Shown: one piece after another, positions 1 through 64,000 of the stretch | Position numbering within the stretch: position 1 is the first letter of the stretch | Layout: every line of letters starts with the position of its first letter | Origin: Cytophagales bacterium | GTDB lineage: Bacteria > Bacteroidota > Bacteroidia > Cytophagales > Spirosomataceae | DNA: 64,000 bases | Direction of reading: 5' to 3' | Assembly (NCBI GenBank): GCA_013298025.1 | Contig: JAAFJE010000001.1 | Span: 186,001 to 250,000 of the forward strand | Notes under the pieces: model-generated | What the model was told of the DNA's origin: nothing | The model's input: the letters and a program-made list of their open reading frames with translations, nothing else | Database searches by the model: none | Position numbers and translations under genes: made by a program

Positions 1-278
1 GTATTTGGTGATAGCTTAGTGCATCATGGCGATTTGCCTCCGATGTTTAAATGCTTTATAGAAGAAACCAATAATCCAACTGTTGTCGAAACAGTTTTCA
101 TCAATAATCAATGGGGAAGTACCCGACTTACACCTGTGGATACGCTTTTGAAAAAGATAAGCACGCATAAGCCCCGAGGAGGTTTGTTACTTTTAGCCTA
201 GAAGAACTTCCCATTAAAAACCCTGCCAAAATAGACGCTATTTTCGCCAAACTCATTCCTCTTTTACCGAAAAAATAA
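1..278 (+). pseudogene. C-terminal part of an unknown gene, probably frameshifted near its end
   Basis: The frame is open from the window edge and stops at 199-201. A second frame then reads on to a stop at 276-278 and ends IFAKLIPLLPKK. That tail closely resembles the ending IFAKIPLLPKK found just before the gene at 991, so it was probably coding. A shift of -1 or +2 between about 175 and 195 would join the two frames. The cause may be a real mutation or a sequence error. The visible piece begins VFGDSLVHHGD and I do not recognise its family. The next gene begins 9 bases after the second stop, which suggests the two were co-transcribed. Confidence 0.5.
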
Positions 279-304
279 TATTACAGATGAAAAAATACCT
301 ATTA
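255..304 (+). repeat. 50-bp perfect direct repeat, copy 1
   Basis: This stretch is identical to 959-1008. It covers the last codons of the upstream gene (ending PLLPKK and stop), the 9-base spacer and the first codons (MKKYLL) of the next gene. The pattern fits a tandem duplication of related genes. Confidence 0.85.
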
Positions 305-874
305 ATGTTATCAATCCTGTTTCTTGTTTCTTGTAAACTGTTTGGACAAGAAACAGCCATGCTGTCTAACACTAAAATGCAACCAGAATATTTTATATGG
401 ATGCACATTCGTGAAGGATTAAGGCAACTAAATTATAAAAAATGCTATGAATTTATGTTTACAGTTCGGTTTGAATTGGATAAAAAAACTGGAAATATAA
501 AGACGCTGAAGTTTTCTGAAAATATTGTTGATACAAGTATTATCCGTGTGGTTCGTAAGGCATTTATAGACACTCAAACAATTTGGATTCTCAAAAATTG
601 TAAAAAACAAAATCCATCGCTCGTGTTTTTACTACCCATTTGGATTCATATTCATAACAAAGGCTGTATTCCGATGAATACCTCTGACCCTTTTCAACCT
701 GATTATGATAGAACTTTAAAAGATTTTGCGGCTCTCATAACCTTTCCTAAAAACGAATACTCAACAGATTCAGTTGTATATAAGAATGAAACATTAATGG
801 AACGTAATAAAACAAAATTTGTCGGTATGTTACTCACTCCCATTAATATCGGTTTATCTGATGGTTATGATTGA
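287..874 (+). CDS. Unknown secreted protein, possible TonB-C-terminal-like fold
   Basis: The 195-residue product starts with a signal peptide (MKKYLLMLSILFLVSCKLFG) whose LVSC could be a lipobox, making it a candidate periplasmic or outer-membrane lipoprotein. Residues about 55-95 (FTVRFELDKKTGNIKTLKFS, then a short helix with RVVRKAF) weakly resemble the beta-alpha-beta layout of TonB C-terminal domains; this is an impression, not a firm match. The start is supported because the same upstream junction precedes the gene at 991. That gene shares the first six residues (MKKYLL) but little else. Function is unknown. Confidence 0.6.
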   Translation: MKKYLLMLSILFLVSCKLFGQETAMLSNTKMQPEYFIWMHIREGLRQLNYKKCYEFMFTVRFELDKKTGNIKTLKFSENIVDTSIIRVVRKAFIDTQTIWILKNCKKQNPSLVFLLPIWIHIHNKGCIPMNTSDPFQPDYDRTLKDFAALITFPKNEYSTDSVVYKNETLMERNKTKFVGMLLTPINIGLSDGYD

Positions 875-894
875 GGGAAGTTCTGGTAGGAACG

Positions 895-982
895 AACATT
901 CTAAGGCATTGAAAACTTAGCAAAACTTTCTAATGTTAATGATTCTATCTTCGCCAAAATTCCTCTTTTACCGAAAAAATAA
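895..982 (+). pseudogene. Remnant of a gene 3' end
   Basis: An open stretch after an in-frame stop encodes GIENLAKLSNVNDSIFAKI and then PLLPKK and stop. It matches the tail of the gene ending at 278. No start codon or full-length body precedes it, so it looks like the left-over 3' end of a paralogue whose body was lost or replaced. Confidence 0.5.
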
Positions 983-1008
983 TATTACAGATGAAAAAAT
1001 ACCTATTA
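959..1008 (+). repeat. 50-bp perfect direct repeat, copy 2
   Basis: Identical to 255-304, covering a gene tail, the 9-base spacer and the start of the gene at 991. Confidence 0.85.
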
Positions 1009-1701
1009 CCCCTGTTTGCCATATCGGGCATTTATTTCTATGCTCAGGCTCTACCCAAGCAAAATGCGGCTATCAACCAATGTGATAGCTGTGCCGTTGA
1101 GCGTCAAATACAAAAAGCCTTGAATAAAAAACGGCTGGCGTTTCATCAGAAAGTCGGCGTACTGCCTCGCTCTGTTCATACGCACTTCCAACACCTCAAC
1201 ACCACTAGCGAGGAAATCATAACCGACAGTCTGCCACACAATAAACGATTATTCAGAATCAAAAAACAATTCATCATTGCCAAAGGTACGGCTCAAACCT
1301 ACGTTGCGTTCCCTGTTGGCTTATTGCAGGTGACAACCCTTTCCAACAATACCCATCAATACAGTTGGGTCAACGAAGACTGGACTTTAGATACGACAAT
1401 GGGGCAAGGAGTGCAAATAAAAAATACGCAAAAGGATTATACGATTCAACTCTCCAATCCTGTGGTATATTCGGCAGTTTCGATGGATGAACGCTTTGTG
1501 ACGCTTTCTTTCAATGTAGGGATTGTGTATGGACAACAAATTGATACGACCATCGAGGTTGTTGAACCCAAGACAAAAGCAAAGGATAAAACGCTCATCC
1601 ATCTCAACCCAACATATACGTTTTACCTTCAAACCAAATATCTTGTATTAGATGCTGTTGTAGAAGGACGCAAAGTGCTGGCTCACCAAAAGTCTTTTTA
1701 A
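991..1701 (+). CDS. Unknown secreted protein, 236 residues
   Basis: The product has a short N-terminal signal sequence (MKKYLLPLFAISGIYFYAQA) and is therefore exported. A CDSC pair at residues about 31-34 could bind a metal or form a disulfide. The rest is rich in beta-strand-like segments without membrane helices. I do not recognise the family. The start follows the duplicated junction shared with the gene at 287. The gene converges with the minus-strand tRNA nucleotidyltransferase gene, and a strong hairpin separates them. Confidence 0.6.
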   Translation: MKKYLLPLFAISGIYFYAQALPKQNAAINQCDSCAVERQIQKALNKKRLAFHQKVGVLPRSVHTHFQHLNTTSEEIITDSLPHNKRLFRIKKQFIIAKGTAQTYVAFPVGLLQVTTLSNNTHQYSWVNEDWTLDTTMGQGVQIKNTQKDYTIQLSNPVVYSAVSMDERFVTLSFNVGIVYGQQIDTTIEVVEPKTKAKDKTLIHLNPTYTFYLQTKYLVLDAVVEGRKVLAHQKSF

Positions 1702-1711
1702 CCTCATGCCC

Positions 1712-1758
1712 AAAATTCCCTAAAAGTACTTTGCCATACAGCACTTTTAGGGAATTTT
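1712..1758. terminator. Bidirectional terminator, 16-bp stem
   Basis: A perfect inverted repeat (AAAATTCCCTAAAAGT and its complement, 15-base loop) lies between convergent genes ending at 1701 and 1761. Both flanks provide T-rich or A-rich tracts, so it can serve both strands. Confidence 0.8.
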
Positions 1759-1760
1759 CC

Positions 1761-3215
1761 TTAATTACTTGCGGTTTTCAAGGCTTCGATGATGGTGAAA
1801 TTAGCTTGTAAACCCAATTTTTTTCCCTCTTCTATCACAAAAGGAAGCCCCGATTCGAGCGTATTGGCAATTTCACCTTCTAAAATGGCTTCTCTTACGG
1901 CAATTTTGATGATACCTACTTCTTTAGAAGGTTGAATCCCAAAAATTTCCATAATCATCTCGCCTGTTACCATGGGTTGAAACTGGCGTAATTTATCTTT
2001 TTCCTCCACTTCTTTGAGTTTTTGCTCAACTATATCGAAGTTTTTGAGGTAACGCTTTACTTTTTCTCCGTTTTTAGAAGTGATGTCGGCCCTACACAAA
2101 ATCATGAGTCCTTCCAAATCTTCGCCTGCTTCAAACAAAAGTCTCCGCAAAGCCGAGTCGGTGATGGTTTCTTTGGAAAGGGCTATGGGGCGTAAATGCA
2201 GGCGTACCAAGCGTTTGACATACCGCATTTTTTCGTTGAGGGGCAAACGCATATTGGTAAAAATGGGTTTTACCATTTTTGAACCCAACTCTTCATGCCC
2301 GTGGAATGTCCAGCCTTTTTTCTTATCAAAACGTTTGGTAGCTGGTTTGGCAATGTCATGCAAAATAGCCGCCCAGCGTGTCCACAAATCGGGCGTTTTT
2401 TTGGCAACATTATCTAATACTTGTAGCGTATGATAAAAATTGTCTTTATGTCCCTTGCCTTCTTCGGTTTCAACGCCTTTGAGGAGGGTAAATTCTGGAA
2501 AAATCAAGTCCAATAAGCCACAGCTATCCAACAATTTGAAACCATACGAAGGCGTAGTGGCTAAGATAATTTTGTTTAATTCTTCTGTGATGCGTTCTTT
2601 AGAAATGATACCGATGCGTTCGTTCATTGCGATGAGTGCATCGAAGGTATCGGGGTGAATATCGAAATTCAACTGCGTAGCAAACCGCACCGCCCGCATC
2701 ATGCGTAGGGGGTCGTCTGAAAACGTAATGTCGGGTGCAAGGGGCGTTTTGATGATTTTTCTTCGCAAATCGCTTATGCCATCGAAAGGGTCTAGGAGTT
2801 GTCCGTAATCGGCAACATTCAGCGAAATTGCCATAGCGTTGATGGTAAAATCACGCCGATTTTGGTCGTCTTCGAGTGTTCCATTTTCAACGATGGGCTT
2901 GCGAGAATCTCGGTTGTACGATTCTTTTCTTGCTCCTACAAATTCTACTTCCCAATCATCAATCCGAATCATGGCAGTGCCAAAGTTTTTGAAAACTGCC
3001 AAATGCGTATCGTTGCGGTTGGTTTTTTTGGCAACCAATTCGGCCAATTCAATGCCCGACCCTACACATACGATGTCGATGTCTTTCGAGGGTCTTTGTA
3101 AAATTAAATCACGCACAAATCCCCCAACCACATACGCCGGTACTTGCAGTTGTTGGGCGGCTTGGGCAACCAATTGAAATATAGGGTTATTGTCGAGTGT
3201 TTCTTTAAAATTCAT
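1761..3215 (-). CDS. tRNA nucleotidyltransferase (CCA-adding) with HD domain
   Basis: A class II poly(A) polymerase/CCA transferase of 484 residues. The head domain shows VGGFVRDL at about residue 30 and the metal-binding DIDIV motif at about 45. RRDFTINAMA at about 120 and DPLRMMRAVRFA at about 165 are nucleotide-binding motifs of the family. The C-terminal half holds an HD phosphohydrolase motif (HTLQVLDNV followed by AAILHDIAKP). The enzyme adds or repairs the CCA end of tRNA, which matters here because the tmRNA in this window does not encode CCA. The next gene upstream on this strand (tsaC-type) begins 30 bases away and also acts on tRNA, so the pair may be one transcript. Confidence 0.9.
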   Translation of the reverse strand: MNFKETLDNNPIFQLVAQAAQQLQVPAYVVGGFVRDLILQRPSKDIDIVCVGSGIELAELVAKKTNRNDTHLAVFKNFGTAMIRIDDWEVEFVGARKESYNRDSRKPIVENGTLEDDQNRRDFTINAMAISLNVADYGQLLDPFDGISDLRRKIIKTPLAPDITFSDDPLRMMRAVRFATQLNFDIHPDTFDALIAMNERIGIISKERITEELNKIILATTPSYGFKLLDSCGLLDLIFPEFTLLKGVETEEGKGHKDNFYHTLQVLDNVAKKTPDLWTRWAAILHDIAKPATKRFDKKKGWTFHGHEELGSKMVKPIFTNMRLPLNEKMRYVKRLVRLHLRPIALSKETITDSALRRLLFEAGEDLEGLMILCRADITSKNGEKVKRYLKNFDIVEQKLKEVEEKDKLRQFQPMVTGEMIMEIFGIQPSKEVGIIKIAVREAILEGEIANTLESGLPFVIEEGKKLGLQANFTIIEALKTASN

Positions 3216-3245
3216 ACGTTTTTCAACAGCCTAAAATGATGTTGT

Positions 3246-3806
3246 TTACTTTCTGATAAAAGTAAATTCGCCGTACAATCCGAGTTTTACGATTTGCGAA
3301 GGGCTAGTTTGGGCGTTTTCTCCTTTGGGGTTTTTGAGAATATAATCCACCTGCGTAAGCAATTCGGGATGGATGTCGGTAAATTGTGTAGGAGAAGCCT
3401 CGCCCGAAAAGTTTGCCGAAGTTGATACAATGGCTCTTTCCATCCGATACACCAAACCTTTACAAAAATCGTCTTTGACCAAGCGAATGGCTATGCTGCC
3501 ATCTTCGCCAAGCACGTTGGGGGCTACGTTTTTGCCTTTCGGATAAATCACGGTCAAGGGCTTTTCGGCAAATTCTACCAAATTCCAAGCGATTTCTGGC
3601 ACTTCAATTACATACTCCGAGAGTTGTTCTATTTTAGAAATCAACACAATAAATGCCTTATTTTGAGGCCTACGTTTGATTTGCAAGATTTTATCAACGG
3701 CTTTTTCGTTACGGGCATCACAGCCCAAGCCCCAAATGGTATCGCTGGGGTATAGCAGTGTATCACCTTTTTTTAAGTGGTTTATGGCTTCTTTATATAT
3801 TTCCAT
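3246..3806 (-). CDS. tsaC: L-threonylcarbamoyladenylate synthase (Sua5/YciO/YrdC)
   Basis: The 186-residue protein is a single YrdC domain. It starts LKKGDTLLYPSDTIWGLGCD, the ATP/threonine-binding region, followed by the KRRPQNKAF stretch and the STSANFSGE motif near residue 135. It makes threonylcarbamoyl-AMP for the t6A37 modification of ANN-decoding tRNAs. The length fits the short TsaC type without a Sua5 C-terminal domain. A TATCTTTG box lies 18 bases before the start codon on this strand, so this gene and the downstream tRNA nucleotidyltransferase probably share a promoter. Confidence 0.88.
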   Translation of the reverse strand: MEIYKEAINHLKKGDTLLYPSDTIWGLGCDARNEKAVDKILQIKRRPQNKAFIVLISKIEQLSEYVIEVPEIAWNLVEFAEKPLTVIYPKGKNVAPNVLGEDGSIAIRLVKDDFCKGLVYRMERAIVSTSANFSGEASPTQFTDIHPELLTQVDYILKNPKGENAQTSPSQIVKLGLYGEFTFIRK

Positions 3807-3823
3807 CTCTCGCTATTTTTTCA

Positions 3824-3831
3824 CAAAGATA
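3824..3831 (-). promoter_or_regulatory. Bacteroidota -7 promoter element (TATCTTTG)
   Basis: On the minus strand the sequence reads TATCTTTG, matching the TAnnTTTG consensus, 18 bases upstream of the tsaC start. No good TTTG -33 box is visible. Confidence 0.5.
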
Positions 3832-3860
3832 CGAGAAAGTTTGGCATCCGTTCTAAATTG

Positions 3861-5450
3861 TTATTCGCCCACACGAGTAGCAGGCATTTGATATTGTACT
3901 TTTTTGATATAAAAACTAGCGTCTGCACCGCCAGCTTTAGCGTTATCTATGTGGCGTGTACCCCATACCAACCAATAGTCGTCATACCAGTTGCTTACAG
4001 TGGCATCTTCGTCTCGGTGGCGGTCGTTTTCGTAGGCATAAATCTCGTAAGGTTCAGGCTCGGCTATTACTTTATTGCCCTGCGTTACTTGCAAATGTAA
4101 CCTGCCTTTTTCCATAAAAGACAAATATACTTTGTCTTTTTTAGTATTTACGGTCAACTGTTCATCTAATAGCACAGAAGCTACATTGTTCATATTCATG
4201 GTGTTATCCCACAAAAGTTTCCCGTTTTTATCGAAGGCACATACAATACCATGACTGTGGCGGTATTCTATCGTTTGGCGAGTAACCATGGGCTTTGTAA
4301 ACGTATTTTGGTTACGCAACGGAACATCGACAAACACACTATTGCTAGGTGAAACACTTCCAGTATAAAAGGCTTCGGCTACGAGTAAAAAGCCTTCGGG
4401 TGTTGCTTGTAAAGGATGCAACAACACATGGTAGCTAAAATTTGATTCTCTACCAAGGCGTTTTTTCGTTTCTATTTTTTCCCGAATGCGTTCTTGGCGT
4501 TTCGGAGATAAATAACTAAAAAAGTTTTCGAGCTCATCGAAAGCATACAACTGACTTTTGTGCGTATCGCCAGCCTGAAAATGAGTCACAAAAAAGCCTC
4601 GTGCATAGTCGTTGCAGCCCTTGGTATAATTGCCTACCAGTATAGGTTGCTTGTTCGATGTGATAGATTTACCCGTGATAAAATGCAGCTTTTCCTCAGC
4701 TTGCTCGCCCAAATTGAGGGTTGCCAGTAGTTTGCCATCATACGAATAGCGTTGCACATCAAGCATACAATTGCCCTTGCGGCGGTCTTTGAGCAAAACC
4801 CATACTTCGTTGTTTTCTTCGTCGAGTTCCAAGCCACTTAGTTCAAAATATTTGCTATAAATGCCTTGCAAAGGTTTGGTGCTTTGGTTGAAAAAAGAAA
4901 ACGATAACACCACAGGTCTATCCATAAACGAACCTCCAACAAAAGCCGTATTGCCCAATACCTTGAAATAGCTCGCTACACGCAAGCCTACCAATTTGCC
5001 CGAAAATTCTTCGGTTTCGCCAAGCTGTAAATCCAAACGCAGAATTTTGATATTCTCTGATTCGGGTTCGGCGAGTAGCCAGAAATAATACTGTTCGTTT
5101 TGGTAACTAAGCAGGGGTTCATACAACACGGGTATGGTATAAGAAACTTTCCATAGTTCTTTGAAAGACGAATCGAGTCGAATAAAATCCCACGTAACTT
5201 CTCGTTTGAAACCTTGTTCTTTTTCTAATGTAACCAACAAGCCTTGTTCTTTCAAGGGCAACAAATGGCAATATTCTTGCCCTTTGCCTTCTTTCAAAAA
5301 CTCTAGTTGTTGCACTTGTCGCCATTGAGCCAGCACAGGATTGAGGGCCACACCATGCCATAAAATGAAAGTAAAAAACACCATGCTTGCCGTCCTAAAC
5401 GACCGAGAACGTACTGCTTGATGGCGTGCGAGGTTATACAGCTTTTTCAT
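3861..5450 (-). CDS. Unknown exported protein, probable beta-propeller
   Basis: The 529-residue product has a basic N-terminus followed by a hydrophobic segment (about residues 20-42, ending NPVLAQW), consistent with a signal peptide or anchor. The body is a run of strand-rich segments of about 40-50 residues with recurring patterns such as NIKILRLDL and VWVLLKDRR. This suggests a propeller that binds or scaffolds rather than a clear enzyme. I find no catalytic motif. It lies between tsaC (same strand) and argS (divergent). Function is unknown. Confidence 0.6.
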   Translation of the reverse strand: MKKLYNLARHQAVRSRSFRTASMVFFTFILWHGVALNPVLAQWRQVQQLEFLKEGKGQEYCHLLPLKEQGLLVTLEKEQGFKREVTWDFIRLDSSFKELWKVSYTIPVLYEPLLSYQNEQYYFWLLAEPESENIKILRLDLQLGETEEFSGKLVGLRVASYFKVLGNTAFVGGSFMDRPVVLSFSFFNQSTKPLQGIYSKYFELSGLELDEENNEVWVLLKDRRKGNCMLDVQRYSYDGKLLATLNLGEQAEEKLHFITGKSITSNKQPILVGNYTKGCNDYARGFFVTHFQAGDTHKSQLYAFDELENFFSYLSPKRQERIREKIETKKRLGRESNFSYHVLLHPLQATPEGFLLVAEAFYTGSVSPSNSVFVDVPLRNQNTFTKPMVTRQTIEYRHSHGIVCAFDKNGKLLWDNTMNMNNVASVLLDEQLTVNTKKDKVYLSFMEKGRLHLQVTQGNKVIAEPEPYEIYAYENDRHRDEDATVSNWYDDYWLVWGTRHIDNAKAGGADASFYIKKVQYQMPATRVGE

Positions 5451-5558
5451 AGTTTAGTGTATTTAAAATCTCTTAACAAGTTACATATTTCGGTTTGGTT
5501 GCCCAAGAAAAGCTTCGATGTTTTCGTATATCCTATGGTGAAAGCGACGGATTTTGGC

Positions 5559-5566
5559 TAATTTTG
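5559..5566 (+). promoter_or_regulatory. Possible -7 element for argS (TAATTTTG)
   Basis: TAATTTTG matches TAnnTTTG and sits 24 bases before the argS start codon. The -33 element is not clear. Confidence 0.4.
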
Positions 5567-5590
5567 CACCGTGAAAATATAATGTAGCCA

Positions 5591-7369
5591 ATGAATATCG
5601 AAAAAACCTTACAAAACAGTATCCAAACAGCCCTCAAACAACTTTTTGAGGTAGAAGAAAACCATATTGCACTGCAACCCACCCGCAAAGATTTTGAAGG
5701 ATTTTACACCTTTGTAGTCTTTCCTTATGTAAAAGCACTACGAAAATCTCCACAGGAAATTGGCAATGGTATTGGAAATTATTTGTTAGAAAACACTTCG
5801 ATTGTAAGTGGCTTCAATGTAATTCAAGGCTTTTTGAATATTTCTATTGCCGATGCTACTTGGTTGAATGTGTTCAATCAAATCAGTCAGGATACCACTT
5901 TTGGACAACTGCCTGCCAACAACGAAACGGTGATGGTCGAGTACTCGTCGCCCAATACCAACAAGCCTTTGCACCTCGGACACCTTAGAAACAATTTTTT
6001 AGGGTATTCTGTTGCACAAATTCTTTCGGCTTGTGGCTACAATGTGGTAAAAGCCAACCTTGTCAACGACCGTGGTATCCACATTTGTAAGTCGATGTTG
6101 GCTTACCAAAAATTTGGTGCAGGCGAAACGCCCGAAACGGCTGGCATGAAGGGCGATAAATTGGTGGGGAAATATTACGTAGAATTTGATAAGCACTACA
6201 AAGCCGAAATTGATGCTCTCAAAGCCCAAGGTGTCGAAGAAGAAAAAGCAAAAAAAGAAGCTCCTTTGATGCTCGAAGCCCAAGAGATGCTGCGTAAATG
6301 GGAACAAAACGATGCCGAAACGGTAGCCTTGTGGGAAACCATGAATACTTGGGTTTTTGCTGGTTTCGACGAAACTTACCGCAAAATGGGCGTAAGTTTT
6401 GATAAAATTTACAAAGAATCGAATACTTATTTGTTGGGTAAAGAAACCGTAGAAGAGGGATTAGCCGCTGGCGTTTTCTTCAAAAAAGAAGATGGCTCGG
6501 TATGGATTGACCTGACAGACGAAGGACTCGACCAAAAATTGGTATTGAGAAAAGATGGTACGTCGGTGTATATTACGCAAGACATGGGAACTGCCGATTT
6601 GAAATACAAAGATTTCGGTATGTCGCAGTCGATTTATGTAGTGGGCAACGAGCAGGATTATCATTTCGAGGTCTTGTTTAAAATCTTGAAAAAACTGGGT
6701 CGTCCTTATGCCAATGGTTGCTATCATTTGAGCTACGGCATGGTTGATTTGCCTTCTGGCAAAATGAAATCGAGAGAAGGCACGGTAGTTGATGCCGACG
6801 ATTTGATTGCCGAAATGCAAGATACAGCCCGTGAACGCACCAACGAATTGGGTAAAATCGACGGTTTTACGACCGCCGAAGCCGAAGAATTGTATCATAC
6901 CTTGGCAATGGGTGCGTTGAAATATTTCTTATTAAAAGTTGACCCGAAAAAACGAATGCTCTTCAATCCACAAGAATCTATTGATTTCCAAGGAAATACA
7001 GGGCCATTTGTACAATACACACACGCTCGTATCTGCTCGATTCTGAAAAAAGCCGAAACCTTGGGCGTACTATTGGATAAACCAAGCGAATATAGTACTT
7101 TGCATGAAGTAGAAAGAGAAATTGTTTTTGCTTTGAGTACCTTTCCGCAAAAAATTGCCGATGCAGGCAGAGAGTACTCGCCTGCCTTGATTGCACAATA
7201 TGTGTATGATTTGGCTAAATCGTACAACAGGTTATTTGCGGAGTTGAGTATTTTCAATGCAGAAAGTGAGGCGGCTATGCAGTTTAGGGTGCAATTATCC
7301 AAAGTTGTTGGCGAAACAATTAAGAAAGGAATGGCGTTATTAGGTATAAAAGTACCTACCCGTATGTAA
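5591..7369 (+). CDS. argS: Arginyl-tRNA synthetase
   Basis: A class I aminoacyl-tRNA synthetase of 592 residues that charges tRNA-Arg. The N-terminal Add-1 domain (about 1-110) recognises the tRNA elbow. The HIGH motif appears as HLGH inside SPNTNKPLHLGHLRNN near residue 125. The KMSKS-equivalent is KMKSREGTVVD near 395, with the Lys shift typical of ArgRS. The C-terminal all-alpha DALR domain (about 470-592) includes FVQYTHARICSI. Length is normal. The glutathione peroxidase gene begins 42 bases after the stop on the same strand. Confidence 0.96.
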   Translation: MNIEKTLQNSIQTALKQLFEVEENHIALQPTRKDFEGFYTFVVFPYVKALRKSPQEIGNGIGNYLLENTSIVSGFNVIQGFLNISIADATWLNVFNQISQDTTFGQLPANNETVMVEYSSPNTNKPLHLGHLRNNFLGYSVAQILSACGYNVVKANLVNDRGIHICKSMLAYQKFGAGETPETAGMKGDKLVGKYYVEFDKHYKAEIDALKAQGVEEEKAKKEAPLMLEAQEMLRKWEQNDAETVALWETMNTWVFAGFDETYRKMGVSFDKIYKESNTYLLGKETVEEGLAAGVFFKKEDGSVWIDLTDEGLDQKLVLRKDGTSVYITQDMGTADLKYKDFGMSQSIYVVGNEQDYHFEVLFKILKKLGRPYANGCYHLSYGMVDLPSGKMKSREGTVVDADDLIAEMQDTARERTNELGKIDGFTTAEAEELYHTLAMGALKYFLLKVDPKKRMLFNPQESIDFQGNTGPFVQYTHARICSILKKAETLGVLLDKPSEYSTLHEVEREIVFALSTFPQKIADAGREYSPALIAQYVYDLAKSYNRLFAELSIFNAESEAAMQFRVQLSKVVGETIKKGMALLGIKVPTRM

Positions 7370-7411
7370 GCCAAAGTTGCATGAGGTGTTGGGCCATTCT
7401 TTGACAATCAA

Positions 7412-8038
7412 ATGAAAAAAACCGTTGTTATTCTTTCATTATTTATCCTCACAATTATGATACTAAAATTGTTGAAATTAGGGAGTTTGCTTGGTGCATT
7501 AGCCCTACCTTTTACCCAAAGTACCATCGAGTCGAAGCCCGAAGGCGTAGTGACTCCGGCTGGTAAAAACTTGTACGATTTCACGGTAAAGTCGTTAGAT
7601 GGAAAAAATGTGGACTTGTCGATTTACAAAGGCAAAAAAGTGATTGTCCTCAATACGGCTTCTAAATGTGGCTTTACACCTCAATATGCCGACTGGGAAA
7701 CTTTCTACAAAGCCAACAAAGACAAAGTGGTTGTATTGGGCTTTCCATCGAATGAGTTTGGTGGACAAGAACCAGGTTCTGACCAAGAGATTTCATCTTT
7801 TTGCCAGAAAAATTACGGCGTAACTTTCCCGATGTTTTCTAAGGTTGTCGTGAAAGGTGAAGGCAAATGCGATTTATACAAATGGCTCACAACCAAAGAA
7901 TTGAATGGTTGGAACGAAAAAGAGCCTTCTTGGAATTTTTGCAAATACCTCATCAACGAAAAAGGTGAACTGACGCATTTCTTCGCTTCAAAAATAAAAC
8001 CTACCGACAAGGAGTTTTTGGAAGCTTTAGCGAAATAA
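7412..8038 (+). CDS. Glutathione peroxidase-family thiol peroxidase, membrane-anchored or exported
   Basis: A 208-residue peroxidase with the full catalytic set: Cys86 in NTASKCGFTP, Gln119 in NEFGGQEPG, and Trp174-Asn175 in WNFCKYL. Cys131 in SSFCQKNYGVTFP is a likely resolving cysteine, which fits thioredoxin-dependent members better than glutathione-dependent ones. The first 33 residues form a hydrophobic segment, so the enzyme probably acts in the periplasm or anchored in the inner membrane. It reduces hydrogen or organic peroxides. A strong terminator follows the gene. Confidence 0.9.
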   Translation: MKKTVVILSLFILTIMILKLLKLGSLLGALALPFTQSTIESKPEGVVTPAGKNLYDFTVKSLDGKNVDLSIYKGKKVIVLNTASKCGFTPQYADWETFYKANKDKVVVLGFPSNEFGGQEPGSDQEISSFCQKNYGVTFPMFSKVVVKGEGKCDLYKWLTTKELNGWNEKEPSWNFCKYLINEKGELTHFFASKIKPTDKEFLEALAK

Positions 8039-8050
8039 AACATTTGATTG

Positions 8051-8095
8051 AGGTGTTTTGAGTGCAACGCATCGCTCGAAACACCTTATTTTTTT
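8051..8095 (+). terminator. Terminator after the glutathione peroxidase gene
   Basis: AGGTGTTTTGAG pairs with CTCGAAACACCT across a 12-base loop and is followed by TTATTTTTTT. Its position argues against any start for the next gene before 8121. Confidence 0.85.
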
Positions 8096-8120
8096 ACCAT
8101 CCTCATCTTCTTTTTTCCTC

Positions 8121-9023
8121 ATGAAACATTGGATTGCCGCAGCACGCCCTCGTACCTTACCTTTGGCTTTGGCGAGTATTTTGATGGGCAGTTTTTTGGC
8201 GGCTGCCAAACATCAGTTTTCTTGGTCAATTTTTAGCTTGGCTGTAGCCACCACCACTTTTCTGCAAGTCCTTTCTAATTTTGCAAACGACTATGGCGAT
8301 ACCGTGAGTGGTGTCGATAATGCCGAACGTACCGTTGCTACACGGGCCGTACAAACGGGCGTAATTACCCGTGAACAAATGCGATTTGCCATTATTCTCA
8401 TGTCGATTGTGTCGTTTGTGACGGGTTCTTGGCTGATTGCCAAAGGACTGGCAGGCACCGATTTACAAACCGTTTTGATGTTTTTCGGCTTAGGGGCTTT
8501 GTCTATCGTAGCCGCCATTACCTATACCGTTGGCAAGCGACCTTATGGCTACATGGGCTTGGGCGATATTTCAGTATTGATTTTCTTCGGCTGGGTGGGC
8601 GTATTGGGTACGTATTTTTTACATACCAAAAGCATGGACTGGTCGCTGTTTTTGCCCGCTACTTCTTGCGGTTTGTTTGCCGTAGGTGTACTGAATATCA
8701 ACAATATCCGTGACATAGAATCCGATACCAAAACAGGCAAAAACTCTATTCCTGTGCGTTTGGGCAAAGACAAAGCCGTTATTTACCATTGGTTTTTGTT
8801 GCTCACAGGCTTTGTTTGTGCCGTCATTTACACGCTATGGGTATCGGCAAACGCATCTTGGATTCACTGGATTTTTGTGATAACCTTGCCCCTTTTAATC
8901 AAAATTGGACAAGGTGTTTCGGCTGGACAAAAGCCTGCCGAAATAGACCCTTTCCTTAAAAGAATGGCACTCACCACCCTGTTGTTTGTGATAACTTTTG
9001 GCTTAGGACAAATACTGGGATAA
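8121..9023 (+). CDS. menA: 1,4-dihydroxy-2-naphthoate polyprenyltransferase
   Basis: A UbiA-family integral membrane prenyltransferase of 300 residues with about eight or nine hydrophobic segments. It shows the first Asp-rich prenyl-diphosphate motif NFANDYGDTVSG and the second NNIRDIESDTKTGK. It joins a polyprenyl chain to dihydroxynaphthoate in menaquinone synthesis. I chose ATG 8121 (MKHWIAAARPRTLPLA) because the typical MenA N-terminus begins there and an upstream start at 8058 would lie inside the preceding terminator. No other men gene is in the window. Confidence 0.92.
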   Translation: MKHWIAAARPRTLPLALASILMGSFLAAAKHQFSWSIFSLAVATTTFLQVLSNFANDYGDTVSGVDNAERTVATRAVQTGVITREQMRFAIILMSIVSFVTGSWLIAKGLAGTDLQTVLMFFGLGALSIVAAITYTVGKRPYGYMGLGDISVLIFFGWVGVLGTYFLHTKSMDWSLFLPATSCGLFAVGVLNINNIRDIESDTKTGKNSIPVRLGKDKAVIYHWFLLLTGFVCAVIYTLWVSANASWIHWIFVITLPLLIKIGQGVSAGQKPAEIDPFLKRMALTTLLFVITFGLGQILG

Positions 9024-9029
9024 TATTTA

Positions 9030-9037
9030 TATCTTTG
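9030..9037 (+). promoter_or_regulatory. -7 promoter element for the ABC-F gene (TATCTTTG)
   Basis: TATCTTTG lies 19 bases before the ATG at 9057 and matches the Bacteroidota TAnnTTTG consensus. Confidence 0.5.
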
Positions 9038-9056
9038 CGGTTTATAACCAACAACC

Positions 9057-10697
9057 ATGATTTCTGTAGATAACGTAGCAGTAGAATTTGGAGGTCGAGC
9101 TTTATTTTCGGACGTAACCTTCAATGTGAATGATAAAGATAAAATTGCCCTGATGGGTAAAAATGGAGCAGGAAAATCGACTTTGCTCAAAATTATAGCA
9201 GGTGTTGACAAGCCTACTCGTGGTAAAATCACCGCTCCGAATGGTGCTGTTATTGCCTACCTCCCACAGCATTTGCTTACCGAAGACAACACCACGGTTT
9301 TTGCTGAAACGGCAAAAGCCTTCGCTTCTGTCTTGCAAATGAAAGCCGAAATTGACGAACTCAACCACCAGCTCGAAACTCGTACCGATTACGAATCTGA
9401 CGAGTATATGCAAATCATTGAGCGTGTTTCGGAAGTGAGCGAAAAATATTATTCTATTGAAGAAATCAATTTCGATGCCGAAATAGAAAAAACCTTGCTT
9501 GGCTTGGGCTTTGTCCGCAGCGATTTTACTCGTTCTACCAGTGAATTTAGTGGAGGCTGGCGTATGCGTATCGAATTGGCGAAGATTCTTTTACAAAACC
9601 CTGATTTGATTCTACTCGATGAGCCTACCAACCATATTGATATTGAGTCGATTCAATGGCTAGAAGATTTTTTATTGAATAGTGCCAAAGCCGTTATCGT
9701 GATTTCACACGATAGGGCTTTTGTCGATAACGTTACCAACCGTACCATCGAAATTACTACGGGCAAAATTTACGATTACAAAGTAAATTACACCCACTAC
9801 CTCCAATTACGCAAGGAGCGTATCGAGCAGCAACAAAAACAATTTAGCGACCAACAAAAAATGATTGCCGAAACGCAAGAGTTTATCGAGCGTTTTAAAG
9901 GAACGTACTCCAAAACTTTGCAGGTACAATCGAGAGTAAAGATGTTGGAAAAACTGGAATTGGTAGAAGTAGATGAGGTTGACACGTCGGCTTTGAACCT
10001 AAAATTTCCACCTGCACCTCGTTCGGGCAATTACCCTGTGATTGTGGACCACGTTTCTAAAAGCTATGACCAACATCTGGTTTTTAAAGAGGCATCCTTA
10101 ACCATAGAAAGAGGAGAAAAAGTAGCCTTTGTTGGAAAAAATGGAGAAGGAAAATCCACCATGGTCAAAGCTATTATGTCGGAAATTGATTTTGATGGAG
10201 AAATCAAAATCGGACACAACTCGATGATTGGGTATTTTGCCCAAAATCAAGCTTCCTTGCTCGACGAAGACATGACCGTTTTTCAAACGATAGATAACAT
10301 TGCCGTTGGAGAAGTACGTACCAAAATCAAAGATATTTTGGGGGCATTTATGTTTAGTGGCGATGCCATCAACAAAAAAGTAAAGGTATTGTCGGGCGGT
10401 GAGCGTACACGTCTTGCCATGATAAAACTCCTACTTGAGCCTGTCAACTTGCTTATTTTGGATGAACCTACCAACCATTTAGACCTCAAAACCAAGGATA
10501 TTCTCAAAGATGCTTTGAGAGCTTTTGAAGGTACAATCATCCTTATTTCTCACGACCGTGACTTCCTCGATGGTTTGGCAAGCAAAGTTTTTGAGTTTGG
10601 CAACCAACGAGTAAAAGAACATTTTGAAGATATTAATGGATTTTTACGTAATAAAAAATTAGAAAACCTTCGAGAAATTGAGCGAAAAACGAAATAA
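9057..10697 (+). CDS. ABC-F family ATPase
   Basis: The 546-residue protein has two ABC cassettes and no membrane segments. Cassette 1 has Walker A GKNGAGKST (about 35), signature SGGW and Walker B ILLDEPTNHID. Cassette 2 has GKNGEGKST, LSGGERTR and LILDEPTNHLD. A charged linker of about 70 residues (around 235-305, rich in QQQKQF) separates them. ABC-F proteins act on the ribosome as translation factors or antibiotic-protection factors. Nothing here separates a housekeeping role from a resistance role, although the context is ordinary. A palindromic repeat begins directly after the stop codon. Confidence 0.9.
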   Translation: MISVDNVAVEFGGRALFSDVTFNVNDKDKIALMGKNGAGKSTLLKIIAGVDKPTRGKITAPNGAVIAYLPQHLLTEDNTTVFAETAKAFASVLQMKAEIDELNHQLETRTDYESDEYMQIIERVSEVSEKYYSIEEINFDAEIEKTLLGLGFVRSDFTRSTSEFSGGWRMRIELAKILLQNPDLILLDEPTNHIDIESIQWLEDFLLNSAKAVIVISHDRAFVDNVTNRTIEITTGKIYDYKVNYTHYLQLRKERIEQQQKQFSDQQKMIAETQEFIERFKGTYSKTLQVQSRVKMLEKLELVEVDEVDTSALNLKFPPAPRSGNYPVIVDHVSKSYDQHLVFKEASLTIERGEKVAFVGKNGEGKSTMVKAIMSEIDFDGEIKIGHNSMIGYFAQNQASLLDEDMTVFQTIDNIAVGEVRTKIKDILGAFMFSGDAINKKVKVLSGGERTRLAMIKLLLEPVNLLILDEPTNHLDLKTKDILKDALRAFEGTIILISHDRDFLDGLASKVFEFGNQRVKEHFEDINGFLRNKKLENLREIERKTK

Positions 10698-10822
10698 TTG
10701 AGTGATTGAGTGATTGAGTGATTGAGTGATTGAGTGATTTATGCAAACTTTTTTGCTTATATTTTTTAAAATATCCCATTTTATTTTAATCACTAATTCA
10801 CTCAATCACAACTCACTAATTA
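10698..10822. repeat. 3'-end palindromic repeat, locus R1
   Basis: Five exact tandem copies of TTGAGTGA fill 10698-10737 immediately after the ABC-F stop. An AT-rich spacer follows, then the complementary arm (CACTAATTCACTCAATCACA) at about 10791-10820. The arms can form a long hairpin. It belongs to the TGAGTTAG-rich family seen at five other loci in this window. Confidence 0.7.
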
Positions 10823-10842
10823 AAAAAATCTCACTAAATTTA

Positions 10843-10863
10843 AGCCGTTGCGGTGCAACGGCT
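10843..10863. terminator. Hairpin between convergent genes
   Basis: AGCCGTTG and CAACGGCT pair across a 5-base loop, between the ABC-F and oxyR stops. There is no long T-run, so intrinsic termination is uncertain. Confidence 0.45.
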
Positions 10864-10881
10864 CTACGGTTTTCCCCTCTC

Positions 10882-11847
10882 CTATTTTACTAATTTCTGC
10901 TGGAAATACGGCGAATCGTTCCAACTAATTTTTTTATAAGGAAACGACTGCTGTAAGGCTACAGGCAAGCAAGTCCATATACACGCCTTGAGTTTTTCTA
11001 ATAAAAGCGTTTTAGCGAAACGCTCCGATACTACCAAACTGATTTCTCGTACTGGCTGTGGTGCTTTAAAAGGCTTATATACATCTTGTTGGGCAAGATA
11101 CGCCACCGACAATTGCGGTACAATAGCCAAACCCATATTGGCACGTACCATGTTTTTTAAGGTTTCGAGCGACGTGATTTGGTAATGAACCTCGGCATTT
11201 ACAGCTACATCATCCTGAAAACTACAGACATCCAACAACTGTGCATTGAAGCAATATTCTTGGTGCAGCAGTAAAATATTCGCCTTGTCGTCGGCGGATA
11301 ACTCAAAATAATTGGCCGTCCGAAGCGGATGCAAAGGCGGTAAAAAAGCGACAAACGGTTCATAAAAAACAGGAAACTCTTTGAGTGTTTTCTTGCCCGT
11401 AGGTGTCGCCATCAAGGCTATGTCGAGATGACCGAGTTCCAAATCCGATAGCAATTGTAGCGTATTGCGTTCTTCTATCAACCAATGCACCTGTGGCATT
11501 TCTTCCTTCAATTTACTGATTAGCAAAGGAATAAGATAAGGAGCAAGGGTTGAAATGACACCCAACTTCACTTCGCCCACCAAGTTGCTTTTTTCGTCGA
11601 TAACAAAAGTACGCATCGCTTCTACCTCTAGCAACACTTTATGGGCTTTGGCAATAATAGCCTCGCCCAAAGGCGTTGGTCGCAAAGGCACAACCGACCT
11701 ATCGAAAATTTTCACCCCAATTTCCTCCTCCAAACTTCTCAGTTGTAGCGTCAAGGCTGGTTGCGAAACAAAACACGCTTCGGCGGCTCGGGCAAAGTGC
11801 CGTTCTTTATCTAAAGCAATGATATATTTGAGTTGTTGGATAGTCAT
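10882..11847 (-). CDS. oxyR: LysR-type peroxide sensor OxyR
   Basis: The 321-residue regulator has an N-terminal winged helix (MTIQQLKYIIALDKERHFAR; SQPALTLQLRSLEEEIGVKI) and a periplasmic-binding-like effector domain from about residue 90. Counting from this start, LLLHQEYCFNAQLLDVC places cysteines at 199 and 208, the same numbers as the redox pair of E. coli OxyR. A peroxide-induced disulfide switch is therefore expected. It is transcribed divergently from an OsmC-type peroxidase gene 146 bases away, a likely target. The gene converges with the ABC-F gene. Confidence 0.92.
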   Translation of the reverse strand: MTIQQLKYIIALDKERHFARAAEACFVSQPALTLQLRSLEEEIGVKIFDRSVVPLRPTPLGEAIIAKAHKVLLEVEAMRTFVIDEKSNLVGEVKLGVISTLAPYLIPLLISKLKEEMPQVHWLIEERNTLQLLSDLELGHLDIALMATPTGKKTLKEFPVFYEPFVAFLPPLHPLRTANYFELSADDKANILLLHQEYCFNAQLLDVCSFQDDVAVNAEVHYQITSLETLKNMVRANMGLAIVPQLSVAYLAQQDVYKPFKAPQPVREISLVVSERFAKTLLLEKLKACIWTCLPVALQQSFPYKKISWNDSPYFQQKLVK

Positions 11848-11993
11848 AAGTTTTTTTTATAATATATTAAAATTATTAATTTGATTTATAAAAACAAAAT
11901 CTACAACTTTGTTTCATCAATATGATTCGCCCGACGATGCCCCTAAGTGGCTCAGGGCGAGTAACTTTATTTAACTTTAACACAACACACGTC

Positions 11994-12410
11994 ATGAAAT
12001 TTACAAGACAAGCCTCAGCCAACTGGAAAGGTACAGGAATGGAAGGAACAGGAACAGTATCGACCCAAAGTACTACCCTCAACAACGCCCAATTGTCGTT
12101 TAAAACACGCTTTGCCGACGGCGTAGGAACAAACCCCGAAGAACTCATCGGAGCAGCACACGCTGGCTGTTTTAGCATGAAATTGAGCTTTGTCTTGACC
12201 GATTTAGGTTTTGTACCCGAAGACATCAGCACAACCGCCAAAGTGGTATTTGAAGATGGCAAAATCACGACCATTCACCTCAACCTTGTGGCGAGCATTC
12301 CGGGCATTACCGACGAGCAATTCCAAGCCGCCGCTTTAGATGCCAAACAAAACTGTCCGATTTCGCAATTACTCAATGCCGAAATCGTACTTACAGCTAC
12401 TTTGGCATAA
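11994..12410 (+). CDS. OsmC/Ohr-family peroxidase
   Basis: A 138-residue protein with the two family cysteines: one in GAAHAGCFSMKLS and one in DAKQNCPISQLL. It also has the conserved Arg/Glu region (KTRFADGVGTNPEELIG). OsmC/OsmC-like proteins reduce organic hydroperoxides using this thiol pair. I start at ATG 11994 (MKFTRQASANWKG) because this is the conserved family N-terminus; the frame is open further upstream to 11922 but that part is not OsmC-like. The position beside oxyR supports peroxide-responsive control. Confidence 0.9.
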   Translation: MKFTRQASANWKGTGMEGTGTVSTQSTTLNNAQLSFKTRFADGVGTNPEELIGAAHAGCFSMKLSFVLTDLGFVPEDISTTAKVVFEDGKITTIHLNLVASIPGITDEQFQAAALDAKQNCPISQLLNAEIVLTATLA

Positions 12411-12771
12411 AACCAACATACACATCTAGCCACAGCTTTGGGCGTTTGACACAATCGAACGCCCAAATGCGTAAAAACCGCTCTAGCTCGTATCAAATTT
12501 GCATAAAAACGCTTCAAATTTTGTTTTTTCTTGCAAAAAGATACCGTTTACTCAATCATCTCAATAAAATTTGAGTTTGTGCCTTTTTCTTTTCAATTTT
12601 GACACATCAATTAGGAAAGAAAAAAACTCGGTAGCTACGAGCTTAAATAGGAGCTTAACCCTAAAATAGCATCTCCTTTTTCTTCCTAACTTCCTCAGAA
12701 TGGAATTATTACGATTCACCATTCTATTTACTCGTAGAAATAATTAGTTACCATAAATAAGTTCGGAATAC

Positions 12772-12808
12772 GAAAAGCTCAAGACCTGTGGTGTTGAGCT
12801 TTTTTTTG
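12772..12808 (+). terminator. Intrinsic terminator upstream of pyrR
   Basis: AAAAGCTCAA pairs with TTGAGCTTTT around a loop of about 11 bases and is followed by eight T residues. It may end a transcript from upstream or act as an attenuator before pyrR. The promoter-like box downstream favours the simpler reading. Confidence 0.75.
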
Positions 12809-12870
12809 TCTTTTTTTCTTCTGCATAAAAAAATCAAAACAAAACGCATCTCTATTCTCTCAAAGCCTAT

Positions 12871-12878
12871 TATCTTTG
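12871..12878 (+). promoter_or_regulatory. -7 promoter element for pyrR (TATCTTTG)
   Basis: TATCTTTG matches TAnnTTTG and ends only 6 bases before the ATG at 12885. Transcription from it would give an almost leaderless mRNA. Confidence 0.45.
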
Positions 12879-12884
12879 CAAGCG

Positions 12885-13421
12885 ATGCAACGGAAACTCA
12901 TTCTTTCAAGCCCCCTTCTGGAGATAACCATCAGCCGACTCTGTCAGGAATTGATAGAGACGCACCAAGATTTTACCAATACTGTTATCCTTGGTCTTCA
13001 ACCACGAGGCATTTTTTTTGCCCAAAAAATACAAAAAGAGCTACAACAAATCATCGGTAAGAACATCCCGATGGGGCAGCTCGATGCAACCTTTTACCGA
13101 GATGATTTCAGGAGAAGAGAGCCACTCAAACCCAACGCCACCAAAATTCCTTTTTTAGTGGAAGGTAAAAAAGTAATTTTGATAGACGACGTGTTGGCTA
13201 CTGGTAGAATGGTACGAGCCGCCTTAGATGCCATGACAGCCTTCGGCCGCCCCGAAAAAGTAGAGCTTTGCGTACTCATCGACAGGATTTATAACCGTGA
13301 TTTGCCCATTAAGCCCGACTATATTGGCAAGAAAGTGAATACAATTGCTACCGAAAAGGTATTAGTAGAATGGCAAGAGCAAGGCCACGAATCAGACAGA
13401 ATTTGGCTCATTACCAGATAA
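12885..13421 (+). CDS. pyrR: PyrR bifunctional regulator/uracil phosphoribosyltransferase
   Basis: A 178-residue type I phosphoribosyltransferase. The PRPP loop is VILIDDVLATGRMVRAALDA, and an LGLQPRGIFFA segment lies near residue 40. PyrR can bind pyr mRNA and can also make UMP from uracil. The following gene is pyrB, 81 bases on, which fits a pyrimidine operon. A TTG nine bases upstream is in frame, but ATG 12885 is the better start. No clear PyrR-binding loop is visible before pyrB. Confidence 0.9.
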   Translation: MQRKLILSSPLLEITISRLCQELIETHQDFTNTVILGLQPRGIFFAQKIQKELQQIIGKNIPMGQLDATFYRDDFRRREPLKPNATKIPFLVEGKKVILIDDVLATGRMVRAALDAMTAFGRPEKVELCVLIDRIYNRDLPIKPDYIGKKVNTIATEKVLVEWQEQGHESDRIWLITR

Positions 13422-13502
13422 TTTATAACAACACGATTCTTGGGGGTCGTGTATTTTTTTGAGTGAACAATTCGATTCAAAAGAATCGAGCGAGATACTA
13501 CC

Positions 13503-14426
13503 ATGCAAAAATTAAGTACCCGACATCTTTTGGGCATCAAAGACCTTACGCCCGACGACATCGAACTCATCATGGCTACCGCCCAAGAGTTTAAGGAAGT
13601 GATTAATCGTCCTATCAAAAAAGTGCCTTCGTTGCGAGATGTAACGATAGCCAATGTTTTTTTTGAAAATTCTACTCGTACACGCCTTTCGTTTGAGTTG
13701 GCCGAAAAACGACTTTCAGCCGATACGCTTAGTTTTTCGGCGGCAGGTAGTTCGGTAAAAAAAGGAGAAACCTTGCTCGATACGGTCAATAATATTTTGG
13801 CGATGAAAGTGGATATGATTGTGATGCGTCATGCGAGCCCAGGAGCCCCCCATTTTTTATCTAAACACATCAAAGCCAATATCGTAAATGCCGGCGACGG
13901 TACACACGAGCATCCTACCCAAGCCTTACTCGATTCGTTTTCGATGCGTGAGCGTTTGGGCGATTTGGCAGGAAAGAAAATTGCGATTATTGGCGATATT
14001 TTGCATTCGAGGGTAGCACTCTCCAACATTTTTGCCTTGAAAAAACAAGGAGCAGAAATTACGCTTTGTGGGCCATCGACGCTCATTCCTCGCCATATTA
14101 CCGATTTGGGCGTAAAGGTTTCGCACGATGTAAAACAAACCTTAGCTTGGTGCGATGTAGCCAATGTGTTGCGTATCCAACTCGAACGCCAGCATATCAA
14201 ATATTTCCCGTCGTTGCGAGAATATTCGCTGTACTATGGCATCAATAAAAAAATGCTCGACCAACTCGACAAAGAAATCGTTTTGATGCACCCTGGTCCT
14301 ATCAACAGAGGCGTAGAGTTGAGTTCGGATGCCGCCGACTCGCATCATTCTATCATTCTCGACCAAGTAGAAAATGGCGTAGCTGTGCGTATGGCTGTGT
14401 TGTATTTGTTGGCTGCCCAAAATTAA
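13503..14426 (+). CDS. pyrB: Aspartate carbamoyltransferase, catalytic chain
   Basis: The 307-residue enzyme makes N-carbamoyl-aspartate, the first committed step of pyrimidine synthesis. It has the carbamoyl-phosphate motif STRTR (57-61, in FFENSTRTRLSFE), HPTQALLDSF near 140 and the C-terminal aspartate-binding MHPGPINRGVEL near 260. Length is typical of catalytic chains. It follows pyrR. No regulatory-chain gene (pyrI) is present next to it. Confidence 0.95.
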   Translation: MQKLSTRHLLGIKDLTPDDIELIMATAQEFKEVINRPIKKVPSLRDVTIANVFFENSTRTRLSFELAEKRLSADTLSFSAAGSSVKKGETLLDTVNNILAMKVDMIVMRHASPGAPHFLSKHIKANIVNAGDGTHEHPTQALLDSFSMRERLGDLAGKKIAIIGDILHSRVALSNIFALKKQGAEITLCGPSTLIPRHITDLGVKVSHDVKQTLAWCDVANVLRIQLERQHIKYFPSLREYSLYYGINKKMLDQLDKEIVLMHPGPINRGVELSSDAADSHHSIILDQVENGVAVRMAVLYLLAAQN

Positions 14427-14936
14427 GCCATACAATCATGCTAATATGTTGGAATAGGCAGGCGTTTTTATAAAATAGTATTCTTTTAAAAAATCCTTTT
14501 TTATACGCTGTTCACTTAAATAGATGTTTATACATTATTTTTTCAAAACTCATCATTTTAGCGGTATTATATCAAATTGATACAATGAAAAAAATTTGTA
14601 CAATTCTTAGTGAATATCACGAATTTAACCTATATTTGTATCAATTTTCATAGTTAAATAGGTTTAGAGGTTAAACAGATAAGGGCGGGAGATTCTTCTG
14701 TCCTTATTTTTTTTGTCTTTTTCCAAGACCACTAAACTAACGATTATGTAACCAGCAATGGTAGCTATACCCTTGCAAAAGCTTGATTTTTATACAAAAA
14801 AAGCATAAGCTTGCAAACGCAAATAGTATATATGACATATACGAAATGAAATTTCTATCTAGGTTATTCTAAAGTATTAGCTTGACAAGCACTTTTCTTT
14901 CGTATCATTTTCGATTCCACTTTTTTTGATTACAGT
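14427..14936. other. Intergenic region with a candidate small RNA
   Basis: 510 bases without a convincing coding frame. The only structured part is the promoter-like box and terminator at 14631-14714, described separately. Confidence 0.5.
14631..14714 (+). ncRNA. Candidate small RNA or short leader transcript
   Basis: A TATATTTG box (14631-14638) fits the Bacteroidota -7 consensus. About 40 bases later there is a terminator: ATAAGG pairs with CCTTAT through a stem with wobble pairs (14679-14707), followed by eight T residues. Between them TTAAATAGG and the similar GAGGTTAAAC recur. The arrangement predicts a transcript of about 70 bases with no gene in between. The -33 box is poor. Confidence 0.35.
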
Positions 14937-15449
14937 ATGGCATTACGACAGCTCAAGCATATTGAGATACATAATTTTGTCCCCCAAACCGACCTTATTG
15001 TATGGTGTGAAACCATGAAAACACCCGAAAATATTGGCGGAATTTTCAGAACAGCAGAAGCGATGGGCGTTACAACGATTTATTGGCGTAACCCACAGCA
15101 CGACCTACGAGGACAAACCGTGACAACCATTGCCCGCAAGACCAATCGTAAAATCAAATCTATTGTGGTACAAGACCCTCAAGCTTCGCTGATGGCACTC
15201 AAAAGCCAAGGCTATACCGTAGCAGCCTTAGAGCTTACCACAGCGTCGCAAAATGTATATGAGGTGCATTTACCAGCCAAATTGGTGTTGGTGGTAGGCA
15301 GCGAATCGATGGGCGTAAGCCAAGAAGTTTTGGCTCTTTGCGACGAGGCGTATTGCATTCCGATGTATGGCATTCATACGTCTATCAACGTGGCTACTGC
15401 CCTCGGCATTGGGCTAAGTGCTTTGCGAAGTTTAGAGAAAAAGCTGTAG
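14937..15449 (+). CDS. SpoU/TrmH-family RNA 2'-O-methyltransferase
   Basis: A single SPOUT domain of 170 residues. Motif 1 is NIGGIFRTAEAMGV (about 33-46), motif 2 is LVLVVGSESMGVS (about 117-129), and motif 3 is CIPMYGIHTSINVATALGI (about 140-158). The last forms the trefoil knot that binds S-adenosylmethionine. The protein lacks the extra substrate-binding domain of RlmB, so a tRNA or rRNA target cannot be assigned. It converges with marC, with a hairpin between them. Confidence 0.87.
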   Translation: MALRQLKHIEIHNFVPQTDLIVWCETMKTPENIGGIFRTAEAMGVTTIYWRNPQHDLRGQTVTTIARKTNRKIKSIVVQDPQASLMALKSQGYTVAALELTTASQNVYEVHLPAKLVLVVGSESMGVSQEVLALCDEAYCIPMYGIHTSINVATALGIGLSALRSLEKKL

Positions 15450-15470
15450 AGAGGAGATTCCTCCTCTACT
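15447..15470. terminator. Short bidirectional hairpin
   Basis: GTAGAG(A)GGAG pairs with CTCCTCTAC between the convergent stops at 15449 and 15471. It overlaps the methyltransferase stop codon. Confidence 0.6.
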
Positions 15471-16043
15471 TTACAACAAACGAGTTTTAATAATCTTGAT
15501 GGCAATAGCCAATAAAATAACCCCAAAAACCTTGCGTAAGACATTGGTGCCGCCATGTCCAAGTTTATTTTCTATCCACTCGCTCGAACGCAACACAAGG
15601 TAGATAAAAATAAGGTTTAGGATAATGCCTATCAAAATATTGATTTCTTCATATTGCGATTTGAGCGAAATAAGCGTCGTCATCGTACCAGCCCCAGCAA
15701 TAATCGGGAACGCTAAAGGCACAATCGAAGCCGCTTTGCCCCCATCCATTTCTTCCGATTTGAAAATATTACGACCTAAAATCATTTCTAAACCAATCAG
15801 GAAAATAATCAAAGCCCCAGCAATGGCGAAAGAATTGATGTCAACGCCAAAAAGACTTAAAATAGACTTTCCAACATACAAAAAGCCAATCATAATGCCT
15901 CCAGACACAAAAGTGGCTTGTTCGGCGTGGATATTGCCAATTTTTTTCCGTAAATCAATAATCACAGGAATTGAGCCTAGAATATCTATCACAGAAAATA
16001 AAATAAGCGATACGGAAAAAATTTCTTTTAGGTTAAAATTCAT
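15471..16043 (-). CDS. MarC-family integral membrane protein
   Basis: The 190-residue product has about six hydrophobic helices in the layout of the MarC family. It begins LKEIFSVSLILFSVIDILGSIPVI and contains PLAFPIIAGAGTMTTLISL near residue 110, both characteristic. Transport substrate and role are unknown for the family; the name comes from the mar locus, but a link to antibiotic resistance is not established. The upstream flank on this strand is the R2 palindromic repeat. Confidence 0.87.
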   Translation of the reverse strand: MNFNLKEIFSVSLILFSVIDILGSIPVIIDLRKKIGNIHAEQATFVSGGIMIGFLYVGKSILSLFGVDINSFAIAGALIIFLIGLEMILGRNIFKSEEMDGGKAASIVPLAFPIIAGAGTMTTLISLKSQYEEINILIGIILNLIFIYLVLRSSEWIENKLGHGGTNVLRKVFGVILLAIAIKIIKTRLL

Positions 16044-16084
16044 AACAGTTGTTGATGTTAGAGATGAAATAACAATATGGTATC

Positions 16085-16320
16085 AATTGTGAGTGAGTTA
16101 GTTAGTGAATTGTGAGTTAGTGACTTGTAAATGAGTGAATTGTGAGTTAGCGAGTTGTGAATTATTTTCAATTGAATTAGACACAAAGTGTAAGTTTTGG
16201 AAATCAAAACACTAACTCACAATTCACTAACTCACTCATTCACAAATCACTAACTCACTCATTCACAAATCACTAACTCACTCATTCACAACTCGCTAAC
16301 TAACTCACTCACAACTCATA
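16085..16320. repeat. 3'-end palindromic repeat, locus R2 (largest copy)
   Basis: The left part is a degenerate array of GTGAGTTAGTGAATTGTGAG-type units. A short AT-rich centre (about 16160-16198) follows, then the complementary array of AACACTAACTCACAATTCAC-type units to about 16320. The array runs into the last codons and stop of the aminotransferase gene (stop at 16309-16311). It is the longest member of the family in the window. Confidence 0.8.
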
Positions 16321-17394
16321 TTGAATATAGCTTTTTTTCAATAATTCTTCTTTCAAAGCCCAAATATCAGCCGACGATATAGCAGGAAAATTGGCAATTC
16401 TAAACGTAGTATCTTTCCATGCACCGTATCCATTGCCTACAGTAATACCAGCCGTTTGAAACTGTTGTTTGAGTTGGGCAATCAAGGCTGGTTTTCCAGC
16501 AATGGTTATCACGGTATCAGACCTAACGGCTTGGTTTTGCACCAAAGGATACAGCCCCTCTGCTTGATTTTCCTGAAAATGCTCTTCCAAAAAAGCGTAC
16601 CACTCTTGTGCTTGTTGCCGAATACGCTCATGCACCAAGGCTATCGGTGGTTGTAAAGCTAGTACTTTGGCGAGCAAATAAATCGCCAATACATTAGGCG
16701 TATAATGCGTTTGAAATTTGATAAAATTTTCATGAATAAACAACAAACTGTTGTAATACTTTCTATCGCCAATGGCAAAAGCTCTTGCCAACGCCTTGGG
16801 CGAACATACCATGATGGCCATTCCTGCGGGCAAGCCAAAGCATTTTTGCACCGAAGCAAACCACACATCGGCCTTCTGCCAATCGAGCGTAATGCCTGCC
16901 ATCGACGAAGTGGTGTCTATCGCCAGCAGGGCATCGGGGTATTGTTCGGCAACATTTTGCCAGTGATGTAGCTGTGTGCCATTAGAGGTTTCGTTTTGCG
17001 TAAGACATACCACATCGGGGCTAAGGCTCGGCAAATCGACTGCCAACAAAGGCGTTTCTACACCAAACGGCAGGCGTGTTACTTGTGGCACAATACGCTC
17101 GGCGTAATCGGCCCATTTTTCACCAAAAGCCCCATTATACAGATGCAAACTATGCTGTTGGGTAAGCGATTGGGCCACGATTTCCCAAACTTCTGTGGCA
17201 GAAGAGATAAAGTAAATCGTATAATCTTGCGGAATAGCCAGTTTTTCATGAAGCAAATCAATAGCAGTACGAGTGAGGTTCATACACGCTTGGCTACGGT
17301 GATTGATGCTCAACACACCTTCGTGAAAAGCTTCTTGCAGGTACTGTTCCACTACAGGATATACCTTCGACGGCCCCGGATAGAATGTTATCAT
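16309..17394 (-). CDS. Class V aminotransferase, SerC-like
   Basis: A 361-residue PLP-dependent fold type I enzyme starting MITFYPGPSKVYP, where the PGPS-type N-terminus is typical of phosphoserine and alanine-glyoxylate aminotransferases. The PLP lysine lies in WFASVQKCFGLPAGMA near residue 185 and the cofactor Asp in LAIDTTSS near 160. The substrate is not fixed by sequence alone; serine synthesis is plausible. The last two codons and the stop are made of R2 repeat sequence, so the C-terminus has probably been modified by the repeat. aroQ lies upstream on the same strand, 37 bases away. Confidence 0.8.
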   Translation of the reverse strand: MITFYPGPSKVYPVVEQYLQEAFHEGVLSINHRSQACMNLTRTAIDLLHEKLAIPQDYTIYFISSATEVWEIVAQSLTQQHSLHLYNGAFGEKWADYAERIVPQVTRLPFGVETPLLAVDLPSLSPDVVCLTQNETSNGTQLHHWQNVAEQYPDALLAIDTTSSMAGITLDWQKADVWFASVQKCFGLPAGMAIMVCSPKALARAFAIGDRKYYNSLLFIHENFIKFQTHYTPNVLAIYLLAKVLALQPPIALVHERIRQQAQEWYAFLEEHFQENQAEGLYPLVQNQAVRSDTVITIAGKPALIAQLKQQFQTAGITVGNGYGAWKDTTFRIANFPAISSADIWALKEELLKKSYIQYEL

Positions 17395-17431
17395 AGTACT
17401 GTTATTGATTTGAAAAATGAAAAACTACTTT

Positions 17432-17857
17432 TTACAAAAAGGTTTGAATCGCCAAATCATAGCCTCTTAGCCCAAAACCCACAATAATGCCCGTACAGTT
17501 TTTACTCAAATAGCTGTGGTGTCTGAACGACTCACGGGCGTGTACATTTGAAATATGCACTTCAACCGTAGGCGTTTTTACGGCGGCAATGGCATCGGCC
17601 AAGGCGATAGACGTATGCGTAAAACCTCCTGCATTTAAGACAATGCCATCGAAAGAAAAACCTACTTCGTGGATTTTATCAATTAATAAACCTTCGTGGT
17701 TTGACTGAAAATAGTACAAATCTACTTGATGCTCATATTTATCTTTTAATACCTCAAAATACTGCTCAAAGGTTTGGTGTCCGTAAATTTCGGGTTCTCT
17801 TTTGCCTAATAAATTCAAATTAGGCCCATTCATTACTAAAATTTGTTTTTTTGCCAT
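17432..17857 (-). CDS. aroQ: Type II 3-dehydroquinate dehydratase
   Basis: The 141-residue enzyme converts 3-dehydroquinate to 3-dehydroshikimate. It has MNGPNLNLLGKREPEIYG at the N-terminus, with the catalytic Arg and Tyr of the lid, then NAGGFTHTSIAL, then EVHISNVHARESFRHHS carrying the catalytic His. I start at MAKKQ (17857) rather than four codons upstream (MTRT) because family members begin here. It is divergent from the recombinase gene at 17921. Confidence 0.94.
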   Translation of the reverse strand: MAKKQILVMNGPNLNLLGKREPEIYGHQTFEQYFEVLKDKYEHQVDLYYFQSNHEGLLIDKIHEVGFSFDGIVLNAGGFTHTSIALADAIAAVKTPTVEVHISNVHARESFRHHSYLSKNCTGIIVGFGLRGYDLAIQTFL

Positions 17858-17920
17858 GGTTCTTGTCAATACTTTCGTTTTAATTTGTAAGCGATAAATG
17901 TACGGCTATCCAATTTCACT

Positions 17921-18829
17921 ATGTGGCAAATTTACCTGAAAAATTTTAAAAACTATCTTACCCTCGAAAGAGCCTTGTCGGAACATTCGATTGAGGCGTA
18001 TTGTAGAGATGTGGCTAAGTTTTGGGAATACCTTGAGCTTACCCAAAGCGAACTTCCTGTACCCGAAGAAATCCAAGACAAACATATTTTTAGTTTTTTT
18101 GAATTTATCGAAGAACTTGGCTTAGAAGCCACTTCTCAGGCCCGTATGCTATCGGGTTTGAAAGCTTTTTTTAAGTATTTAAGCCTAGAAGATATAATCG
18201 AAAACGACCCAACAACGCTGATTAGTTCCCCCAAAACGGGCAGAAAATTACCTACAACATTGAATTTTCCCGAAATCATTCAACTCCTAGAGGCCATCGA
18301 CCATTCTACGCCCGAAGGAACACGCAACAGGGCTATGCTAGAGGTATTGTACAGTTCGGGGTTGCGGGTATCTGAACTCATCGAGCTTAAACTATCGGAA
18401 TGCTATTTCGACATTGGTTTTTTGCGGGTGCGAGGTAAGGGCGATAAAGTACGGCTTGTGCCTATTGGCAAAGATGCCATGCACTATACCCAAATTTATC
18501 TTGACCAAATTCGTAAACAGCAAGTAATTCATGAAGACTATTCAGACCATGTTTTTTTGAATCGCAGAGGAAAGAAGCTTACGAGAGTCATGGTATTTCT
18601 CATCATCAAAGACCTCGCCGCACGGGCAGGGATTCAGAAAACGATTAGTCCGCATACCTTTCGGCATTCGTTTGCTACGCATTTGATAGAAGGTGGTGCC
18701 GATTTGCGAGCCGTACAAGAAATGCTTGGGCATGAGAGTATTACAACTACCGAAATTTACACCCACGTCGATAGAGATTATCTAACACAAACGATTGTTT
18801 CGTTTCACCCACGGAGCAAGAAGTATTGA
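17921..18829 (+). CDS. xerD: XerC/XerD-type tyrosine recombinase
   Basis: A 302-residue site-specific recombinase. The N-terminal SAM-like DNA-binding domain covers about 1-100. The catalytic set is complete: Arg149 (SSGLRVSEL), Lys173 (RGKGDKVR), His245 and Arg248 (HTFRHSFATHL), His271 (LGHES) and Tyr280 (EIYTHV). Length and lack of extra domains point to chromosome dimer resolution at dif rather than a mobile-element integrase. No integron or phage genes are nearby. Whether it is XerC or XerD cannot be told with certainty. Confidence 0.88.
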   Translation: MWQIYLKNFKNYLTLERALSEHSIEAYCRDVAKFWEYLELTQSELPVPEEIQDKHIFSFFEFIEELGLEATSQARMLSGLKAFFKYLSLEDIIENDPTTLISSPKTGRKLPTTLNFPEIIQLLEAIDHSTPEGTRNRAMLEVLYSSGLRVSELIELKLSECYFDIGFLRVRGKGDKVRLVPIGKDAMHYTQIYLDQIRKQQVIHEDYSDHVFLNRRGKKLTRVMVFLIIKDLAARAGIQKTISPHTFRHSFATHLIEGGADLRAVQEMLGHESITTTEIYTHVDRDYLTQTIVSFHPRSKKY

Positions 18830-18913
18830 AGGTATGCAGGATAAAAATGGTGTTTAAATGATTTTTTTTATATTTATTTATGTATCAGAAAAAAATAACC
18901 AACCAATCCCTTC

Positions 18914-20050
18914 ATGAAAGAACCCCAAACGCCCATTGCAGGCTTTACCGACACCAAACGCCATTATGAAATCTTGGATGGCCTGCGTGGTGTAGCGGCT
19001 GTTATCGTTGTATTAATGCACCTGTTTGAAACCTTCACAGGAGGCAATCATTTGGTACAAATCATCAATCATGGCTATTTGGCTGTTGATTTTTTCTTCT
19101 TGCTTTCGGGCTTTGTTATTGGCTATGCCTACGACGAACGCTGGCAACGCATGAGCTTGGGGGAGTTTTTCAAACGGCGACTCATTCGTTTGCACCCCAT
19201 GATTATAATAGGGATGATTATAGGAGCTATTGGTTTTTACTACGGTGCTTCGCCTTCGATTTTTCCGCTTGTGGGCAATACACCTCTTTCGCAGGTTTTA
19301 CTTATCATGCTCATTGGCTTTACGCTGCTACCCATTCCTATCAGCATGGATATAAGAGGATGGTCGGAAATGCACCCACTTGATGGGCCAGCGTGGTCAC
19401 TTTTTTTTGAATACATCGCCAATATTCTTTATGCCCTTTTTGTGCGAAAATTTTCTAACACAGTTTTAAGTATTTTCGTGTTTCTTTCAGGCATTGCCTT
19501 GATTCATCTAGCAGTTACGTCGCCTACGGGCGATGTCATTGGAGGGTGGTCATTAGATGCTGCTCAACTACGCATTGGGTTTACACGCCTGCTGTATCCG
19601 TTTTTTGCAGGACTTTTGCTTTCTCGGATAGCCAAGCCGGGCAACATTCGCTTTGCTTTTGTGAAGAGTAGTATTTTACTCATTGTCCTTTTTTCCATCC
19701 CTCGCATTGGCGGTGCTACACACCTCTGGATGAACGGCTTATATGAATCTTTGACAATTATTTTTCTTTTTCCTGTAGTTGTTTATATAGGAGCAAGTGG
19801 CACGCTCTCAACGGGTTGGACAAGCAAAATATGTAAATACCTCGGCGATATTTCCTATCCTTTGTACATTACGCATTATCCCTTGATTTATATTTTTACG
19901 GCTTGGGTTTACAACGAAAAAGTACCCTTGAGCAACGCTTGGGGCGAAGGCTTATTGGTATTGCTGGCTTCTTTGGGTATTGCCACTGCCAGTTTGTACT
20001 TGTACGACATTCCTGTACGCAAGTGGTTGATGAATAAATGGATGGTTTAA
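18914..20050 (+). CDS. Acyltransferase-3 family membrane protein (OafA/YrhL type)
   Basis: The 378-residue product has about ten membrane helices. The family motif appears as EILDGLRGVAAVIVVLMHLF near residue 20, with the likely catalytic His in VVLMHLFE, and then FFLLSGFVIGYAYDERW with an RRLIRLHP stretch. Such proteins O-acylate sugars of cell-surface or exported glycans. No partner genes for a glycan pathway adjoin it. The final codons (KWMV and stop) are repeated, with TGG changed to TAG, in the three downstream repeat copies. Confidence 0.86.
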   Translation: MKEPQTPIAGFTDTKRHYEILDGLRGVAAVIVVLMHLFETFTGGNHLVQIINHGYLAVDFFFLLSGFVIGYAYDERWQRMSLGEFFKRRLIRLHPMIIIGMIIGAIGFYYGASPSIFPLVGNTPLSQVLLIMLIGFTLLPIPISMDIRGWSEMHPLDGPAWSLFFEYIANILYALFVRKFSNTVLSIFVFLSGIALIHLAVTSPTGDVIGGWSLDAAQLRIGFTRLLYPFFAGLLLSRIAKPGNIRFAFVKSSILLIVLFSIPRIGGATHLWMNGLYESLTIIFLFPVVVYIGASGTLSTGWTSKICKYLGDISYPLYITHYPLIYIFTAWVYNEKVPLSNAWGEGLLVLLASLGIATASLYLYDIPVRKWLMNKWMV

Positions 20051-20735
20051 TTTATTTAAAGCTCCGTGCTCCGTAGGCACGGTCTAAATCGTTTTCTTAT
20101 TTACACAATCTTTTTTTACAAACATATTCTACAAACATTTTGCCCCGATGGGGCTGGATTTTATCGCTTGCCCCGCCCCATAGGGGCTTACCGATTGTAG
20201 AAAAATAGATGGTTTAATTTATTTAAAGCTCCGTAGGAGCGGTCTAAATCGTTTTCTTATTTACACAATCTCTTTTGCAAACAAATTGCTCCTACGGAGC
20301 TTTTTATTGGGAATTGTTTTTGTTGCTACAAACATTTTGCCCCGATGGGGCTGGATTTTGTTGCTTGCCCCATAGGGGCTTACCGATTGTAGAAAATAGA
20401 TGGTTTAATTTATTTAAAGCTCCGTAGGAGCGGTCTAAATCGTTTTCACATTTACACAATCTCTTTTGCAAACAAATTGCTCCTACGGAGCTTTTTATTG
20501 GGAATTGTTTTTGTTTTTACAAACATTTTGCCCCGATGGGGCTGGATTTCGTTGCTTGCCCCGCCCCATAGGGGCTTACCGATTGTAGAAAAATAGATGG
20601 TTTAATTTATTTAAAGCTCCGTAGGAGCGGTCTAAATCATTTTCTTATTTACACAATCTTTTTTTGCAAACAAATTCTACAAACATTTTGCCCCGATGGG
20701 GCTGGATTTTATCGCTTGCCCCATATATATAATCA
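20036..20735. repeat. Four tandem copies of a 160-200 bp hairpin-rich repeat
   Basis: The unit begins GATGGTTTAATTTATTTAAA at 20041, 20208, 20399 and 20596. Each unit carries TTGCCCCGATGGGGC, usually GCCCCATAGGGGC, and AAAGCTCCGTAGGAGC. In copies 2 and 3 the last element is followed about 60 bases later by its exact complement, GCTCCTACGGAGCTTT. Copy 1 starts inside the last codons of the acyltransferase gene. The units can form several strong stems. No coding frame is evident. Confidence 0.85.
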
Positions 20736-20756
20736 ATGAACGCATCAGGATAAAAA

Positions 20757-21071
20757 TTATATATAATGAATGGATTGCAAAATAGCTGGCTGATGCGACA
20801 CACTGATGGCATAACGCAACCACGCCGTAACAGGACAAGCATTGAGTATCAATGGTAAGTGTTTATCAAACAACTGATAGCTACACCAACGCATTTGTAC
20901 CGTTACGTCGGTATCGCTGAAAAGGAGTATGTCAATACCTCGAAAGCCCTCAAAGCTGGAGAAATATTGACTTACACTTGCTCCTTCTTTGATAAACACC
21001 TGTATATCAGAAGATTTTAATTTCAACATAAAAACCTCCACATATTCTTCCTCCGTGCTTGTGGGCATCAT
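20757..21071 (-). CDS. Small unknown protein linked to DoxX
   Basis: A 104-residue soluble protein. Its layout (a first strand VEVFMLKLKSSD, a helix VSQYFSSFEGF, then strands ending VTVQMRWCSYQLFDKHLPLI) resembles a dimeric alpha-beta barrel such as the antibiotic-biosynthesis monooxygenase-like group. This is a weak structural guess. The gene starts one base after the DoxX stop, so the two are almost surely co-transcribed. Function is unknown. Confidence 0.55.
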   Translation of the reverse strand: MMPTSTEEEYVEVFMLKLKSSDIQVFIKEGASVSQYFSSFEGFRGIDILLFSDTDVTVQMRWCSYQLFDKHLPLILNACPVTAWLRYAISVSHQPAILQSIHYI

Positions 21072-21072
21072 C

Positions 21073-21480
21073 TTATGCTCTGGGAAAAATAGGTGCTTTT
21101 GTACTTCTTCCCCACGCTACAAACACCGCCACGAGCAATACCACGACGTTCATGCTAATAACCGACGTTTCGCCTCTTGAAATATGAAAAAACGCTGCCA
21201 ACAACATCACCAATGCCAAACCTACAGCAGCCAGTACCGTCAATTGTGGTTTGATTCTGAGTAATGCTGGCAAGATAAGTCCTAAGCCTCCCAGCAATTC
21301 GCTTGCCCCAATCAATTTTACCAACGCCGATGGTACTTCTGTTACCCAAGGCAACATTTTTGCAAGCTCGGCAATGGGTTGAAATAATTTGTTGGCACCT
21401 GCCATAAGAAACATGGCTGCCAGTAAGCCTTGGGCTATCCATAGGCCAATATGTAGCCCTTTTGATGGTTGAGTTGTCAT
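21073..21480 (-). CDS. DoxX-family membrane protein
   Basis: A 135-residue protein with four hydrophobic helices. The start LHIGLWIAQGLLAAMFLMAG, then GASELLGGLGLILPALL and a C-terminal helix, are typical of DoxX/DUF4345-like small membrane proteins. Members are linked to thiol or redox stress in some bacteria, but the activity is unclear. It lies upstream of the small gene ending at 20757 and downstream of a Crp/Fnr-type regulator on the same strand, a common arrangement. Confidence 0.8.
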   Translation of the reverse strand: MTTQPSKGLHIGLWIAQGLLAAMFLMAGANKLFQPIAELAKMLPWVTEVPSALVKLIGASELLGGLGLILPALLRIKPQLTVLAAVGLALVMLLAAFFHISRGETSVISMNVVVLLVAVFVAWGRSTKAPIFPRA

Positions 21481-21607
21481 GATTTTGTAATGGTTTAAAA
21501 ATTTATACTACAAAATTGCCTGCTTTTTACCACCTCCAACGATGCTTTAGGATAAAAAAAAACGTTGACTTATATCAACGTTTTTCAACTAAAAATACAT
21601 CAAATGC

Positions 21608-22192
21608 TTATTTTTTAGTACTGTTTCCTCGAATACGGCTCAAAGTTTCTTTGGTCATGCCCAAATACGAAGCGATGATATGCTGAGGAAACCGTTGCAG
21701 GAAAGCTGGATAGCTTTTTTCAAGGTCGGCCAGTCGTTGCTCGGCACTGAGGGTTTTAGTGGCGTGTACTCTTTTGAGCAACTGTAAGGATTGGCGTTCG
21801 GCTAGGATACGCAACAAATCTGCCATGAAAGGTTGTTGACTGAGGTGTTTTTCGTAATCTTCTTTGGTGATAACAAGCAAGTGTGTTTCTTCAAAAGCAT
21901 CTATAAAATAGGCAGAAGGCATCCCTTGCGAAAAGCTTTCCCTATCGCCAATCCACCAGTTTTCTATCGCCAATACCAAAATGTTTTCTTTCCCTGTTTC
22001 GTCAACGGAATATTGTTTCATAGCACCTTTGACGATAAAACCCGCCAGCTTGCACACCTCCCCTTCTTGAAGTAAATATTGGTGTTTACGCAATTTTTTA
22101 GGTTTGAAAGCTTTTTCGATGGCCGCTTTTTCATCGTCCGACAACACCCTTGTGAGTTGGGCATGAATATATGTAATTAAAGCTTCGTGCAT
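21608..22192 (-). CDS. Crp/Fnr-family transcription regulator
   Basis: The 194-residue protein has an N-terminal cyclic-nucleotide-binding beta-roll (about 25-110, with LLQEGEVCKLAGFIVKGAMK) and a C-terminal helix-turn-helix. The recognition part is PQHIIASYLGMTKETLSRIR near 170-189, the usual form in Bacteroidota Crp-like regulators. No Fnr-type N-terminal cysteine cluster is present, so it is unlikely to bind an iron-sulfur cluster. Its likely target is the DoxX operon, whose start codon lies 127 bases downstream of this gene's stop. Confidence 0.87.
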   Translation of the reverse strand: MHEALITYIHAQLTRVLSDDEKAAIEKAFKPKKLRKHQYLLQEGEVCKLAGFIVKGAMKQYSVDETGKENILVLAIENWWIGDRESFSQGMPSAYFIDAFEETHLLVITKEDYEKHLSQQPFMADLLRILAERQSLQLLKRVHATKTLSAEQRLADLEKSYPAFLQRFPQHIIASYLGMTKETLSRIRGNSTKK

Positions 22193-22662
22193 ATTAGTGA
22201 TGATACCACTTATCGAAATGACTGATATGGGGCATAAGATATAAAAGTTTTTGCTACTTTACACCCTATTGTTGGCTGTTTTTGTTTGAATTAGCATAAG
22301 AATCATCAAACAAGAAAAACCTATACATCTATTTATCAAACAGATACAAACAAAATGCTTTTTGAAAACAAATAATAGGGCTTGGCTTGTACACCTAGAA
22401 CTTATCAAAGTTCATACTTTAGAGTTAGGTTTTATGTATTTTTTTACAGTATTATTCTAAGAAAATTTTAATATAAAAATATTTCCAGACAAATCTCGGT
22501 AGCAGTATTGCACTGTTGACAGTTAAAATTTTCCTACTTGGTACTTTTTATTTACTATTTTTTCTAAAACAAAAACAAAATTCAGTATTTACCCTTAGAA
22601 AAATGGCGATGGTATTTATGAATATTTGTGTTCATTATTCAAAAGTATCAACCTTTATCCTT
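22193..22662. other. Intergenic region between the Crp/Fnr and GH5 genes
   Basis: 470 bases, very AT-rich. The open frame continues upstream of the GH5 start to 22516 but lacks signal-peptide logic. I see no RNA gene, strong hairpin or repeat. Confidence 0.4.
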
Positions 22663-24147
22663 ATGTTTCGATTTATCAGTATTGTACTATTGCTTTTTAT
22701 AGCTTTTGCCTGTAAAAAAGCTGAAGAACCCATCACTGCTACTATCAGCCAGCTTAGTATTAGTCCTCAGCAAGTGAGCTTTCCTACCAATGGAGGCAGT
22801 ACGGTTATTGCCGTAAAAATGACAGGCAGCCGATGGACAGCCTCTTCTAGTCAATCTTGGTGCAGTATCAGCAAGCAAAGTTCGAGTAATACCAGCGAGC
22901 AAGTGACCCTTACGGCTACCGCCAACAACACCGCTTTTACACGTACCGCAAGGGTGCTGTTTATCATGAATACCAAAGATTCGGTGAGCGTAGAGGTATC
23001 GCAACAGGGCCTACAAAGCTTGTATCCCGACTACAGCAGTCCTATTGCCGCCAACAATACAGGAATGAGTAGCGATGCCAAGAAAATTGCATCTAACATG
23101 GTAGTAGGCTGGAATTTAGGCAATTCTCTGGAAGTGCCAGGCGATGAAACCCTATGGGGCAATCCGAAAACAAGCCAACAATTGATAGATGCCATCAAAG
23201 CGGCAGGTATCAACGCTATCAGGATTCCTTGTGCTTGGGATAGCTATATCGAAAACCCCACCACCTGCAAGCTCAAAGCATCGTGGTTGGCAAGGGTCAA
23301 AGAAGTGGTGGACTATTGCTACAAAAACAATATGTATGTGATAATCAATATCCATTGGGATGGCGGATGGCTCGAAAACAATCCGACCTATGACAAACAA
23401 GCAACGGTCAATGCCAAACAAAAAGCTTTATGGGAACAAATTGCGGTGTATTTTAGAGATTATGACGAACATTTGCTCTTTGCTGGGACCAACGAAGTGC
23501 ATAGCAGCACTACCGCCACTGCCGAAAATTTTGAAGTACAAATGTCTTTCAACCAAACGTTTGTCAATGCCGTGCGAGCCACTGGTGGCAAAAATACCTA
23601 CCGAAATTTGGTGGTACAAGCCTACAACACCAATATCGACTTGGCTGTAAGCAACCTCATTGTGCCAACCGACGTTACGCCCAACCGAATGCTCGTAGAG
23701 GTGCATTACTACGACCCTTGGGATTTTTGCGGCATGGAAAAAGACGAATCTTGGGGAACGGTTAAGTATTTTTGGGGAGCAAACTACGCCCAATACGGTG
23801 CACTTTCGTCTTACGGACAAGAATCTTACGTCAATACGCAATTTGCAAAAATGAAGACCGCATTTGTGGACAAAGGTTTTCCAGTCATTTTAGGCGAATT
23901 TGGGGCTTCACGACGCTCTACCCTCACGGGTACAGCCTTGGAGAAACACCTAGAATCGAGGGCTTATTTTATTGAATATGTCACACAACAAGCCAAGAAA
24001 AACGGCATAGTTCCTTTTGTATGGGACAATGGCTTTACGGGCAATTTAGGTATGGCTATTTTCAACCGTAAAGATGGTACAACATTCGATACGCCTTTGT
24101 TGCAAGGCTTATTGAAGGGAGCGAAAGCGAGCAATTATCCTTTTTAA
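22663..24147 (+). CDS. BACON-GH5 endoglucanase-like lipoprotein
   Basis: The 494-residue product starts with a lipoprotein signal (FIAFAC, Cys17), so it is probably outer-membrane anchored. Residues about 28-115 form a BACON-type domain (SISPQQVSFPTNGGS; VSVEVSQQG). The GH5 catalytic domain follows: GWNLGNSLE (149-157), NIHWDGGW, acid/base Glu278 in GTNEVH, and nucleophile Glu412 in ILGEFGAS. It should cleave beta-1,4-glucans or similar chains. I chose ATG 22663 because the signal peptide begins there. No SusC/D pair adjoins it. Confidence 0.9.
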   Translation: MFRFISIVLLLFIAFACKKAEEPITATISQLSISPQQVSFPTNGGSTVIAVKMTGSRWTASSSQSWCSISKQSSSNTSEQVTLTATANNTAFTRTARVLFIMNTKDSVSVEVSQQGLQSLYPDYSSPIAANNTGMSSDAKKIASNMVVGWNLGNSLEVPGDETLWGNPKTSQQLIDAIKAAGINAIRIPCAWDSYIENPTTCKLKASWLARVKEVVDYCYKNNMYVIINIHWDGGWLENNPTYDKQATVNAKQKALWEQIAVYFRDYDEHLLFAGTNEVHSSTTATAENFEVQMSFNQTFVNAVRATGGKNTYRNLVVQAYNTNIDLAVSNLIVPTDVTPNRMLVEVHYYDPWDFCGMEKDESWGTVKYFWGANYAQYGALSSYGQESYVNTQFAKMKTAFVDKGFPVILGEFGASRRSTLTGTALEKHLESRAYFIEYVTQQAKKNGIVPFVWDNGFTGNLGMAIFNRKDGTTFDTPLLQGLLKGAKASNYPF

Positions 24148-24202
24148 CATAAAAGCTGAGGTGATGAGCAGTTTACACCCGCTCATCCCTCAGCTATTTT
24201 CC

Positions 24203-24796
24203 CTAACTTTTGGGAGTCATTTTATAGGTAATGCTAATTTGCTGGGTATTTTCATCGACAATACCAGCAAAAAAACCAGCGAAGACTGCGGCTGTAGGGA
24301 TGTCTATATCATCTACTTTTTGTACATCCCAATTGACCGAACGGGCATTTACGCTGAGATGCAAAACGAGGCTATTTTGAGCCGATTTTAGTACATCCCA
24401 ATACACCGTTTGTCCATCATTTAGCACCATTTTGAGTTTGGTTTGATGGTCGGTCAGTTTCCAAGTACCGTGGTGTTTATCGCCTCCGTCGTCGGTATAA
24501 ACGAGTTTACCATCTTTCGATAGTTGTAGGCTTTCTTTTGAAAAATCACGCAAATTGGTATTTTCTCCTTGTTGGTAAAGTACATCTTTGCGTGCATCGG
24601 CTTGGTAATTGACCGTTGCTACAGTCCATGTTTTCGCTAATTGTTCAACCAACTCATCATCTTGAAGCAATTCGCTCAGTAAAGACGACGTTTTTTCTTT
24701 TGAGGAAAGGTCATTTGTATTCTGTTTTACTTTACAAGAAGTAAAAACTAGCCCACACAAAGGTGCAAGCATACAGATCATTACTAACTTTCTCAT
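24203..24796 (-). CDS. Lipocalin-like lipoprotein of unknown function
   Basis: A 197-residue product with a lipoprotein signal (LCGLVFTSCKVKQ). From about residue 60 it carries a strand-rich segment with KTWTVATVNY, SKDGKLVYTDDGG and HHGTWKLTDH, the pattern of small lipocalin-like domains in Bacteroidota lipoproteins. No catalytic motif is seen. It converges with the GH5 gene. The role is unknown. Confidence 0.65.
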   Translation of the reverse strand: MRKLVMICMLAPLCGLVFTSCKVKQNTNDLSSKEKTSSLLSELLQDDELVEQLAKTWTVATVNYQADARKDVLYQQGENTNLRDFSKESLQLSKDGKLVYTDDGGDKHHGTWKLTDHQTKLKMVLNDGQTVYWDVLKSAQNSLVLHLSVNARSVNWDVQKVDDIDIPTAAVFAGFFAGIVDENTQQISITYKMTPKS

Positions 24797-24858
24797 ATTT
24801 ATAGATTGATTTAAGTTACATAAAAGCCACTTTTGGCTCTTATGAGGCTACCTGTTAA

Positions 24859-25092
24859 AGCCCGTATTCAAGTTGGCAGCCATTCCTTGAACAACTTCAG
24901 AAAAGTATGAAGCCAATCATCTCATGCGAGGTCGATTATATAGCGACAAAGCAGATGAAAGCGGATAAAATCTTGCCAGTGGTTAGTGAATAAATTAGAT
25001 TATTTTGTGAAAATGAAATTCCCGTAATGCCGTTGGGAAAAGAAAAGTATCAGTTAGTACATTGCCAAGCAATGTATTATATAGATGAGTAA
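24859..25092 (+). pseudogene. Possible decayed small gene with an internal stop
   Basis: One frame runs from 24859 to a TAA at 25090-25092 with a single interruption, a TAA at 24991-24993. The first ATG is at 24907 and the first half reads MKPIISCEVDYIATKQMKAD. The second half reads LFCENEIPVMPLGKEKYQLV. The biased, protein-like composition on both sides of one stop suggests decay, but the stretch is short and chance cannot be excluded. No family is recognised. Confidence 0.25.
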
Positions 25093-25337
25093 AGAATGTG
25101 AGTCAAAGAACGTTTTTGGATATTTTCACAAATACATATCGCAAAGATAAAGCTTTTTTTTCATAAGTTCCAAACCGTTTACTAAGTTTCGGCGGTTGGT
25201 GCGTTCAAGGGTTTAGTGTTATACATGAGATTAACTAGCTTAGGTTTGGTAAAAACGAACATTGGGTAGCTTTATTGTATGACAGTTGTAATAAATATTT
25301 TTTTCTTTATTTTTTTACAATACAACAGAAAAAATAG

Positions 25338-25345
25338 TAATTTTG
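25338..25345 (+). promoter_or_regulatory. -7 promoter element for ssrA (TAATTTTG)
   Basis: TAATTTTG matches TAnnTTTG and lies 43 bases before the mature tmRNA 5' end, leaving room for a processed leader. Confidence 0.5.
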
Positions 25346-25388
25346 TATTCCTTTCAAGATTTCTTATAAAAGTATAAGTAAATCTATT

Positions 25389-25791
25389 GGGGACGACCGG
25401 TATTGACAGCTTGTGCATACTGGTAGTAAGCACGTCGGGAGTAGGATAGACCTCCTGTTAAAAATCAATCCGAACAATAACTGGCAACTATTCGTATGCC
25501 ATGGCAGCTTAATTCCTAATTATTTAGGTTAAGTCATGGGACACTATCAACCAGGTTGAAGTCTCCCGCCACATCCCTCTCAGCCAAACTCTGCCGCTGG
25601 GTTTTTGGGGTGACGCTATGCAGAGTCGGTATTTGCTGATGCCTCTGAGCAATGTCTAGTATAACGAGGATACGATGTATTTTTGGTCCGGCTTGAACCT
25701 TGGTACGTTCGACAATCAATCAAGACTAAACGTGTAGAAAGCTATCTGTTTCCTCGTCTGGACGAGAGTTCGAATCTCTCCGTCTCCACTA
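25389..25791 (+). ncRNA. ssrA: Transfer-messenger RNA (tmRNA)
   Basis: The 5' end GGGGACGACCGGTATTGACA and the 3' T-arm/acceptor GAGTTCGAATCTCTCCGTCT are standard tmRNA signatures. GGGGACG pairs with CGTCTCC to form the 7-bp acceptor stem. The resume frame starts at GGC 25483 and encodes GNYSYAMAA with a stop at 25510-25512, matching the GxxxYA(L/M)AA form of Bacteroidota tags. CCA is not encoded after the acceptor (ACTA follows), so it must be added by the tRNA nucleotidyltransferase. tmRNA rescues stalled ribosomes and marks the nascent chain for proteolysis. Confidence 0.97.
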
Positions 25792-25830
25792 ATAGCCCTT
25801 TTTTCTTTTGGAAAGAAGGGCTATTTTTTT
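25792..25830 (+). terminator. ssrA terminator
   Basis: ATAGCCCTT pairs with AAGGGCTAT around a T/G-rich loop and is followed by TTTTTTTG, directly after the tmRNA. Confidence 0.85.
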
Positions 25831-25979
25831 GATATAAGTATCAATAAGATTCTTATTTTTAGCCATTTACACTTGATTAAACTAAAGACTCACTTTACAT
25901 AACGATTTTAAATGTTACAGTTCTTTGGCTCGTTAGCCTGCCATTTTTCAGCAGCATTTAACGGATATACCTGATTTTT

Positions 25980-26612
25980 ATGTCTGATTTATTAGAAAAA
26001 TATTTAGTCCAAAAAGAATCTGCTCATCTCGAATTTAAGAGCAAGATTGATAATCCCTATAAAATCGCGCGTACCCTCACGGCTTTTGCCAATACTTCGG
26101 GTGGTACTTTGCTTGTGGGTATCAACGACGACCGCACCATCAAGGGATGTTCGGAGCTAGAAGAAATGACCAAACTCTCCCATGCCGCCGAACACTTGGT
26201 TGTACCGCCTATCGACCTGCGTTATCGCTCGGTTGTATGGGAAGGCAAACGTAAAGTGCTGATTATTGAAGTGGATGAAAGTACCGACAAGCCTCACCAA
26301 GCATTAGACGAAAAAGGCGAAACAACGGTGTATGTGCGTGCCAACGACCAAACTACACCTGTCACCAAAGAAATGTCGCAGATTTTGGATAAAACTGATA
26401 AATCAGTGGATAATGCCTTACTCGAACAGTCCAATGTAAAGTATTTGATTACGTACCTGAAAAAAAATAGGCGTATCTCTGCTAAAGAATACGCCAAGTT
26501 GGTGAATATTTCTGAATACCGTGCCAAAAAACAGCTCGAATCGCTTACTTACGAGGGTGTGTTGCTGATGCTGTCGAAACAACGACCTCCGCAGTTTGTC
26601 TTAAAGGCATAA
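25980..26612 (+). CDS. Schlafen-type AlbA_2 putative DNA-binding protein
   Basis: The 210-residue protein begins with an AlbA_2 domain (about 10-125): HLEFKSKIDNPYKIARTLTA, then FANTSGGTLLVGINDDRTIKG. The C-terminal 60 residues (RRISAKEYAKLVNISEYRAK) look like a winged helix. Such proteins are usually called transcription regulators or ATP-binding proteins, but their biochemical role is poorly known; some occur near defence or mobile loci, which is not seen here. It converges with the DUF2264 gene, with only 4 bases between the two stop codons. Confidence 0.82.
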   Translation: MSDLLEKYLVQKESAHLEFKSKIDNPYKIARTLTAFANTSGGTLLVGINDDRTIKGCSELEEMTKLSHAAEHLVVPPIDLRYRSVVWEGKRKVLIIEVDESTDKPHQALDEKGETTVYVRANDQTTPVTKEMSQILDKTDKSVDNALLEQSNVKYLITYLKKNRRISAKEYAKLVNISEYRAKKQLESLTYEGVLLMLSKQRPPQFVLKA

Positions 26613-26616
26613 CTTC

Positions 26617-27822
26617 CTAATCTTCGGCATGGTCGCCCAAGACGTTTTCGCCTGTCCAAATTTTTAACGAAGTCCATTTTTCAGCAGGGTTTTGCCAGAA
26701 AGGGTCGGTTTCGGGCAAGCCCAAAGGCAATAAAATGACTGAGCATAAATACAAGCTGCCCGTATTGTTATACACATCTGCCAAGTCGTCTTGCGAGCCG
26801 TACAAACCGATGGTAAGCCAGCCATTTTGGAAAGTACTTGGGCTTTCGGTGGTCTTTTTCAACACGGCTGTGAGGGCACAACGCACTTGGGCTGGACTCA
26901 AATGCTTGGGCAAGGCGTGTTTGTAAGCAAGGTCGGCTAAATGATGAAACGCCGCTCCTCTATACACAATCGAACGCCCCGTAGCTGGAAAGCTCCCATC
27001 GCTATTGATAAGCCTTTCCTGAATCATGGCATAGCGTTCGCTTCGTGCTTTGAGTTTGGCCGCAAAACCATTGAATGTGCTACTTTTGGTGCTAACCGAA
27101 GCTAAGATTTGGTTGAGATAAGGATGAATCACATAGCTGTTGTAATAGTCCCAATGGTACTGCGAGCCATCAGAATACACCCCATCGCCTACATACCATT
27201 GCTCGAACTGTCGGAAGCAATACTCTACCCGTACCACATCCCAAGGATAGCCATATTGACAAAAGAATGCTTCTATCATACCCGAAAACAAAATCCAGTT
27301 GGAAAACACAGGCTTGATATTACGAGTAGCCAAAAAAGCCGTTATCACTTGTTGTTTGGTATTGGCATCTAAATGCTCCCACAACCACGGACAACGCACA
27401 AAGGCAATCGCCAAAAAGGAGGCATCAACCAAGGGCTGTCCGCCTTTTTCAAAAGTCATGTAGTCTTTTGCTTTGGGATTTACGGCATTTGAAACAGATT
27501 TCAAGGCATAATCTCTATATTTTTGGCGAAGTTGTTGCTCGTAAGCCGAGCCACCTTCTAAGTTGAGCCAAGGAGCAATACCGCAGAGCGTTCGGGCAAA
27601 AGCTTCTAAATAAGCCACTTCTTTCCGAGTGGTAGGATTATCGCTTCTTTTAGAAATGATAGCTGGTAAATTGATACGCAGACTATCATGAGCCAAACTG
27701 CGTAACACAGGTGCTGAAAGTTGGTCTAAATGTTTGAGCCAAAACAGCCTGTCGCCTGCTCCATTTTGTGCCTGTACTTGGCTACAAATACACAGTAAAA
27801 TACCAAAAATAAGTTTTTTCAT
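26617..27822 (-). CDS. DUF2264 protein, putative glycoside hydrolase
   Basis: A 401-residue exported protein with signal peptide MKKLIFGILLCICSQVQAQ. The body is an (alpha/alpha)-type toroid with DRLFWLKHLDQLSAPVLRSL and WLNLEGG. Aromatic-rich motifs YCFRQFEQWYVGDGVYSDGS and QYHWDYYNSYVIHPY follow. This is the DUF2264 family; from memory some members are beta-glucuronidases (GH154), which I could not verify. It is the last gene of the PUL and follows GH88, agreeing with a role on uronic-acid glycans. The start at 27822 is chosen for the signal peptide; an upstream ATG at 27834 is in frame. Confidence 0.78.
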   Translation of the reverse strand: MKKLIFGILLCICSQVQAQNGAGDRLFWLKHLDQLSAPVLRSLAHDSLRINLPAIISKRSDNPTTRKEVAYLEAFARTLCGIAPWLNLEGGSAYEQQLRQKYRDYALKSVSNAVNPKAKDYMTFEKGGQPLVDASFLAIAFVRCPWLWEHLDANTKQQVITAFLATRNIKPVFSNWILFSGMIEAFFCQYGYPWDVVRVEYCFRQFEQWYVGDGVYSDGSQYHWDYYNSYVIHPYLNQILASVSTKSSTFNGFAAKLKARSERYAMIQERLINSDGSFPATGRSIVYRGAAFHHLADLAYKHALPKHLSPAQVRCALTAVLKKTTESPSTFQNGWLTIGLYGSQDDLADVYNNTGSLYLCSVILLPLGLPETDPFWQNPAEKWTSLKIWTGENVLGDHAED

Positions 27823-27845
27823 ATAAAAAATCACAGGTTTAAGTA

Positions 27846-27962
27846 ATAATGTAAAATTGTGAGTTAGTGATTGAGTTAATTGTGAATAAAACCCACTAAC
27901 TCATTCACAACTCACAATTGACTAATTCACAACTCACTAACTCACAATTCAATAACTAACTG
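27846..27962. repeat. 3'-end palindromic repeat, locus R3
   Basis: The left arm (AAAATTGTGAGTTAGTGATT) and right arms (CACTAACTCATTCACAACTC; ACTCACTAACTCACAATTCA) fill the whole gap between the GH88 stop (27963) and the DUF2264 start. It lies inside the presumed PUL transcript and could fold into a long hairpin in the mRNA. Confidence 0.75.
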
Positions 27963-29156
27963 TTACATTTCTAAATAGCGTTTCATGGCTTCAAAATAGT
28001 AATAATCGGCATACGTTAAAGGCACGTCAACTTCGGTATTTCCCGGAATATGTCCTACACAATGTTGTATGACAAAACCGCCATTCATGCCTGCACGGGC
28101 TTTGTAAGGGGCTTTCGAGAGGTTGACCAAAATGGTTTCTGCTTCTTTAAAATAGCTTTTTTTCAAGCTTGCATTGCTATACTTGCCTAATTCTAACAAA
28201 GCCGAGGCTGTGATAGAAGCCGCCGAGGCATCACGCAGGGCTTCGGGAATATTGGGGGCGTTGTAATCCCAAAAAGGGATTTTATCGGCAGGCAAATGCG
28301 GATTTGCCATGATATATTTCGCAATCTGCTGTGCTTGTTTGAGGTAAATTGGATTTTTGGTTTCACGATACATCACCGTATAGCCGTACAGCCCCCACGC
28401 TTGTCCTCTTGCCCAAGCCGACTCGTCGGCAAAGCCTTGGGCGGTTCTTTTTTGTTGTACTGCACCCGTTGCTCCATTGTAATTGATTACATGGTACGAG
28501 CTAAAGTCGGGACGAAAATGGTGCTTCATGGTTGTATTGGCGTGCGTTACGGCAATTTTATAATAGCTCGAATCGCCCGTTACCTTGGTTGCCCAAAACA
28601 GCAATTCGAGGTTCATCATGTTGTCGATAATCACCAAAAACTCGTCTTTTTTACCATCCCACGACTTAATACAACCCACCGTTGGATTGAAACGAGAAGC
28701 GAGCGATTTGGCACTTTGAATCAAAATATCTTTGTATTCGGGCTTGGGTGCAATGTCTTTGGCATTGCCAAAACTACAAAACATCATAAACCCAAGGTCG
28801 TGCGTAGTGGTATTAAACTGCTCTTTTTCCAGTAATTTTAATATTCTATTGGCTTCGTCAAGCATAGCTTTGTCGTGGGTTTGTTGGTAAATATACAACA
28901 ACGAACCGGGATAAAAACCGCTACACCACCAACCAGAATTGCTCCATTCGTATTTATTGGTATTGGGGAAAAAGGTTTTGGGAAACTTGTCGGCTGGTAA
29001 ATTTTTGGCTAAAACTTTGTATTGAGCTTCGGCAAATTTGAAGTTTTGTTGAAAAAGTTTGGACAAAGGTTTGTTGCTTTGCTGACTCCAAGCGAAGGTA
29101 CAAACCATACTACATAGCAAAAGGGTTTGGAAGAAACGTAGAGAATAGTTGTTCAT
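27963..29156 (-). CDS. GH88-family unsaturated glucuronyl hydrolase
   Basis: A 397-residue exported enzyme with an N-terminal signal (residues about 1-25, CTFAWSQ). The (alpha/alpha)6 barrel shows the family stretches DNMMNLELLFWA (about 185-196, with the catalytic-region Asp) and ADESAWARGQAWGLYGY (about 242-258), plus GFMMFCSFGNA. GH88 enzymes remove the 4,5-unsaturated uronic acid left by polysaccharide lyases. That makes an upstream lyase likely, and the neighbouring BNR_4 protein is the candidate. No sulfatase is in the locus. Confidence 0.9.
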   Translation of the reverse strand: MNNYSLRFFQTLLLCSMVCTFAWSQQSNKPLSKLFQQNFKFAEAQYKVLAKNLPADKFPKTFFPNTNKYEWSNSGWWCSGFYPGSLLYIYQQTHDKAMLDEANRILKLLEKEQFNTTTHDLGFMMFCSFGNAKDIAPKPEYKDILIQSAKSLASRFNPTVGCIKSWDGKKDEFLVIIDNMMNLELLFWATKVTGDSSYYKIAVTHANTTMKHHFRPDFSSYHVINYNGATGAVQQKRTAQGFADESAWARGQAWGLYGYTVMYRETKNPIYLKQAQQIAKYIMANPHLPADKIPFWDYNAPNIPEALRDASAASITASALLELGKYSNASLKKSYFKEAETILVNLSKAPYKARAGMNGGFVIQHCVGHIPGNTEVDVPLTYADYYYFEAMKRYLEM

Positions 29157-29213
29157 GGTAACGATTGTTCATGGTTAAATATTAGTATAAAGCCCCGAAA
29201 AAAAGCGACTTAC

Positions 29214-30521
29214 TCATTTAATTGGAATTTCTATCACTGCAACCGTTTGCGGTGGAATATTGGCTTTGCCTTCACCGTCGGCTTGCTCAACTTTCTGGAC
29301 AAACACGTGCAATTGCTTACGGCTTTTCCACAGTTCGGTATCATAACTTGGCTCCCAAGAGCCAACCGATTCCGATACGTCTTTGAGTACCCATTGGTTG
29401 AGTCTCAAATTGGCACAATACGCTGTAGAAACCTTATCGCCTCGCTCGGCATCTCTGAAAAGCAACAAGGCCGCTTGCTGATTTTTGTATTGCCACGTAA
29501 TCAACTGCGGGCGGGCAATAGGAATGCGTTTTGTACCTACGCCACTGAGGCTAAAAGGTGTTTTACGAAAACCTAAGTTTCGGACTTGCCATTGTTTTTC
29601 TTGTAAAAAAATCAGATGATATTGCGGAATGCTGTCGTTTTTTTCTTTAAAATAAGTCGCTATGTATGGATTGCCTTGGGCATCGGCAACCATAGAAGTT
29701 TGGTTGATAAGCTCGCTTTGTTGGGGAATTTTGCAAGCATATTCGGCGGTTTGGGCGGTAATCGGCAACTGATAGGCGACACCTTGGCTGTTTTCCCAAG
29801 TAATGCCCCCATCTTTCGAGCGGGCATAAGCCATGTCGTGATTGCTGGCAACGTCGGCACTTTCACGCCAAACCCACGATAGATGCAACGTCCCTTGGGT
29901 ATCTAAACACGCCTGCCAATAGGCATTGCGTTGGTTTTGTCCGTCAATTAGGTTTTCTTGTATGGTTTGCCATTTTTTATGTTGAACACTGTAGCGTTTC
30001 AAGACCAAATTCCCTTTGCCCGAAGCACCATTGCGGTACATAAAGAGTAAATCGCCATTGGGTAAACGATAAAACTCTGGGTAGGTTACTCGTTGTTCGA
30101 CTTCGCCTGTCATGGGTATTTTTTCCGACATTTCAAGCTCCAAGGCTTGTTTACTGATGGCATAGCGAAGGGGATTGTTGTGATGGTCCCAAGAAAGATG
30201 CAGGAAGCCTTCGCCATCGACCATGATACTGATGCTGTTGTGGGCATCGGCAACATTGCCTTTGAAAGCCGTATTGTGTAGCTGCCACTGCGTAGAACCG
30301 AGTTTTCTTTTGCCTACAACCACCCGTCCTTCGGCATTATAAAAGGCAATAAATTGGTGTTTTTTGAATGTAACTAAAGCATTTTTTCTAAAAACGACGG
30401 TATTTACTGAATTGTTTGCCCAGCCTTCGGCCACTGGAACAGTCTTTTGTGCCACACTGGTAAGTGCCACACCGATAAAGGCAACAACCAAAAGTAGGAT
30501 TGTCAATGTTTTTTTAAGCAT
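29214..30521 (-). CDS. BNR_4 seven-bladed propeller protein, candidate polysaccharide lyase
   Basis: A 435-residue exported protein with a signal at about 1-24 and repeated propeller blades. The motif HNSISIMVDGEG followed by LHLSWDHHNNPLRYAIS (about 95-125), and YPEFYRLPNGDLLFMYRNG, are typical of BNR_4 proteins. Some propeller lyases (ulvan lyases PL24/PL25 and the rhamnose-glucuronate lyase group) share this fold. Placement between susD and GH88 suggests it creates the unsaturated uronates that GH88 removes. Activity is inference; a non-catalytic sugar-binding role is the alternative. Confidence 0.75.
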   Translation of the reverse strand: MLKKTLTILLLVVAFIGVALTSVAQKTVPVAEGWANNSVNTVVFRKNALVTFKKHQFIAFYNAEGRVVVGKRKLGSTQWQLHNTAFKGNVADAHNSISIMVDGEGFLHLSWDHHNNPLRYAISKQALELEMSEKIPMTGEVEQRVTYPEFYRLPNGDLLFMYRNGASGKGNLVLKRYSVQHKKWQTIQENLIDGQNQRNAYWQACLDTQGTLHLSWVWRESADVASNHDMAYARSKDGGITWENSQGVAYQLPITAQTAEYACKIPQQSELINQTSMVADAQGNPYIATYFKEKNDSIPQYHLIFLQEKQWQVRNLGFRKTPFSLSGVGTKRIPIARPQLITWQYKNQQAALLLFRDAERGDKVSTAYCANLRLNQWVLKDVSESVGSWEPSYDTELWKSRKQLHVFVQKVEQADGEGKANIPPQTVAVIEIPIK

Positions 30522-30547
30522 AAAGGTTTTGTATTAAGTTGAAGAAA

Positions 30548-30592
30548 AAAGGCTATAAGCCCTAGCAAAGATGCGTTCAGCTTATAGCCTTT
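30548..30592 (-). terminator. Intra-locus hairpin with U-tract after susD
   Basis: AAAGGCTATAAG pairs with CTTATAGCCTTT around a 21-base loop. On the minus strand it is followed by TTTTTTCTTC. It lies between the susD stop and the BNR_4 gene and may reduce enzyme expression relative to the transport genes. Confidence 0.7.
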
Positions 30593-30617
30593 CCCTTTAC
30601 AAAAGCTTTTTACGAGC

Positions 30618-32231
30618 CTAATAACCAGGGTTTTGCTCTAGCTTCGCATCTTTATTCAAATCTATTTCCGATTGCGGAATGGGTAACAACAAATGTTTGC
30701 TCGCCAGTCCTGTAATAGGGTTTAAAGTACTATTGCCATTGAGTTTGAGCGTCCTATCCACCAGCGTTCCTGTACGCATAAGAGTCATTCGACGGTTTTC
30801 TTCGCCTACGAGTTCTCTGGCTCTTTCGTCGAGGATAAAATCCAAGTTTACTTGTGCGGCTGTAATAGGCGTAGCATTGGCTCTGTTGCGTATTACATTG
30901 ATACTATTGGCGGCATCGGCTAGTTTTCCTTGCTTAAATTGGGCTTCCGCCAATAGCAAATATGTTTCGCCCAAACGCATCAAGATAATGTCTTTTATCA
31001 TCCCAAAACCAAACTCATCGGTAGGGTCAAATTGATACCATTTCGTAATATGGGGACAAATTTTGAAAACTGTATCCGCCCCTGTATATGGCACAGGTTG
31101 TTTGTACTTGGCATTGGCAGGGTCGTTGTAGTAAAATTGGCGACGCAAATTGTAATGCGAGTTACGCATATCTTTTTTCTCATACAAGCCATAAATCACC
31201 CAGTTGCTCAATCGTAAGCGAGCAATGCCACGTCCGCCAAGCGAGTCGGTGAGTTTCATACCTGCAATTTGGTAATAAGCAGCTCCCCAAATACGGCGTT
31301 GCTGGGGTGCGTTGGTTACGCCTCCTACCACGGTGTTGGGGTTTTCCATTTCCATTACCCAAATCGACTCACGGTTGCCTTGTCCACGGCGTTGATTACC
31401 ATACCAAAACATATCCGAAAACGCATCGCCTGCTAAAGCCGATTTTGTACCAAAACGGCTAGTCATTAAATTGAACTTTCCACTATTAATCACCGCCAAA
31501 CATTGCTGTTCTGCCAAATCGGGTTTACCAATACGCAAATATGCCTCTGCCAATAATTGTTGTGCAGCGGCTTTGTTGACACGGGCAACAAGGGGCTTTC
31601 CACCTGCTTTCTTTACGTTGTCGATGTCGGGCAAATTATTCGTGGCAAACGTTAGGTCTTCTACAATAAGGGCATTTACATTTTCGACCGACGCTCGCAC
31701 GAAATCAGTTTTAGGAGTAGTGAGTGGTTCTTTTATCAAGGGAACTTTTCCGAAGAGCGTCACCAATACATTGTAGGCATAAGCCCGATAAAAACGTGCT
31801 TCGGCATTGATGGCGTTTTTGTTGGCTTGCGTCATCCCCGACAAACCCGGATTTTCGATGTTTTTGATGATAATATTGGTATTGTTAATCATTCTGTAAG
31901 CCCAACTCCAAGCAAAAGACGCTGCTCCGTCGGTAGGAATCAGGGTAGCATAGTTGTAATAGGGTACTTCTATGCCTTGGGCTTGGGCAGCCACAGCCAC
32001 ATCGGTACCTACTTGCCAAACCGACGGCCAGCCTTGGGCATCTGATTTGGTAAAAAACTGGCTCAAATGGTTGTGCAAACCTACTACAGAGGCCTCAAAC
32101 CCAAGCGAATCGGTGAGGGTAGCAGGTGCATAAGAAGAATAGACAGTTTCGGCCAAAAACTCGTCTTTACATGATGAAAGTAAGCCCGTACCCATGATGA
32201 GGCCAAATAAGGCTAAAATATATTTTTTCAT
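30618..32231 (-). CDS. SusD/RagB-like glycan-binding lipoprotein (PUL 1)
   Basis: A 537-residue outer-membrane lipoprotein with lipobox LLSSCKDEF. The helix-rich TPR-like core includes ARFYRAYAYNVLVTLFGKVP (about 155-174), and the C-terminal SusD part has LGETYLLLAEAQF and FILDERARELVGEENRR. It caps a SusC barrel and captures oligosaccharides. Its partner susC lies 1.2 kb upstream, separated by an insertion sequence, so supply of its transcript may be altered. Confidence 0.93.
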   Translation of the reverse strand: MKKYILALFGLIMGTGLLSSCKDEFLAETVYSSYAPATLTDSLGFEASVVGLHNHLSQFFTKSDAQGWPSVWQVGTDVAVAAQAQGIEVPYYNYATLIPTDGAASFAWSWAYRMINNTNIIIKNIENPGLSGMTQANKNAINAEARFYRAYAYNVLVTLFGKVPLIKEPLTTPKTDFVRASVENVNALIVEDLTFATNNLPDIDNVKKAGGKPLVARVNKAAAQQLLAEAYLRIGKPDLAEQQCLAVINSGKFNLMTSRFGTKSALAGDAFSDMFWYGNQRRGQGNRESIWVMEMENPNTVVGGVTNAPQQRRIWGAAYYQIAGMKLTDSLGGRGIARLRLSNWVIYGLYEKKDMRNSHYNLRRQFYYNDPANAKYKQPVPYTGADTVFKICPHITKWYQFDPTDEFGFGMIKDIILMRLGETYLLLAEAQFKQGKLADAANSINVIRNRANATPITAAQVNLDFILDERARELVGEENRRMTLMRTGTLVDRTLKLNGNSTLNPITGLASKHLLLPIPQSEIDLNKDAKLEQNPGY

Positions 32232-32242
32232 TCTTTTCTTAT

Positions 32243-33341
32243 TAGGACTTACGCAAAAGTTGTCTTAGCCTTACAAAAGTTGTAAATTGAGCCAAATCAA
32301 TAACGAGTTGTTTTATGAATTATCAAGCCTTTCGAGACCTTTATTGTCATTATTTGCAGGAAAGTTTTCAAAACTTTACCTGTACGAATTTATCTGATAG
32401 TGTCGAAGGCATTAGCCATGATAAATTAACTCGCTACTTGGGAACTTATCCTGTTGATGAAAAGAGTTTATTTGAAAAACTTCATCCAGAAGCCGGTTGT
32501 CTATCCTCAAATGGATACCTAATCTTTGACGACACAGTGCTGGATAAGCGTTATAGTCGTCAAATTACAATGGTACGCAGACAATACAGTGGTAATACAG
32601 GTGGTATTGTACAAGGTATTGGAGTCGTGGTTATGTTGTATTATGTACCATCCTTAGATAAATTCTATCTTTTAGGCTATCGAATCTTCGACCGCTGCGG
32701 CGGACCGTCCAGACTTAGACGGCAAGAGTAAAATCGACCACGTCGAGGACTTATTGGATGATGCTCAGAGTCAATGTGTTGCTTATCAAGGAGTTCTTAT
32801 GGACACATGGTATGCGGTTGCTCGATTATTCCAGAAGATTCATCATTTGAGTAAATATTTTTATTGTCCTATTAAAACCAATCGTTTAGTGAAGGATTCC
32901 ACAGCTAAGACTTACTCTTCCGTAGGCAATATAAGCTGGAATGAACATCAACAACAATATGGCAAGCCTCTCAAAGTAAAAGACTTAAACATGGATGTTA
33001 GACTATTTAAGGTTATTGTATCTACCGACAGAACCGACTACATACTGACTAATGATTTGAAACCGAATACTGTTGAATTTATTGCTAAAATCCAAAAAAT
33101 GCGTTGGAATATAGAATCGTTTAATCGAGAAATAAAACAATTGACTGGTATTGATAAATGCCAATGCCGAAAAGCAACTGCTCAAAGAAATCACATATTC
33201 TATGCCATGTTGGTATGGAATAGGCTCAAACAAACAGCTTACCAAACTTGGAACACAATTTATCAGGTTAAATTTGAACCCCTCAAAAAATTTATCGTTG
33301 AGAGACTCAAAATGAAAACTCCAAGTTTTGCGTAAGTTCTA
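32243..33341 (+). mobile_element. Insertion sequence inside the susC-susD operon
   Basis: The 1099-bp element is bounded by inverted repeats TAGGACTTACGCAAAAGTTG and the complement of CAAGTTTTGCGTAAGTTCTA. The 5-bp direct repeat CTTAT flanks it at 32238-32242 and 33342-33346, which marks it as an insertion. It carries one transposase frame on the plus strand, against the direction of the surrounding operon. The transposase resembles IS701-like DDE enzymes; the family is not certain. Confidence 0.9.
32315..33335 (+). pseudogene. Frameshifted DDE transposase
   Basis: The first frame (32315-32731) carries FDDTVLDKRYS with the first Asp and ends just after GYRIFD. The second frame, open from before 32700 to 33335, continues AAADRPDLDGKSKIDHVEDL and carries LMDTWYA and MRWNIESFNREIK with the likely catalytic Glu. 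Skipping one base near 32690-32700 joins them into one transposase of about 340 residues. No classic slippery heptamer is present, so a disabling mutation or sequence error is more likely than programmed shifting. Confidence 0.8.
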
Positions 33342-33462
33342 CTTATTTTAAAAATTTTACTTGATGCTGGTTCTGTACGAAAATGTTATCTCATGACATA
33401 AGCCTTTACTCCTTCGCCCCTATTCATTATTTCTTTAAGCTTTCGTACCAACAACCAAACGT

Positions 33463-36400
33463 TTATTTAAGCGTTACATTTACCCCTAACACAAAATTGC
33501 GAACCAAAGGATAATTGTTTGTCCAGTCGCCAGAACCTCTAAACGAGAAGTCGTTTTCGGGGTCCCAACCTAGCCAATTGGTAAAGGTGTATAAATTACG
33601 ACCACTCATATAAACGGTCAGCGAACCCAAGCCCAATTTGCTTGCCAAAGTTGCAGGGGCATTATAGCTTAGGGTTATGTCTTTGATGCGTGTGTAGCTG
33701 TTGTCGGACGGATACCCATAGCCTCTGGTATTGAAATAACGCAACGACGGACGAGTATTGCTTTTGTTTTCTTCTGTCCAATAACCAATGGCATCAGGCG
33801 TATTCATACGACCCGCTTCGTCGGCAAAAGTTAGGTTTACGTTATTTTTCAAGCCTCCTTGTACGGTTTGGATGAATACATTCAAATGGAAGTTTTTATA
33901 GTGAAAGGTATTCGTAAAACCACCCGTCCATTTGGGTAATGTTGTACCTAAAATGGTTCTGTCGTCGGCTGTAATTTTTTTGTCGCCATTTATATCAGCA
34001 AATTTCAAATCGCCAGGTTTGGCACCAGGGTCTTGTTGCGAAGCGTCTTCGCCTACTTGCCAAACGCCTTCTAATTTGTAGTCATAAATAATGCCTAACG
34101 ATTGTCCTAAAAACCAACGGTTGCCTAAGTCATCTTTACCATCGCCATAAAGCTCTACTATTTTGTTGCGGTACGAAGCAAAGTTGATATTACTTTCCCA
34201 TTTAAAATCGCCTGCTTTGACGTTGACGGTATTCAGGGTAATTTCAATGCCTTGATTTTCTGACTTTCCTAGGTTGTCGAGAATCGACGAATAGCCTGTG
34301 GCGGCTGGTAGGTTACGACGCAAAATCAGGTCTTCTGTTTTGGTTTGGTAGGCATCAATTGTACCTGTAATACGATTATTGAAGAGAGAGAAATCTAAAC
34401 CGAAGTTTAATGAAGTGGTATTTTCCCATTTCAGGTTGCTATTACCCAAGTTATTGGCCAATACCCCAATGGTGCTTACCCCCGAAAACGGAAAACGCAC
34501 CGAGCTTGCCGTGGTAAGCGTACCATATACGCCAATGGCTTCATTACCTGTTTTACCATAAGAACTACGCAATTTGAGGTTGTTGATGAAAGGAATATCT
34601 TGCATAAAACGCTCTTTACTGATGTTCCAGCCTAAACCAACCGATGGAAATAAACCGTATTTAGAAGTATTCCCTCCAAATACCGAAGAACCATCTCGGC
34701 GAGCCGTTACGGTTAACAAATAGCGACTATCATACGAGTAATTGATACGTCCCATTTGCGACAAATTGCTGCGTTTGTCACGGTATGAGCCACTGGTTTG
34801 TGTTGCTCCTGCCCCAAGGTTGTAGTACGAAAGTTCGTCGTTGATAAAGCCCGTTGCTCCTGCCGAAGTACTCATATAATCTTTCGACTGAGCACTGTAT
34901 AAGCCTGTAAAGTCGAAGTGGTGTTTGCCCCAATCTTTGTTATAAGTAAAGATGTTTTCTAGCAAAAATGAGTTCGATTCGGCATTGAAAATACTTGCCG
35001 AGCCAATCGTGCTGTTGGCATCTCTACCCGTATAACTTCCCGAACGAGAAGGCACCGTGATATAAGACGCATTGAGGCGGTATTTGAGTCCCGGTACAAA
35101 CGAGGGTTTGAGTTCGGCGTAAAAATTACCATTAAAATTTTTACTGCGTTCTAGGCGGTCAACGTTCAAGCCGATAAGCGGATTGGTGTAAAGTAATTCG
35201 GGATACATCGGATAAATTTCGTAGCCTCCACTTCCATTATACACCGTTCCATACGGACTCATAGCAGCAGCCAAATAGAAGTTGGTACGACCGCCATCGT
35301 AATTATTAGCCGTAAAAAACAAAGATGTACCAATGCTGAGATAATCGGTGATATTTACATCTAAATTAGAACGAAACGAAGCACGGTTGTACTGATAGCC
35401 TTTTACCACACCATCTTGTTTCAAAAATTCGCCCGAAATATAGTATTTCACATCGGCAGTACCCCCCGAAATGCTCAAATTATGGTCTTGCAATACGCCC
35501 GTTTGGGTTGTCAGGTCTATCCAATCGGTTACTTTTTTGGCATTATAATTACTCACTTCGTAGGCATTGGGCAATACGGCCGTTTGGGTAAGACCGTTTT
35601 GCTTCATGTAATCGGCATATTTTTGTACGTATTTTTCTGGACTACTGGGCGTTAAAATATGGGCAATATTTTCGATACCCACATAGGTATTGTAGCGAAT
35701 GGTTGGTTTGCCCGAAGCCCCTCTTTTGGTCGTAATCAAAATAACCCCATTCGAGCCTCTTACGCCATAAATGGCTACCGCAGAGGCATCTTTCAAAATT
35801 TCGATAGAGGCTATATCGTTGGGATTGATGTCGTTGGTAACGCCATCGGTATTACTCAATGGTACGCCATCAACTACAATAAAAGGCCCTGTTCCCGCCG
35901 TAATAGAGTTTAAGCCTCGCACTTGCACACTCGCCGAAGCACCCGGCACCGAAGACGATTGCGAAATATTTACCCCTGCTACCGAACCCTCAATGGCGTG
36001 TAGCACGTTGGTAACGGGCACTTGGCTCAAACGAGCCTTGGGTACAGATGTCACCGAGCCCGTGAGGTCGGTGCGTTTTTGTGTACCATAACCCACCACC
36101 ACTACTTCGTTGAGGGCTTGGCTACTGCTTTTTAGGGTAACGTTTATTATTGTACGTCTGCCAACCGTAACTTCCTGCCTTTCATAGCCTACCGACGAAA
36201 ACACAAGCGTTACGTTATCGTCGCTGACGGTCAAGCTATAGTTTCCGTTTGCGTCGGAACTTGTGCCTTTTTGTGTGCCTTTGATAAGCACCGTAACGCC
36301 TACGATAGGTTCGCCTTTTTCGGCATCTACAACTTTTCCCGTCACGGTATTGACCAAGTTGAGGGGAGTGATGGCACGAGGCAACAGTTGCGTAGCCAAT

Positions 36401-36777
36401 ACCATCGTTTCCGACTTTCGTTGGGTAAGGACGACTTGGTTATTTTTCATCACCAAGAATTGAATATTTCTTGGAATTAATAGACTGTTTAAAATGTTTT
36501 CGACGGTTTCGTGTTTAAACGACACCGACATTTTTTCGTCGGTTGGTAAAATGTTTTTTTGGTAAGAAAAAACTAAATCAACCTGCTTTTCAATGTCGCG
36601 CAGTACCTCACGCAAGGTTGTGTTGCGTGCCGTAATGGTCACTCGTTCTTTGAGTTGTTCCTGTGCGAATGAAGGCCGTGCAAAGCTTACACCAACCACC
36701 ATAAAAGCCATGACAAGTTGAATGGCAGTGATCTTCATAATTTTGAAAATCTCTTTTTTAGTAAGAAAATTTGACAT
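33463..36777 (-). CDS. SusC-like TonB-dependent receptor with STN signalling domain (PUL 1)
   Basis: A 1104-residue outer-membrane receptor. After the signal segment (KITAIQLVMAFMVVGVSFA) comes an STN domain (about 45-105, TLREVLRDIEKQVDLVFSYQ). A carboxypeptidase-regulatory-like domain (GKVVDAEKGEPIVGVTVLIK), the plug (NEVVVVGYGTQKRTDLTG) and the 22-strand barrel follow. STN domains pass signals to FecR-type anti-sigma factors, and a fecR homologue lies just upstream. ATG 36777 was chosen over a longer frame; ATG 36738 is also possible. Confidence 0.92.
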   Translation of the reverse strand: MSNFLTKKEIFKIMKITAIQLVMAFMVVGVSFARPSFAQEQLKERVTITARNTTLREVLRDIEKQVDLVFSYQKNILPTDEKMSVSFKHETVENILNSLLIPRNIQFLVMKNNQVVLTQRKSETMVLATQLLPRAITPLNLVNTVTGKVVDAEKGEPIVGVTVLIKGTQKGTSSDANGNYSLTVSDDNVTLVFSSVGYERQEVTVGRRTIINVTLKSSSQALNEVVVVGYGTQKRTDLTGSVTSVPKARLSQVPVTNVLHAIEGSVAGVNISQSSSVPGASASVQVRGLNSITAGTGPFIVVDGVPLSNTDGVTNDINPNDIASIEILKDASAVAIYGVRGSNGVILITTKRGASGKPTIRYNTYVGIENIAHILTPSSPEKYVQKYADYMKQNGLTQTAVLPNAYEVSNYNAKKVTDWIDLTTQTGVLQDHNLSISGGTADVKYYISGEFLKQDGVVKGYQYNRASFRSNLDVNITDYLSIGTSLFFTANNYDGGRTNFYLAAAMSPYGTVYNGSGGYEIYPMYPELLYTNPLIGLNVDRLERSKNFNGNFYAELKPSFVPGLKYRLNASYITVPSRSGSYTGRDANSTIGSASIFNAESNSFLLENIFTYNKDWGKHHFDFTGLYSAQSKDYMSTSAGATGFINDELSYYNLGAGATQTSGSYRDKRSNLSQMGRINYSYDSRYLLTVTARRDGSSVFGGNTSKYGLFPSVGLGWNISKERFMQDIPFINNLKLRSSYGKTGNEAIGVYGTLTTASSVRFPFSGVSTIGVLANNLGNSNLKWENTTSLNFGLDFSLFNNRITGTIDAYQTKTEDLILRRNLPAATGYSSILDNLGKSENQGIEITLNTVNVKAGDFKWESNINFASYRNKIVELYGDGKDDLGNRWFLGQSLGIIYDYKLEGVWQVGEDASQQDPGAKPGDLKFADINGDKKITADDRTILGTTLPKWTGGFTNTFHYKNFHLNVFIQTVQGGLKNNVNLTFADEAGRMNTPDAIGYWTEENKSNTRPSLRYFNTRGYGYPSDNSYTRIKDITLSYNAPATLASKLGLGSLTVYMSGRNLYTFTNWLGWDPENDFSFRGSGDWTNNYPLVRNFVLGVNVTLK

Positions 36778-37120
36778 ACATTTGACTGTTTTTGTTGGAA
36801 TTAGGACAAAACGAAGCTGTCTCTTTGCTTTGGCGAGCAAGAGTAGCAAAACATGAAGGAGAGATGTTGGCGCATCTTTCCTTTTTTATTGAATTAGGAA
36901 AAAAAGTACATTATAGATTCATGGTAATTTTGCTTTATATGTTGATTTTTTAATTTTATTCTATTTTTGTTAAGTATTAATGCAAAATTGTGAATTGTGA
37001 ATTAGTGTTTTCATTTTCAGCAATTTACGACTTATTTTAATCAAAAATATAAGCCCCTAAAACAAAACACTCATCACAATGCTGCATTAGTACTTATGTG
37101 TATGATAAGAGTATCTTAGC
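36778..37120. other. Gap between fecR and susC with palindromic repeat R4
   Basis: The left arm at 36980-37020 (AATGCAAAATTGTGAATTGT; ATTAGTGTTTTCATTTTCAG) and a degenerate right arm at about 37058-37090 (AACAAAACACTCATCACAAT) form locus R4 of the 3'-end family, about 30 bases after the fecR stop. The rest is AT-rich without a gene. Confidence 0.6.
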
Positions 37121-38194
37121 CTACTTACAACCTTCCGATTCTACGATAATTTGGGCATCAATTTCTTTATACTTTGCTCCAATGGTTTGACAAATCACAT
37201 CGAGTTTGTCGTACAAAGATTCTTGAGCAAAAGTGGTGGTGATGATACAACTCGACAGGCTTTCTTCATTATAAATAATTTTCACGCCATACAATTGTTC
37301 CATCAAAGCAAATACTTGCGACACGGGCATATCTTCGATGCGACGTTTGGCAAGCGTTACAGGTAAATGCAAGGGTAAAGGTGTTTCTACCAACCGTTTA
37401 TTAAGGGTGGCTTGTTCTCTACTAAAAATGGCCTGTTGGTTGGGCAATACAATCAATCCTTTGGCTTCGGCATCATTGAGATTGGCTTGGTTTTGCTTAA
37501 ATACCGCTACTTTTCCCGTTTTTACTTTTACATATACTTGCTTGTCGTAAGCAAAAGCCTGCACGCTAAAACTCGTACCTAATACCTTCGTAACCACTTC
37601 GTTGGCATACACATAAAAGGGACGTTTAGGATTTTTTTGTATGTCAAAAAAGCCTGCTCCGCTTAAAAACACTTCTCGTTTACTTGGTTCGAAATGAGCA
37701 GGATAGCTAATTTTACTATGGGCATCGAGTGTCACAAAACTGCCATCTTCGAGGGCTATTTTCATGGTATGGTCACTCGAATTGACTTGCTCAATGAGGT
37801 TATGCGTATCGGCTGTGGCTACCAAATCTTCGTAGGTAATTTGCGAATGGCGTTGGGTATAATAATAAAAACTCAACCCCAACAACAGAGCTATACTTGC
37901 AGCCAAAGCTCCCCATTTTTTCCAACTAAACCGACTTATCACGGGTGTTTGTGTGGGCTGATGCAAGGTATCTTGTATTTGCTCCCAAATTTTTTGTTGA
38001 TTAAGCACTGGCTGCTGGGCTTCATGCCTACGCAAATGCCGTATCATATCACGAGCTTGTTGTATATCAGCTTGTTTTGTAGGATTTTCCAACATGAAAG
38101 CTTGCCAAAAAGCATCTTGCTCTCCGTAGTAAACCCAACGGAAAAATGCCTCATCGTTCAAGAAATCATGGTATGCAAAATGCTGATATTTCAT
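37121..38194 (-). CDS. FecR-family anti-sigma factor
   Basis: The 357-residue protein has a cytoplasmic N-terminal part (about 1-100), one membrane helix (KWGALAASIALLLGLSFYYY, about 112-131) and a periplasmic FecR domain (ALEDGSFVTLDAHSKISYPA; REVFLSGAGFFDIQKNPKRP). The C-terminal DUF4974-like part (RIEDMPVSQVFALMEQLYGV) resembles STN. It should hold an ECF sigma factor until the STN receptor signals substrate. Unusually, no sigma gene lies beside it; the upstream gene is DUF2891. I start at MKYQHFAYHDF; an upstream ATG (38245) is in frame. Confidence 0.88.
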   Translation of the reverse strand: MKYQHFAYHDFLNDEAFFRWVYYGEQDAFWQAFMLENPTKQADIQQARDMIRHLRRHEAQQPVLNQQKIWEQIQDTLHQPTQTPVISRFSWKKWGALAASIALLLGLSFYYYTQRHSQITYEDLVATADTHNLIEQVNSSDHTMKIALEDGSFVTLDAHSKISYPAHFEPSKREVFLSGAGFFDIQKNPKRPFYVYANEVVTKVLGTSFSVQAFAYDKQVYVKVKTGKVAVFKQNQANLNDAEAKGLIVLPNQQAIFSREQATLNKRLVETPLPLHLPVTLAKRRIEDMPVSQVFALMEQLYGVKIIYNEESLSSCIITTTFAQESLYDKLDVICQTIGAKYKEIDAQIIVESEGCK

Positions 38195-38400
38195 ATTGGT
38201 TTTCGAGCGTCTCTTTTGTGCAAAGCTACGCTTCCTGTTTTTCATAGTTTTGGTTTACTCGCCCTTTATGGGCTTCTATTAATACAGGTACAATTTTTGA
38301 AAAAAACTAATCATTTTTTTTATAAAAAATTTAACATTTTTTATAAAAAACTAAAAATCAGACATTTATACCTAATACATAAATCTTTCTAACTTAGCTT

Positions 38401-39519
38401 TTATGGAACAATACTCAACGCATACATCGCAAAAGAACCGAGCCAATGGTCGCCACCGTAATTGCCATTAGCAATATTGGGTAAGGTTTTTTGTAAAAAC
38501 ATAGTAGCCGTTGCTTCAAATTGTTGTTTACGCTTATCTGTTTTAGGAAGTTGCTGGGCTATGCCCAACAAACACCAAGCTTTGCTAAGAGCCAATCCGT
38601 CTAAATGCACAATTTGGTAATCGGAGCGGTCGCTTACAATGGGTAATTGCAGTACATTTTTGAGGCCCGCAGGAGTATAAAACTGGTTGAACCATTGTAT
38701 AAAAGCTGGGGGCGTTAAAACCCTCCGCATCAAGTCGGCTATTTCGAGGCTTGGAGAAAGAAAATCGGTGCCATCGGGTTCGAGCGTAGCCGCTACCGCT
38801 TGGTTTTGTAAGTAATAATCTTTGCTGCGTTGTACCAACAATTGTTCAAAAGCTGCATCTTTTACCGTTCTCGCCCAATCTATTGCAAACACCATCCCGA
38901 AAGCCGTATTCGGATGCACGCCCGTGCGGTTGGGGTAGGTCTGTTTGGGCAAATACTCTTTCCATCGTTGTACAATAATTTGCGTTAGCGGTTGTAAATT
39001 TTTGTGCCAACGTTTGGCCAAAGGGCTATCCCATGTCAGTAATTCTTCGTCTAGTTTCAGTAACCAAGCCCATCCATAGGTGCGTTCAAAACCTTTGGCT
39101 AATTTATACTTTGTAAAATAGTCTGCTTCTGCTTGTAAATTTTCGGGCAAAAAGCTGTTTTCTAAGACCGCTATTATTTGTTGTGTTTCTGGTAAAAGAG
39201 GGTATTGTTTAAGAATTTTGACCAACATCCAATGCCCATGCACCGACGAATGCCAATCTAAACAACCATAAAAAGAAGGGTGTAACTGTTTAGGACTTAA
39301 TACAACCTCTTGTGCCGTTTCTAAGGTATGGTTGGGTTTGTTGGGGTATTCCGTTTGAATACAATGCAACGGAAGTTGTGCCAAAAACGAAGCACCAGCC
39401 GCACTGAGTGCTATCTTTTTCCCGTCTTTCGATACCGTCAAATAGGGCGTTTGTTGGGCATACATAGATAAACTACAAAAGAATGCAATACTGCAAAGAA
39501 GCTGATGAATTATTTTCAT
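38401..39519 (-). CDS. DUF2891 exported protein
   Basis: A 372-residue product with signal MKIIHQLLCSIAFFCSLSMY. The motifs LHPSFYGCLDWHSSVHGHWM, then GFERTYGWAWLLKLDEEL, HPNTAFGMVFAIDWAR and the C-terminal GGDHWLGSFAMYAL identify the DUF2891 family. The helical, aromatic-rich pattern suggests an (alpha/alpha)-toroid glycosidase-like fold, but no activity is known to me. It sits between GH2 and fecR in the PUL, so a part in degrading the same glycan is likely. Confidence 0.78.
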   Translation of the reverse strand: MKIIHQLLCSIAFFCSLSMYAQQTPYLTVSKDGKKIALSAAGASFLAQLPLHCIQTEYPNKPNHTLETAQEVVLSPKQLHPSFYGCLDWHSSVHGHWMLVKILKQYPLLPETQQIIAVLENSFLPENLQAEADYFTKYKLAKGFERTYGWAWLLKLDEELLTWDSPLAKRWHKNLQPLTQIIVQRWKEYLPKQTYPNRTGVHPNTAFGMVFAIDWARTVKDAAFEQLLVQRSKDYYLQNQAVAATLEPDGTDFLSPSLEIADLMRRVLTPPAFIQWFNQFYTPAGLKNVLQLPIVSDRSDYQIVHLDGLALSKAWCLLGIAQQLPKTDKRKQQFEATATMFLQKTLPNIANGNYGGDHWLGSFAMYALSIVP

Positions 39520-39573
39520 AGTAAATAGTTGTTTGAAAACGGCAATCACAAGGATTGCCGTGTATGTTGATGG

Positions 39574-42216
39574 CTACTCAATCGTAATATAACGCAAGGG
39601 AACGTTCCAACCTTCCAGAGCAATTTGTACATTACCAGACGCTTGCTTGCTTTCTATCGTAAGCGTTCTGCTTGTGGCAGGAGGTACTGATACGTAATTA
39701 TTGTCGTAAAATGTTGGCAAAAGGCGTTCCTTGCTTTGGGCATCTATCAACGATAATCGGTTGAAAAATGCGACGGGTTGTTGCGTCGGGTTCGACAGCG
39801 TAACCTGTATTTTTTCGGGAGAAATCCGTTTTGCCTTCACTACCAATTGCCCTGCTTGAGGCATTGTTTGTAAACCTGTATATTGCCCTTCTTTGTTTGG
39901 ATACCAATAAAAATTATCGCTTACCACTTGTTGTTGTTCGTCGAGTAATTGTAAAGATAAAAATGCCCCATCTTTCGCTCCTAGTTCGTCGAGTATATTT
40001 TTTACAGAAAGAATTTTCTTAACCGAACCAGCCTCTATGTAAGTAAACACTTGCGTTACTAATTTTTCTTTACCCGTCATATCGTAAGTTTTAATCACGA
40101 GCATGAGGTTTCTTTTGGCACTGAATCCATTGTTTACCATCATGACCATGCCATCAATCGGATTGGCCATTACGTGTACCAATTCACTACCACTACGCAA
40201 GCCGTACAAACAAGCATTGGGGTCGAGGTAATAGTCATACATTTGCCCACGCATGGAAGTCCAAGGATTTTGTGTTTTCCAAATCATTACGCCTGTGTAC
40301 CATTCCCAACTGTGGGCAGAAAAGCCTTCGATAAGTCCACGGTATTGGTCATAATTGACCAACTGAGCCTTTAGGGCAAAATCTTGTACGTCTTTGGGTT
40401 TGCCATAAGGGTCGATAAATTGGTTGTAGCCCACGCCTGTGTAGGTGTGGTAAGTCCAAACGGTATCGGGTTTAGTGCCATATTCAGGTACTTTTAAGTT
40501 TTCTTTTGGAATAAACCGTTTCAACGATTCATAGTCGCCAGTACCTACCGACCCCACTTCTGAGTTGAAAGGGAAAGTACGTTGTTGCCAAAACACTTCT
40601 AAGGGTTGGATACCATAAGGGCCATCGCCGTTTCCTCCTAAGAAATTATACGACATAGCATCGGAGTTGGAATAATCCACAAACCAGCGTGTGCCGTCTA
40701 AGGTAGGCAAAATTTCGTCACGCAGTGGCACAAGGATGTCTTCGGGTGGCGTAATTTCGTTGCCTCCGCACCAGACAGCCAAGGAAGGGTGATTGCGTAC
40801 CATTTTAATCATATCGGCAGCCGAATGTAAGAAAAGTTGGTGGTCGTCGGGATAGCGGCGGCGTGTCCATTGGTCTTCTTTTTTAGCAGGGTCTATCCAT
40901 CGTCCGTTGCAATCGCCTGAAATCCAGAAATCTTGGAAAACCAATAAGCCATATTTATCGCAAGCAGCATAAAACTCTGGTCGCTCGACCAAAGCACCGC
41001 CCCAAATCCGAATCAAATTGAGGTTCATATCCCGATGAAAACGCACTTCGGCATCGTAGCGTTCGTCCGAAAATCGAAGCATTGCATCGGAAATAATCCA
41101 GTTGCCTCCTTTGATAAAAATGCGTTGCCCATTGACATACAACTGACGGCTGTTGGTGGTACTATTCCAATCGGTTTGTATTTCTCTGACACCAACGTTG
41201 AGTTTTTCTTCGTCAGAAACACGGTTATTAGCTGCCACAAACGTAAAGGAAGCAGCGTACAAAGCTTGTTCACCATAGCCTGCGGGCCACCAAAGACGGG
41301 GATTTTCGAGCGTATAAGTAGGCAACTTGACCGTTGTGGTACTATGAGGTGCTAATCGAACCGTTTGGGTTATTTTTTTTCCTGCTATAGCAAATACCAA
41401 CGTACCCGTTTGTGCCACATCAGACGCATTTTCGAGGTCGGCGGTGGCCTCTATAAAGGCAGGTTTTTGCGTACCCGTCGGAAGACGTTGAGCAGGCACA
41501 CGTGTCACTACGTGGGGGTCTTTTAGGTTTACCGCTCCTGTTTTTTCGATATATACTTTATCCCAAATCCCTGTGTTGCGGTCACGAATCGGGCGAATCC
41601 AGTCCCAGCCAGCCGTGTATTGAATGCCCACATTTTTGGCGATTGTACCATCGCCACCTTGTCCGCCATTGGGGTTTCCCACCGGATTGGGCGGATACAC
41701 CACCACCGCCAAACGGTTGTTCCCTTTGTCGTTTAAGAGCGAAGTGATGTTAAATGCTCTACGCAAAAACATCCCAACAACAGGCTGTGTGTTGACTTTT
41801 TTACCATTCAAATAAATATCGCAACTGTAATTGATACCTCTGAATTTCAGCCATACTTGTTGCCCATTGCTAGGCTTTTTTTCCTCGAAATTTTTCACAA
41901 ACCAATAGGTATAAAAATTTCTTCCGACATGGTATATATCAGGAATTTTTTCATTGTTGAGCCCATAAAAAGGGTCTGGCATTTCGTGGTTGGCAACCAA
42001 GGTAGTCAGGACAGTGCCGGGTACAACCGCATTTTTCCAGTCGGTTAGGGCAAAAGTAGGCTGAGAAATTTGTTCTCCATTTGCCTTCACCGCATCGTAA
42101 GCGGCACAACGCCAAGCAGTATTTAGCTCATATTGGGTTTGTGCCAACAAGTTCTTCTGGATACCAACAAACAAGAAAAAAATACTGATAAACAAGCACT
42201 TACATAGTTTTTTCAT
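39574..42216 (-). CDS. GH2-family exo-glycosidase (beta-mannosidase/glucosaminidase type)
   Basis: An 880-residue exported enzyme. The N-terminal sugar-binding jelly roll (about 30-210) includes WLKFRGINYSCDIYLNGKKV and is followed by an Ig-like domain and the TIM barrel. ESGRIWGGAL-type strand residues appear as NLIRIWGGALVERPEFY. The acid/base Glu lies in AVWCGGNEITPPE and the nucleophile Glu in FNSEVGSVG. The layout is closest to exo-glucosaminidase and endo-beta-mannosidase groups, not lacZ. It is the first gene of the PUL; ATG 42216 fits a signal peptide better than 42255. Confidence 0.87.
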   Translation of the reverse strand: MKKLCKCLFISIFFLFVGIQKNLLAQTQYELNTAWRCAAYDAVKANGEQISQPTFALTDWKNAVVPGTVLTTLVANHEMPDPFYGLNNEKIPDIYHVGRNFYTYWFVKNFEEKKPSNGQQVWLKFRGINYSCDIYLNGKKVNTQPVVGMFLRRAFNITSLLNDKGNNRLAVVVYPPNPVGNPNGGQGGDGTIAKNVGIQYTAGWDWIRPIRDRNTGIWDKVYIEKTGAVNLKDPHVVTRVPAQRLPTGTQKPAFIEATADLENASDVAQTGTLVFAIAGKKITQTVRLAPHSTTTVKLPTYTLENPRLWWPAGYGEQALYAASFTFVAANNRVSDEEKLNVGVREIQTDWNSTTNSRQLYVNGQRIFIKGGNWIISDAMLRFSDERYDAEVRFHRDMNLNLIRIWGGALVERPEFYAACDKYGLLVFQDFWISGDCNGRWIDPAKKEDQWTRRRYPDDHQLFLHSAADMIKMVRNHPSLAVWCGGNEITPPEDILVPLRDEILPTLDGTRWFVDYSNSDAMSYNFLGGNGDGPYGIQPLEVFWQQRTFPFNSEVGSVGTGDYESLKRFIPKENLKVPEYGTKPDTVWTYHTYTGVGYNQFIDPYGKPKDVQDFALKAQLVNYDQYRGLIEGFSAHSWEWYTGVMIWKTQNPWTSMRGQMYDYYLDPNACLYGLRSGSELVHVMANPIDGMVMMVNNGFSAKRNLMLVIKTYDMTGKEKLVTQVFTYIEAGSVKKILSVKNILDELGAKDGAFLSLQLLDEQQQVVSDNFYWYPNKEGQYTGLQTMPQAGQLVVKAKRISPEKIQVTLSNPTQQPVAFFNRLSLIDAQSKERLLPTFYDNNYVSVPPATSRTLTIESKQASGNVQIALEGWNVPLRYITIE

Positions 42217-42377
42217 AAACAAATCATATAACATTTTTAAGAAAATTGGATACAAGACAGCACTCTTTTTACAACAAAAATCGGAAAAAAAGCTATTTAT
42301 TAAAATTTTTTAATAAAAATGAGTAATAACCCTTATACTTTAGTTTTGTAAATTAGGGCAATCAAAAAGGTTCATCT

Positions 42378-42911
42378 ATGCGTTTATTATCTTTTCCCTC
42401 CACTCATATACCCAAAAGAGGTCTTAGAGCAATCAGCATTATACTGCTAGGCTTGGCCATGCCTCAATCGTTGGTCATCCCCGTAAGTGGGGCAAGCGAT
42501 GCGAGTTATAACTCTCAATCTTTTTGGTATTATCCTTGGGGGCGTTCGGTGACGCACAAAGGCATAGACATCTTTGCCGCCAAAGGCACAAAGGTAATAG
42601 CAGCTACCTACAGCTTGGTTTTGTATCAAGGAAATATTCCAGTAGGAGGCAATGTTATTATTGCATTAGGCCCTAAATGGCGTTTGCATTACTACGCTCA
42701 TTTAGCCCAAATCAACACCAAAACCTTGGCATGGCTCAGTACAGGACAAGTCATTGGCAAGGTAGGCAATACAGGCAACGCTCAAGGCAAAGCACCTCAT
42801 TTGCATTATGCGCTGGTAAGTCTTATACCTTATCCTTGGCGTATAGACGGAGCAAAACAAGGCTGGAAGAAAATGTTTTACCTCAACCCAATGGATTATT
42901 GGCGTAGGTAA
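42378..42911 (+). CDS. M23-family peptidase (LytM-like)
   Basis: A 177-residue protein with an N-terminal hydrophobic segment (about 18-38) that should target it to the envelope. The M23 zinc site is visible as HKGIDIFAAKGT (His and Asp), HYYAHL and APHLHYAL (HxH). These enzymes cut peptide bonds in peptidoglycan or act as scaffolds when residues are lost; all ligands appear present here. It is divergent from the GH2 gene. A long perfect hairpin follows its stop codon. Confidence 0.88.
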   Translation: MRLLSFPSTHIPKRGLRAISIILLGLAMPQSLVIPVSGASDASYNSQSFWYYPWGRSVTHKGIDIFAAKGTKVIAATYSLVLYQGNIPVGGNVIIALGPKWRLHYYAHLAQINTKTLAWLSTGQVIGKVGNTGNAQGKAPHLHYALVSLIPYPWRIDGAKQGWKKMFYLNPMDYWRR

Positions 42912-42915
42912 TCAA

Positions 42916-42969
42916 TAGCCAAAACGCTCATGCGATTGTTTCGAGGCAATCGCATGAGCGTTTTGGCTA
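42916..42969. terminator. 23-bp perfect hairpin after the M23 gene
   Basis: TAGCCAAAACGCTCATGCGA (continuing ttg) pairs perfectly with its complement around an 8-base loop. There is no T-run, so it may be a factor-independent terminator of unusual form or an RNA-stabilising element. Confidence 0.65.
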
Positions 42970-42974
42970 AATCA

Positions 42975-43080
42975 TTATATGCGTAATCGTGCAAATTGGC
43001 TTTTTGATTACAACAAAAGATAACTTTTTGAAAATCAAAACGCTAACCCACAATTAACAATTCGCAATTTTGCATTAAAA
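42975..43080. repeat. 3'-end palindromic repeat, locus R5
   Basis: A clear right arm (GAAAATCAAAACGCTAACCC, then ACAATTCGCAATTTTGCATT) ends about 16 bases from the GH13 stop. A degenerate left arm (about 42980-43008) precedes it. The TTTTGCATTA end mirrors the TAATGCAAAA start of locus R4. Confidence 0.6.
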
Positions 43081-43095
43081 TCAACCCATTTTGTT

Positions 43096-44631
43096 TTATT
43101 TTCCTAAAACTACAACACTGGCAGGGGCAATATGCAGGGTTTTGCCTTGCATACTTGTTGTGCCAGAAGCAAATTTCACCTTTGTATAGGCAGCTTCTTT
43201 GGCAGGAAACGTGATAGTTTTAGCGTTGGAGGTAAGGTTGTGAATCACCAATAAATTGCCCTTGCGGTGTGTACGAACAAACGCCAAAATACCTTCTTCT
43301 GTAATGCTACTTTGAGCCAAATTAGGCTTGATTACTTGTTTTAAAGCAGGTTGGGCTTTACGGAAAGCAATGAGTTTTTTGTAGGTTTGAAACACCGAAT
43401 GGGGGTCTTTTTGCTGTACAGCCAATGGCATAACGCTTTGCTCGGTAGTCAACTGTGGAGTCATCCATTTGGTGCGACTGGCATCCTTACTGGCTACGTC
43501 CCACAAAAAAGGCTCACGGATGTTTTCGTCGGGCTTATCGCCGAGCATTCCGATTTCTTCACCATAATAGATATAAGGTTGCCCGGGCAACGTAAGTAAG
43601 ATTTGGGCGGCTATTTTCATTTTATCGGTATTCCCTTTCACCACCGTACCAATGCGTGCCTGGTCGTGGTTGTCGATGATGGTTGCATCAATAAAATTTG
43701 GATTTTGACTGCCAAAAGCTTTATAATCATTCAAAAGTTTGGTTACAAAACCATCGCTTTTACCTTCATTGACCATTTTTTGAATGGCAAAACAAGCATC
43801 TAAATGAAAGTTTGCAGGCAACCCTTTGAAGAAAGGAGCTACTTTGTCGGCACTGGTCCATACTTCACCTACAATATATACATCGGGTTTTACGGCTTGC
43901 ATTTTTTGTTTAAATTCAACCCAAAACTGATGACATTTTTCGGCTTCCCAATCAGGATAAATATGTTTGGCGGCATCAAGCCTAAACCCATCAACGCCTA
44001 CTTCTTTGAGCCAATATTGGGCAATGGCATAGATTTCTTGTCTTACTTTAGGATTATCATAATTCAAATCGGGCATTCCTCCCCAGAAAAGGGCGTAGTA
44101 TTTTTCGGTATCATTGGCACTAGCCAAATGCCAAGGCGTAATTTCCCAAGAGTCGCCTGTACGCTCACGGGTAGCAACGCCCATCGAGTCGATTTTTTGC
44201 GGACTCAACCACACGTAATAGTCACGATAAGGGTTATTTTTACCCTTTTTGGCTTCTACAAACCAAGGGTGCTTGTCGCTTGTATGGTTTATCACCAAGT
44301 CTTTGATAATCTTCATGCCTCGTTTATGTGCTTCGGCAATGAGCCTTTTGTAATCGGCCAAGGTGCCACATTCGGGGTCAATAGCCTTGTAGTCAGTCAC
44401 ATCGTATTTGTGGTACGAAGGCGATTGACTAACGGGCGTAAGCCAAAGGGCATCTACTCCGAGCGATTGGAGGTAGTCTAATTTACTCGTCACGCCGTTG
44501 ATGTCGCCAATGCCATCGCCGTTGGAATCGGCAAAAGAGCGGACAAAAATTTCGTAACAAACCGACGGCGTTTGTTGGGCATAGCTTCGCCATGTAAGGC
44601 ATAGCAAGCACCAGAAAAGAAGTTTTTTCAT
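43096..44631 (-). CDS. GH13 alpha-amylase, exported
   Basis: A 511-residue enzyme with signal peptide MKKLLFWCLLCLTWRSYAQQ. The four GH13 regions are present: DLVINHTS (111-118), GFRLDAAKH with nucleophile Asp219, EVWT with acid/base Glu256, and IDNHDQ near 325. It hydrolyses alpha-1,4-glucosidic bonds and the closest known types are neopullulanase/SusG-like or oligo-glucosidase-like enzymes. No lipobox is seen, so a periplasmic place is likely. It is the last gene of the starch locus, separated from susE by hairpins. Confidence 0.92.
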   Translation of the reverse strand: MKKLLFWCLLCLTWRSYAQQTPSVCYEIFVRSFADSNGDGIGDINGVTSKLDYLQSLGVDALWLTPVSQSPSYHKYDVTDYKAIDPECGTLADYKRLIAEAHKRGMKIIKDLVINHTSDKHPWFVEAKKGKNNPYRDYYVWLSPQKIDSMGVATRERTGDSWEITPWHLASANDTEKYYALFWGGMPDLNYDNPKVRQEIYAIAQYWLKEVGVDGFRLDAAKHIYPDWEAEKCHQFWVEFKQKMQAVKPDVYIVGEVWTSADKVAPFFKGLPANFHLDACFAIQKMVNEGKSDGFVTKLLNDYKAFGSQNPNFIDATIIDNHDQARIGTVVKGNTDKMKIAAQILLTLPGQPYIYYGEEIGMLGDKPDENIREPFLWDVASKDASRTKWMTPQLTTEQSVMPLAVQQKDPHSVFQTYKKLIAFRKAQPALKQVIKPNLAQSSITEEGILAFVRTHRKGNLLVIHNLTSNAKTITFPAKEAAYTKVKFASGTTSMQGKTLHIAPASVVVLGK

Positions 44632-44668
44632 GATTGAGAAATGCGTTTTGCTAGGAAAAGTCCATAAA

Positions 44669-44696
44669 AAGCACCGCTGAATGTTCGGCGGTGCTT
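44669..44696 (-). terminator. Terminator after the SusE-like gene
   Basis: AAGCACCGC pairs with GCGGTGCTT; on the minus strand TTTTTATGG follows. It lies between the SusE-like gene and GH13, so GH13 may have partly separate expression. A second hairpin (TCGGAGTGG/CCACTCCGA, 44776-44800) and CTTGTAG/CTACAAG (about 44709-44744) lie in the same gap. Confidence 0.65.
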
Positions 44697-44833
44697 AGGC
44701 ACTAATTGCTTGTAGGAGCGTCACAACCCACGCTAGGCTACAAGTTCATTAACCAATTTAGTCGAGGAAATAGCCTCGGAGTGGGGTTACGCCACTCCGA
44801 AACGCTTACAAAAGTGAGCCAAATGCCTTACTT

Positions 44834-46150
44834 TTATTTTTTAGTTAATGTATAAGTAGGGCTATTGGCGTTGGAAAGGTCTAATACAACTTTGTATTTG
44901 CCTGCTTGTACACTAATATCTGCCCCACCGCTTTCGAGTGTACCATCAGCTCCATTGTCGCCATAATTCACAGCCCAAGCGTCGTTGAAACGAAACTTAA
45001 TTTTACCCGCAGTTAAAGTAATATCATCAATCACCCATACTTTTTCGGTAGCAAAATCGGGGCGGAATTTTACATCAGGGCCATTCCAGCCGTTTGGTGT
45101 GGCATCGCCCACGATACCCCAAGGTTGGGTACTTTCTACGGTATATTTCAATTTTTTGAAATCAAACATTACATTATAATTCCCTGCACTTACCGTAATA
45201 TCACCGCCTCCCGACGACAACACACCTGCCGAGCCACCATAATTTACGCCCCAATCTTCGTTCAAGCGGGCTTTAATAGCACCATCTTTGAGGTAAACCG
45301 TTGTTTTCCAAGTGTCGGTGGTAGGGTCATAAGTCAAGGGCATATCTGGCGCATTCCAACCGCTTACGGTAGCACTACCAACCAAGCCCCAGCCATATTT
45401 TTCGATGGTATAAGTAAGCGATGCCAAGTTGAACGTAATTTTGTACGTTCCTGCCGTAACGGCAATGTCTGAGCCTCCTGCTTCGAGTGTACCATTAGCC
45501 CCGTTGTCACCATAATTCACCTCCCATTTATTGTCTTTACGGAACTTGATTTGTCCTGTATTGAGCGTCACATAAGCCACAAAAACGTCGGTTTGGTCAG
45601 TTTTATAGAAAGGCATATCTGGGCCGTTCCAGCCATTTAGCGTAGCACTTCCTACTACACCCCAAGCGGTGCTGAGGTCGAGTTTGTCTAAATATGGTGT
45701 CCCTTTAAGCGAAATGGTCGGTGAAGTAAAGACCAATTTAGAGGTATTGTCACCTACATTGGCTTGCACACGCAAGTCCACATCGCCAGCCGTGCCTGCT
45801 ACCAAGCCTAATTTTAATAAAATAGCATTTAATTCAGCTACTTTAAACGTTTTACTCAAGGTGGTATTGGTACTTACGGCAATGGGCGAGATAAACGAAC
45901 CACCTTTTTTATCTATTAAAATGGTATAAACCGCTGCTGCATCGAAGCCATAATTAGGCTTTCCCCAAGAAACTGTCACGGCATCGGCAGTGGCATTATC
46001 TTTGAGCAGCACCACCGAGGTGGCTGATAGTTTGGCAGCAGGCACCGAGCCATCTGCATTTAAGATAGCTCTTTCTTCTTCTTTGGCACAAGAGGCCAAG
46101 GCAAAAACAGCAGCTATGAGAAGTAAATATGAATAAAATACCTTTTTCAT
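44834..46150 (-). CDS. SusE/SusF-like starch-binding lipoprotein with three repeat modules
   Basis: A 438-residue lipoprotein (lipobox ALASCAKEE). The SusE-type N-terminal Ig-like domain covers about 30-150. Three modules of about 90 residues follow, each starting with WGxVG: AWGVVGSATLNGWNGPDMPF, WGLVGSATVSGWNAPDMPL and WGIVGDATPNGWNGPDVKF. Each also has IKFRxxxxWxVNYG-like and GGxDIxVxAGxYK motifs. In SusE/SusF such modules are carbohydrate-binding and hold starch at the cell surface without catalysis. It follows susD in the locus. Confidence 0.9.
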   Translation of the reverse strand: MKKVFYSYLLLIAAVFALASCAKEEERAILNADGSVPAAKLSATSVVLLKDNATADAVTVSWGKPNYGFDAAAVYTILIDKKGGSFISPIAVSTNTTLSKTFKVAELNAILLKLGLVAGTAGDVDLRVQANVGDNTSKLVFTSPTISLKGTPYLDKLDLSTAWGVVGSATLNGWNGPDMPFYKTDQTDVFVAYVTLNTGQIKFRKDNKWEVNYGDNGANGTLEAGGSDIAVTAGTYKITFNLASLTYTIEKYGWGLVGSATVSGWNAPDMPLTYDPTTDTWKTTVYLKDGAIKARLNEDWGVNYGGSAGVLSSGGGDITVSAGNYNVMFDFKKLKYTVESTQPWGIVGDATPNGWNGPDVKFRPDFATEKVWVIDDITLTAGKIKFRFNDAWAVNYGDNGADGTLESGGADISVQAGKYKVVLDLSNANSPTYTLTKK

Positions 46151-46199
46151 GTTGAATGTTCGTTACGAAAATGTACGACTTAGATTGACTTGAAACCTC

Positions 46200-46229
46200 G
46201 AAAAGAAGAGGCATTACGCCTCTCTTTTC
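46200..46229 (-). terminator. Hairpin between susD and susE
   Basis: On the minus strand GAAAAGAGAGGC pairs with GCCTCTTCTTTTC around a short loop, ending T-rich. It may act as an attenuator within the operon. Confidence 0.5.
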
Positions 46230-46240
46230 AATAGCTTTGC

Positions 46241-47830
46241 CTAGTAATTTGGATTTTGTTTCAAATTAGGATTCGCCGTTAGGTCGGTTGCTGGAATAGG
46301 ATAAATTTTAAGGTAGTCGCTTACGGCTTTTCCTTCTTTTGTACCCCCTTTCCAAGGCCACACATAGCTGGATGAAGTGTATTTATTGTATCGTACAAGG
46401 TCGGTACGGCGTGTACCTTCCCAGAATAATTCTCTGGCTCTTTCGTCTAAAATAAAATCGCTGGTAAGTTGAGCGGCTGTAATATTGCCGTTGGCATTGC
46501 CATACGCACGGGCACGAAGGGCATTGACATACTGCAAGGCGAGGGCTCTATCGCCTGCCCCACGGGTAGCGGCTTCGGCATAAATCAAATAGGCATCGGC
46601 CAAACGGAACATCGGATAGTCGGTGTCGGGGTGCGTCAAATCGCTTCCTCTTGTGCCTGTCGATGATACGTTTTTGTATTTTGTAATGGCGTATCCATTA
46701 GAAAACTGCGTCAAATCTTCGATTTCCAATTTTTGTCCGTCTGTATAAAACATGGCACGGGTATCTGTTTTGCCCGATGGGTCGGCAAAAAGACTCACCA
46801 ACGCTTTGGTGGTGCGTAAACCGCCCCAACCGCCATCAATACCAAAAGCTGCCGCCGACATCGAACCTCCCACAGGAGCATGAACCAAGTAAGTCATACC
46901 GCCCCATGTTTTTGTACGTGTACCATCGAAAGCCACAGGGAAAATGATTTCTTTAGAATTGTTGTTATCTGTTTTAAACAAATTATCGTACTTCGTTTCT
47001 AAAGTATAACCTGCGTCTATTACTTTTTTGGCATACGTAGCCGCATCGGCATACTTGGCTGTGAGCCCTTGAGCTTCGGCATTGAGGTACAATTTTGCCA
47101 ACAACATCCACACGGCTGCTTTGTCGGCACGGGCGTACTCGTTTTTACGGGCATCCGCCATTTCTGGTTCGATGGCTTTTAGCTCCGTTTCAATGTAGTT
47201 GAAAAGCTCACTTGCATTGGTTTGACGTGGCAACGTAGAACCAATGGCATCGGCTTCTGTAACAAAAGGAACGTTTCCGCCAAATAAATCCAAGGCGTGC
47301 CAATAGCTCAATGCACGCAAAAAGCGGGCTTCGGCACGTAGTTGCTTGGTTTCGGTCAACGAAGTACCTGTAATGCCTCTGCTGCTGAGTTTGGCATCGC
47401 TGGCTTCCCGAATAAATTCGTTGCAAGCTGCCACTTGGTAAAAAATACGGTTGTACAATCCACGCACAAATGGGTTGTTTGACGACCATTGCATGGTGTT
47501 CATTTCGGGTAAACCCGCATCCCCCCAAGCAATCACGGCTTCGTCGGTGGGCAATTCTTGTAACTGCCAATATTGACGCAAATAGCTCGAAAAACCTTCG
47601 TCGATGCCTCCCAAATCGGGCTTGCCAGCAGGGCCTTCTTGGCCTGTAAGTGCCAAGCCTGCATAAAGCTTGGCGGCGGCTTGTTTGTATGCCGTAGGTG
47701 AGTTGAATACCGTTACAGAAGTTACTTCTATGAATGGCGTTCTGTCGAGGTCGCTTACGCAAGAGGTCGTCCACAAACTGGCTACGATGCCTCCTAGAAT
47801 GGCTATATTTTTAAAATATCTTGTTTTCAT
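46241..47830 (-). CDS. SusD-like starch-binding lipoprotein (PUL 2)
   Basis: A 529-residue lipoprotein with signal ILGGIVASLWTTSCVSDLDR. It shows the SusD family core AEARFLRALSYWHALDLFGG (about 170) and the C-terminal FRLADAYLIYAEAATRGAGD and FILDERARELFWEGTRRTDL. It lies 37 bases downstream of its susC partner and is followed by a SusE-like gene and an amylase, so it most likely binds malto-oligosaccharides. I take ATG 47830 since the longer frame would overlap susC and lacks a signal at its start. Confidence 0.94.
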   Translation of the reverse strand: MKTRYFKNIAILGGIVASLWTTSCVSDLDRTPFIEVTSVTVFNSPTAYKQAAAKLYAGLALTGQEGPAGKPDLGGIDEGFSSYLRQYWQLQELPTDEAVIAWGDAGLPEMNTMQWSSNNPFVRGLYNRIFYQVAACNEFIREASDAKLSSRGITGTSLTETKQLRAEARFLRALSYWHALDLFGGNVPFVTEADAIGSTLPRQTNASELFNYIETELKAIEPEMADARKNEYARADKAAVWMLLAKLYLNAEAQGLTAKYADAATYAKKVIDAGYTLETKYDNLFKTDNNNSKEIIFPVAFDGTRTKTWGGMTYLVHAPVGGSMSAAAFGIDGGWGGLRTTKALVSLFADPSGKTDTRAMFYTDGQKLEIEDLTQFSNGYAITKYKNVSSTGTRGSDLTHPDTDYPMFRLADAYLIYAEAATRGAGDRALALQYVNALRARAYGNANGNITAAQLTSDFILDERARELFWEGTRRTDLVRYNKYTSSSYVWPWKGGTKEGKAVSDYLKIYPIPATDLTANPNLKQNPNY

Positions 47831-47867
47831 CTGATAAATCAATGTTAGTGTTGAATGTTTCCTACGC

Positions 47868-50858
47868 TTAGAAACCAATGTTTAAACCCAACGAATAAGT
47901 ACGTGGTACGGGATAAATATTGTTGTCGATACCGCCCGATACTTCGGGGTTGAGTCCCGAGTATTTTGTCCAAGTGAATACGTTTTGAGCCGTGGCATTC
48001 AAACGCATATTGATTTTATTCCCCAATACTTTTTTGAATGTATAACCCAAGGTAACGTTTTCGACACGCATAAACGAGGCATTTTCTAAATAGTAATCAG
48101 AAAAGAATTGGTTTTTGGCAAATTGTGTTTCATAAACATTGGGCGAAATGTTTGAAATATAGCCATTAGAACCAGCAAAATTGATGTATGCTCCATTCGA
48201 CGACTTGAAGTTGTTATAAACATAGTTGCCTACGTTGGCTCTCACGACAAAACCAAAACTCCAGTTGTCATACGTCATTTGTGAGTTGAAACCCAAAAAT
48301 ACCCTCGGTGCTGGCGATTTATAACGGTATTGGTCGTCAACGGTCGTGATGCCATCAGCTTTGTTGTCGGCATACACGCCTTCAATAGGCTTGCCGTTGG
48401 CATCATATACTTGTTTGAGTACATAAAAAGCATACGCTGGGTATCCTACCGAATGAATCTGGATGGTACTACCTACGCCACCTGCAATGCCACCAACCAA
48501 TACACCTTGGTACGATGGGTCGTTGTTGTTGGTAAGTTTCGTAATTTTATTTTCGTTGTAAGTGGCATTAAATGCTACGTTCCAATCAAATTTATCGGTA
48601 TGAATAGGATTATAATTCAAAGCCAATTCAACGCCTTGGTTTTCCATCGAACCTACGTTGGTCAACAATTGGTTGGTAAGGTTTGTACCTACCGCTACCG
48701 GAATGACGTTGAGGAGGTTGGTGGTGTTTTTGTAATAGTAATCTAAGCTACCCGACAAACGGATTTTTTTGAAGGCAAAATCAATCCCTGCGTTGGTGGT
48801 GGCGGTTTGTTCCCATTTGATGTTGGCATCGTATCCTTCGGCACGAAGCGTAGTGTAAAACGTATTGCCAAACTGGTATTGGGCGTTGTCTAAACTGGCG
48901 GTATAACGAGGCAAATACGCATAGTTCTGACCAATATCTTGCTGGCCTGTAATACCATAGCCTACCCGAAGTTTTAGTTCTGAAATGGCATCTACATTTT
49001 TCAAGAAACTCATTTCTTTTAGCTTCCAAGCCAATGCCGCCGATGGGAATGTTCCCCAACGATTGTCTTTGCTAAAACGTGACGAACCATCCTGACGTAC
49101 CGTAACGGTCAAAAGATATTTTTCATCAAAAGTATAGTTCATCCGACCAAAAAATGACACCAAGGTATTTTGAGTTTTGTAAGGACTATCCGTTAATACT
49201 TTGCTTCCTTCGGCGTTGGTTCTGAGGTTGGTACTTTCTGTTAAGAAATCTTGGTATTCATACCCTGCCATCACATCGAAACGGCTTTTGATTGCCTTTA
49301 AATCTTTGGCATAATTCAAGTAAAAGTCGAATAGCTTGTTGGTTTTGTTTTGCGAGTAAACCGTTTTTTCACCTCCTGTACTAAAATTAGAAGCTGCCGA
49401 AGCTGGAATCAACTTTGTGCCATCGCTTTTACTGATGTCGTAGCCTACGTTCAAATTGGCCCGTAGTTCGGGTAAAAAATGGAATTTATAATCAAGCTGA
49501 ATGTTTCCAATACTGCGTTGAACGGTACTTTTATCGCTGGTTTGGTACAACAAGCCAAGAGGGTTGCGTGGAGCAATGGTATTGGGCGAGCCATCTGAAT
49601 TGAGCCATTCCCAATAGCCTCCGTAGGTGTTTTTACCCGAATAAATGGGTTGCGTTGGGTCAAAAACGGCTGCTGCACCAATAGCACCTTCGTTGGCAAA
49701 GGTATTGTCTGCCGATGAACCTTTGAGGTTAATATCAACTTTCAAATGGTTGTTCAACAACATCGGACTGATGCCAATGGCTGCCGAGGCACGACCCATG
49801 TTAGAGGTTTTCAAAATACCGTCTTGGTTGGTATAACCCACCGAAACACGGAACGGCGTGCTTTTAATCGCCCCAGTTACGCTCAAGTTGTTGTCGGTAC
49901 TGAGGGCGTTGCGGTAAATTTGCTCTTGCCAATTGGTATTAGCTGTGCCTAATACTGCCTTTTGAGCGGCATTGCCTTTTTCGTTAATTAAGGCTCTAAA
50001 CTCGTCGGCTGTAAAGTTTTTGATAAAACCTGTGCTTTGAGCATAAGAAGCCTGCGAACTGAAATTTACTTTCAAGCCACTGCCTTTTGTACCTTTTTTG
50101 GTGGTAATCAAAATCACACCGTTAGATGCTCTTGAACCATAAATGGCTGTAGCTGAGGCATCTTTCAAAATATTCATCGACTCAATATCGTTCGGGTTGA
50201 TTAAACTCAAGGCACTGGGTGCTCCTGAAATACCAGCGTTATCCAAAGGTACTCCGTCTATCACAATCAGTGGGTCGTTGTTGGCGTTCAACGATGCTCC
50301 GCCACGAATCCTGATGGTACTTCCACGGCCCGGTGCACCGCCGTTCGACGTGATTTGTACCCCAGCTACTTTCCCTACTACCAATTGGTCGGGCGAGGCA
50401 ATGTTTCCTTTGTTGAAGTCTTCCGAATTGATGGCCGCCACCGAACCTGTTAGGTCTTTCTTTTTCTGCGAACCATAACCAATCACAACGACTTCGCCCA
50501 AGGTTTGTTCGTTGTCTTGCAAAGTAATGGTCAATGAGGTTTGACTCCCTACACTAATTTCTTGCGTTGTTTTGCCAATAAACGACACGACCAATACAGC
50601 ATTGCTCGGTACGTTGATTTGAAATTGACCTCCTGCGTTGGTCTGTGTTCCTTTGTTTGTGCCTTTTACTTGAATGGTCGCACCGGGCAAGGGCGAGCCG
50701 TCTTTGGCATCTTTGACCGTACCCGTGATATTGTTTTGGGCGAAAGTAGCCGCACTCAGGCAGCTCATGAAAAGGATGAGCCATAGTTTTCGAGCAAAGG
50801 AAAACGACTCTCCTAAACGAGAAGAATACAAAACTCTTCTGTAGTTGTGTTTAATCAT
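47868..50858 (-). CDS. SusC-like TonB-dependent receptor (PUL 2, starch)
   Basis: A 996-residue outer-membrane receptor without STN domain. After the signal (about 20-41, LSAATFAQ) come a carboxypeptidase-regulatory-like domain (GTVKDAKDGSPLPGATIQVK), the plug (VVVIGYGSQKKKDLTGSVAA) and the barrel, ending YSLGLNIGF. It imports oligosaccharides bound by the neighbouring SusD. The absence of STN fits control by the membrane AraC regulator encoded upstream rather than by a sigma/anti-sigma pair. Confidence 0.95.
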   Translation of the reverse strand: MIKHNYRRVLYSSRLGESFSFARKLWLILFMSCLSAATFAQNNITGTVKDAKDGSPLPGATIQVKGTNKGTQTNAGGQFQINVPSNAVLVVSFIGKTTQEISVGSQTSLTITLQDNEQTLGEVVVIGYGSQKKKDLTGSVAAINSEDFNKGNIASPDQLVVGKVAGVQITSNGGAPGRGSTIRIRGGASLNANNDPLIVIDGVPLDNAGISGAPSALSLINPNDIESMNILKDASATAIYGSRASNGVILITTKKGTKGSGLKVNFSSQASYAQSTGFIKNFTADEFRALINEKGNAAQKAVLGTANTNWQEQIYRNALSTDNNLSVTGAIKSTPFRVSVGYTNQDGILKTSNMGRASAAIGISPMLLNNHLKVDINLKGSSADNTFANEGAIGAAAVFDPTQPIYSGKNTYGGYWEWLNSDGSPNTIAPRNPLGLLYQTSDKSTVQRSIGNIQLDYKFHFLPELRANLNVGYDISKSDGTKLIPASAASNFSTGGEKTVYSQNKTNKLFDFYLNYAKDLKAIKSRFDVMAGYEYQDFLTESTNLRTNAEGSKVLTDSPYKTQNTLVSFFGRMNYTFDEKYLLTVTVRQDGSSRFSKDNRWGTFPSAALAWKLKEMSFLKNVDAISELKLRVGYGITGQQDIGQNYAYLPRYTASLDNAQYQFGNTFYTTLRAEGYDANIKWEQTATTNAGIDFAFKKIRLSGSLDYYYKNTTNLLNVIPVAVGTNLTNQLLTNVGSMENQGVELALNYNPIHTDKFDWNVAFNATYNENKITKLTNNNDPSYQGVLVGGIAGGVGSTIQIHSVGYPAYAFYVLKQVYDANGKPIEGVYADNKADGITTVDDQYRYKSPAPRVFLGFNSQMTYDNWSFGFVVRANVGNYVYNNFKSSNGAYINFAGSNGYISNISPNVYETQFAKNQFFSDYYLENASFMRVENVTLGYTFKKVLGNKINMRLNATAQNVFTWTKYSGLNPEVSGGIDNNIYPVPRTYSLGLNIGF

Positions 50859-50899
50859 AAATTTGAAATGGTTAATGGATGATAAAAAATAAGCTATGG

Positions 50900-50930
50900 T
50901 TGTACAAGTCGGCTAAACAGACCTGTACAA
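50900..50930 (-). promoter_or_regulatory. Leader hairpin 42 bases before susC
   Basis: TTGTACAAGTC pairs with GACCTGTACAA with one mismatch around a 9-base loop. It could control translation or termination in the susC leader; there is no U-tract. Confidence 0.4.
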
Positions 50931-51002
50931 GGATAAGACTTACAAGGTTGGTATTGCTTTTGAGCAAGACATACAAGCGTAGGTTTGGCTCAAACACAAA
51001 GG

Positions 51003-51110
51003 TTACAGGGGAATTTTCCCTGTGATATACATAAAACTAGATAAAAACGAAGGACTGGGCAACGGCTTGGCGGTTGCTGTACGAGAAGTGTGCGTGTATA
51101 AGTTTTTCAT
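51003..51110 (-). CDS. Possible 35-residue leader peptide upstream of susC
   Basis: On the minus strand an ATG frame starts MKNLYTHTSRTATAKPLPSP and ends TGKIPL at a TAA (51003-51005), inside the susC leader 145 bases before the susC start. It is rich in Thr, Ser and Pro with no membrane segment. Its start lies about 137 bases after the predicted promoter box. It may be a regulatory upstream reading frame or chance; no family is recognised. Confidence 0.3.
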   Translation of the reverse strand: MKNLYTHTSRTATAKPLPSPSFLSSFMYITGKIPL

Positions 51111-51221
51111 GGTTAATGATGTACTGGTCTTGTACGTTAGTTTTGGTATATTGCTGGATGGTTGTGTCTGCTTTCAGTATTTCACTTGGGTGTAGCTAGG
51201 CTGTTGGAATTATTATGCTAT

Positions 51222-51254
51222 GTAAATATTTTGTAAATATTTCTTGCAAAAATA
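51222..51254 (-). promoter_or_regulatory. Candidate promoter and operator of the starch locus
   Basis: TATTTTTG on the minus strand (51247-51254) matches TAnnTTTG. Two direct copies of the palindromic GTAAATATTT follow within 5-25 bases, at the expected transcription start. They could be the binding site of the AraC regulator encoded upstream. Confidence 0.35.
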
Positions 51255-51413
51255 CTATCTAAAAACAGCCTGAGTCGTTCCACTTTCTGAAATCTGCATT
51301 TTTTTATGAAAAACTTGAACAATACACACAACCACCTGAATAGCAATAGCTTACCTATACACCTAAACATTCCACTTTATAAAATGGCACATATTTTTTG
51401 GGTAAATAGTGCT

Positions 51414-53366
51414 TTACTCTTCGGCTCTCGAATCAAAGAAGTACTCTCTTGGGGTTTGTTGGGTCATTTTTTTGAAGGCTCGGTTGAATGCTGTTTTAGA
51501 ATTAAAGCCCACTTCAAACGCAATGGCAAGCATGGTGTATTGCCGATTGCGTGGGTCTTCAAAACGCTCTTTGAAGGCTTCTATCCGATAGGAATTGATA
51601 AAATCGAAAAAGTTTTTCTGATATACTTCGTTGATAACTTTTGAGAGTAAATGTGGTGAAATTTTCAGCATTCCAGCCAATTCGTTGAGGGTAAGTCCTG
51701 CGTTGGTGTAAGGCTTTTGCTCGTCCATGAACAGGTCTATTTTTTCCTTCCATGACAACAGCAATTGTTCTTGGGCTGCTTCTTTTTCGGTATCAATCAC
51801 CTCCAAAACGGGCAAAGGTTCGGGCGTATGGTTGGGCGGAAGGGCAACGTTTTCGGGCATAGCCACCTCATCCGTAGCTACTGGCTCATGGTTGGGCGAT
51901 ACGGCATTACTCGAAGGTGCTTCCTGCGAAATTTTGAATATTTCGGGTTGATGGATGGCAAAATAGCCCAAAAAGTAGGGTATCGTCGAAAACGCCAGCC
52001 ATATAATATCAACGCTTTTGTCGGCAATCGTCAAGGTGTCGTAATCAAACATTTTACCTACGAGCATCACGATACCTGTAAATAGCCATAGCACCAAGCA
52101 TATCGCCTGAATGACCAGTACAGTCATCAGGTATTCGGTGCGTTGCTCAATAGAGGCTTGCGTAAGGTATTGCTGCTGATAATTTTTAACCGACAACCAA
52201 CATTGGTACCAATAAAACACATTGGCCCACCAAGCCACTACGCCAATGCCCACAAATACATAATGAAAATCGGTTGGACGGTTCAAGATGGTCAGTTGCA
52301 ATTCTTTGGCATCCATCAAAAAGTAGGGAAGCATCACCAATAATTGCAAACCAGGCAACACAAAATGCCACCACAAGGGTACGTTTAAGGTTGGTTTTTT
52401 AAACAATAATTTTTGTAAATAGTAATAAAACAAAGGAGCATATAGTAAGAAAACCAAATCGGGGACCAACAATATTTTACTTAGCTGTTCTGTGATAATT
52501 CTGTAACCCGTAAGGACTTTTATCAACAAAATTACACTGGTAAATAGAATGGTAAAAGAAAGCCATCGGTTGGCTTTGCGGTTGTAATCTTGCATGGTTG
52601 GAATGGCAATCACCAGCAAAATACATTGAAACGACGAAAATAATAAGAGTAAATCGTACAAAGAAAAGAAATTGAACGTACCCGACAGGTCTTCCCAACT
52701 GGCAATATCAATGGGTATTTCTTCTAAATTAAAAGCACTTTCCCGAAAAATAACCCGATTTTGCCGGGCTTTTCCACTCGCCAAGCCTTCTACCGACGAC
52801 CAATCGCCACGGGTAAATTTAAACTCTAATTTCGATAAATCGGTCGTCACAGAAACCCTGTACGTTCCATCAAACTGCCGTTGCAGGCGGTAATGTTCGT
52901 TGTTGGTTTCCCAATTATTAAAATTTCCAGCAACATAAATGCGGGCATCTTTGGGCGTATTGGCAGGAATACTTTTGATATACAAGCGATACGTAGGCTT
53001 GGCTTCCCAGCCCTGTATGGTGTCGAGTACCGTCGTGAGCCGACGTTCTTTGCTTTGTTCAAAAATTCTATTTTGGCGTGAATCGCCCTTGCTTGTGCCT
53101 TCTACCATTGTCCAATAGCCTTGGGTATATTTATACTCAAAACGTTGCAAAGTATCGGGCAATTCGAGGTAATAACGCCCATTAGTAGCGGCTTTCATTT
53201 CAAAGAGTGGGTCGCCCGGCGACCAATTATTAAAACTACAAGCCATAAAAATTTTCAGCCCTTCTGGATTTGTTGAAGATGGTATTTTTACTTCAAAGCG
53301 TAGTTGTGCTTGTGTGTGGAGCATCCAGCAACAACACAAACCCCAAAGCACAATTTTTTTAATCAT
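51414..53366 (-). CDS. Membrane AraC regulator with two starch-binding-like periplasmic domains
   Basis: A 650-residue fusion. A signal peptide (MIKKIVLWGLCCCWMLHTQA) is followed by two E-set/CBM48-like modules at about 22-100 (MACSFNNWSPGD; FEYKYTQGYWTMVEG) and 115-195 (VAGNFNNWETNN; LEFKFTRGDWSSVEG). Seven hydrophobic helices (about 215-450) come next, then a linker and a C-terminal AraC domain (about 555-650; MLKISPHLLSKVINEVYQKN; MLAIAFEVGFNSKTAFNRAF). It predicts a sensor that binds alpha-glucan outside and DNA inside. It lies just upstream of susC on the same strand and is probably the locus activator. Confidence 0.87.
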   Translation of the reverse strand: MIKKIVLWGLCCCWMLHTQAQLRFEVKIPSSTNPEGLKIFMACSFNNWSPGDPLFEMKAATNGRYYLELPDTLQRFEYKYTQGYWTMVEGTSKGDSRQNRIFEQSKERRLTTVLDTIQGWEAKPTYRLYIKSIPANTPKDARIYVAGNFNNWETNNEHYRLQRQFDGTYRVSVTTDLSKLEFKFTRGDWSSVEGLASGKARQNRVIFRESAFNLEEIPIDIASWEDLSGTFNFFSLYDLLLLFSSFQCILLVIAIPTMQDYNRKANRWLSFTILFTSVILLIKVLTGYRIITEQLSKILLVPDLVFLLYAPLFYYYLQKLLFKKPTLNVPLWWHFVLPGLQLLVMLPYFLMDAKELQLTILNRPTDFHYVFVGIGVVAWWANVFYWYQCWLSVKNYQQQYLTQASIEQRTEYLMTVLVIQAICLVLWLFTGIVMLVGKMFDYDTLTIADKSVDIIWLAFSTIPYFLGYFAIHQPEIFKISQEAPSSNAVSPNHEPVATDEVAMPENVALPPNHTPEPLPVLEVIDTEKEAAQEQLLLSWKEKIDLFMDEQKPYTNAGLTLNELAGMLKISPHLLSKVINEVYQKNFFDFINSYRIEAFKERFEDPRNRQYTMLAIAFEVGFNSKTAFNRAFKKMTQQTPREYFFDSRAEE

Positions 53367-53483
53367 ATTGATGAATAATGAGATTGTTCTAAGAAAATAA
53401 GCCGCAATAGGCAAAGCAAATATACAGTATTCTTGTTGTACGCAGGGCTAAAAACATCACTTTCTACAAGTACAGGCATAAAA

Positions 53484-53514
53484 ATAGCCCGAAAATCTCA
53501 GGTTTTCGGGCTAT
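53484..53514 (-). terminator. Minus-strand terminator-like hairpin
   Basis: ATAGCCCGAAAA pairs with TTTTCGGGCTAT; on the minus strand TTTTTATG follows. No intact minus-strand gene precedes it. Confidence 0.6.
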
Positions 53515-53542
53515 GAAAAAGTTAGGTGATTCTCTTTGAAAT

Positions 53543-53858
53543 TAATAGCACAGAAACAATATAAAAGTAAGGATTATAATTCATGGCATGATATGCCATT
53601 GCGTTTGATTGAATGCCGTAAGGGCAACACAATGCTTTTATCAGACTTTCATCTGAAAGGTTAATACTTGGTAACAGGGTAAGGAAATGGCAGACGGCAA
53701 AACGCTGTTTGCGATGTCTGGACGCATTGAGTAAAACTCAATTAGATAAATTGCATAAAGTCGCTACGCTGACTCATAAACAATTCTTTTCGTGGCGGCA
53801 AAAAGAATGGAAAGATAAGTTTAAACGAACAAGTAAGGCTTATTTAATATATCAGTAA
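53543..53858 (+). pseudogene. Possible degraded gene in two frames
   Basis: One frame (about 53538-53666) encodes KLIAQKQYKSKDYNSWHDMP and then RLIECRKGNTMLLSDFHLKG before a stop. A second frame to 53858 encodes RKWQTAKRCLRCLDALSKTQ and later QFFSWRQKEWKDKFKRTSKA. Both are strongly basic and protein-like, but neither has a good start. They could be the remains of one frameshifted gene. Family unknown. Confidence 0.25.
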
Positions 53859-53905
53859 AGGATGCTTCATGCCTAAAATTATTACAATATCCGTGCCAAA
53901 AATAA

Positions 53906-53932
53906 TTAAAGTCATTCCTGAGAATGACTTTA
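53906..53932 (-). terminator. Terminator of the GroES-like gene
   Basis: TTAAAGTCATTC pairs with GAATGACTTTAA around a 3-base loop; on the minus strand TTATTTTT follows. It is 55 bases after the GroES-like stop. Confidence 0.7.
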
Positions 53933-53986
53933 AGGAAGCAAAAAGGCAGTTTTTCCACTTTTATTACCATTTGGTAATTGAGCATT

Positions 53987-54358
53987 TTACCATTCTTCTC
54001 TTACCACCATCAAAATAGCTGATTGTGGAATGATGAGGTATTTTTCTTGGTCTATTTCTACTTCGTAGCTATTGCGTTTGAGAAAAAGTGCTTGGTCGCC
54101 TTCTTTCACTTGCAAAGGAATGTATTTGACGTGTTCGGCATCTTTCCAAGGTTCTTCTTCCTGCACAGCAGGAATCGGAAAGCCGGGACCTACTTTAATT
54201 ACATACCCACGCTGGATTTCTTCTTTTTCTTGTACCGTCGGAGGCAGAAACAAACCCGAGCGTGTTTGTCCATTGCCTTCTTGTCGGCGTACCAATACTT
54301 TGTCGCCCATCATCATGATGTGATGTAAAGTGGCTGTTCCTGAAATAGTCGTAATCAT
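53987..54358 (-). CDS. GroES-like co-chaperone
   Basis: A 123-residue protein with a cpn10-type fold: GDKVLVRRQEGNGQTRSGLF near the start, RGYVIKVGPGF in the middle and a C-terminal ALFLKRNSYEVEIDQEKYLI. A charged insert (PAVQEEEPWKDAEHVKYIPL) makes it longer than standard GroES (about 95). It is not beside groEL, so it is likely a divergent paralogue rather than the main co-chaperonin. I start at MITTISG (54358); ten extra upstream codons are open. The phosphodiesterase gene ends 48 bases upstream on the same strand. Confidence 0.8.
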   Translation of the reverse strand: MITTISGTATLHHIMMMGDKVLVRRQEGNGQTRSGLFLPPTVQEKEEIQRGYVIKVGPGFPIPAVQEEEPWKDAEHVKYIPLQVKEGDQALFLKRNSYEVEIDQEKYLIIPQSAILMVVREEW

Positions 54359-54406
54359 AATTTTGTACTGGATAAAATGGAATGACAAAAATAGTATTGT
54401 TGAACG

Positions 54407-54916
54407 TTATTGCGTTGCTTTGTATCGGGGTATTTCGATGAGTTCTACATCAAAAATTCTCTTGCCTTCTATCTTGAGCCTAACCGCCGTTTGAACCGTA
54501 TGAAAACCGTGTTGGCCCGCCGCTCCCGGATTGATAAAAAGCATTCCCTTGCGGTTTAAATCTCTTTTTACTTGCAAAATATGCGAATGCCCACATACGA
54601 ATAAATCGGGGGCTTGGGTAGCAAAACAAGCCAAAGCATCGGGTTTGTATTTCGACGGTGCCCCAGCAATATGCGTCATGCCTACCATTACGTCTTCACA
54701 GCTAAAATGGTTGATTTTCGGAAACATCAAACGCACCGTGGCATTGTCGATATTGCCGTACACGCCCTGTACAGGTTTTAGCGAGAGCAGGGTATCGGCT
54801 ACAGCCACATCGCCCCAATCGCCTCCGTGCCAAATTTGGTCGCACCAGTCAAGATGAGGTGCTAAACGAGGGTCTAAATAGCTATGTGTATCAGACAGAA
54901 TTAGGATTTTTTGCAT
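54407..54916 (-). CDS. YfcE/MJ0936-type metallophosphoesterase
   Basis: A 169-residue calcineurin-like phosphoesterase. Metal-binding motifs are ILSDTHSYLD (5-14), HGGDWGD (about 35), GNIDN (about 55), and GHSHILQV (about 113) with MFINPGAAG after it. Small members of this family hydrolyse phosphodiesters in vitro; the natural substrate is unknown. It may be co-transcribed with the GroES-like gene downstream, 48 bases away. Confidence 0.88.
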   Translation of the reverse strand: MQKILILSDTHSYLDPRLAPHLDWCDQIWHGGDWGDVAVADTLLSLKPVQGVYGNIDNATVRLMFPKINHFSCEDVMVGMTHIAGAPSKYKPDALACFATQAPDLFVCGHSHILQVKRDLNRKGMLFINPGAAGQHGFHTVQTAVRLKIEGKRIFDVELIEIPRYKATQ

Positions 54917-55231
54917 ATATCTTGCTGTTTTTTCAAACAGATTTTATCTTCAAATAGTTCTATCAATAGCTTCTAGGCTATTTTTATTTGCTCGACAAAC
55001 GTTATTTTTTAGTCTTTTTTTTCTATAACTAAAACACTGTAAAACAATAGATTAATCTTTCAACAATCACACTTTCACTCTACTTCTTATGACTTTCGCT
55101 GAACGTTTGTTAAGTTTTTACTCGAAAATAGAAAAAAGCCTTTTTGTCGTAGCTAATATTTTTGTATTTTGCCGTTGTAATTGAGGGAAGCAATAGCTCA
55201 AGGTATTTTTTCAACTTAGCCCCATACAGCC
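54917..55231. other. Intergenic promoter region
   Basis: 315 AT-rich bases between divergent genes. A TATTTTTG box at 55157-55164 on the plus strand matches TAnnTTTG and lies 67 bases before the gene at 55232. Nothing else stands out. Confidence 0.4.
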
Positions 55232-55873
55232 ATGTCTATTACATCATTTGAAAACGCTTTGTATCGAAAACTCGGCACATTTTTTGCGAGTCATGGCTAT
55301 CAATTGTTTAGTGAAAAAAAACAATTTCGCAAAATTACACCTTCTGGTTTTCAAAACGTCATTTTTACGTCATCTACTTACGACGAAGAAACGTGGCTAG
55401 AAGTAAATATTGGTTGTCGTAACAACAGAATCGAGCAAATAGCCCAGCAGTTTTTGGGTAATACACGAGATTTTTGGGGCGATTCCAATACCTTGGTCAT
55501 ATCAATTGGGAAATTCAATAATGCCAAATATTTTCGGTACAAAATCATGACCGAACCCGACTTGGACGATACCTGCGAAGAAATCAAACATTTTTTATCG
55601 ACCCAAGGTTTTCCATTTTTAGAAAAAAATGCTTCATTAGAAGCCATTCATCATCTCTTAAACGACAAGCCCTTGGTTGCTTGCAAATACCTCTACAACC
55701 AAATGCACCGTTGCTACAAAGGCATGATTGCCGCCAAGCTTATCGACAGCCATCAATTTTTAGACATCGCCGAAAAGCACCACAAATACATGGTTGCCAA
55801 TGGTGCTACCGACGACGATTTTGTGGTATATGAGCGATTGATGAGCTTTTTGCTGTACGTTTCAGCGAATTAA
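55232..55873 (+). CDS. Unknown soluble protein, 213 residues
   Basis: The N-terminal half (FENALYRKLGTFFASHGYQL; TWLEVNIGCRNNRIEQIAQQ) loosely resembles DUF4304-like domains, in which a helix is followed by strands describing a folded alpha-beta unit. The C-terminal half is helical (LNDKPLVACKYLYNQMHRCY). There is no signal peptide or membrane segment. No catalytic motif is visible, and no toxin gene lies nearby that would suggest an immunity role. A long non-coding repeat region follows the stop codon. Confidence 0.6.
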   Translation: MSITSFENALYRKLGTFFASHGYQLFSEKKQFRKITPSGFQNVIFTSSTYDEETWLEVNIGCRNNRIEQIAQQFLGNTRDFWGDSNTLVISIGKFNNAKYFRYKIMTEPDLDDTCEEIKHFLSTQGFPFLEKNASLEAIHHLLNDKPLVACKYLYNQMHRCYKGMIAAKLIDSHQFLDIAEKHHKYMVANGATDDDFVVYERLMSFLLYVSAN

Positions 55874-56600
55874 AGGTTATTTGTTATCTGTATATCTGTT
55901 ATCCGTTATCGGGGTACACCTCCGTAGCACGGATTTTCAATCCGACGAAAAATAGCTATTTCGATACCCATTATTTATCAACTGATTAATTCTGTTATCG
56001 GTGTATCCGTTGACCGTTATCAGTGTACACCTCCGTAACACGGATTTTCAATCCGACGAAAAATCACGACAAACTCATGGCATGAGCAATTCATGCCATG
56101 AGTACACACATCATAAAAAAGAGGGAAATTTCCATCTCAAACATAACCTAGCCTATCTTGAAGATAGCTTGTTCCATAAAAAAGAGAGGATTTCCCATAA
56201 AAGATAGTAGTCTGTTCACCGAACCGAACTGTGTCAGTTGATTTATTGGCAGATATTAAATCAAAAGTCCTGTAAGAACGGAAGCTTTGTAGAAAAATAC
56301 CAACATTACAAAACAGGTTATCGGTCTATAATGCTACAAAGGTGTTGCTCCTACGGAGTAAAAGAAAATCATACCATGAAACCTTCCTGCAAGGTGCATA
56401 ACTCATGGCATGAATTGAGGTACAGTTAAAAATTCGTCATTCATGCCATGAAGTTCCGATTTTTGTTATCGGTATATCTGTTATCCGTATATCAGTTAAC
56501 AGATAACGGATACACCGATAACAGATACGCAGATAACGGACAACACACACAAAATAATTATTTGAGGACGTTTCACGAAGAGGGAAATAAAGTATTTTTG
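55874..56600. repeat. Non-coding block with several inverted and direct repeat families
   Basis: Two near-identical units (TACACCTCCGTAGCACGGAT with following TTTTCAATCCGACGAAAAAT) lie at about 55913-55951 and 56022-56064. ACTCATGGCATGA/TCATGCCATGAGT is a perfect 13-bp inverted repeat (56073-56103); a related pair lies at about 56399-56452. TTGCTCCTACGGAGT at about 56346 matches the array at 20.2 kb. At 56464-56555, GTTATCGGTATATCTGTTAT-type and complementary units form a hairpin array. No intact gene is seen. Confidence 0.7.
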
Positions 56601-56623
56601 TGGACTGGTCTGAGGTAAAAAAA

Positions 56624-56655
56624 GAAAGCTGTAAGATACTTACCTTACAGCTTTG
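56624..56655 (-). terminator. Hairpin in the gap before truA
   Basis: GAAAGCTGTAAG pairs with CTTACAGCTTT; on the minus strand CTTTTTTT follows. No minus-strand gene is present upstream of it. Confidence 0.45.
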
Positions 56656-56851
56656 CCATATTGCTTCTTGCTATTATTTGATCACTAACCTATTAGATAA
56701 GTTTTCACTACAAATATATAAAAAAATTTGTTTTTGCAACCATTAATTAGTGTTAAAGTTTGTTTTTAGTATGTAAACAGCTTGTTTTCGCTTGTAAATA
56801 GGTTTTTAAATTTATTGTATAGCGAAAAAAGATTTTTCCAGATAATCTATT

Positions 56852-57583
56852 ATGAGATATTTCTTAGAATGTTCCTATTTGGGAACAAACTATTGTGGTT
56901 GGCAAATTCAGCAAAATGCCAAAACCGTACAAGGCGAAATAGAACGAGGTCTTTCTATTTTGTTGAAAACACCTATCGAACTTACGGGGAGCAGCCGTAC
57001 CGATGCAGGCGTACACGCCCAACAGCAATTTGCCCAGTTTGAGTATGAATCGGTTTTCCCACCAATACAAGGTTTTTTGTACAAACTCAACAAAATTCTT
57101 CCCGAAGATATTGTCGTAAGTCAAATTTTTTCAGTTGCATCCGACTATCATTGTCGCTTTGAAGCCAGTTCTCGTAAATACGAGTATAGAATTTTACGAA
57201 AAAAATCGCCTTTTTATCAAAACATGGCTTATCATTTTGAAGTACCTTTGTCGGTTGATGCGATGAACGAAGCCGCTAAAATTTTGTTTCGACACCATGA
57301 TTTTGAATGCTTTAGTAAATTACATACCGATGTCAAAACCTTCAATTGTACAATTTTAGAAGCACACTGGCAACAGCCCTCCGAAGAGCTTTTGGTGTTT
57401 CATATCAAAGCGAATCGCTTTCTCAGAGGCATGGTACGAGCTATTGTAGGTACTTTGCTAGAGGTAGGTTTAGGCAAAATTTCGCTTGAAGACTTTGAGG
57501 CAATTATTTTACAAAAAAATCGCCAAAAAGCCGGTCGTTCTGTACCAGCCGAGGGCCTGTTTTTGATGGAAGTGAATTATTAG
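56852..57583 (+). CDS. truA: tRNA pseudouridine(38-40) synthase
   Basis: The 243-residue enzyme isomerises uridines in the tRNA anticodon arm. The catalytic motif is LTGSSRTDAGVHAQQQFA with Asp51. The family stretches YGTNYCGWQ-like (LGTNYCGWQIQ) at the N-terminus and FLRGMVRAIVGTLLEVGLGK near 180 are present. Length is normal. The gene starts after a long non-coding region and is followed by terC on the same strand. Confidence 0.95.
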   Translation: MRYFLECSYLGTNYCGWQIQQNAKTVQGEIERGLSILLKTPIELTGSSRTDAGVHAQQQFAQFEYESVFPPIQGFLYKLNKILPEDIVVSQIFSVASDYHCRFEASSRKYEYRILRKKSPFYQNMAYHFEVPLSVDAMNEAAKILFRHHDFECFSKLHTDVKTFNCTILEAHWQQPSEELLVFHIKANRFLRGMVRAIVGTLLEVGLGKISLEDFEAIILQKNRQKAGRSVPAEGLFLMEVNY

Positions 57584-57734
57584 GGGTGTATCTTTTACCT
57601 AATTTTATTTTATGCAAAAACCAATAAACCTGCCTTAATGCCATTTAAAAATAAGATGCACCATTCAAAACAATATTGCCAACATTCAAGGGGCTTTAGG
57701 CGTTGAGGAGGTAAACCATATACAACAACAACTT

Positions 57735-58418
57735 ATGACTACCGAAGTAATTGTATCGCTCGTTACCCTGATTGTGCTTGAAATTGTACTGGGTATCGAC
57801 AACATCATTTTTATCTCTATTCTTACCGACAAACTACCCAAAGAAAACCGAAAAAAAGCCCGTACCCTTGGGTTAAGTTTGGCACTGATTTCTCGTTTAG
57901 TTTTACTAGCAGGTATCAGTTGGATTATGAAGCTCGACCAAACGCTTTTTACCATTTCGGGCAACGAAATTTCGGGAAAAGATTTGATTCTGATACTCGG
58001 AGGGCTTTTCTTGCTATACAAAAGTAACAAGGAGATTTTTGAAAATACCGAAGAACATGACATTCATACGCCCAACGTAGCCAAATCTTTTCGGAAAATT
58101 ATTGGACAAATTATCCTGCTTGATTTAGTGTTTTCGGTCGATAGCATCATTACAGCCGTTGGCTTGGTAGATGAGCTTTGGGTGATGTACGTAGCGGTAA
58201 TTGTGTCTATTTCAATTATGCTGAGTGTATCTGGGGCAATTAGTAATTTTATCAACGAACATCCTTCGCTCAAAATATTGGCTTTGTGTTTCTTGATTAT
58301 GGTGGGTATTGCCTTGATGGCAGAAGGACTGGGCTTTCACATTCCGAAAGGCTATATTTACTTTTCTATGGCATTTTCATTTTTTGTCAATATCATCCAA
58401 ATTCGGAAAAAGGCGTAG
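57735..58418 (+). CDS. TerC-family membrane protein
   Basis: A 227-residue protein with about seven membrane helices. LEIVLGIDNIIFISIL (about 15-30) and the second repeat LLDLVFSVDSIITAVGLV (about 128-145) give the paired acidic intramembrane sites of TerC. Members are linked to metal (manganese, calcium) export and to tellurite resistance; no other ter genes are nearby, so a metal-transport role is more likely. Start at ATG 57735. Palindromic locus R6 follows the stop. Confidence 0.87.
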   Translation: MTTEVIVSLVTLIVLEIVLGIDNIIFISILTDKLPKENRKKARTLGLSLALISRLVLLAGISWIMKLDQTLFTISGNEISGKDLILILGGLFLLYKSNKEIFENTEEHDIHTPNVAKSFRKIIGQIILLDLVFSVDSIITAVGLVDELWVMYVAVIVSISIMLSVSGAISNFINEHPSLKILALCFLIMVGIALMAEGLGFHIPKGYIYFSMAFSFFVNIIQIRKKA

Positions 58419-58434
58419 AAATGAAATAAATGAC

Positions 58435-58553
58435 TTTAAGTTATTGAGTTAATTGTGAGTTAGTTTTTTCATTTTCAAATACTGATAAGTTCAAATGATT
58501 AAATCTTATTTTACTGAAAATCAAAACACTAACTCACAATTTTGCTTTGATAC
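58435..58553. repeat. 3'-end palindromic repeat, locus R6
   Basis: A clean two-arm copy: AATTGTGAGTTAGTTTTTTC with ATTTTCA on the left (about 58450-58477) and TGAAAATCAAAACACTAACT with CACAATT on the right (about 58515-58541), around an AT-rich loop. It lies between the terC stop and the convergent susD stop. Confidence 0.8.
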
Positions 58554-60239
58554 TTAATATCCCGCATTTTGGGTCAAATATCCAGGCAAATTCGATGCCC
58601 CGTCGATGGCCGTTTGTGGAATAGGGAACAATCGCTTGTTGCGGTCGGTATTATTTTTTTCAGTCCAAGTATCTTCGTACTTACCAAAGCGAATCATATC
58701 GGTACGACGCAACATTTCCCAATAAAACTCAAAACCTCTTTCTCTGTACAGCAACTCCAAGTTCATGCTTGTCAGGGCTGGTGGAGGCGTTGAGCTAGTA
58801 CGAGATGCTCTTACGGTATTTACGTCGGCAAGGGCTGAGGCTGCGTCATTGCTTCTTCTGAGCTTGGCTTCGGCACGCATCAAATACACGTCGGCCAATC
58901 GCAAAATCACAATATCGGCATCGCCAAGGTTACGACCCGACGATGATTTTTTACTAAACTCATATTTTTCTACACGGTATCCAGTGCTGTAATCACTGCC
59001 TGCCACCGTAAAATCGACCTGCTCGGTAAAGTTTACTGGCAGTGTAGGTTTGTTGCGGGTATCGTTGTAGAGTTTGCCTACCTTCATTTTACCATCAGGA
59101 CATTTCAAGAAAACGCCATTTCTGCGAATCAAGCCGTATTGTTGTCCTCTAAGAATCCCACGGTTGATGTTGAAGTTTTCGGCCGCTACACAAGAATCGG
59201 CTGGGTTTGAATAGATAGACAAGTTTTGTTTATAAAAACGAGGGTCCACCGAAGGGTCTTGTGGCGTATAAGCATTCGCCCATGTTCTGTAATAATCTGA
59301 CGTAATAGCTGGGCCGTCGGTTCCGTTGGCACTTGGGAAAGCTGGCAAAGGAAACTGGTCGCCTGAAAGTGAGAAATACGCCAGACGGTTGTGTCCGTTT
59401 ACCTCGGCTCGTTGGTCAACAGCAAATACGAGCTCTTTGTTGGTATGGTTATCAGAGTTGAAAATCGCAAAGTAATCGTTTGAAAGTTGGTATTGTCCCG
59501 ATGCAATAATTTTGTCGGTATATTCAATTACTTTATCTAAATCTTCATTTTTGAAAGCTACTGTAGCACCGTAAGGGTCACGGTAAACGGCGGCGTTGAG
59601 GTACAAACGAGCCAACAAGCCCCATACTGCCCCTTTGGTGAGGCGACCTGGGCCAACATTGGTAGCAAGGTCGGGTTCGACGGCTAAAAATTCGTTTTTG
59701 ATGTATTCAACGGCTTCGTTTCCTCTGATGATTTTAGACGTTTCGCCAATATCATTTTTTACAAATGCCACCCCAAACATATCTAACGTAAGCATATTAT
59801 AAAATGCTCTCATCCCTCTTGCTTCGGCAAGATATACTTTTGCTGAAGCCGATGTAGAAGTAGGTAAAGTATTGATGGCCGAAATAGACCTCGAAATACC
59901 TTGCAACAAGAAGCCCCATGTATTTTTTATGTTGGGGTCGGTGCTGGTATAAGTGTGGCGGTGCAATGCCAAGTAAATCCCGTTGTCGCCCCAGTCGGTG
60001 CCTCCTCGATAAGGTAAAATAGCCTCATCGGTAGAGATTTCTTGTAAGGCAAAATAGTTGGTATGCAAATACACACTAGGCAATAAGGCATACACAGGCG
60101 ATAAAGCACCGTCGGCAATGGCGTTGTCCGAAAGGCTTGACGTAAACGACTCGTCGAGGACTTGCTCTTCGAGTGAAGTACAACTGCCAAGAGCAAGTAT
60201 CGACAGCAATGTACCAAATGCGATTATTTTCTTTTTCAT
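58554..60239 (-). CDS. SusD-like glycan-binding lipoprotein (PUL 3)
   Basis: A 561-residue lipoprotein (lipobox LALGSCTSLEE). Typical SusD features are AEARGMRAFYNMLTLDMFGV (about 145-165), ILRLADVYLMRAEAKLRRSN and LLYRERGFEFYWEMLRRTDM, with the C-terminal LPGYLTQNAGY. It lies 13 bases downstream of its susC and is co-transcribed. No enzyme or SusE-like gene is beside it, so the substrate cannot be guessed. Confidence 0.94.
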   Translation of the reverse strand: MKKKIIAFGTLLSILALGSCTSLEEQVLDESFTSSLSDNAIADGALSPVYALLPSVYLHTNYFALQEISTDEAILPYRGGTDWGDNGIYLALHRHTYTSTDPNIKNTWGFLLQGISRSISAINTLPTSTSASAKVYLAEARGMRAFYNMLTLDMFGVAFVKNDIGETSKIIRGNEAVEYIKNEFLAVEPDLATNVGPGRLTKGAVWGLLARLYLNAAVYRDPYGATVAFKNEDLDKVIEYTDKIIASGQYQLSNDYFAIFNSDNHTNKELVFAVDQRAEVNGHNRLAYFSLSGDQFPLPAFPSANGTDGPAITSDYYRTWANAYTPQDPSVDPRFYKQNLSIYSNPADSCVAAENFNINRGILRGQQYGLIRRNGVFLKCPDGKMKVGKLYNDTRNKPTLPVNFTEQVDFTVAGSDYSTGYRVEKYEFSKKSSSGRNLGDADIVILRLADVYLMRAEAKLRRSNDAASALADVNTVRASRTSSTPPPALTSMNLELLYRERGFEFYWEMLRRTDMIRFGKYEDTWTEKNNTDRNKRLFPIPQTAIDGASNLPGYLTQNAGY

Positions 60240-60252
60240 AAAATCTTGTTAA

Positions 60253-63200
60253 TTAAAATGTTACATTTAAGCCAAACATCACCGTGCGGGCTTTAGGATA
60301 ACTCAAATAGTCGATACCGTAAGACGTAATACCATTGATGGTGCGGTCGGTATTTACTTCGGGGTCGTAGCCGTCGTAGGCTGTCACAACCAAGAGGTTT
60401 TGTCCGGTTACGCTCAAACGAATGCTGCGAACCCAGTCTTTCAACCCAATACTTTGCGGATTAAGGTTGTACCCAAGCGATAGGTTATTGAGGCGTAAAA
60501 ATGCTCCGTCTTTCAAGAAGCGTGTCGAAACAGGAGCAGCATTATTGATTGATTCTTGTGCAAAAGCGATGGCTTCTGGCGTGGTATTAATGCCTTTCGA
60601 GAGGCGTAACTTATAGAAATTGGCATTGGCGGTATTGTCATAGATTTTATTTCCTGAAACACCGTTGAAGTTTACCGCCAAATCGAAGCCTTTGTAGGCA
60701 ATTTTTCCGAAGAAATTGAATTGTTTATTGGGCAACGCACTTCCTGCCACAATGCGGTCTTTGTCGGTTACTTGGCCGTCGCCATCTACATCACGATACG
60801 TACTTACGCCTTTGTCGTCGAAGCCTGTAAATTCTTTTAAGAAGAAAGCTCCAATAGGTGCACCATTCACGTAGCCGTTGATGGTTGCCGAGGTAAGTCC
60901 CGAACCCGAAGCAGAACCCGAAGGAATAACCGAATAAGGCGAGTTTTTCACGACGTTATCAATAAACGTGATGTTTCCACCTATTTCGTAGCTCAAACCA
61001 TTACTGGCGTTGTGCTTGTAGCTAAGGTCTAGCTCTAAACCTTTGTTGGTGATGGTCATATTCGATACATTTGTCCAATAAGTACCTGCTGGTTGTACGG
61101 GGTCTGATGGAATAACTTCCAAAAGAATATCGCCCGAAACTTTACGGAATACATCTATTGTACCTGAAAGAGCTCCTTTCCAGAAAGAAAAGTCTAGCCC
61201 TAAGTCGGTTTGAGTTGACTGTTCCCATTGAATAGTAGGATTGGCCAAACGAGTGTATGAAGTACCTGCTGGAGAAGTGTTCGATTCTGACAAAGGGTAA
61301 CTTGTGGTAGAAGACACCACCGAGGTAAAGCGTGCTTGGGTAATTTTAGACGGAATCTCTTGGTTTCCTGTTCTACCCCACCCTGCTCTTAATTTCAAAT
61401 CGCTGATGGCGGTATTTTTCAAGAAAGCTTCTTCCGACAAACGCCAGCCCAACGAAAACGAGGGGAAATAACCGTATTTGTTGTTTTTCCCAAATTTAGA
61501 AGAACCATCGGCTCGCAACGTGGCTGTTACTAAATATTTGTCTTTGTACTGGTAATTTACCCTTGTAAAAAACGACTGCAATTCATTGATGAGTGCATAG
61601 CCCGATGGCTTGTTGTTGGCAAGTGTGAGGTCTTGTCCTAAGCCCGGATTATAAATAGGGTCGATGTCGGAAATCGGAAATTTATTAATACTGTACGCAC
61701 GACCTTGCAAGAATATTTTCTGATACGAATGTCCTACTAAAGCTGAAAAACTATGGGCTGCCAGCGTTTTACTATAGGTTAAATAATTCTCTACCAGCTT
61801 GTTGTTGTTGTAGGTATTGATGGTTTCTAAACGTCCGTCTTGCAAAGGTACGGCATTGGCCGCCGACCGCAAGTCACGGGCTGAACTAGAATTGTCGATA
61901 CCAAAGTTGAGTTTATAAACCAAGCCGTCGATGATTTTCAAGGATGGACTGATATTACCAACAATACGAGTAATAGTAGTAGCGTCTTGTTCGAGTTTGA
62001 GCGACAACAAAGGGTTTGTGCCTGACTGATACAAATAAATGCTTCCGTCGCTGTTGTATGCAGGATAAGTAGGGTTGGTGGCAATAGCACCACCCAAGAC
62101 AGCCCCAATCGGCGGACGCTCGTTGTAGGTTTGTGAAGCACTGAGGTTTACATCTACTGTGAGGCGGTCTTGCAACAACTTTTGTGTTGCATTGATACGA
62201 CCAGAATAGCGGTTGAGTTGGCTATTTTTGATAATACCTTCTTGGTTTTGAATCCCAAACGAACCAAAATAGGTCAGTTTCTCATTGCCACCGCCAAACG
62301 ATAAGTTATGGTTTTGTGTAATGGCTGTTCTCGAAATTTCTTTTTGCCAGTCGGTAGAAGCCTTTAGGTCTTCGAGTACGCCACCAACGGCTACTACTTG
62401 CTTGCGGTATTCGTCGGCACTGAACACCGACAAAGGGCGAGCCATTGTAGAAATACCATAATCAACATTATAGGTCAGCGTCGAAGTACCTGCTTTTCCT
62501 TTTTTGGTCGTAATCAAAATCACGCCATTAGCACCACGTGCACCGTAAATAGCTGTGGCCGAGGCATCTTTGAGTACATCTATCGAAGCAATGTCTTGCG
62601 GATTAAGGTAGTTGAGCGGATTGGTAGCTCCACCCGTACTAGAGTTGTCGAGGGCGAGTCCATCTACTACAAACAAAGGCGTGCTACCTGTACGCACACC
62701 ACCGGGGCCACGCACCGTAATGCTTTGTGTTCCACCGGGTTCGCCACTGGCAGAAGTTACGTTTACCCCTGCTACTTTGCCCTGCAATAACTGCTCTGGC
62801 GAGTTGATAATCCCTTTATTGAAAGCACCTTCTTTAATAGACTTCATCGAGCCTGTTACGTCTTTTTGCGTCGTGCTGCCGTATCCGATAACAATTACTT
62901 GTTCCAATGCCGCACTGTTTGCTACCATTTTGATTTGGATATTGGCACGACCTGCCACGGCAATTTCCTGCTTGTTGTAGCCTACATAACTCACAACCAA
63001 AACGGCTTTTTCGTCGGCACTAATCGTAAATTTTCCGTTGACATCGGTATTTACCCCACGGTTGCTCCCTTTCACAAGAATCGAACAGCCCACCAACGGC
63101 TCGTCGGTAGTAGCGTCTGTTACGCTGCCTTTGATGCTCAGTTCGCCTGCCTGCTTGTTTGCTACAATTATCTGATGGCTGGGTAAGGATTTTTCTGCTT

Positions 63201-63294
63201 TGACTGGCTGGGCGATAAGTCCTACCAAAAAAACAGACCCAATAAGTCCCTGTGTCATAAAACGACTGGAGACAGATTTGGAGAAGTTGTTCAT
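60253..63294 (-). CDS. SusC-like TonB-dependent receptor (PUL 3)
   Basis: A 1013-residue outer-membrane receptor. The signal region covers about 1-33. A carboxypeptidase-regulatory-like domain (GSVTDATTDEPLVGCSILVK), the plug (EQVIVIGYGSTTQKDVTGSM; GARGANGVILITTKKG) and a 22-strand barrel follow. No STN domain is present. Partner susD follows by 13 bases. The pair is an isolated import module in this window. Confidence 0.95.
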   Translation of the reverse strand: MNNFSKSVSSRFMTQGLIGSVFLVGLIAQPVKAEKSLPSHQIIVANKQAGELSIKGSVTDATTDEPLVGCSILVKGSNRGVNTDVNGKFTISADEKAVLVVSYVGYNKQEIAVAGRANIQIKMVANSAALEQVIVIGYGSTTQKDVTGSMKSIKEGAFNKGIINSPEQLLQGKVAGVNVTSASGEPGGTQSITVRGPGGVRTGSTPLFVVDGLALDNSSTGGATNPLNYLNPQDIASIDVLKDASATAIYGARGANGVILITTKKGKAGTSTLTYNVDYGISTMARPLSVFSADEYRKQVVAVGGVLEDLKASTDWQKEISRTAITQNHNLSFGGGNEKLTYFGSFGIQNQEGIIKNSQLNRYSGRINATQKLLQDRLTVDVNLSASQTYNERPPIGAVLGGAIATNPTYPAYNSDGSIYLYQSGTNPLLSLKLEQDATTITRIVGNISPSLKIIDGLVYKLNFGIDNSSSARDLRSAANAVPLQDGRLETINTYNNNKLVENYLTYSKTLAAHSFSALVGHSYQKIFLQGRAYSINKFPISDIDPIYNPGLGQDLTLANNKPSGYALINELQSFFTRVNYQYKDKYLVTATLRADGSSKFGKNNKYGYFPSFSLGWRLSEEAFLKNTAISDLKLRAGWGRTGNQEIPSKITQARFTSVVSSTTSYPLSESNTSPAGTSYTRLANPTIQWEQSTQTDLGLDFSFWKGALSGTIDVFRKVSGDILLEVIPSDPVQPAGTYWTNVSNMTITNKGLELDLSYKHNASNGLSYEIGGNITFIDNVVKNSPYSVIPSGSASGSGLTSATINGYVNGAPIGAFFLKEFTGFDDKGVSTYRDVDGDGQVTDKDRIVAGSALPNKQFNFFGKIAYKGFDLAVNFNGVSGNKIYDNTANANFYKLRLSKGINTTPEAIAFAQESINNAAPVSTRFLKDGAFLRLNNLSLGYNLNPQSIGLKDWVRSIRLSVTGQNLLVVTAYDGYDPEVNTDRTINGITSYGIDYLSYPKARTVMFGLNVTF

Positions 63295-63612
63295 ATTGTT
63301 TTCTTTGCTATTGTTGATTGTTTTGTGCTACAACAACCCCATAAAGTACCATTTTTGTCTAAAAGACTACGGTAATGGATATTGAAATAGTACATTTTTG
63401 TCGGTGCAAAGTTAGAAGCGTCTTTTCCTTTGTATTGTAATGAAAAGATTAAGAAAACAATATGATTATAGTTTAAAAACAAGATTAAATGGTAATATTT
63501 TACCGAAACAAAATAATATTACCATAATATAGTACGGAAGTATAATAAAGACACCTCATGACTAATCTTTTTTTTGTTATATTTTTTAACAAAATTTAAA
63601 CAAAAGTAAAGA
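63295..63612. other. Gap upstream of the third susC
   Basis: 318 AT-rich bases. ATGGTAATATT pairs with AATATTACCAT (63489-63525), a hairpin or operator. The 63-codon minus-strand frame at 63291-63482 looks non-coding. A promoter for susC is expected here but no convincing box is seen. Confidence 0.4.
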
Positions 63613-64000
63613 TTAGATAGCAGTATATAATTGATGCAGTTGATGAGCGATGGTTGCTGCCGAAAATTGCTGAATATGTTGTTTGCCTGCCATAACCATT
63701 TCTTGTGCTAATGCCTTATTTTGCCAAACTTGTTGTATTTTTTCTGCTAAATCAAGGGCATCGGTAGGTGAGCAGTACAACGCTCCTTTGCCTCCTGCTT
63801 CTTCGAGGCAAGAGCCTTGGGCGGCTATCACTGGTACACCACTGTGCAACGACTCTACAATCGGAATACCAAAACCTTCAAACACGGAAGGATATACCGT
63901 AAGGCTTGCCCCTTGATAAAGTGCAGGCAAATCTTTGAACGGAACTTTATTGAAAATATGTACGCCTTTCAATTGGTGCTTATCAATAAATTGTTGTAAT
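63613..64000 (-). CDS. GT4-type glycosyltransferase, C-terminal part
   Basis: The visible 129 residues open from the window edge and form the second Rossmann domain of a GT-B transferase. VPFKDLPALYQGASLTVYPS and FEGFGIPIVESLHSGVPVIA contain the EX7E donor-binding motif that holds the nucleotide sugar. The 5' end is beyond the window, so the acceptor domain is unknown. It lies upstream of the third SusC/SusD pair on the same strand but the 318-base gap suggests a separate transcript. Confidence 0.88.
   Translation of the reverse strand, partial: LQQFIDKHQLKGVHIFNKVPFKDLPALYQGASLTVYPSVFEGFGIPIVESLHSGVPVIAAQGSCLEEAGGKGALYCSPTDALDLAEKIQQVWQNKALAQEMVMAGKQHIQQFSAATIAHQLHQLYTAI

Follow-up and report, generated by a model that had tools for sequence, protein, structure and literature searches.

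The regulator gene lies on the minus strand of the window (the whole 64,000-nucleotide stretch of DNA that was analysed), where its reading frame runs from an ATG at 53366 to a stop at 51414; a TTG codon 16 codons upstream of the ATG is also in the open frame. Directly downstream, on the same strand, are the genes for SusC, SusD, SusE and a GH13 enzyme (Table 1). These same-strand neighbours were identified by Pfam and TIGR04056, and the placement of the gene beside a starch locus in the preliminary description is borne out. The SusD match to NF033071 lies below the cut-off of that model (454.6 of 725 bits). A scan of positions 50700-53700 against Rfam gave no match. Elsewhere in the window, at 33463-38245, there is a receptor of SusC type whose N-terminus is extended by a secretin-like stretch; an apparent FecR-type anti-sigma factor stands beside it (both by eye), and the pair may mark a different control system some 13 kb away.

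Table 1. Features of the regulator gene, the candidate operator and the presumed target genes, with window positions and the basis of each assignment.
Feature	Position	Strand	Basis
E-set(x2)-7TM-AraC transmembrane regulator, 650 aa	51414..53366	-	ORF, Pfam, profile, relatives
Signal-peptide-like N-terminus, residues 1-20, ending ...TQAQ	53307..53366	-	sequence; predicted only
E-set domain 1, residues 24-122, AMPK glycogen-binding/CBM48-like	53001..53297	-	profile; weak phmmer match
E-set domain 2, residues 128-226	52689..52985	-	profile, fold model, Foldseek, single-domain members
Membrane region, residues 236-472, ~7 helices	51951..52661	-	hydropathy; helices of low-confidence model
AraC-type helix-turn-helix domain, residues 563-642	51441..51680	-	Pfam HTH_18
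Distal imperfect palindrome GTGCCATTTTATAAAGTGGAAT	51369..51390	-	gap alignment, pattern comparison
Proximal candidate operator box AAAGTGGAACGAC	51274..51286	-	gap alignment, pattern comparison
TAnnTTTG promoter element TATTTTTG, before susC	51247..51254	-	pattern comparison
SusC/RagA TonB-dependent transporter, presumed target	47868..50858	-	TIGR04056 E=3e-236
SusD starch-binding lipoprotein, presumed target	46241..47830	-	NF033071 E=4e-136 + SusD_RagB
SusE, presumed target	44834..46150	-	PF14292 E=8e-28
GH13 alpha-amylase with SusG C-terminal domain, presumed target	43096..44631	-	PF00128 E=7e-102, PF23915 E=5e-12

The predicted signal-peptide-like segment of the protein is followed by Q21, a residue that is at least 90% conserved in an alignment of 23 full-length relatives. 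Hydropathy distinguishes eight segments, the signal peptide included, and together with the AlphaFold helices it places putative membrane helices at residues 236-258, 265-285, 302-321, 333-349, 366-~390, ~408-435 and 448-472, consistent with the seven that had been proposed for this protein. The full-length AlphaFold model, built from five sequences, has a mean pLDDT of 45.7 and thus low confidence, and it served for helix positions only. The proposed AraC domain is secure: HTH_18 (E=9.8e-15, 55.1 bits against a cut-off of 33.6) and HTH_AraC (E=2.4e-8, 34.4 bits against 26.6) both exceed their Pfam cut-offs, HTH_18 occurs in all 23 family members scanned, and the regulator is a member of the AraC/XylS family through its C-terminal domain. 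If the N-terminus is exported, an odd number of helices would place the AraC domain in the cytoplasm and the E-set repeats in the periplasm.

The two repeats, each of about 99 residues, were delimited by an iterated profile seeded with the regulator's own pair, which bears out the two E-set-like modules noted earlier. The same profile also picks up the domain in relatives, as well as in stretches of CBM48 type within neighbouring GH13 enzymes; in one such stretch (L069, 276-329) Pfam independently places CBM_48, just below its cut-off. In the regulator itself the Pfam matches are sub-threshold, both for AMPK1_CBM (E=0.01, 16.4 bits against a cut-off of 26.8) and for CBM53 (E=0.011). At E 0.001, AMPK1_CBM matches two of the 23 members and CBM_48 one, and a relative made of three tandem repeats (L094) exceeds the AMPK1_CBM cut-off with 41.8 bits. 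A weak phmmer alignment (E=0.1) of domain 1 with the glycogen-binding domain of AMPK beta-2 brings an FNNW motif and a second tryptophan into register. The predicted fold may point in the same direction. A model of domain 2 built from ten domain sequences (pLDDT 77.1, pTM 0.72) gave 1237 Foldseek matches at E 10, and among the 50 listed, 46 are, on a reading by eye, starch- or alpha-glucan-binding or -acting; those listed include starch-binding domains of beta-amylase, CGTase, STBD1, CBM41, CBM25, a Bacteroides ovatus Sus amylase and AMPK. The best match has an E of 1.3e-3 and a TM of about 0.5, so that none reaches E 0.001, and the AMPK domain 1z0n stands at rank 31. When solved structures were searched with profiles of the E-set alignments, the only matches were weak ones to a Bacteroides ovatus GH13, and E-set relatives were not confirmed in viral contigs.

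The putative ligand residues of the repeats hardly vary. In an alignment of 40 of the 44 E-set copies from 23 proteins (four near-duplicates, from L065 and L067, were left out), W27, K58, G62, E68, N78, R79 and W99 are each found in all 40 copies and W64 in 38. We take W27, K58, W64 and N78 to be the equivalents of W100, K126, W133 and N150 of AMPK, an equation in which the alignment covers the two tryptophans only. Profile, fold and conserved residues, each of moderate weight, make it likely that the repeats are E-sets of the alpha-glucan-binding type. The CBM48-like or starch-binding-like label that the modules had been given is therefore right in kind but, as the Pfam matches are sub-threshold, it is not secured by Pfam.

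The regulator was found (E 1e-60) in 73 of 222 genomes and 24 of 36 genera of the window's own family, with one copy per genome except for two in G028, and in five of the 295 genomes of a wider class sample in which the window's own genome is counted. In another family of the order, all four further proteins read have the layout of two E-sets, membrane region and AraC domain, as assigned by eye. Named relatives comprise a strain labelled Cellulophaga sp. BC115SP and three records from Flectobacillus, which belongs to the order Cytophagales. Members with a single E-set (L080, L083, L173, L175-L177) keep domain 2, the one proximal to the membrane. A layout that has been kept across so many genomes is not due to chance.

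We found that the regulator keeps company with starch genes well beyond the window. The 75 regulators compared come from the 73 family genomes, with both copies of G028 counted and a partial copy in G587 left out, and from G047 and G202. A SusC with at least 45% identity to that of the window lies within 2 kb of 57 of the 75, downstream on the same strand in 52 cases and divergent in five. Either a SusC of this kind or a GH13 gene lies within 2 kb of 62 regulators and within 9 kb of 65; two of the ten that lack both within 9 kb are at contig ends. AraC genes without E-sets had a SusC or GH13 gene within 9 kb in none of 21 cases, these controls coming from 20 regions that were hand-picked, not random, 16 of them in regulator-bearing genomes. 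By hydropathy, 20 of the 21 control proteins have 3 to 7 hydrophobic segments; the remaining one, of 674 residues, has none and is not of the membrane AraC kind. A starch-type SusD (E 1e-80) is present in 73 of the 222 family genomes: 67 genomes have both it and the regulator, six the regulator alone, six the SusD alone and 143 neither, although the shared ancestry of the genomes means that these counts are not independent and that any formal P value would be inflated. The comparisons support a tie between the regulator and starch loci across its family.

Some copies have other neighbours. At L079, L081, L082 and L160 the regulator is directly downstream of a gyrA/parC-like gene (named by eye) and away from, or loosely near, a starch locus; at L075 it is beside likely galactose-metabolism genes, and LacI-type genes are near L161, L174 and L178 (all by eye). 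GH53 is a family of endo-beta-1,4-galactanases. A GH53 gene lies between the regulator or operator and SusC at L084 (11240-12361), L265, L287 and L288, and its presence in several starch operons of the regulator's group is unexpected for a starch locus.

The operons with an internal GH53 gene and the neighbours of the L075 copy would suit a regulator that controls the starch locus but senses another signal, one entering by way of the membrane helices, with the E-sets mediating protein interaction or assembly, or binding a different glycan. The same type of E-set is also fused to esterases and to a thioredoxin-like protein, which means that the E-set alone is not starch-specific. Against this stand the invariance of W27 and K58 and near-invariance of W64 in the 40 copies, the mostly starch-binding character of the Foldseek matches listed and the tight co-occurrence of the regulator with starch SusD. 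We consider a different signal unlikely, and alpha-glucan remains our preferred ligand.

Alignment of five close relatives revealed two conserved blocks in the gap between the regulator gene and susC. The distal one is a palindrome with the consensus GTnCCAYTTTnnAAARTGGnAC; the proximal one is a box with the consensus AAAGTGGnnCGAC, the first base of which is 31-32 bp before TAnnTTTG, presumably the -7 promoter element of Bacteroidota. From the promoter element to the susC start runs a leader of about 390 bases (50859-51246 in the window) that is poorly conserved except beside the start codon. In 45 non-redundant upstream regions, out of 59, AAAGTGG is the most over-represented 7-mer (28 regions against 2.1 expected), counted in 600-bp stretches that are partly regulator coding sequence. 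The patterns were chosen after the sequences had been seen, and the strict form was then tested genome-wide. Among 61 starch-adjacent gaps (62 loci minus one with a convergent gap), 46 contain at least one box, 31 have the proximal box at 29-33 bp ahead of TAnnTTTG, and in 30 a pair of boxes is separated by 75-106 bp, compared with 3.07, 0.005 and 0.005 in shuffles that resample bases by first-order chance and are not exact dinucleotide shuffles. Clades without the exact box have the variants AAACTGGnACGAC or nATGGGGCGA in the same arrangement, with both arms of the palindrome changed, and 52 of 66 gaps (the 75 minus seven that are convergent and two under 60 bp) contain the proximal box in a relaxed form. 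In the divergent group L179-L184 a single opposite box was seen and no clear palindrome.

AAAGTGG boxes on the same strand tend to lie 79-81 or 90-93 bp from each other, two spacings that differ by about one helical turn, and distal boxes on the opposite strand lie at 85-91 bp. A helical register between the boxes is suggestive only, because same-strand spacings of 96 and 104 bp (L085 and L073) and an opposite-strand spacing of 102 bp (the L142-L144 group) also occur. The spacings bear as well on whether the palindrome might be the transcription terminator of the regulator gene and not part of an operator, as its covarying arms, its frequent location no more than 60 bp from the stop codon of that gene and the T run that follows it in L084 would allow. 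In 46 loci the palindrome is 89-116 bp from the proximal box (sd 7.7; 60-130 bp upstream were searched) whereas its distance from the stop codon ranges from 1 to 323 bp (sd 81), and such tight spacing to the box with loose spacing to the stop codon argues against a terminator. The palindrome also precedes alpha-amylase genes elsewhere (L271, L272). A terminator seems to us quite improbable, and we treat the palindrome and the proximal box as one candidate operator.

The strict composite site is present in 47 of the 222 genomes, against five for a reversed control pattern, and its distribution follows that of the regulator: it is found in 41 of the 73 genomes with the regulator and in six of the 149 without it, being absent from 32 of the 73. 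The eight sites read away from the promoter next to the regulator all precede SusC, GH53-SusC, GH13 or alpha-amylase genes, in every case in a regulator-bearing genome (the alpha-amylases of L271 and L272 were recognised by sequence inspection). In genomes without the regulator, leaving out that of G564, four sites precede unrelated genes and that of G585 precedes a SusC. Two AAAGTGGnnCGAC sites in the window's own genome, C4:148566 and C7:4164, were not counted as part of a regulon because no starch gene is at hand and their number equals that of the reversed-pattern control (two).

Another owner for the operator must also be weighed; it might belong to a different regulator or to the promoter itself, the regulator gene being a mere neighbour of susC or having some other target. 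Of the starch loci remote from the regulator, six could be read, with the operator present in one (G032) and absent in five; L249 was too short for its promoter to be read and is not among the six, and its genome, G028, has the site before another SusC fragment (L286). At L245 and L246 no site was found, in an upstream stretch longer than that set for the other loci. The site in G585, where the regulator was not detected, and the LacI-type genes close to three copies would also fit a different owner. The distribution of the site across genomes argues the other way. So do the starch SusC loci of genomes without a detected regulator, where six of seven loci (in six genomes) lack the proximal site and the exception is that of G585, a fragmented genome, and the paralogous SusC loci, all six of which lack it. 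We therefore think another owner very unlikely. Comparison across genomes shows a candidate operator and its link to the regulator.

These observations suggest, with a probability of roughly three in four, that the protein is a one-component transmembrane activator of starch use that works as SusR does but is built from different parts. By analogy with the Sus paradigm, SusC and SusD in the outer membrane would bring maltooligosaccharides into the periplasm, where the two AMPK/CBM48-like E-sets at the inner membrane would bind them. The approximately seven membrane helices would relay the signal to the cytoplasmic AraC domain, which would act at the proximal AAAGTGGnnCGAC box beside the promoter with the help of the distal palindrome, possibly through looping between the two, and so switch on susC, susD, susE and the GH13 gene. 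Activation, as the direction of control, is assumed from the biology of AraC proteins.

A wider view, which we hold tentatively, is that the E-set of the AMPK/amylase type may be a general periplasmic sensor of alpha-glucan in the Cytophagales that is wired to at least two outputs: the 7TM-AraC fusion, perhaps acting at the palindrome and the proximal box with a DNA loop involved, and a tandem lipoprotein beside LytS/LytTR. In all three loci read (L094, 7645-10721; L096, 9335-12857; L097, 9592-12546) a three-gene cassette encodes, besides a LytS-type histidine kinase and a LytTR response regulator, a lipoprotein-like protein with a tandem array of three to five E-sets, the domains having been assigned by Pfam for L094 only and by eye for the other two. 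This cassette looks like a second alpha-glucan sensing system. The E-set of the regulator has further partners. It is fused to an alpha/beta esterase at L086, L087, L091 and, in the window's own genome, L103 (9419-10492), and the fusions of L086, L087 and L091 adjoin a SusC-led locus with SusD and/or SusE; at L098 (9584-11347) an E-set-like domain (CBM_20, E=0.0012, under the cut-off) is fused to an AhpC/TSA thioredoxin-like protein.

What is known of starch sensing in the Bacteroidota comes mainly from SusR of gut Bacteroides, and we know of no established signals for membrane AraC proteins. If our reading is correct, a group of environmental relatives uses a separately built one-component starch system whose sensor is recognisable and whose operator is defined, and a membrane AraC protein would have gained an identifiable ligand. 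The proposal is directly testable, given that the two domains are amenable to purification, the site nearest the promoter spans 40 bp and the target operon is adjacent.

Several known systems share features with this regulator. Its repeats resemble the AMPK beta glycogen-binding domain, CBM48, CBM20 and CBM53 in their predicted E-set beta sandwich, FNNW motif and second tryptophan, and differ in falling below the Pfam cut-offs and in belonging to a membrane regulator. The Bacteroidota also have membrane AraC proteins of about 370-425 residues, which share the membrane region and the AraC domain, several of them aligning over residues ~230-643 at about 27-32% identity; they differ in lacking E-sets and, in all 21 control genes examined, a SusC or GH13 gene within 9 kb. 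Hybrid two-component systems likewise place a periplasmic sensor and an AraC-type output beside SusC/D loci, but they have kinase and receiver domains, and ECF systems have a sigma or anti-sigma domain. The contrast already drawn with both kinds of system holds, since no histidine kinase, receiver, sigma or anti-sigma domain is among the Pfam matches of the regulator. A regulator labelled SusR at a glycogen/starch locus of Pontibacter, given without domains in the portion of the account available (PMC11206854), could be a member of the same family.

The closest comparison is with SusR itself. A search by NF033071 at E 1e-180 for a route to a Bacteroides sus locus yielded none in 198 genomes, nor in its own 14 control genomes, and SusR is compared here by its description. 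SusR (BT3705) of Bacteroides thetaiotaomicron is described as a maltose-binding membrane protein that senses on the periplasmic side, carries its DNA-binding domain in the cytoplasm and activates the starch operons; this domain is said not to resemble that of any other known factor significantly (PMC3878776). The SusR-like logic is thus a recognised one, while the E-set-7TM-AraC combination of parts is described nowhere in the literature searched, which took in few subscription papers. The preliminary description had set the protein apart from the classic SusR; as SusR is so described, a membrane protein joining a periplasmic sensor to a cytoplasmic DNA-binding domain in the topology predicted here, that difference narrows to the parts. 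By that description the two proteins have their logic in common, and what sets the regulator apart from SusR is its clear AraC domain and its CBM48-like sensors.
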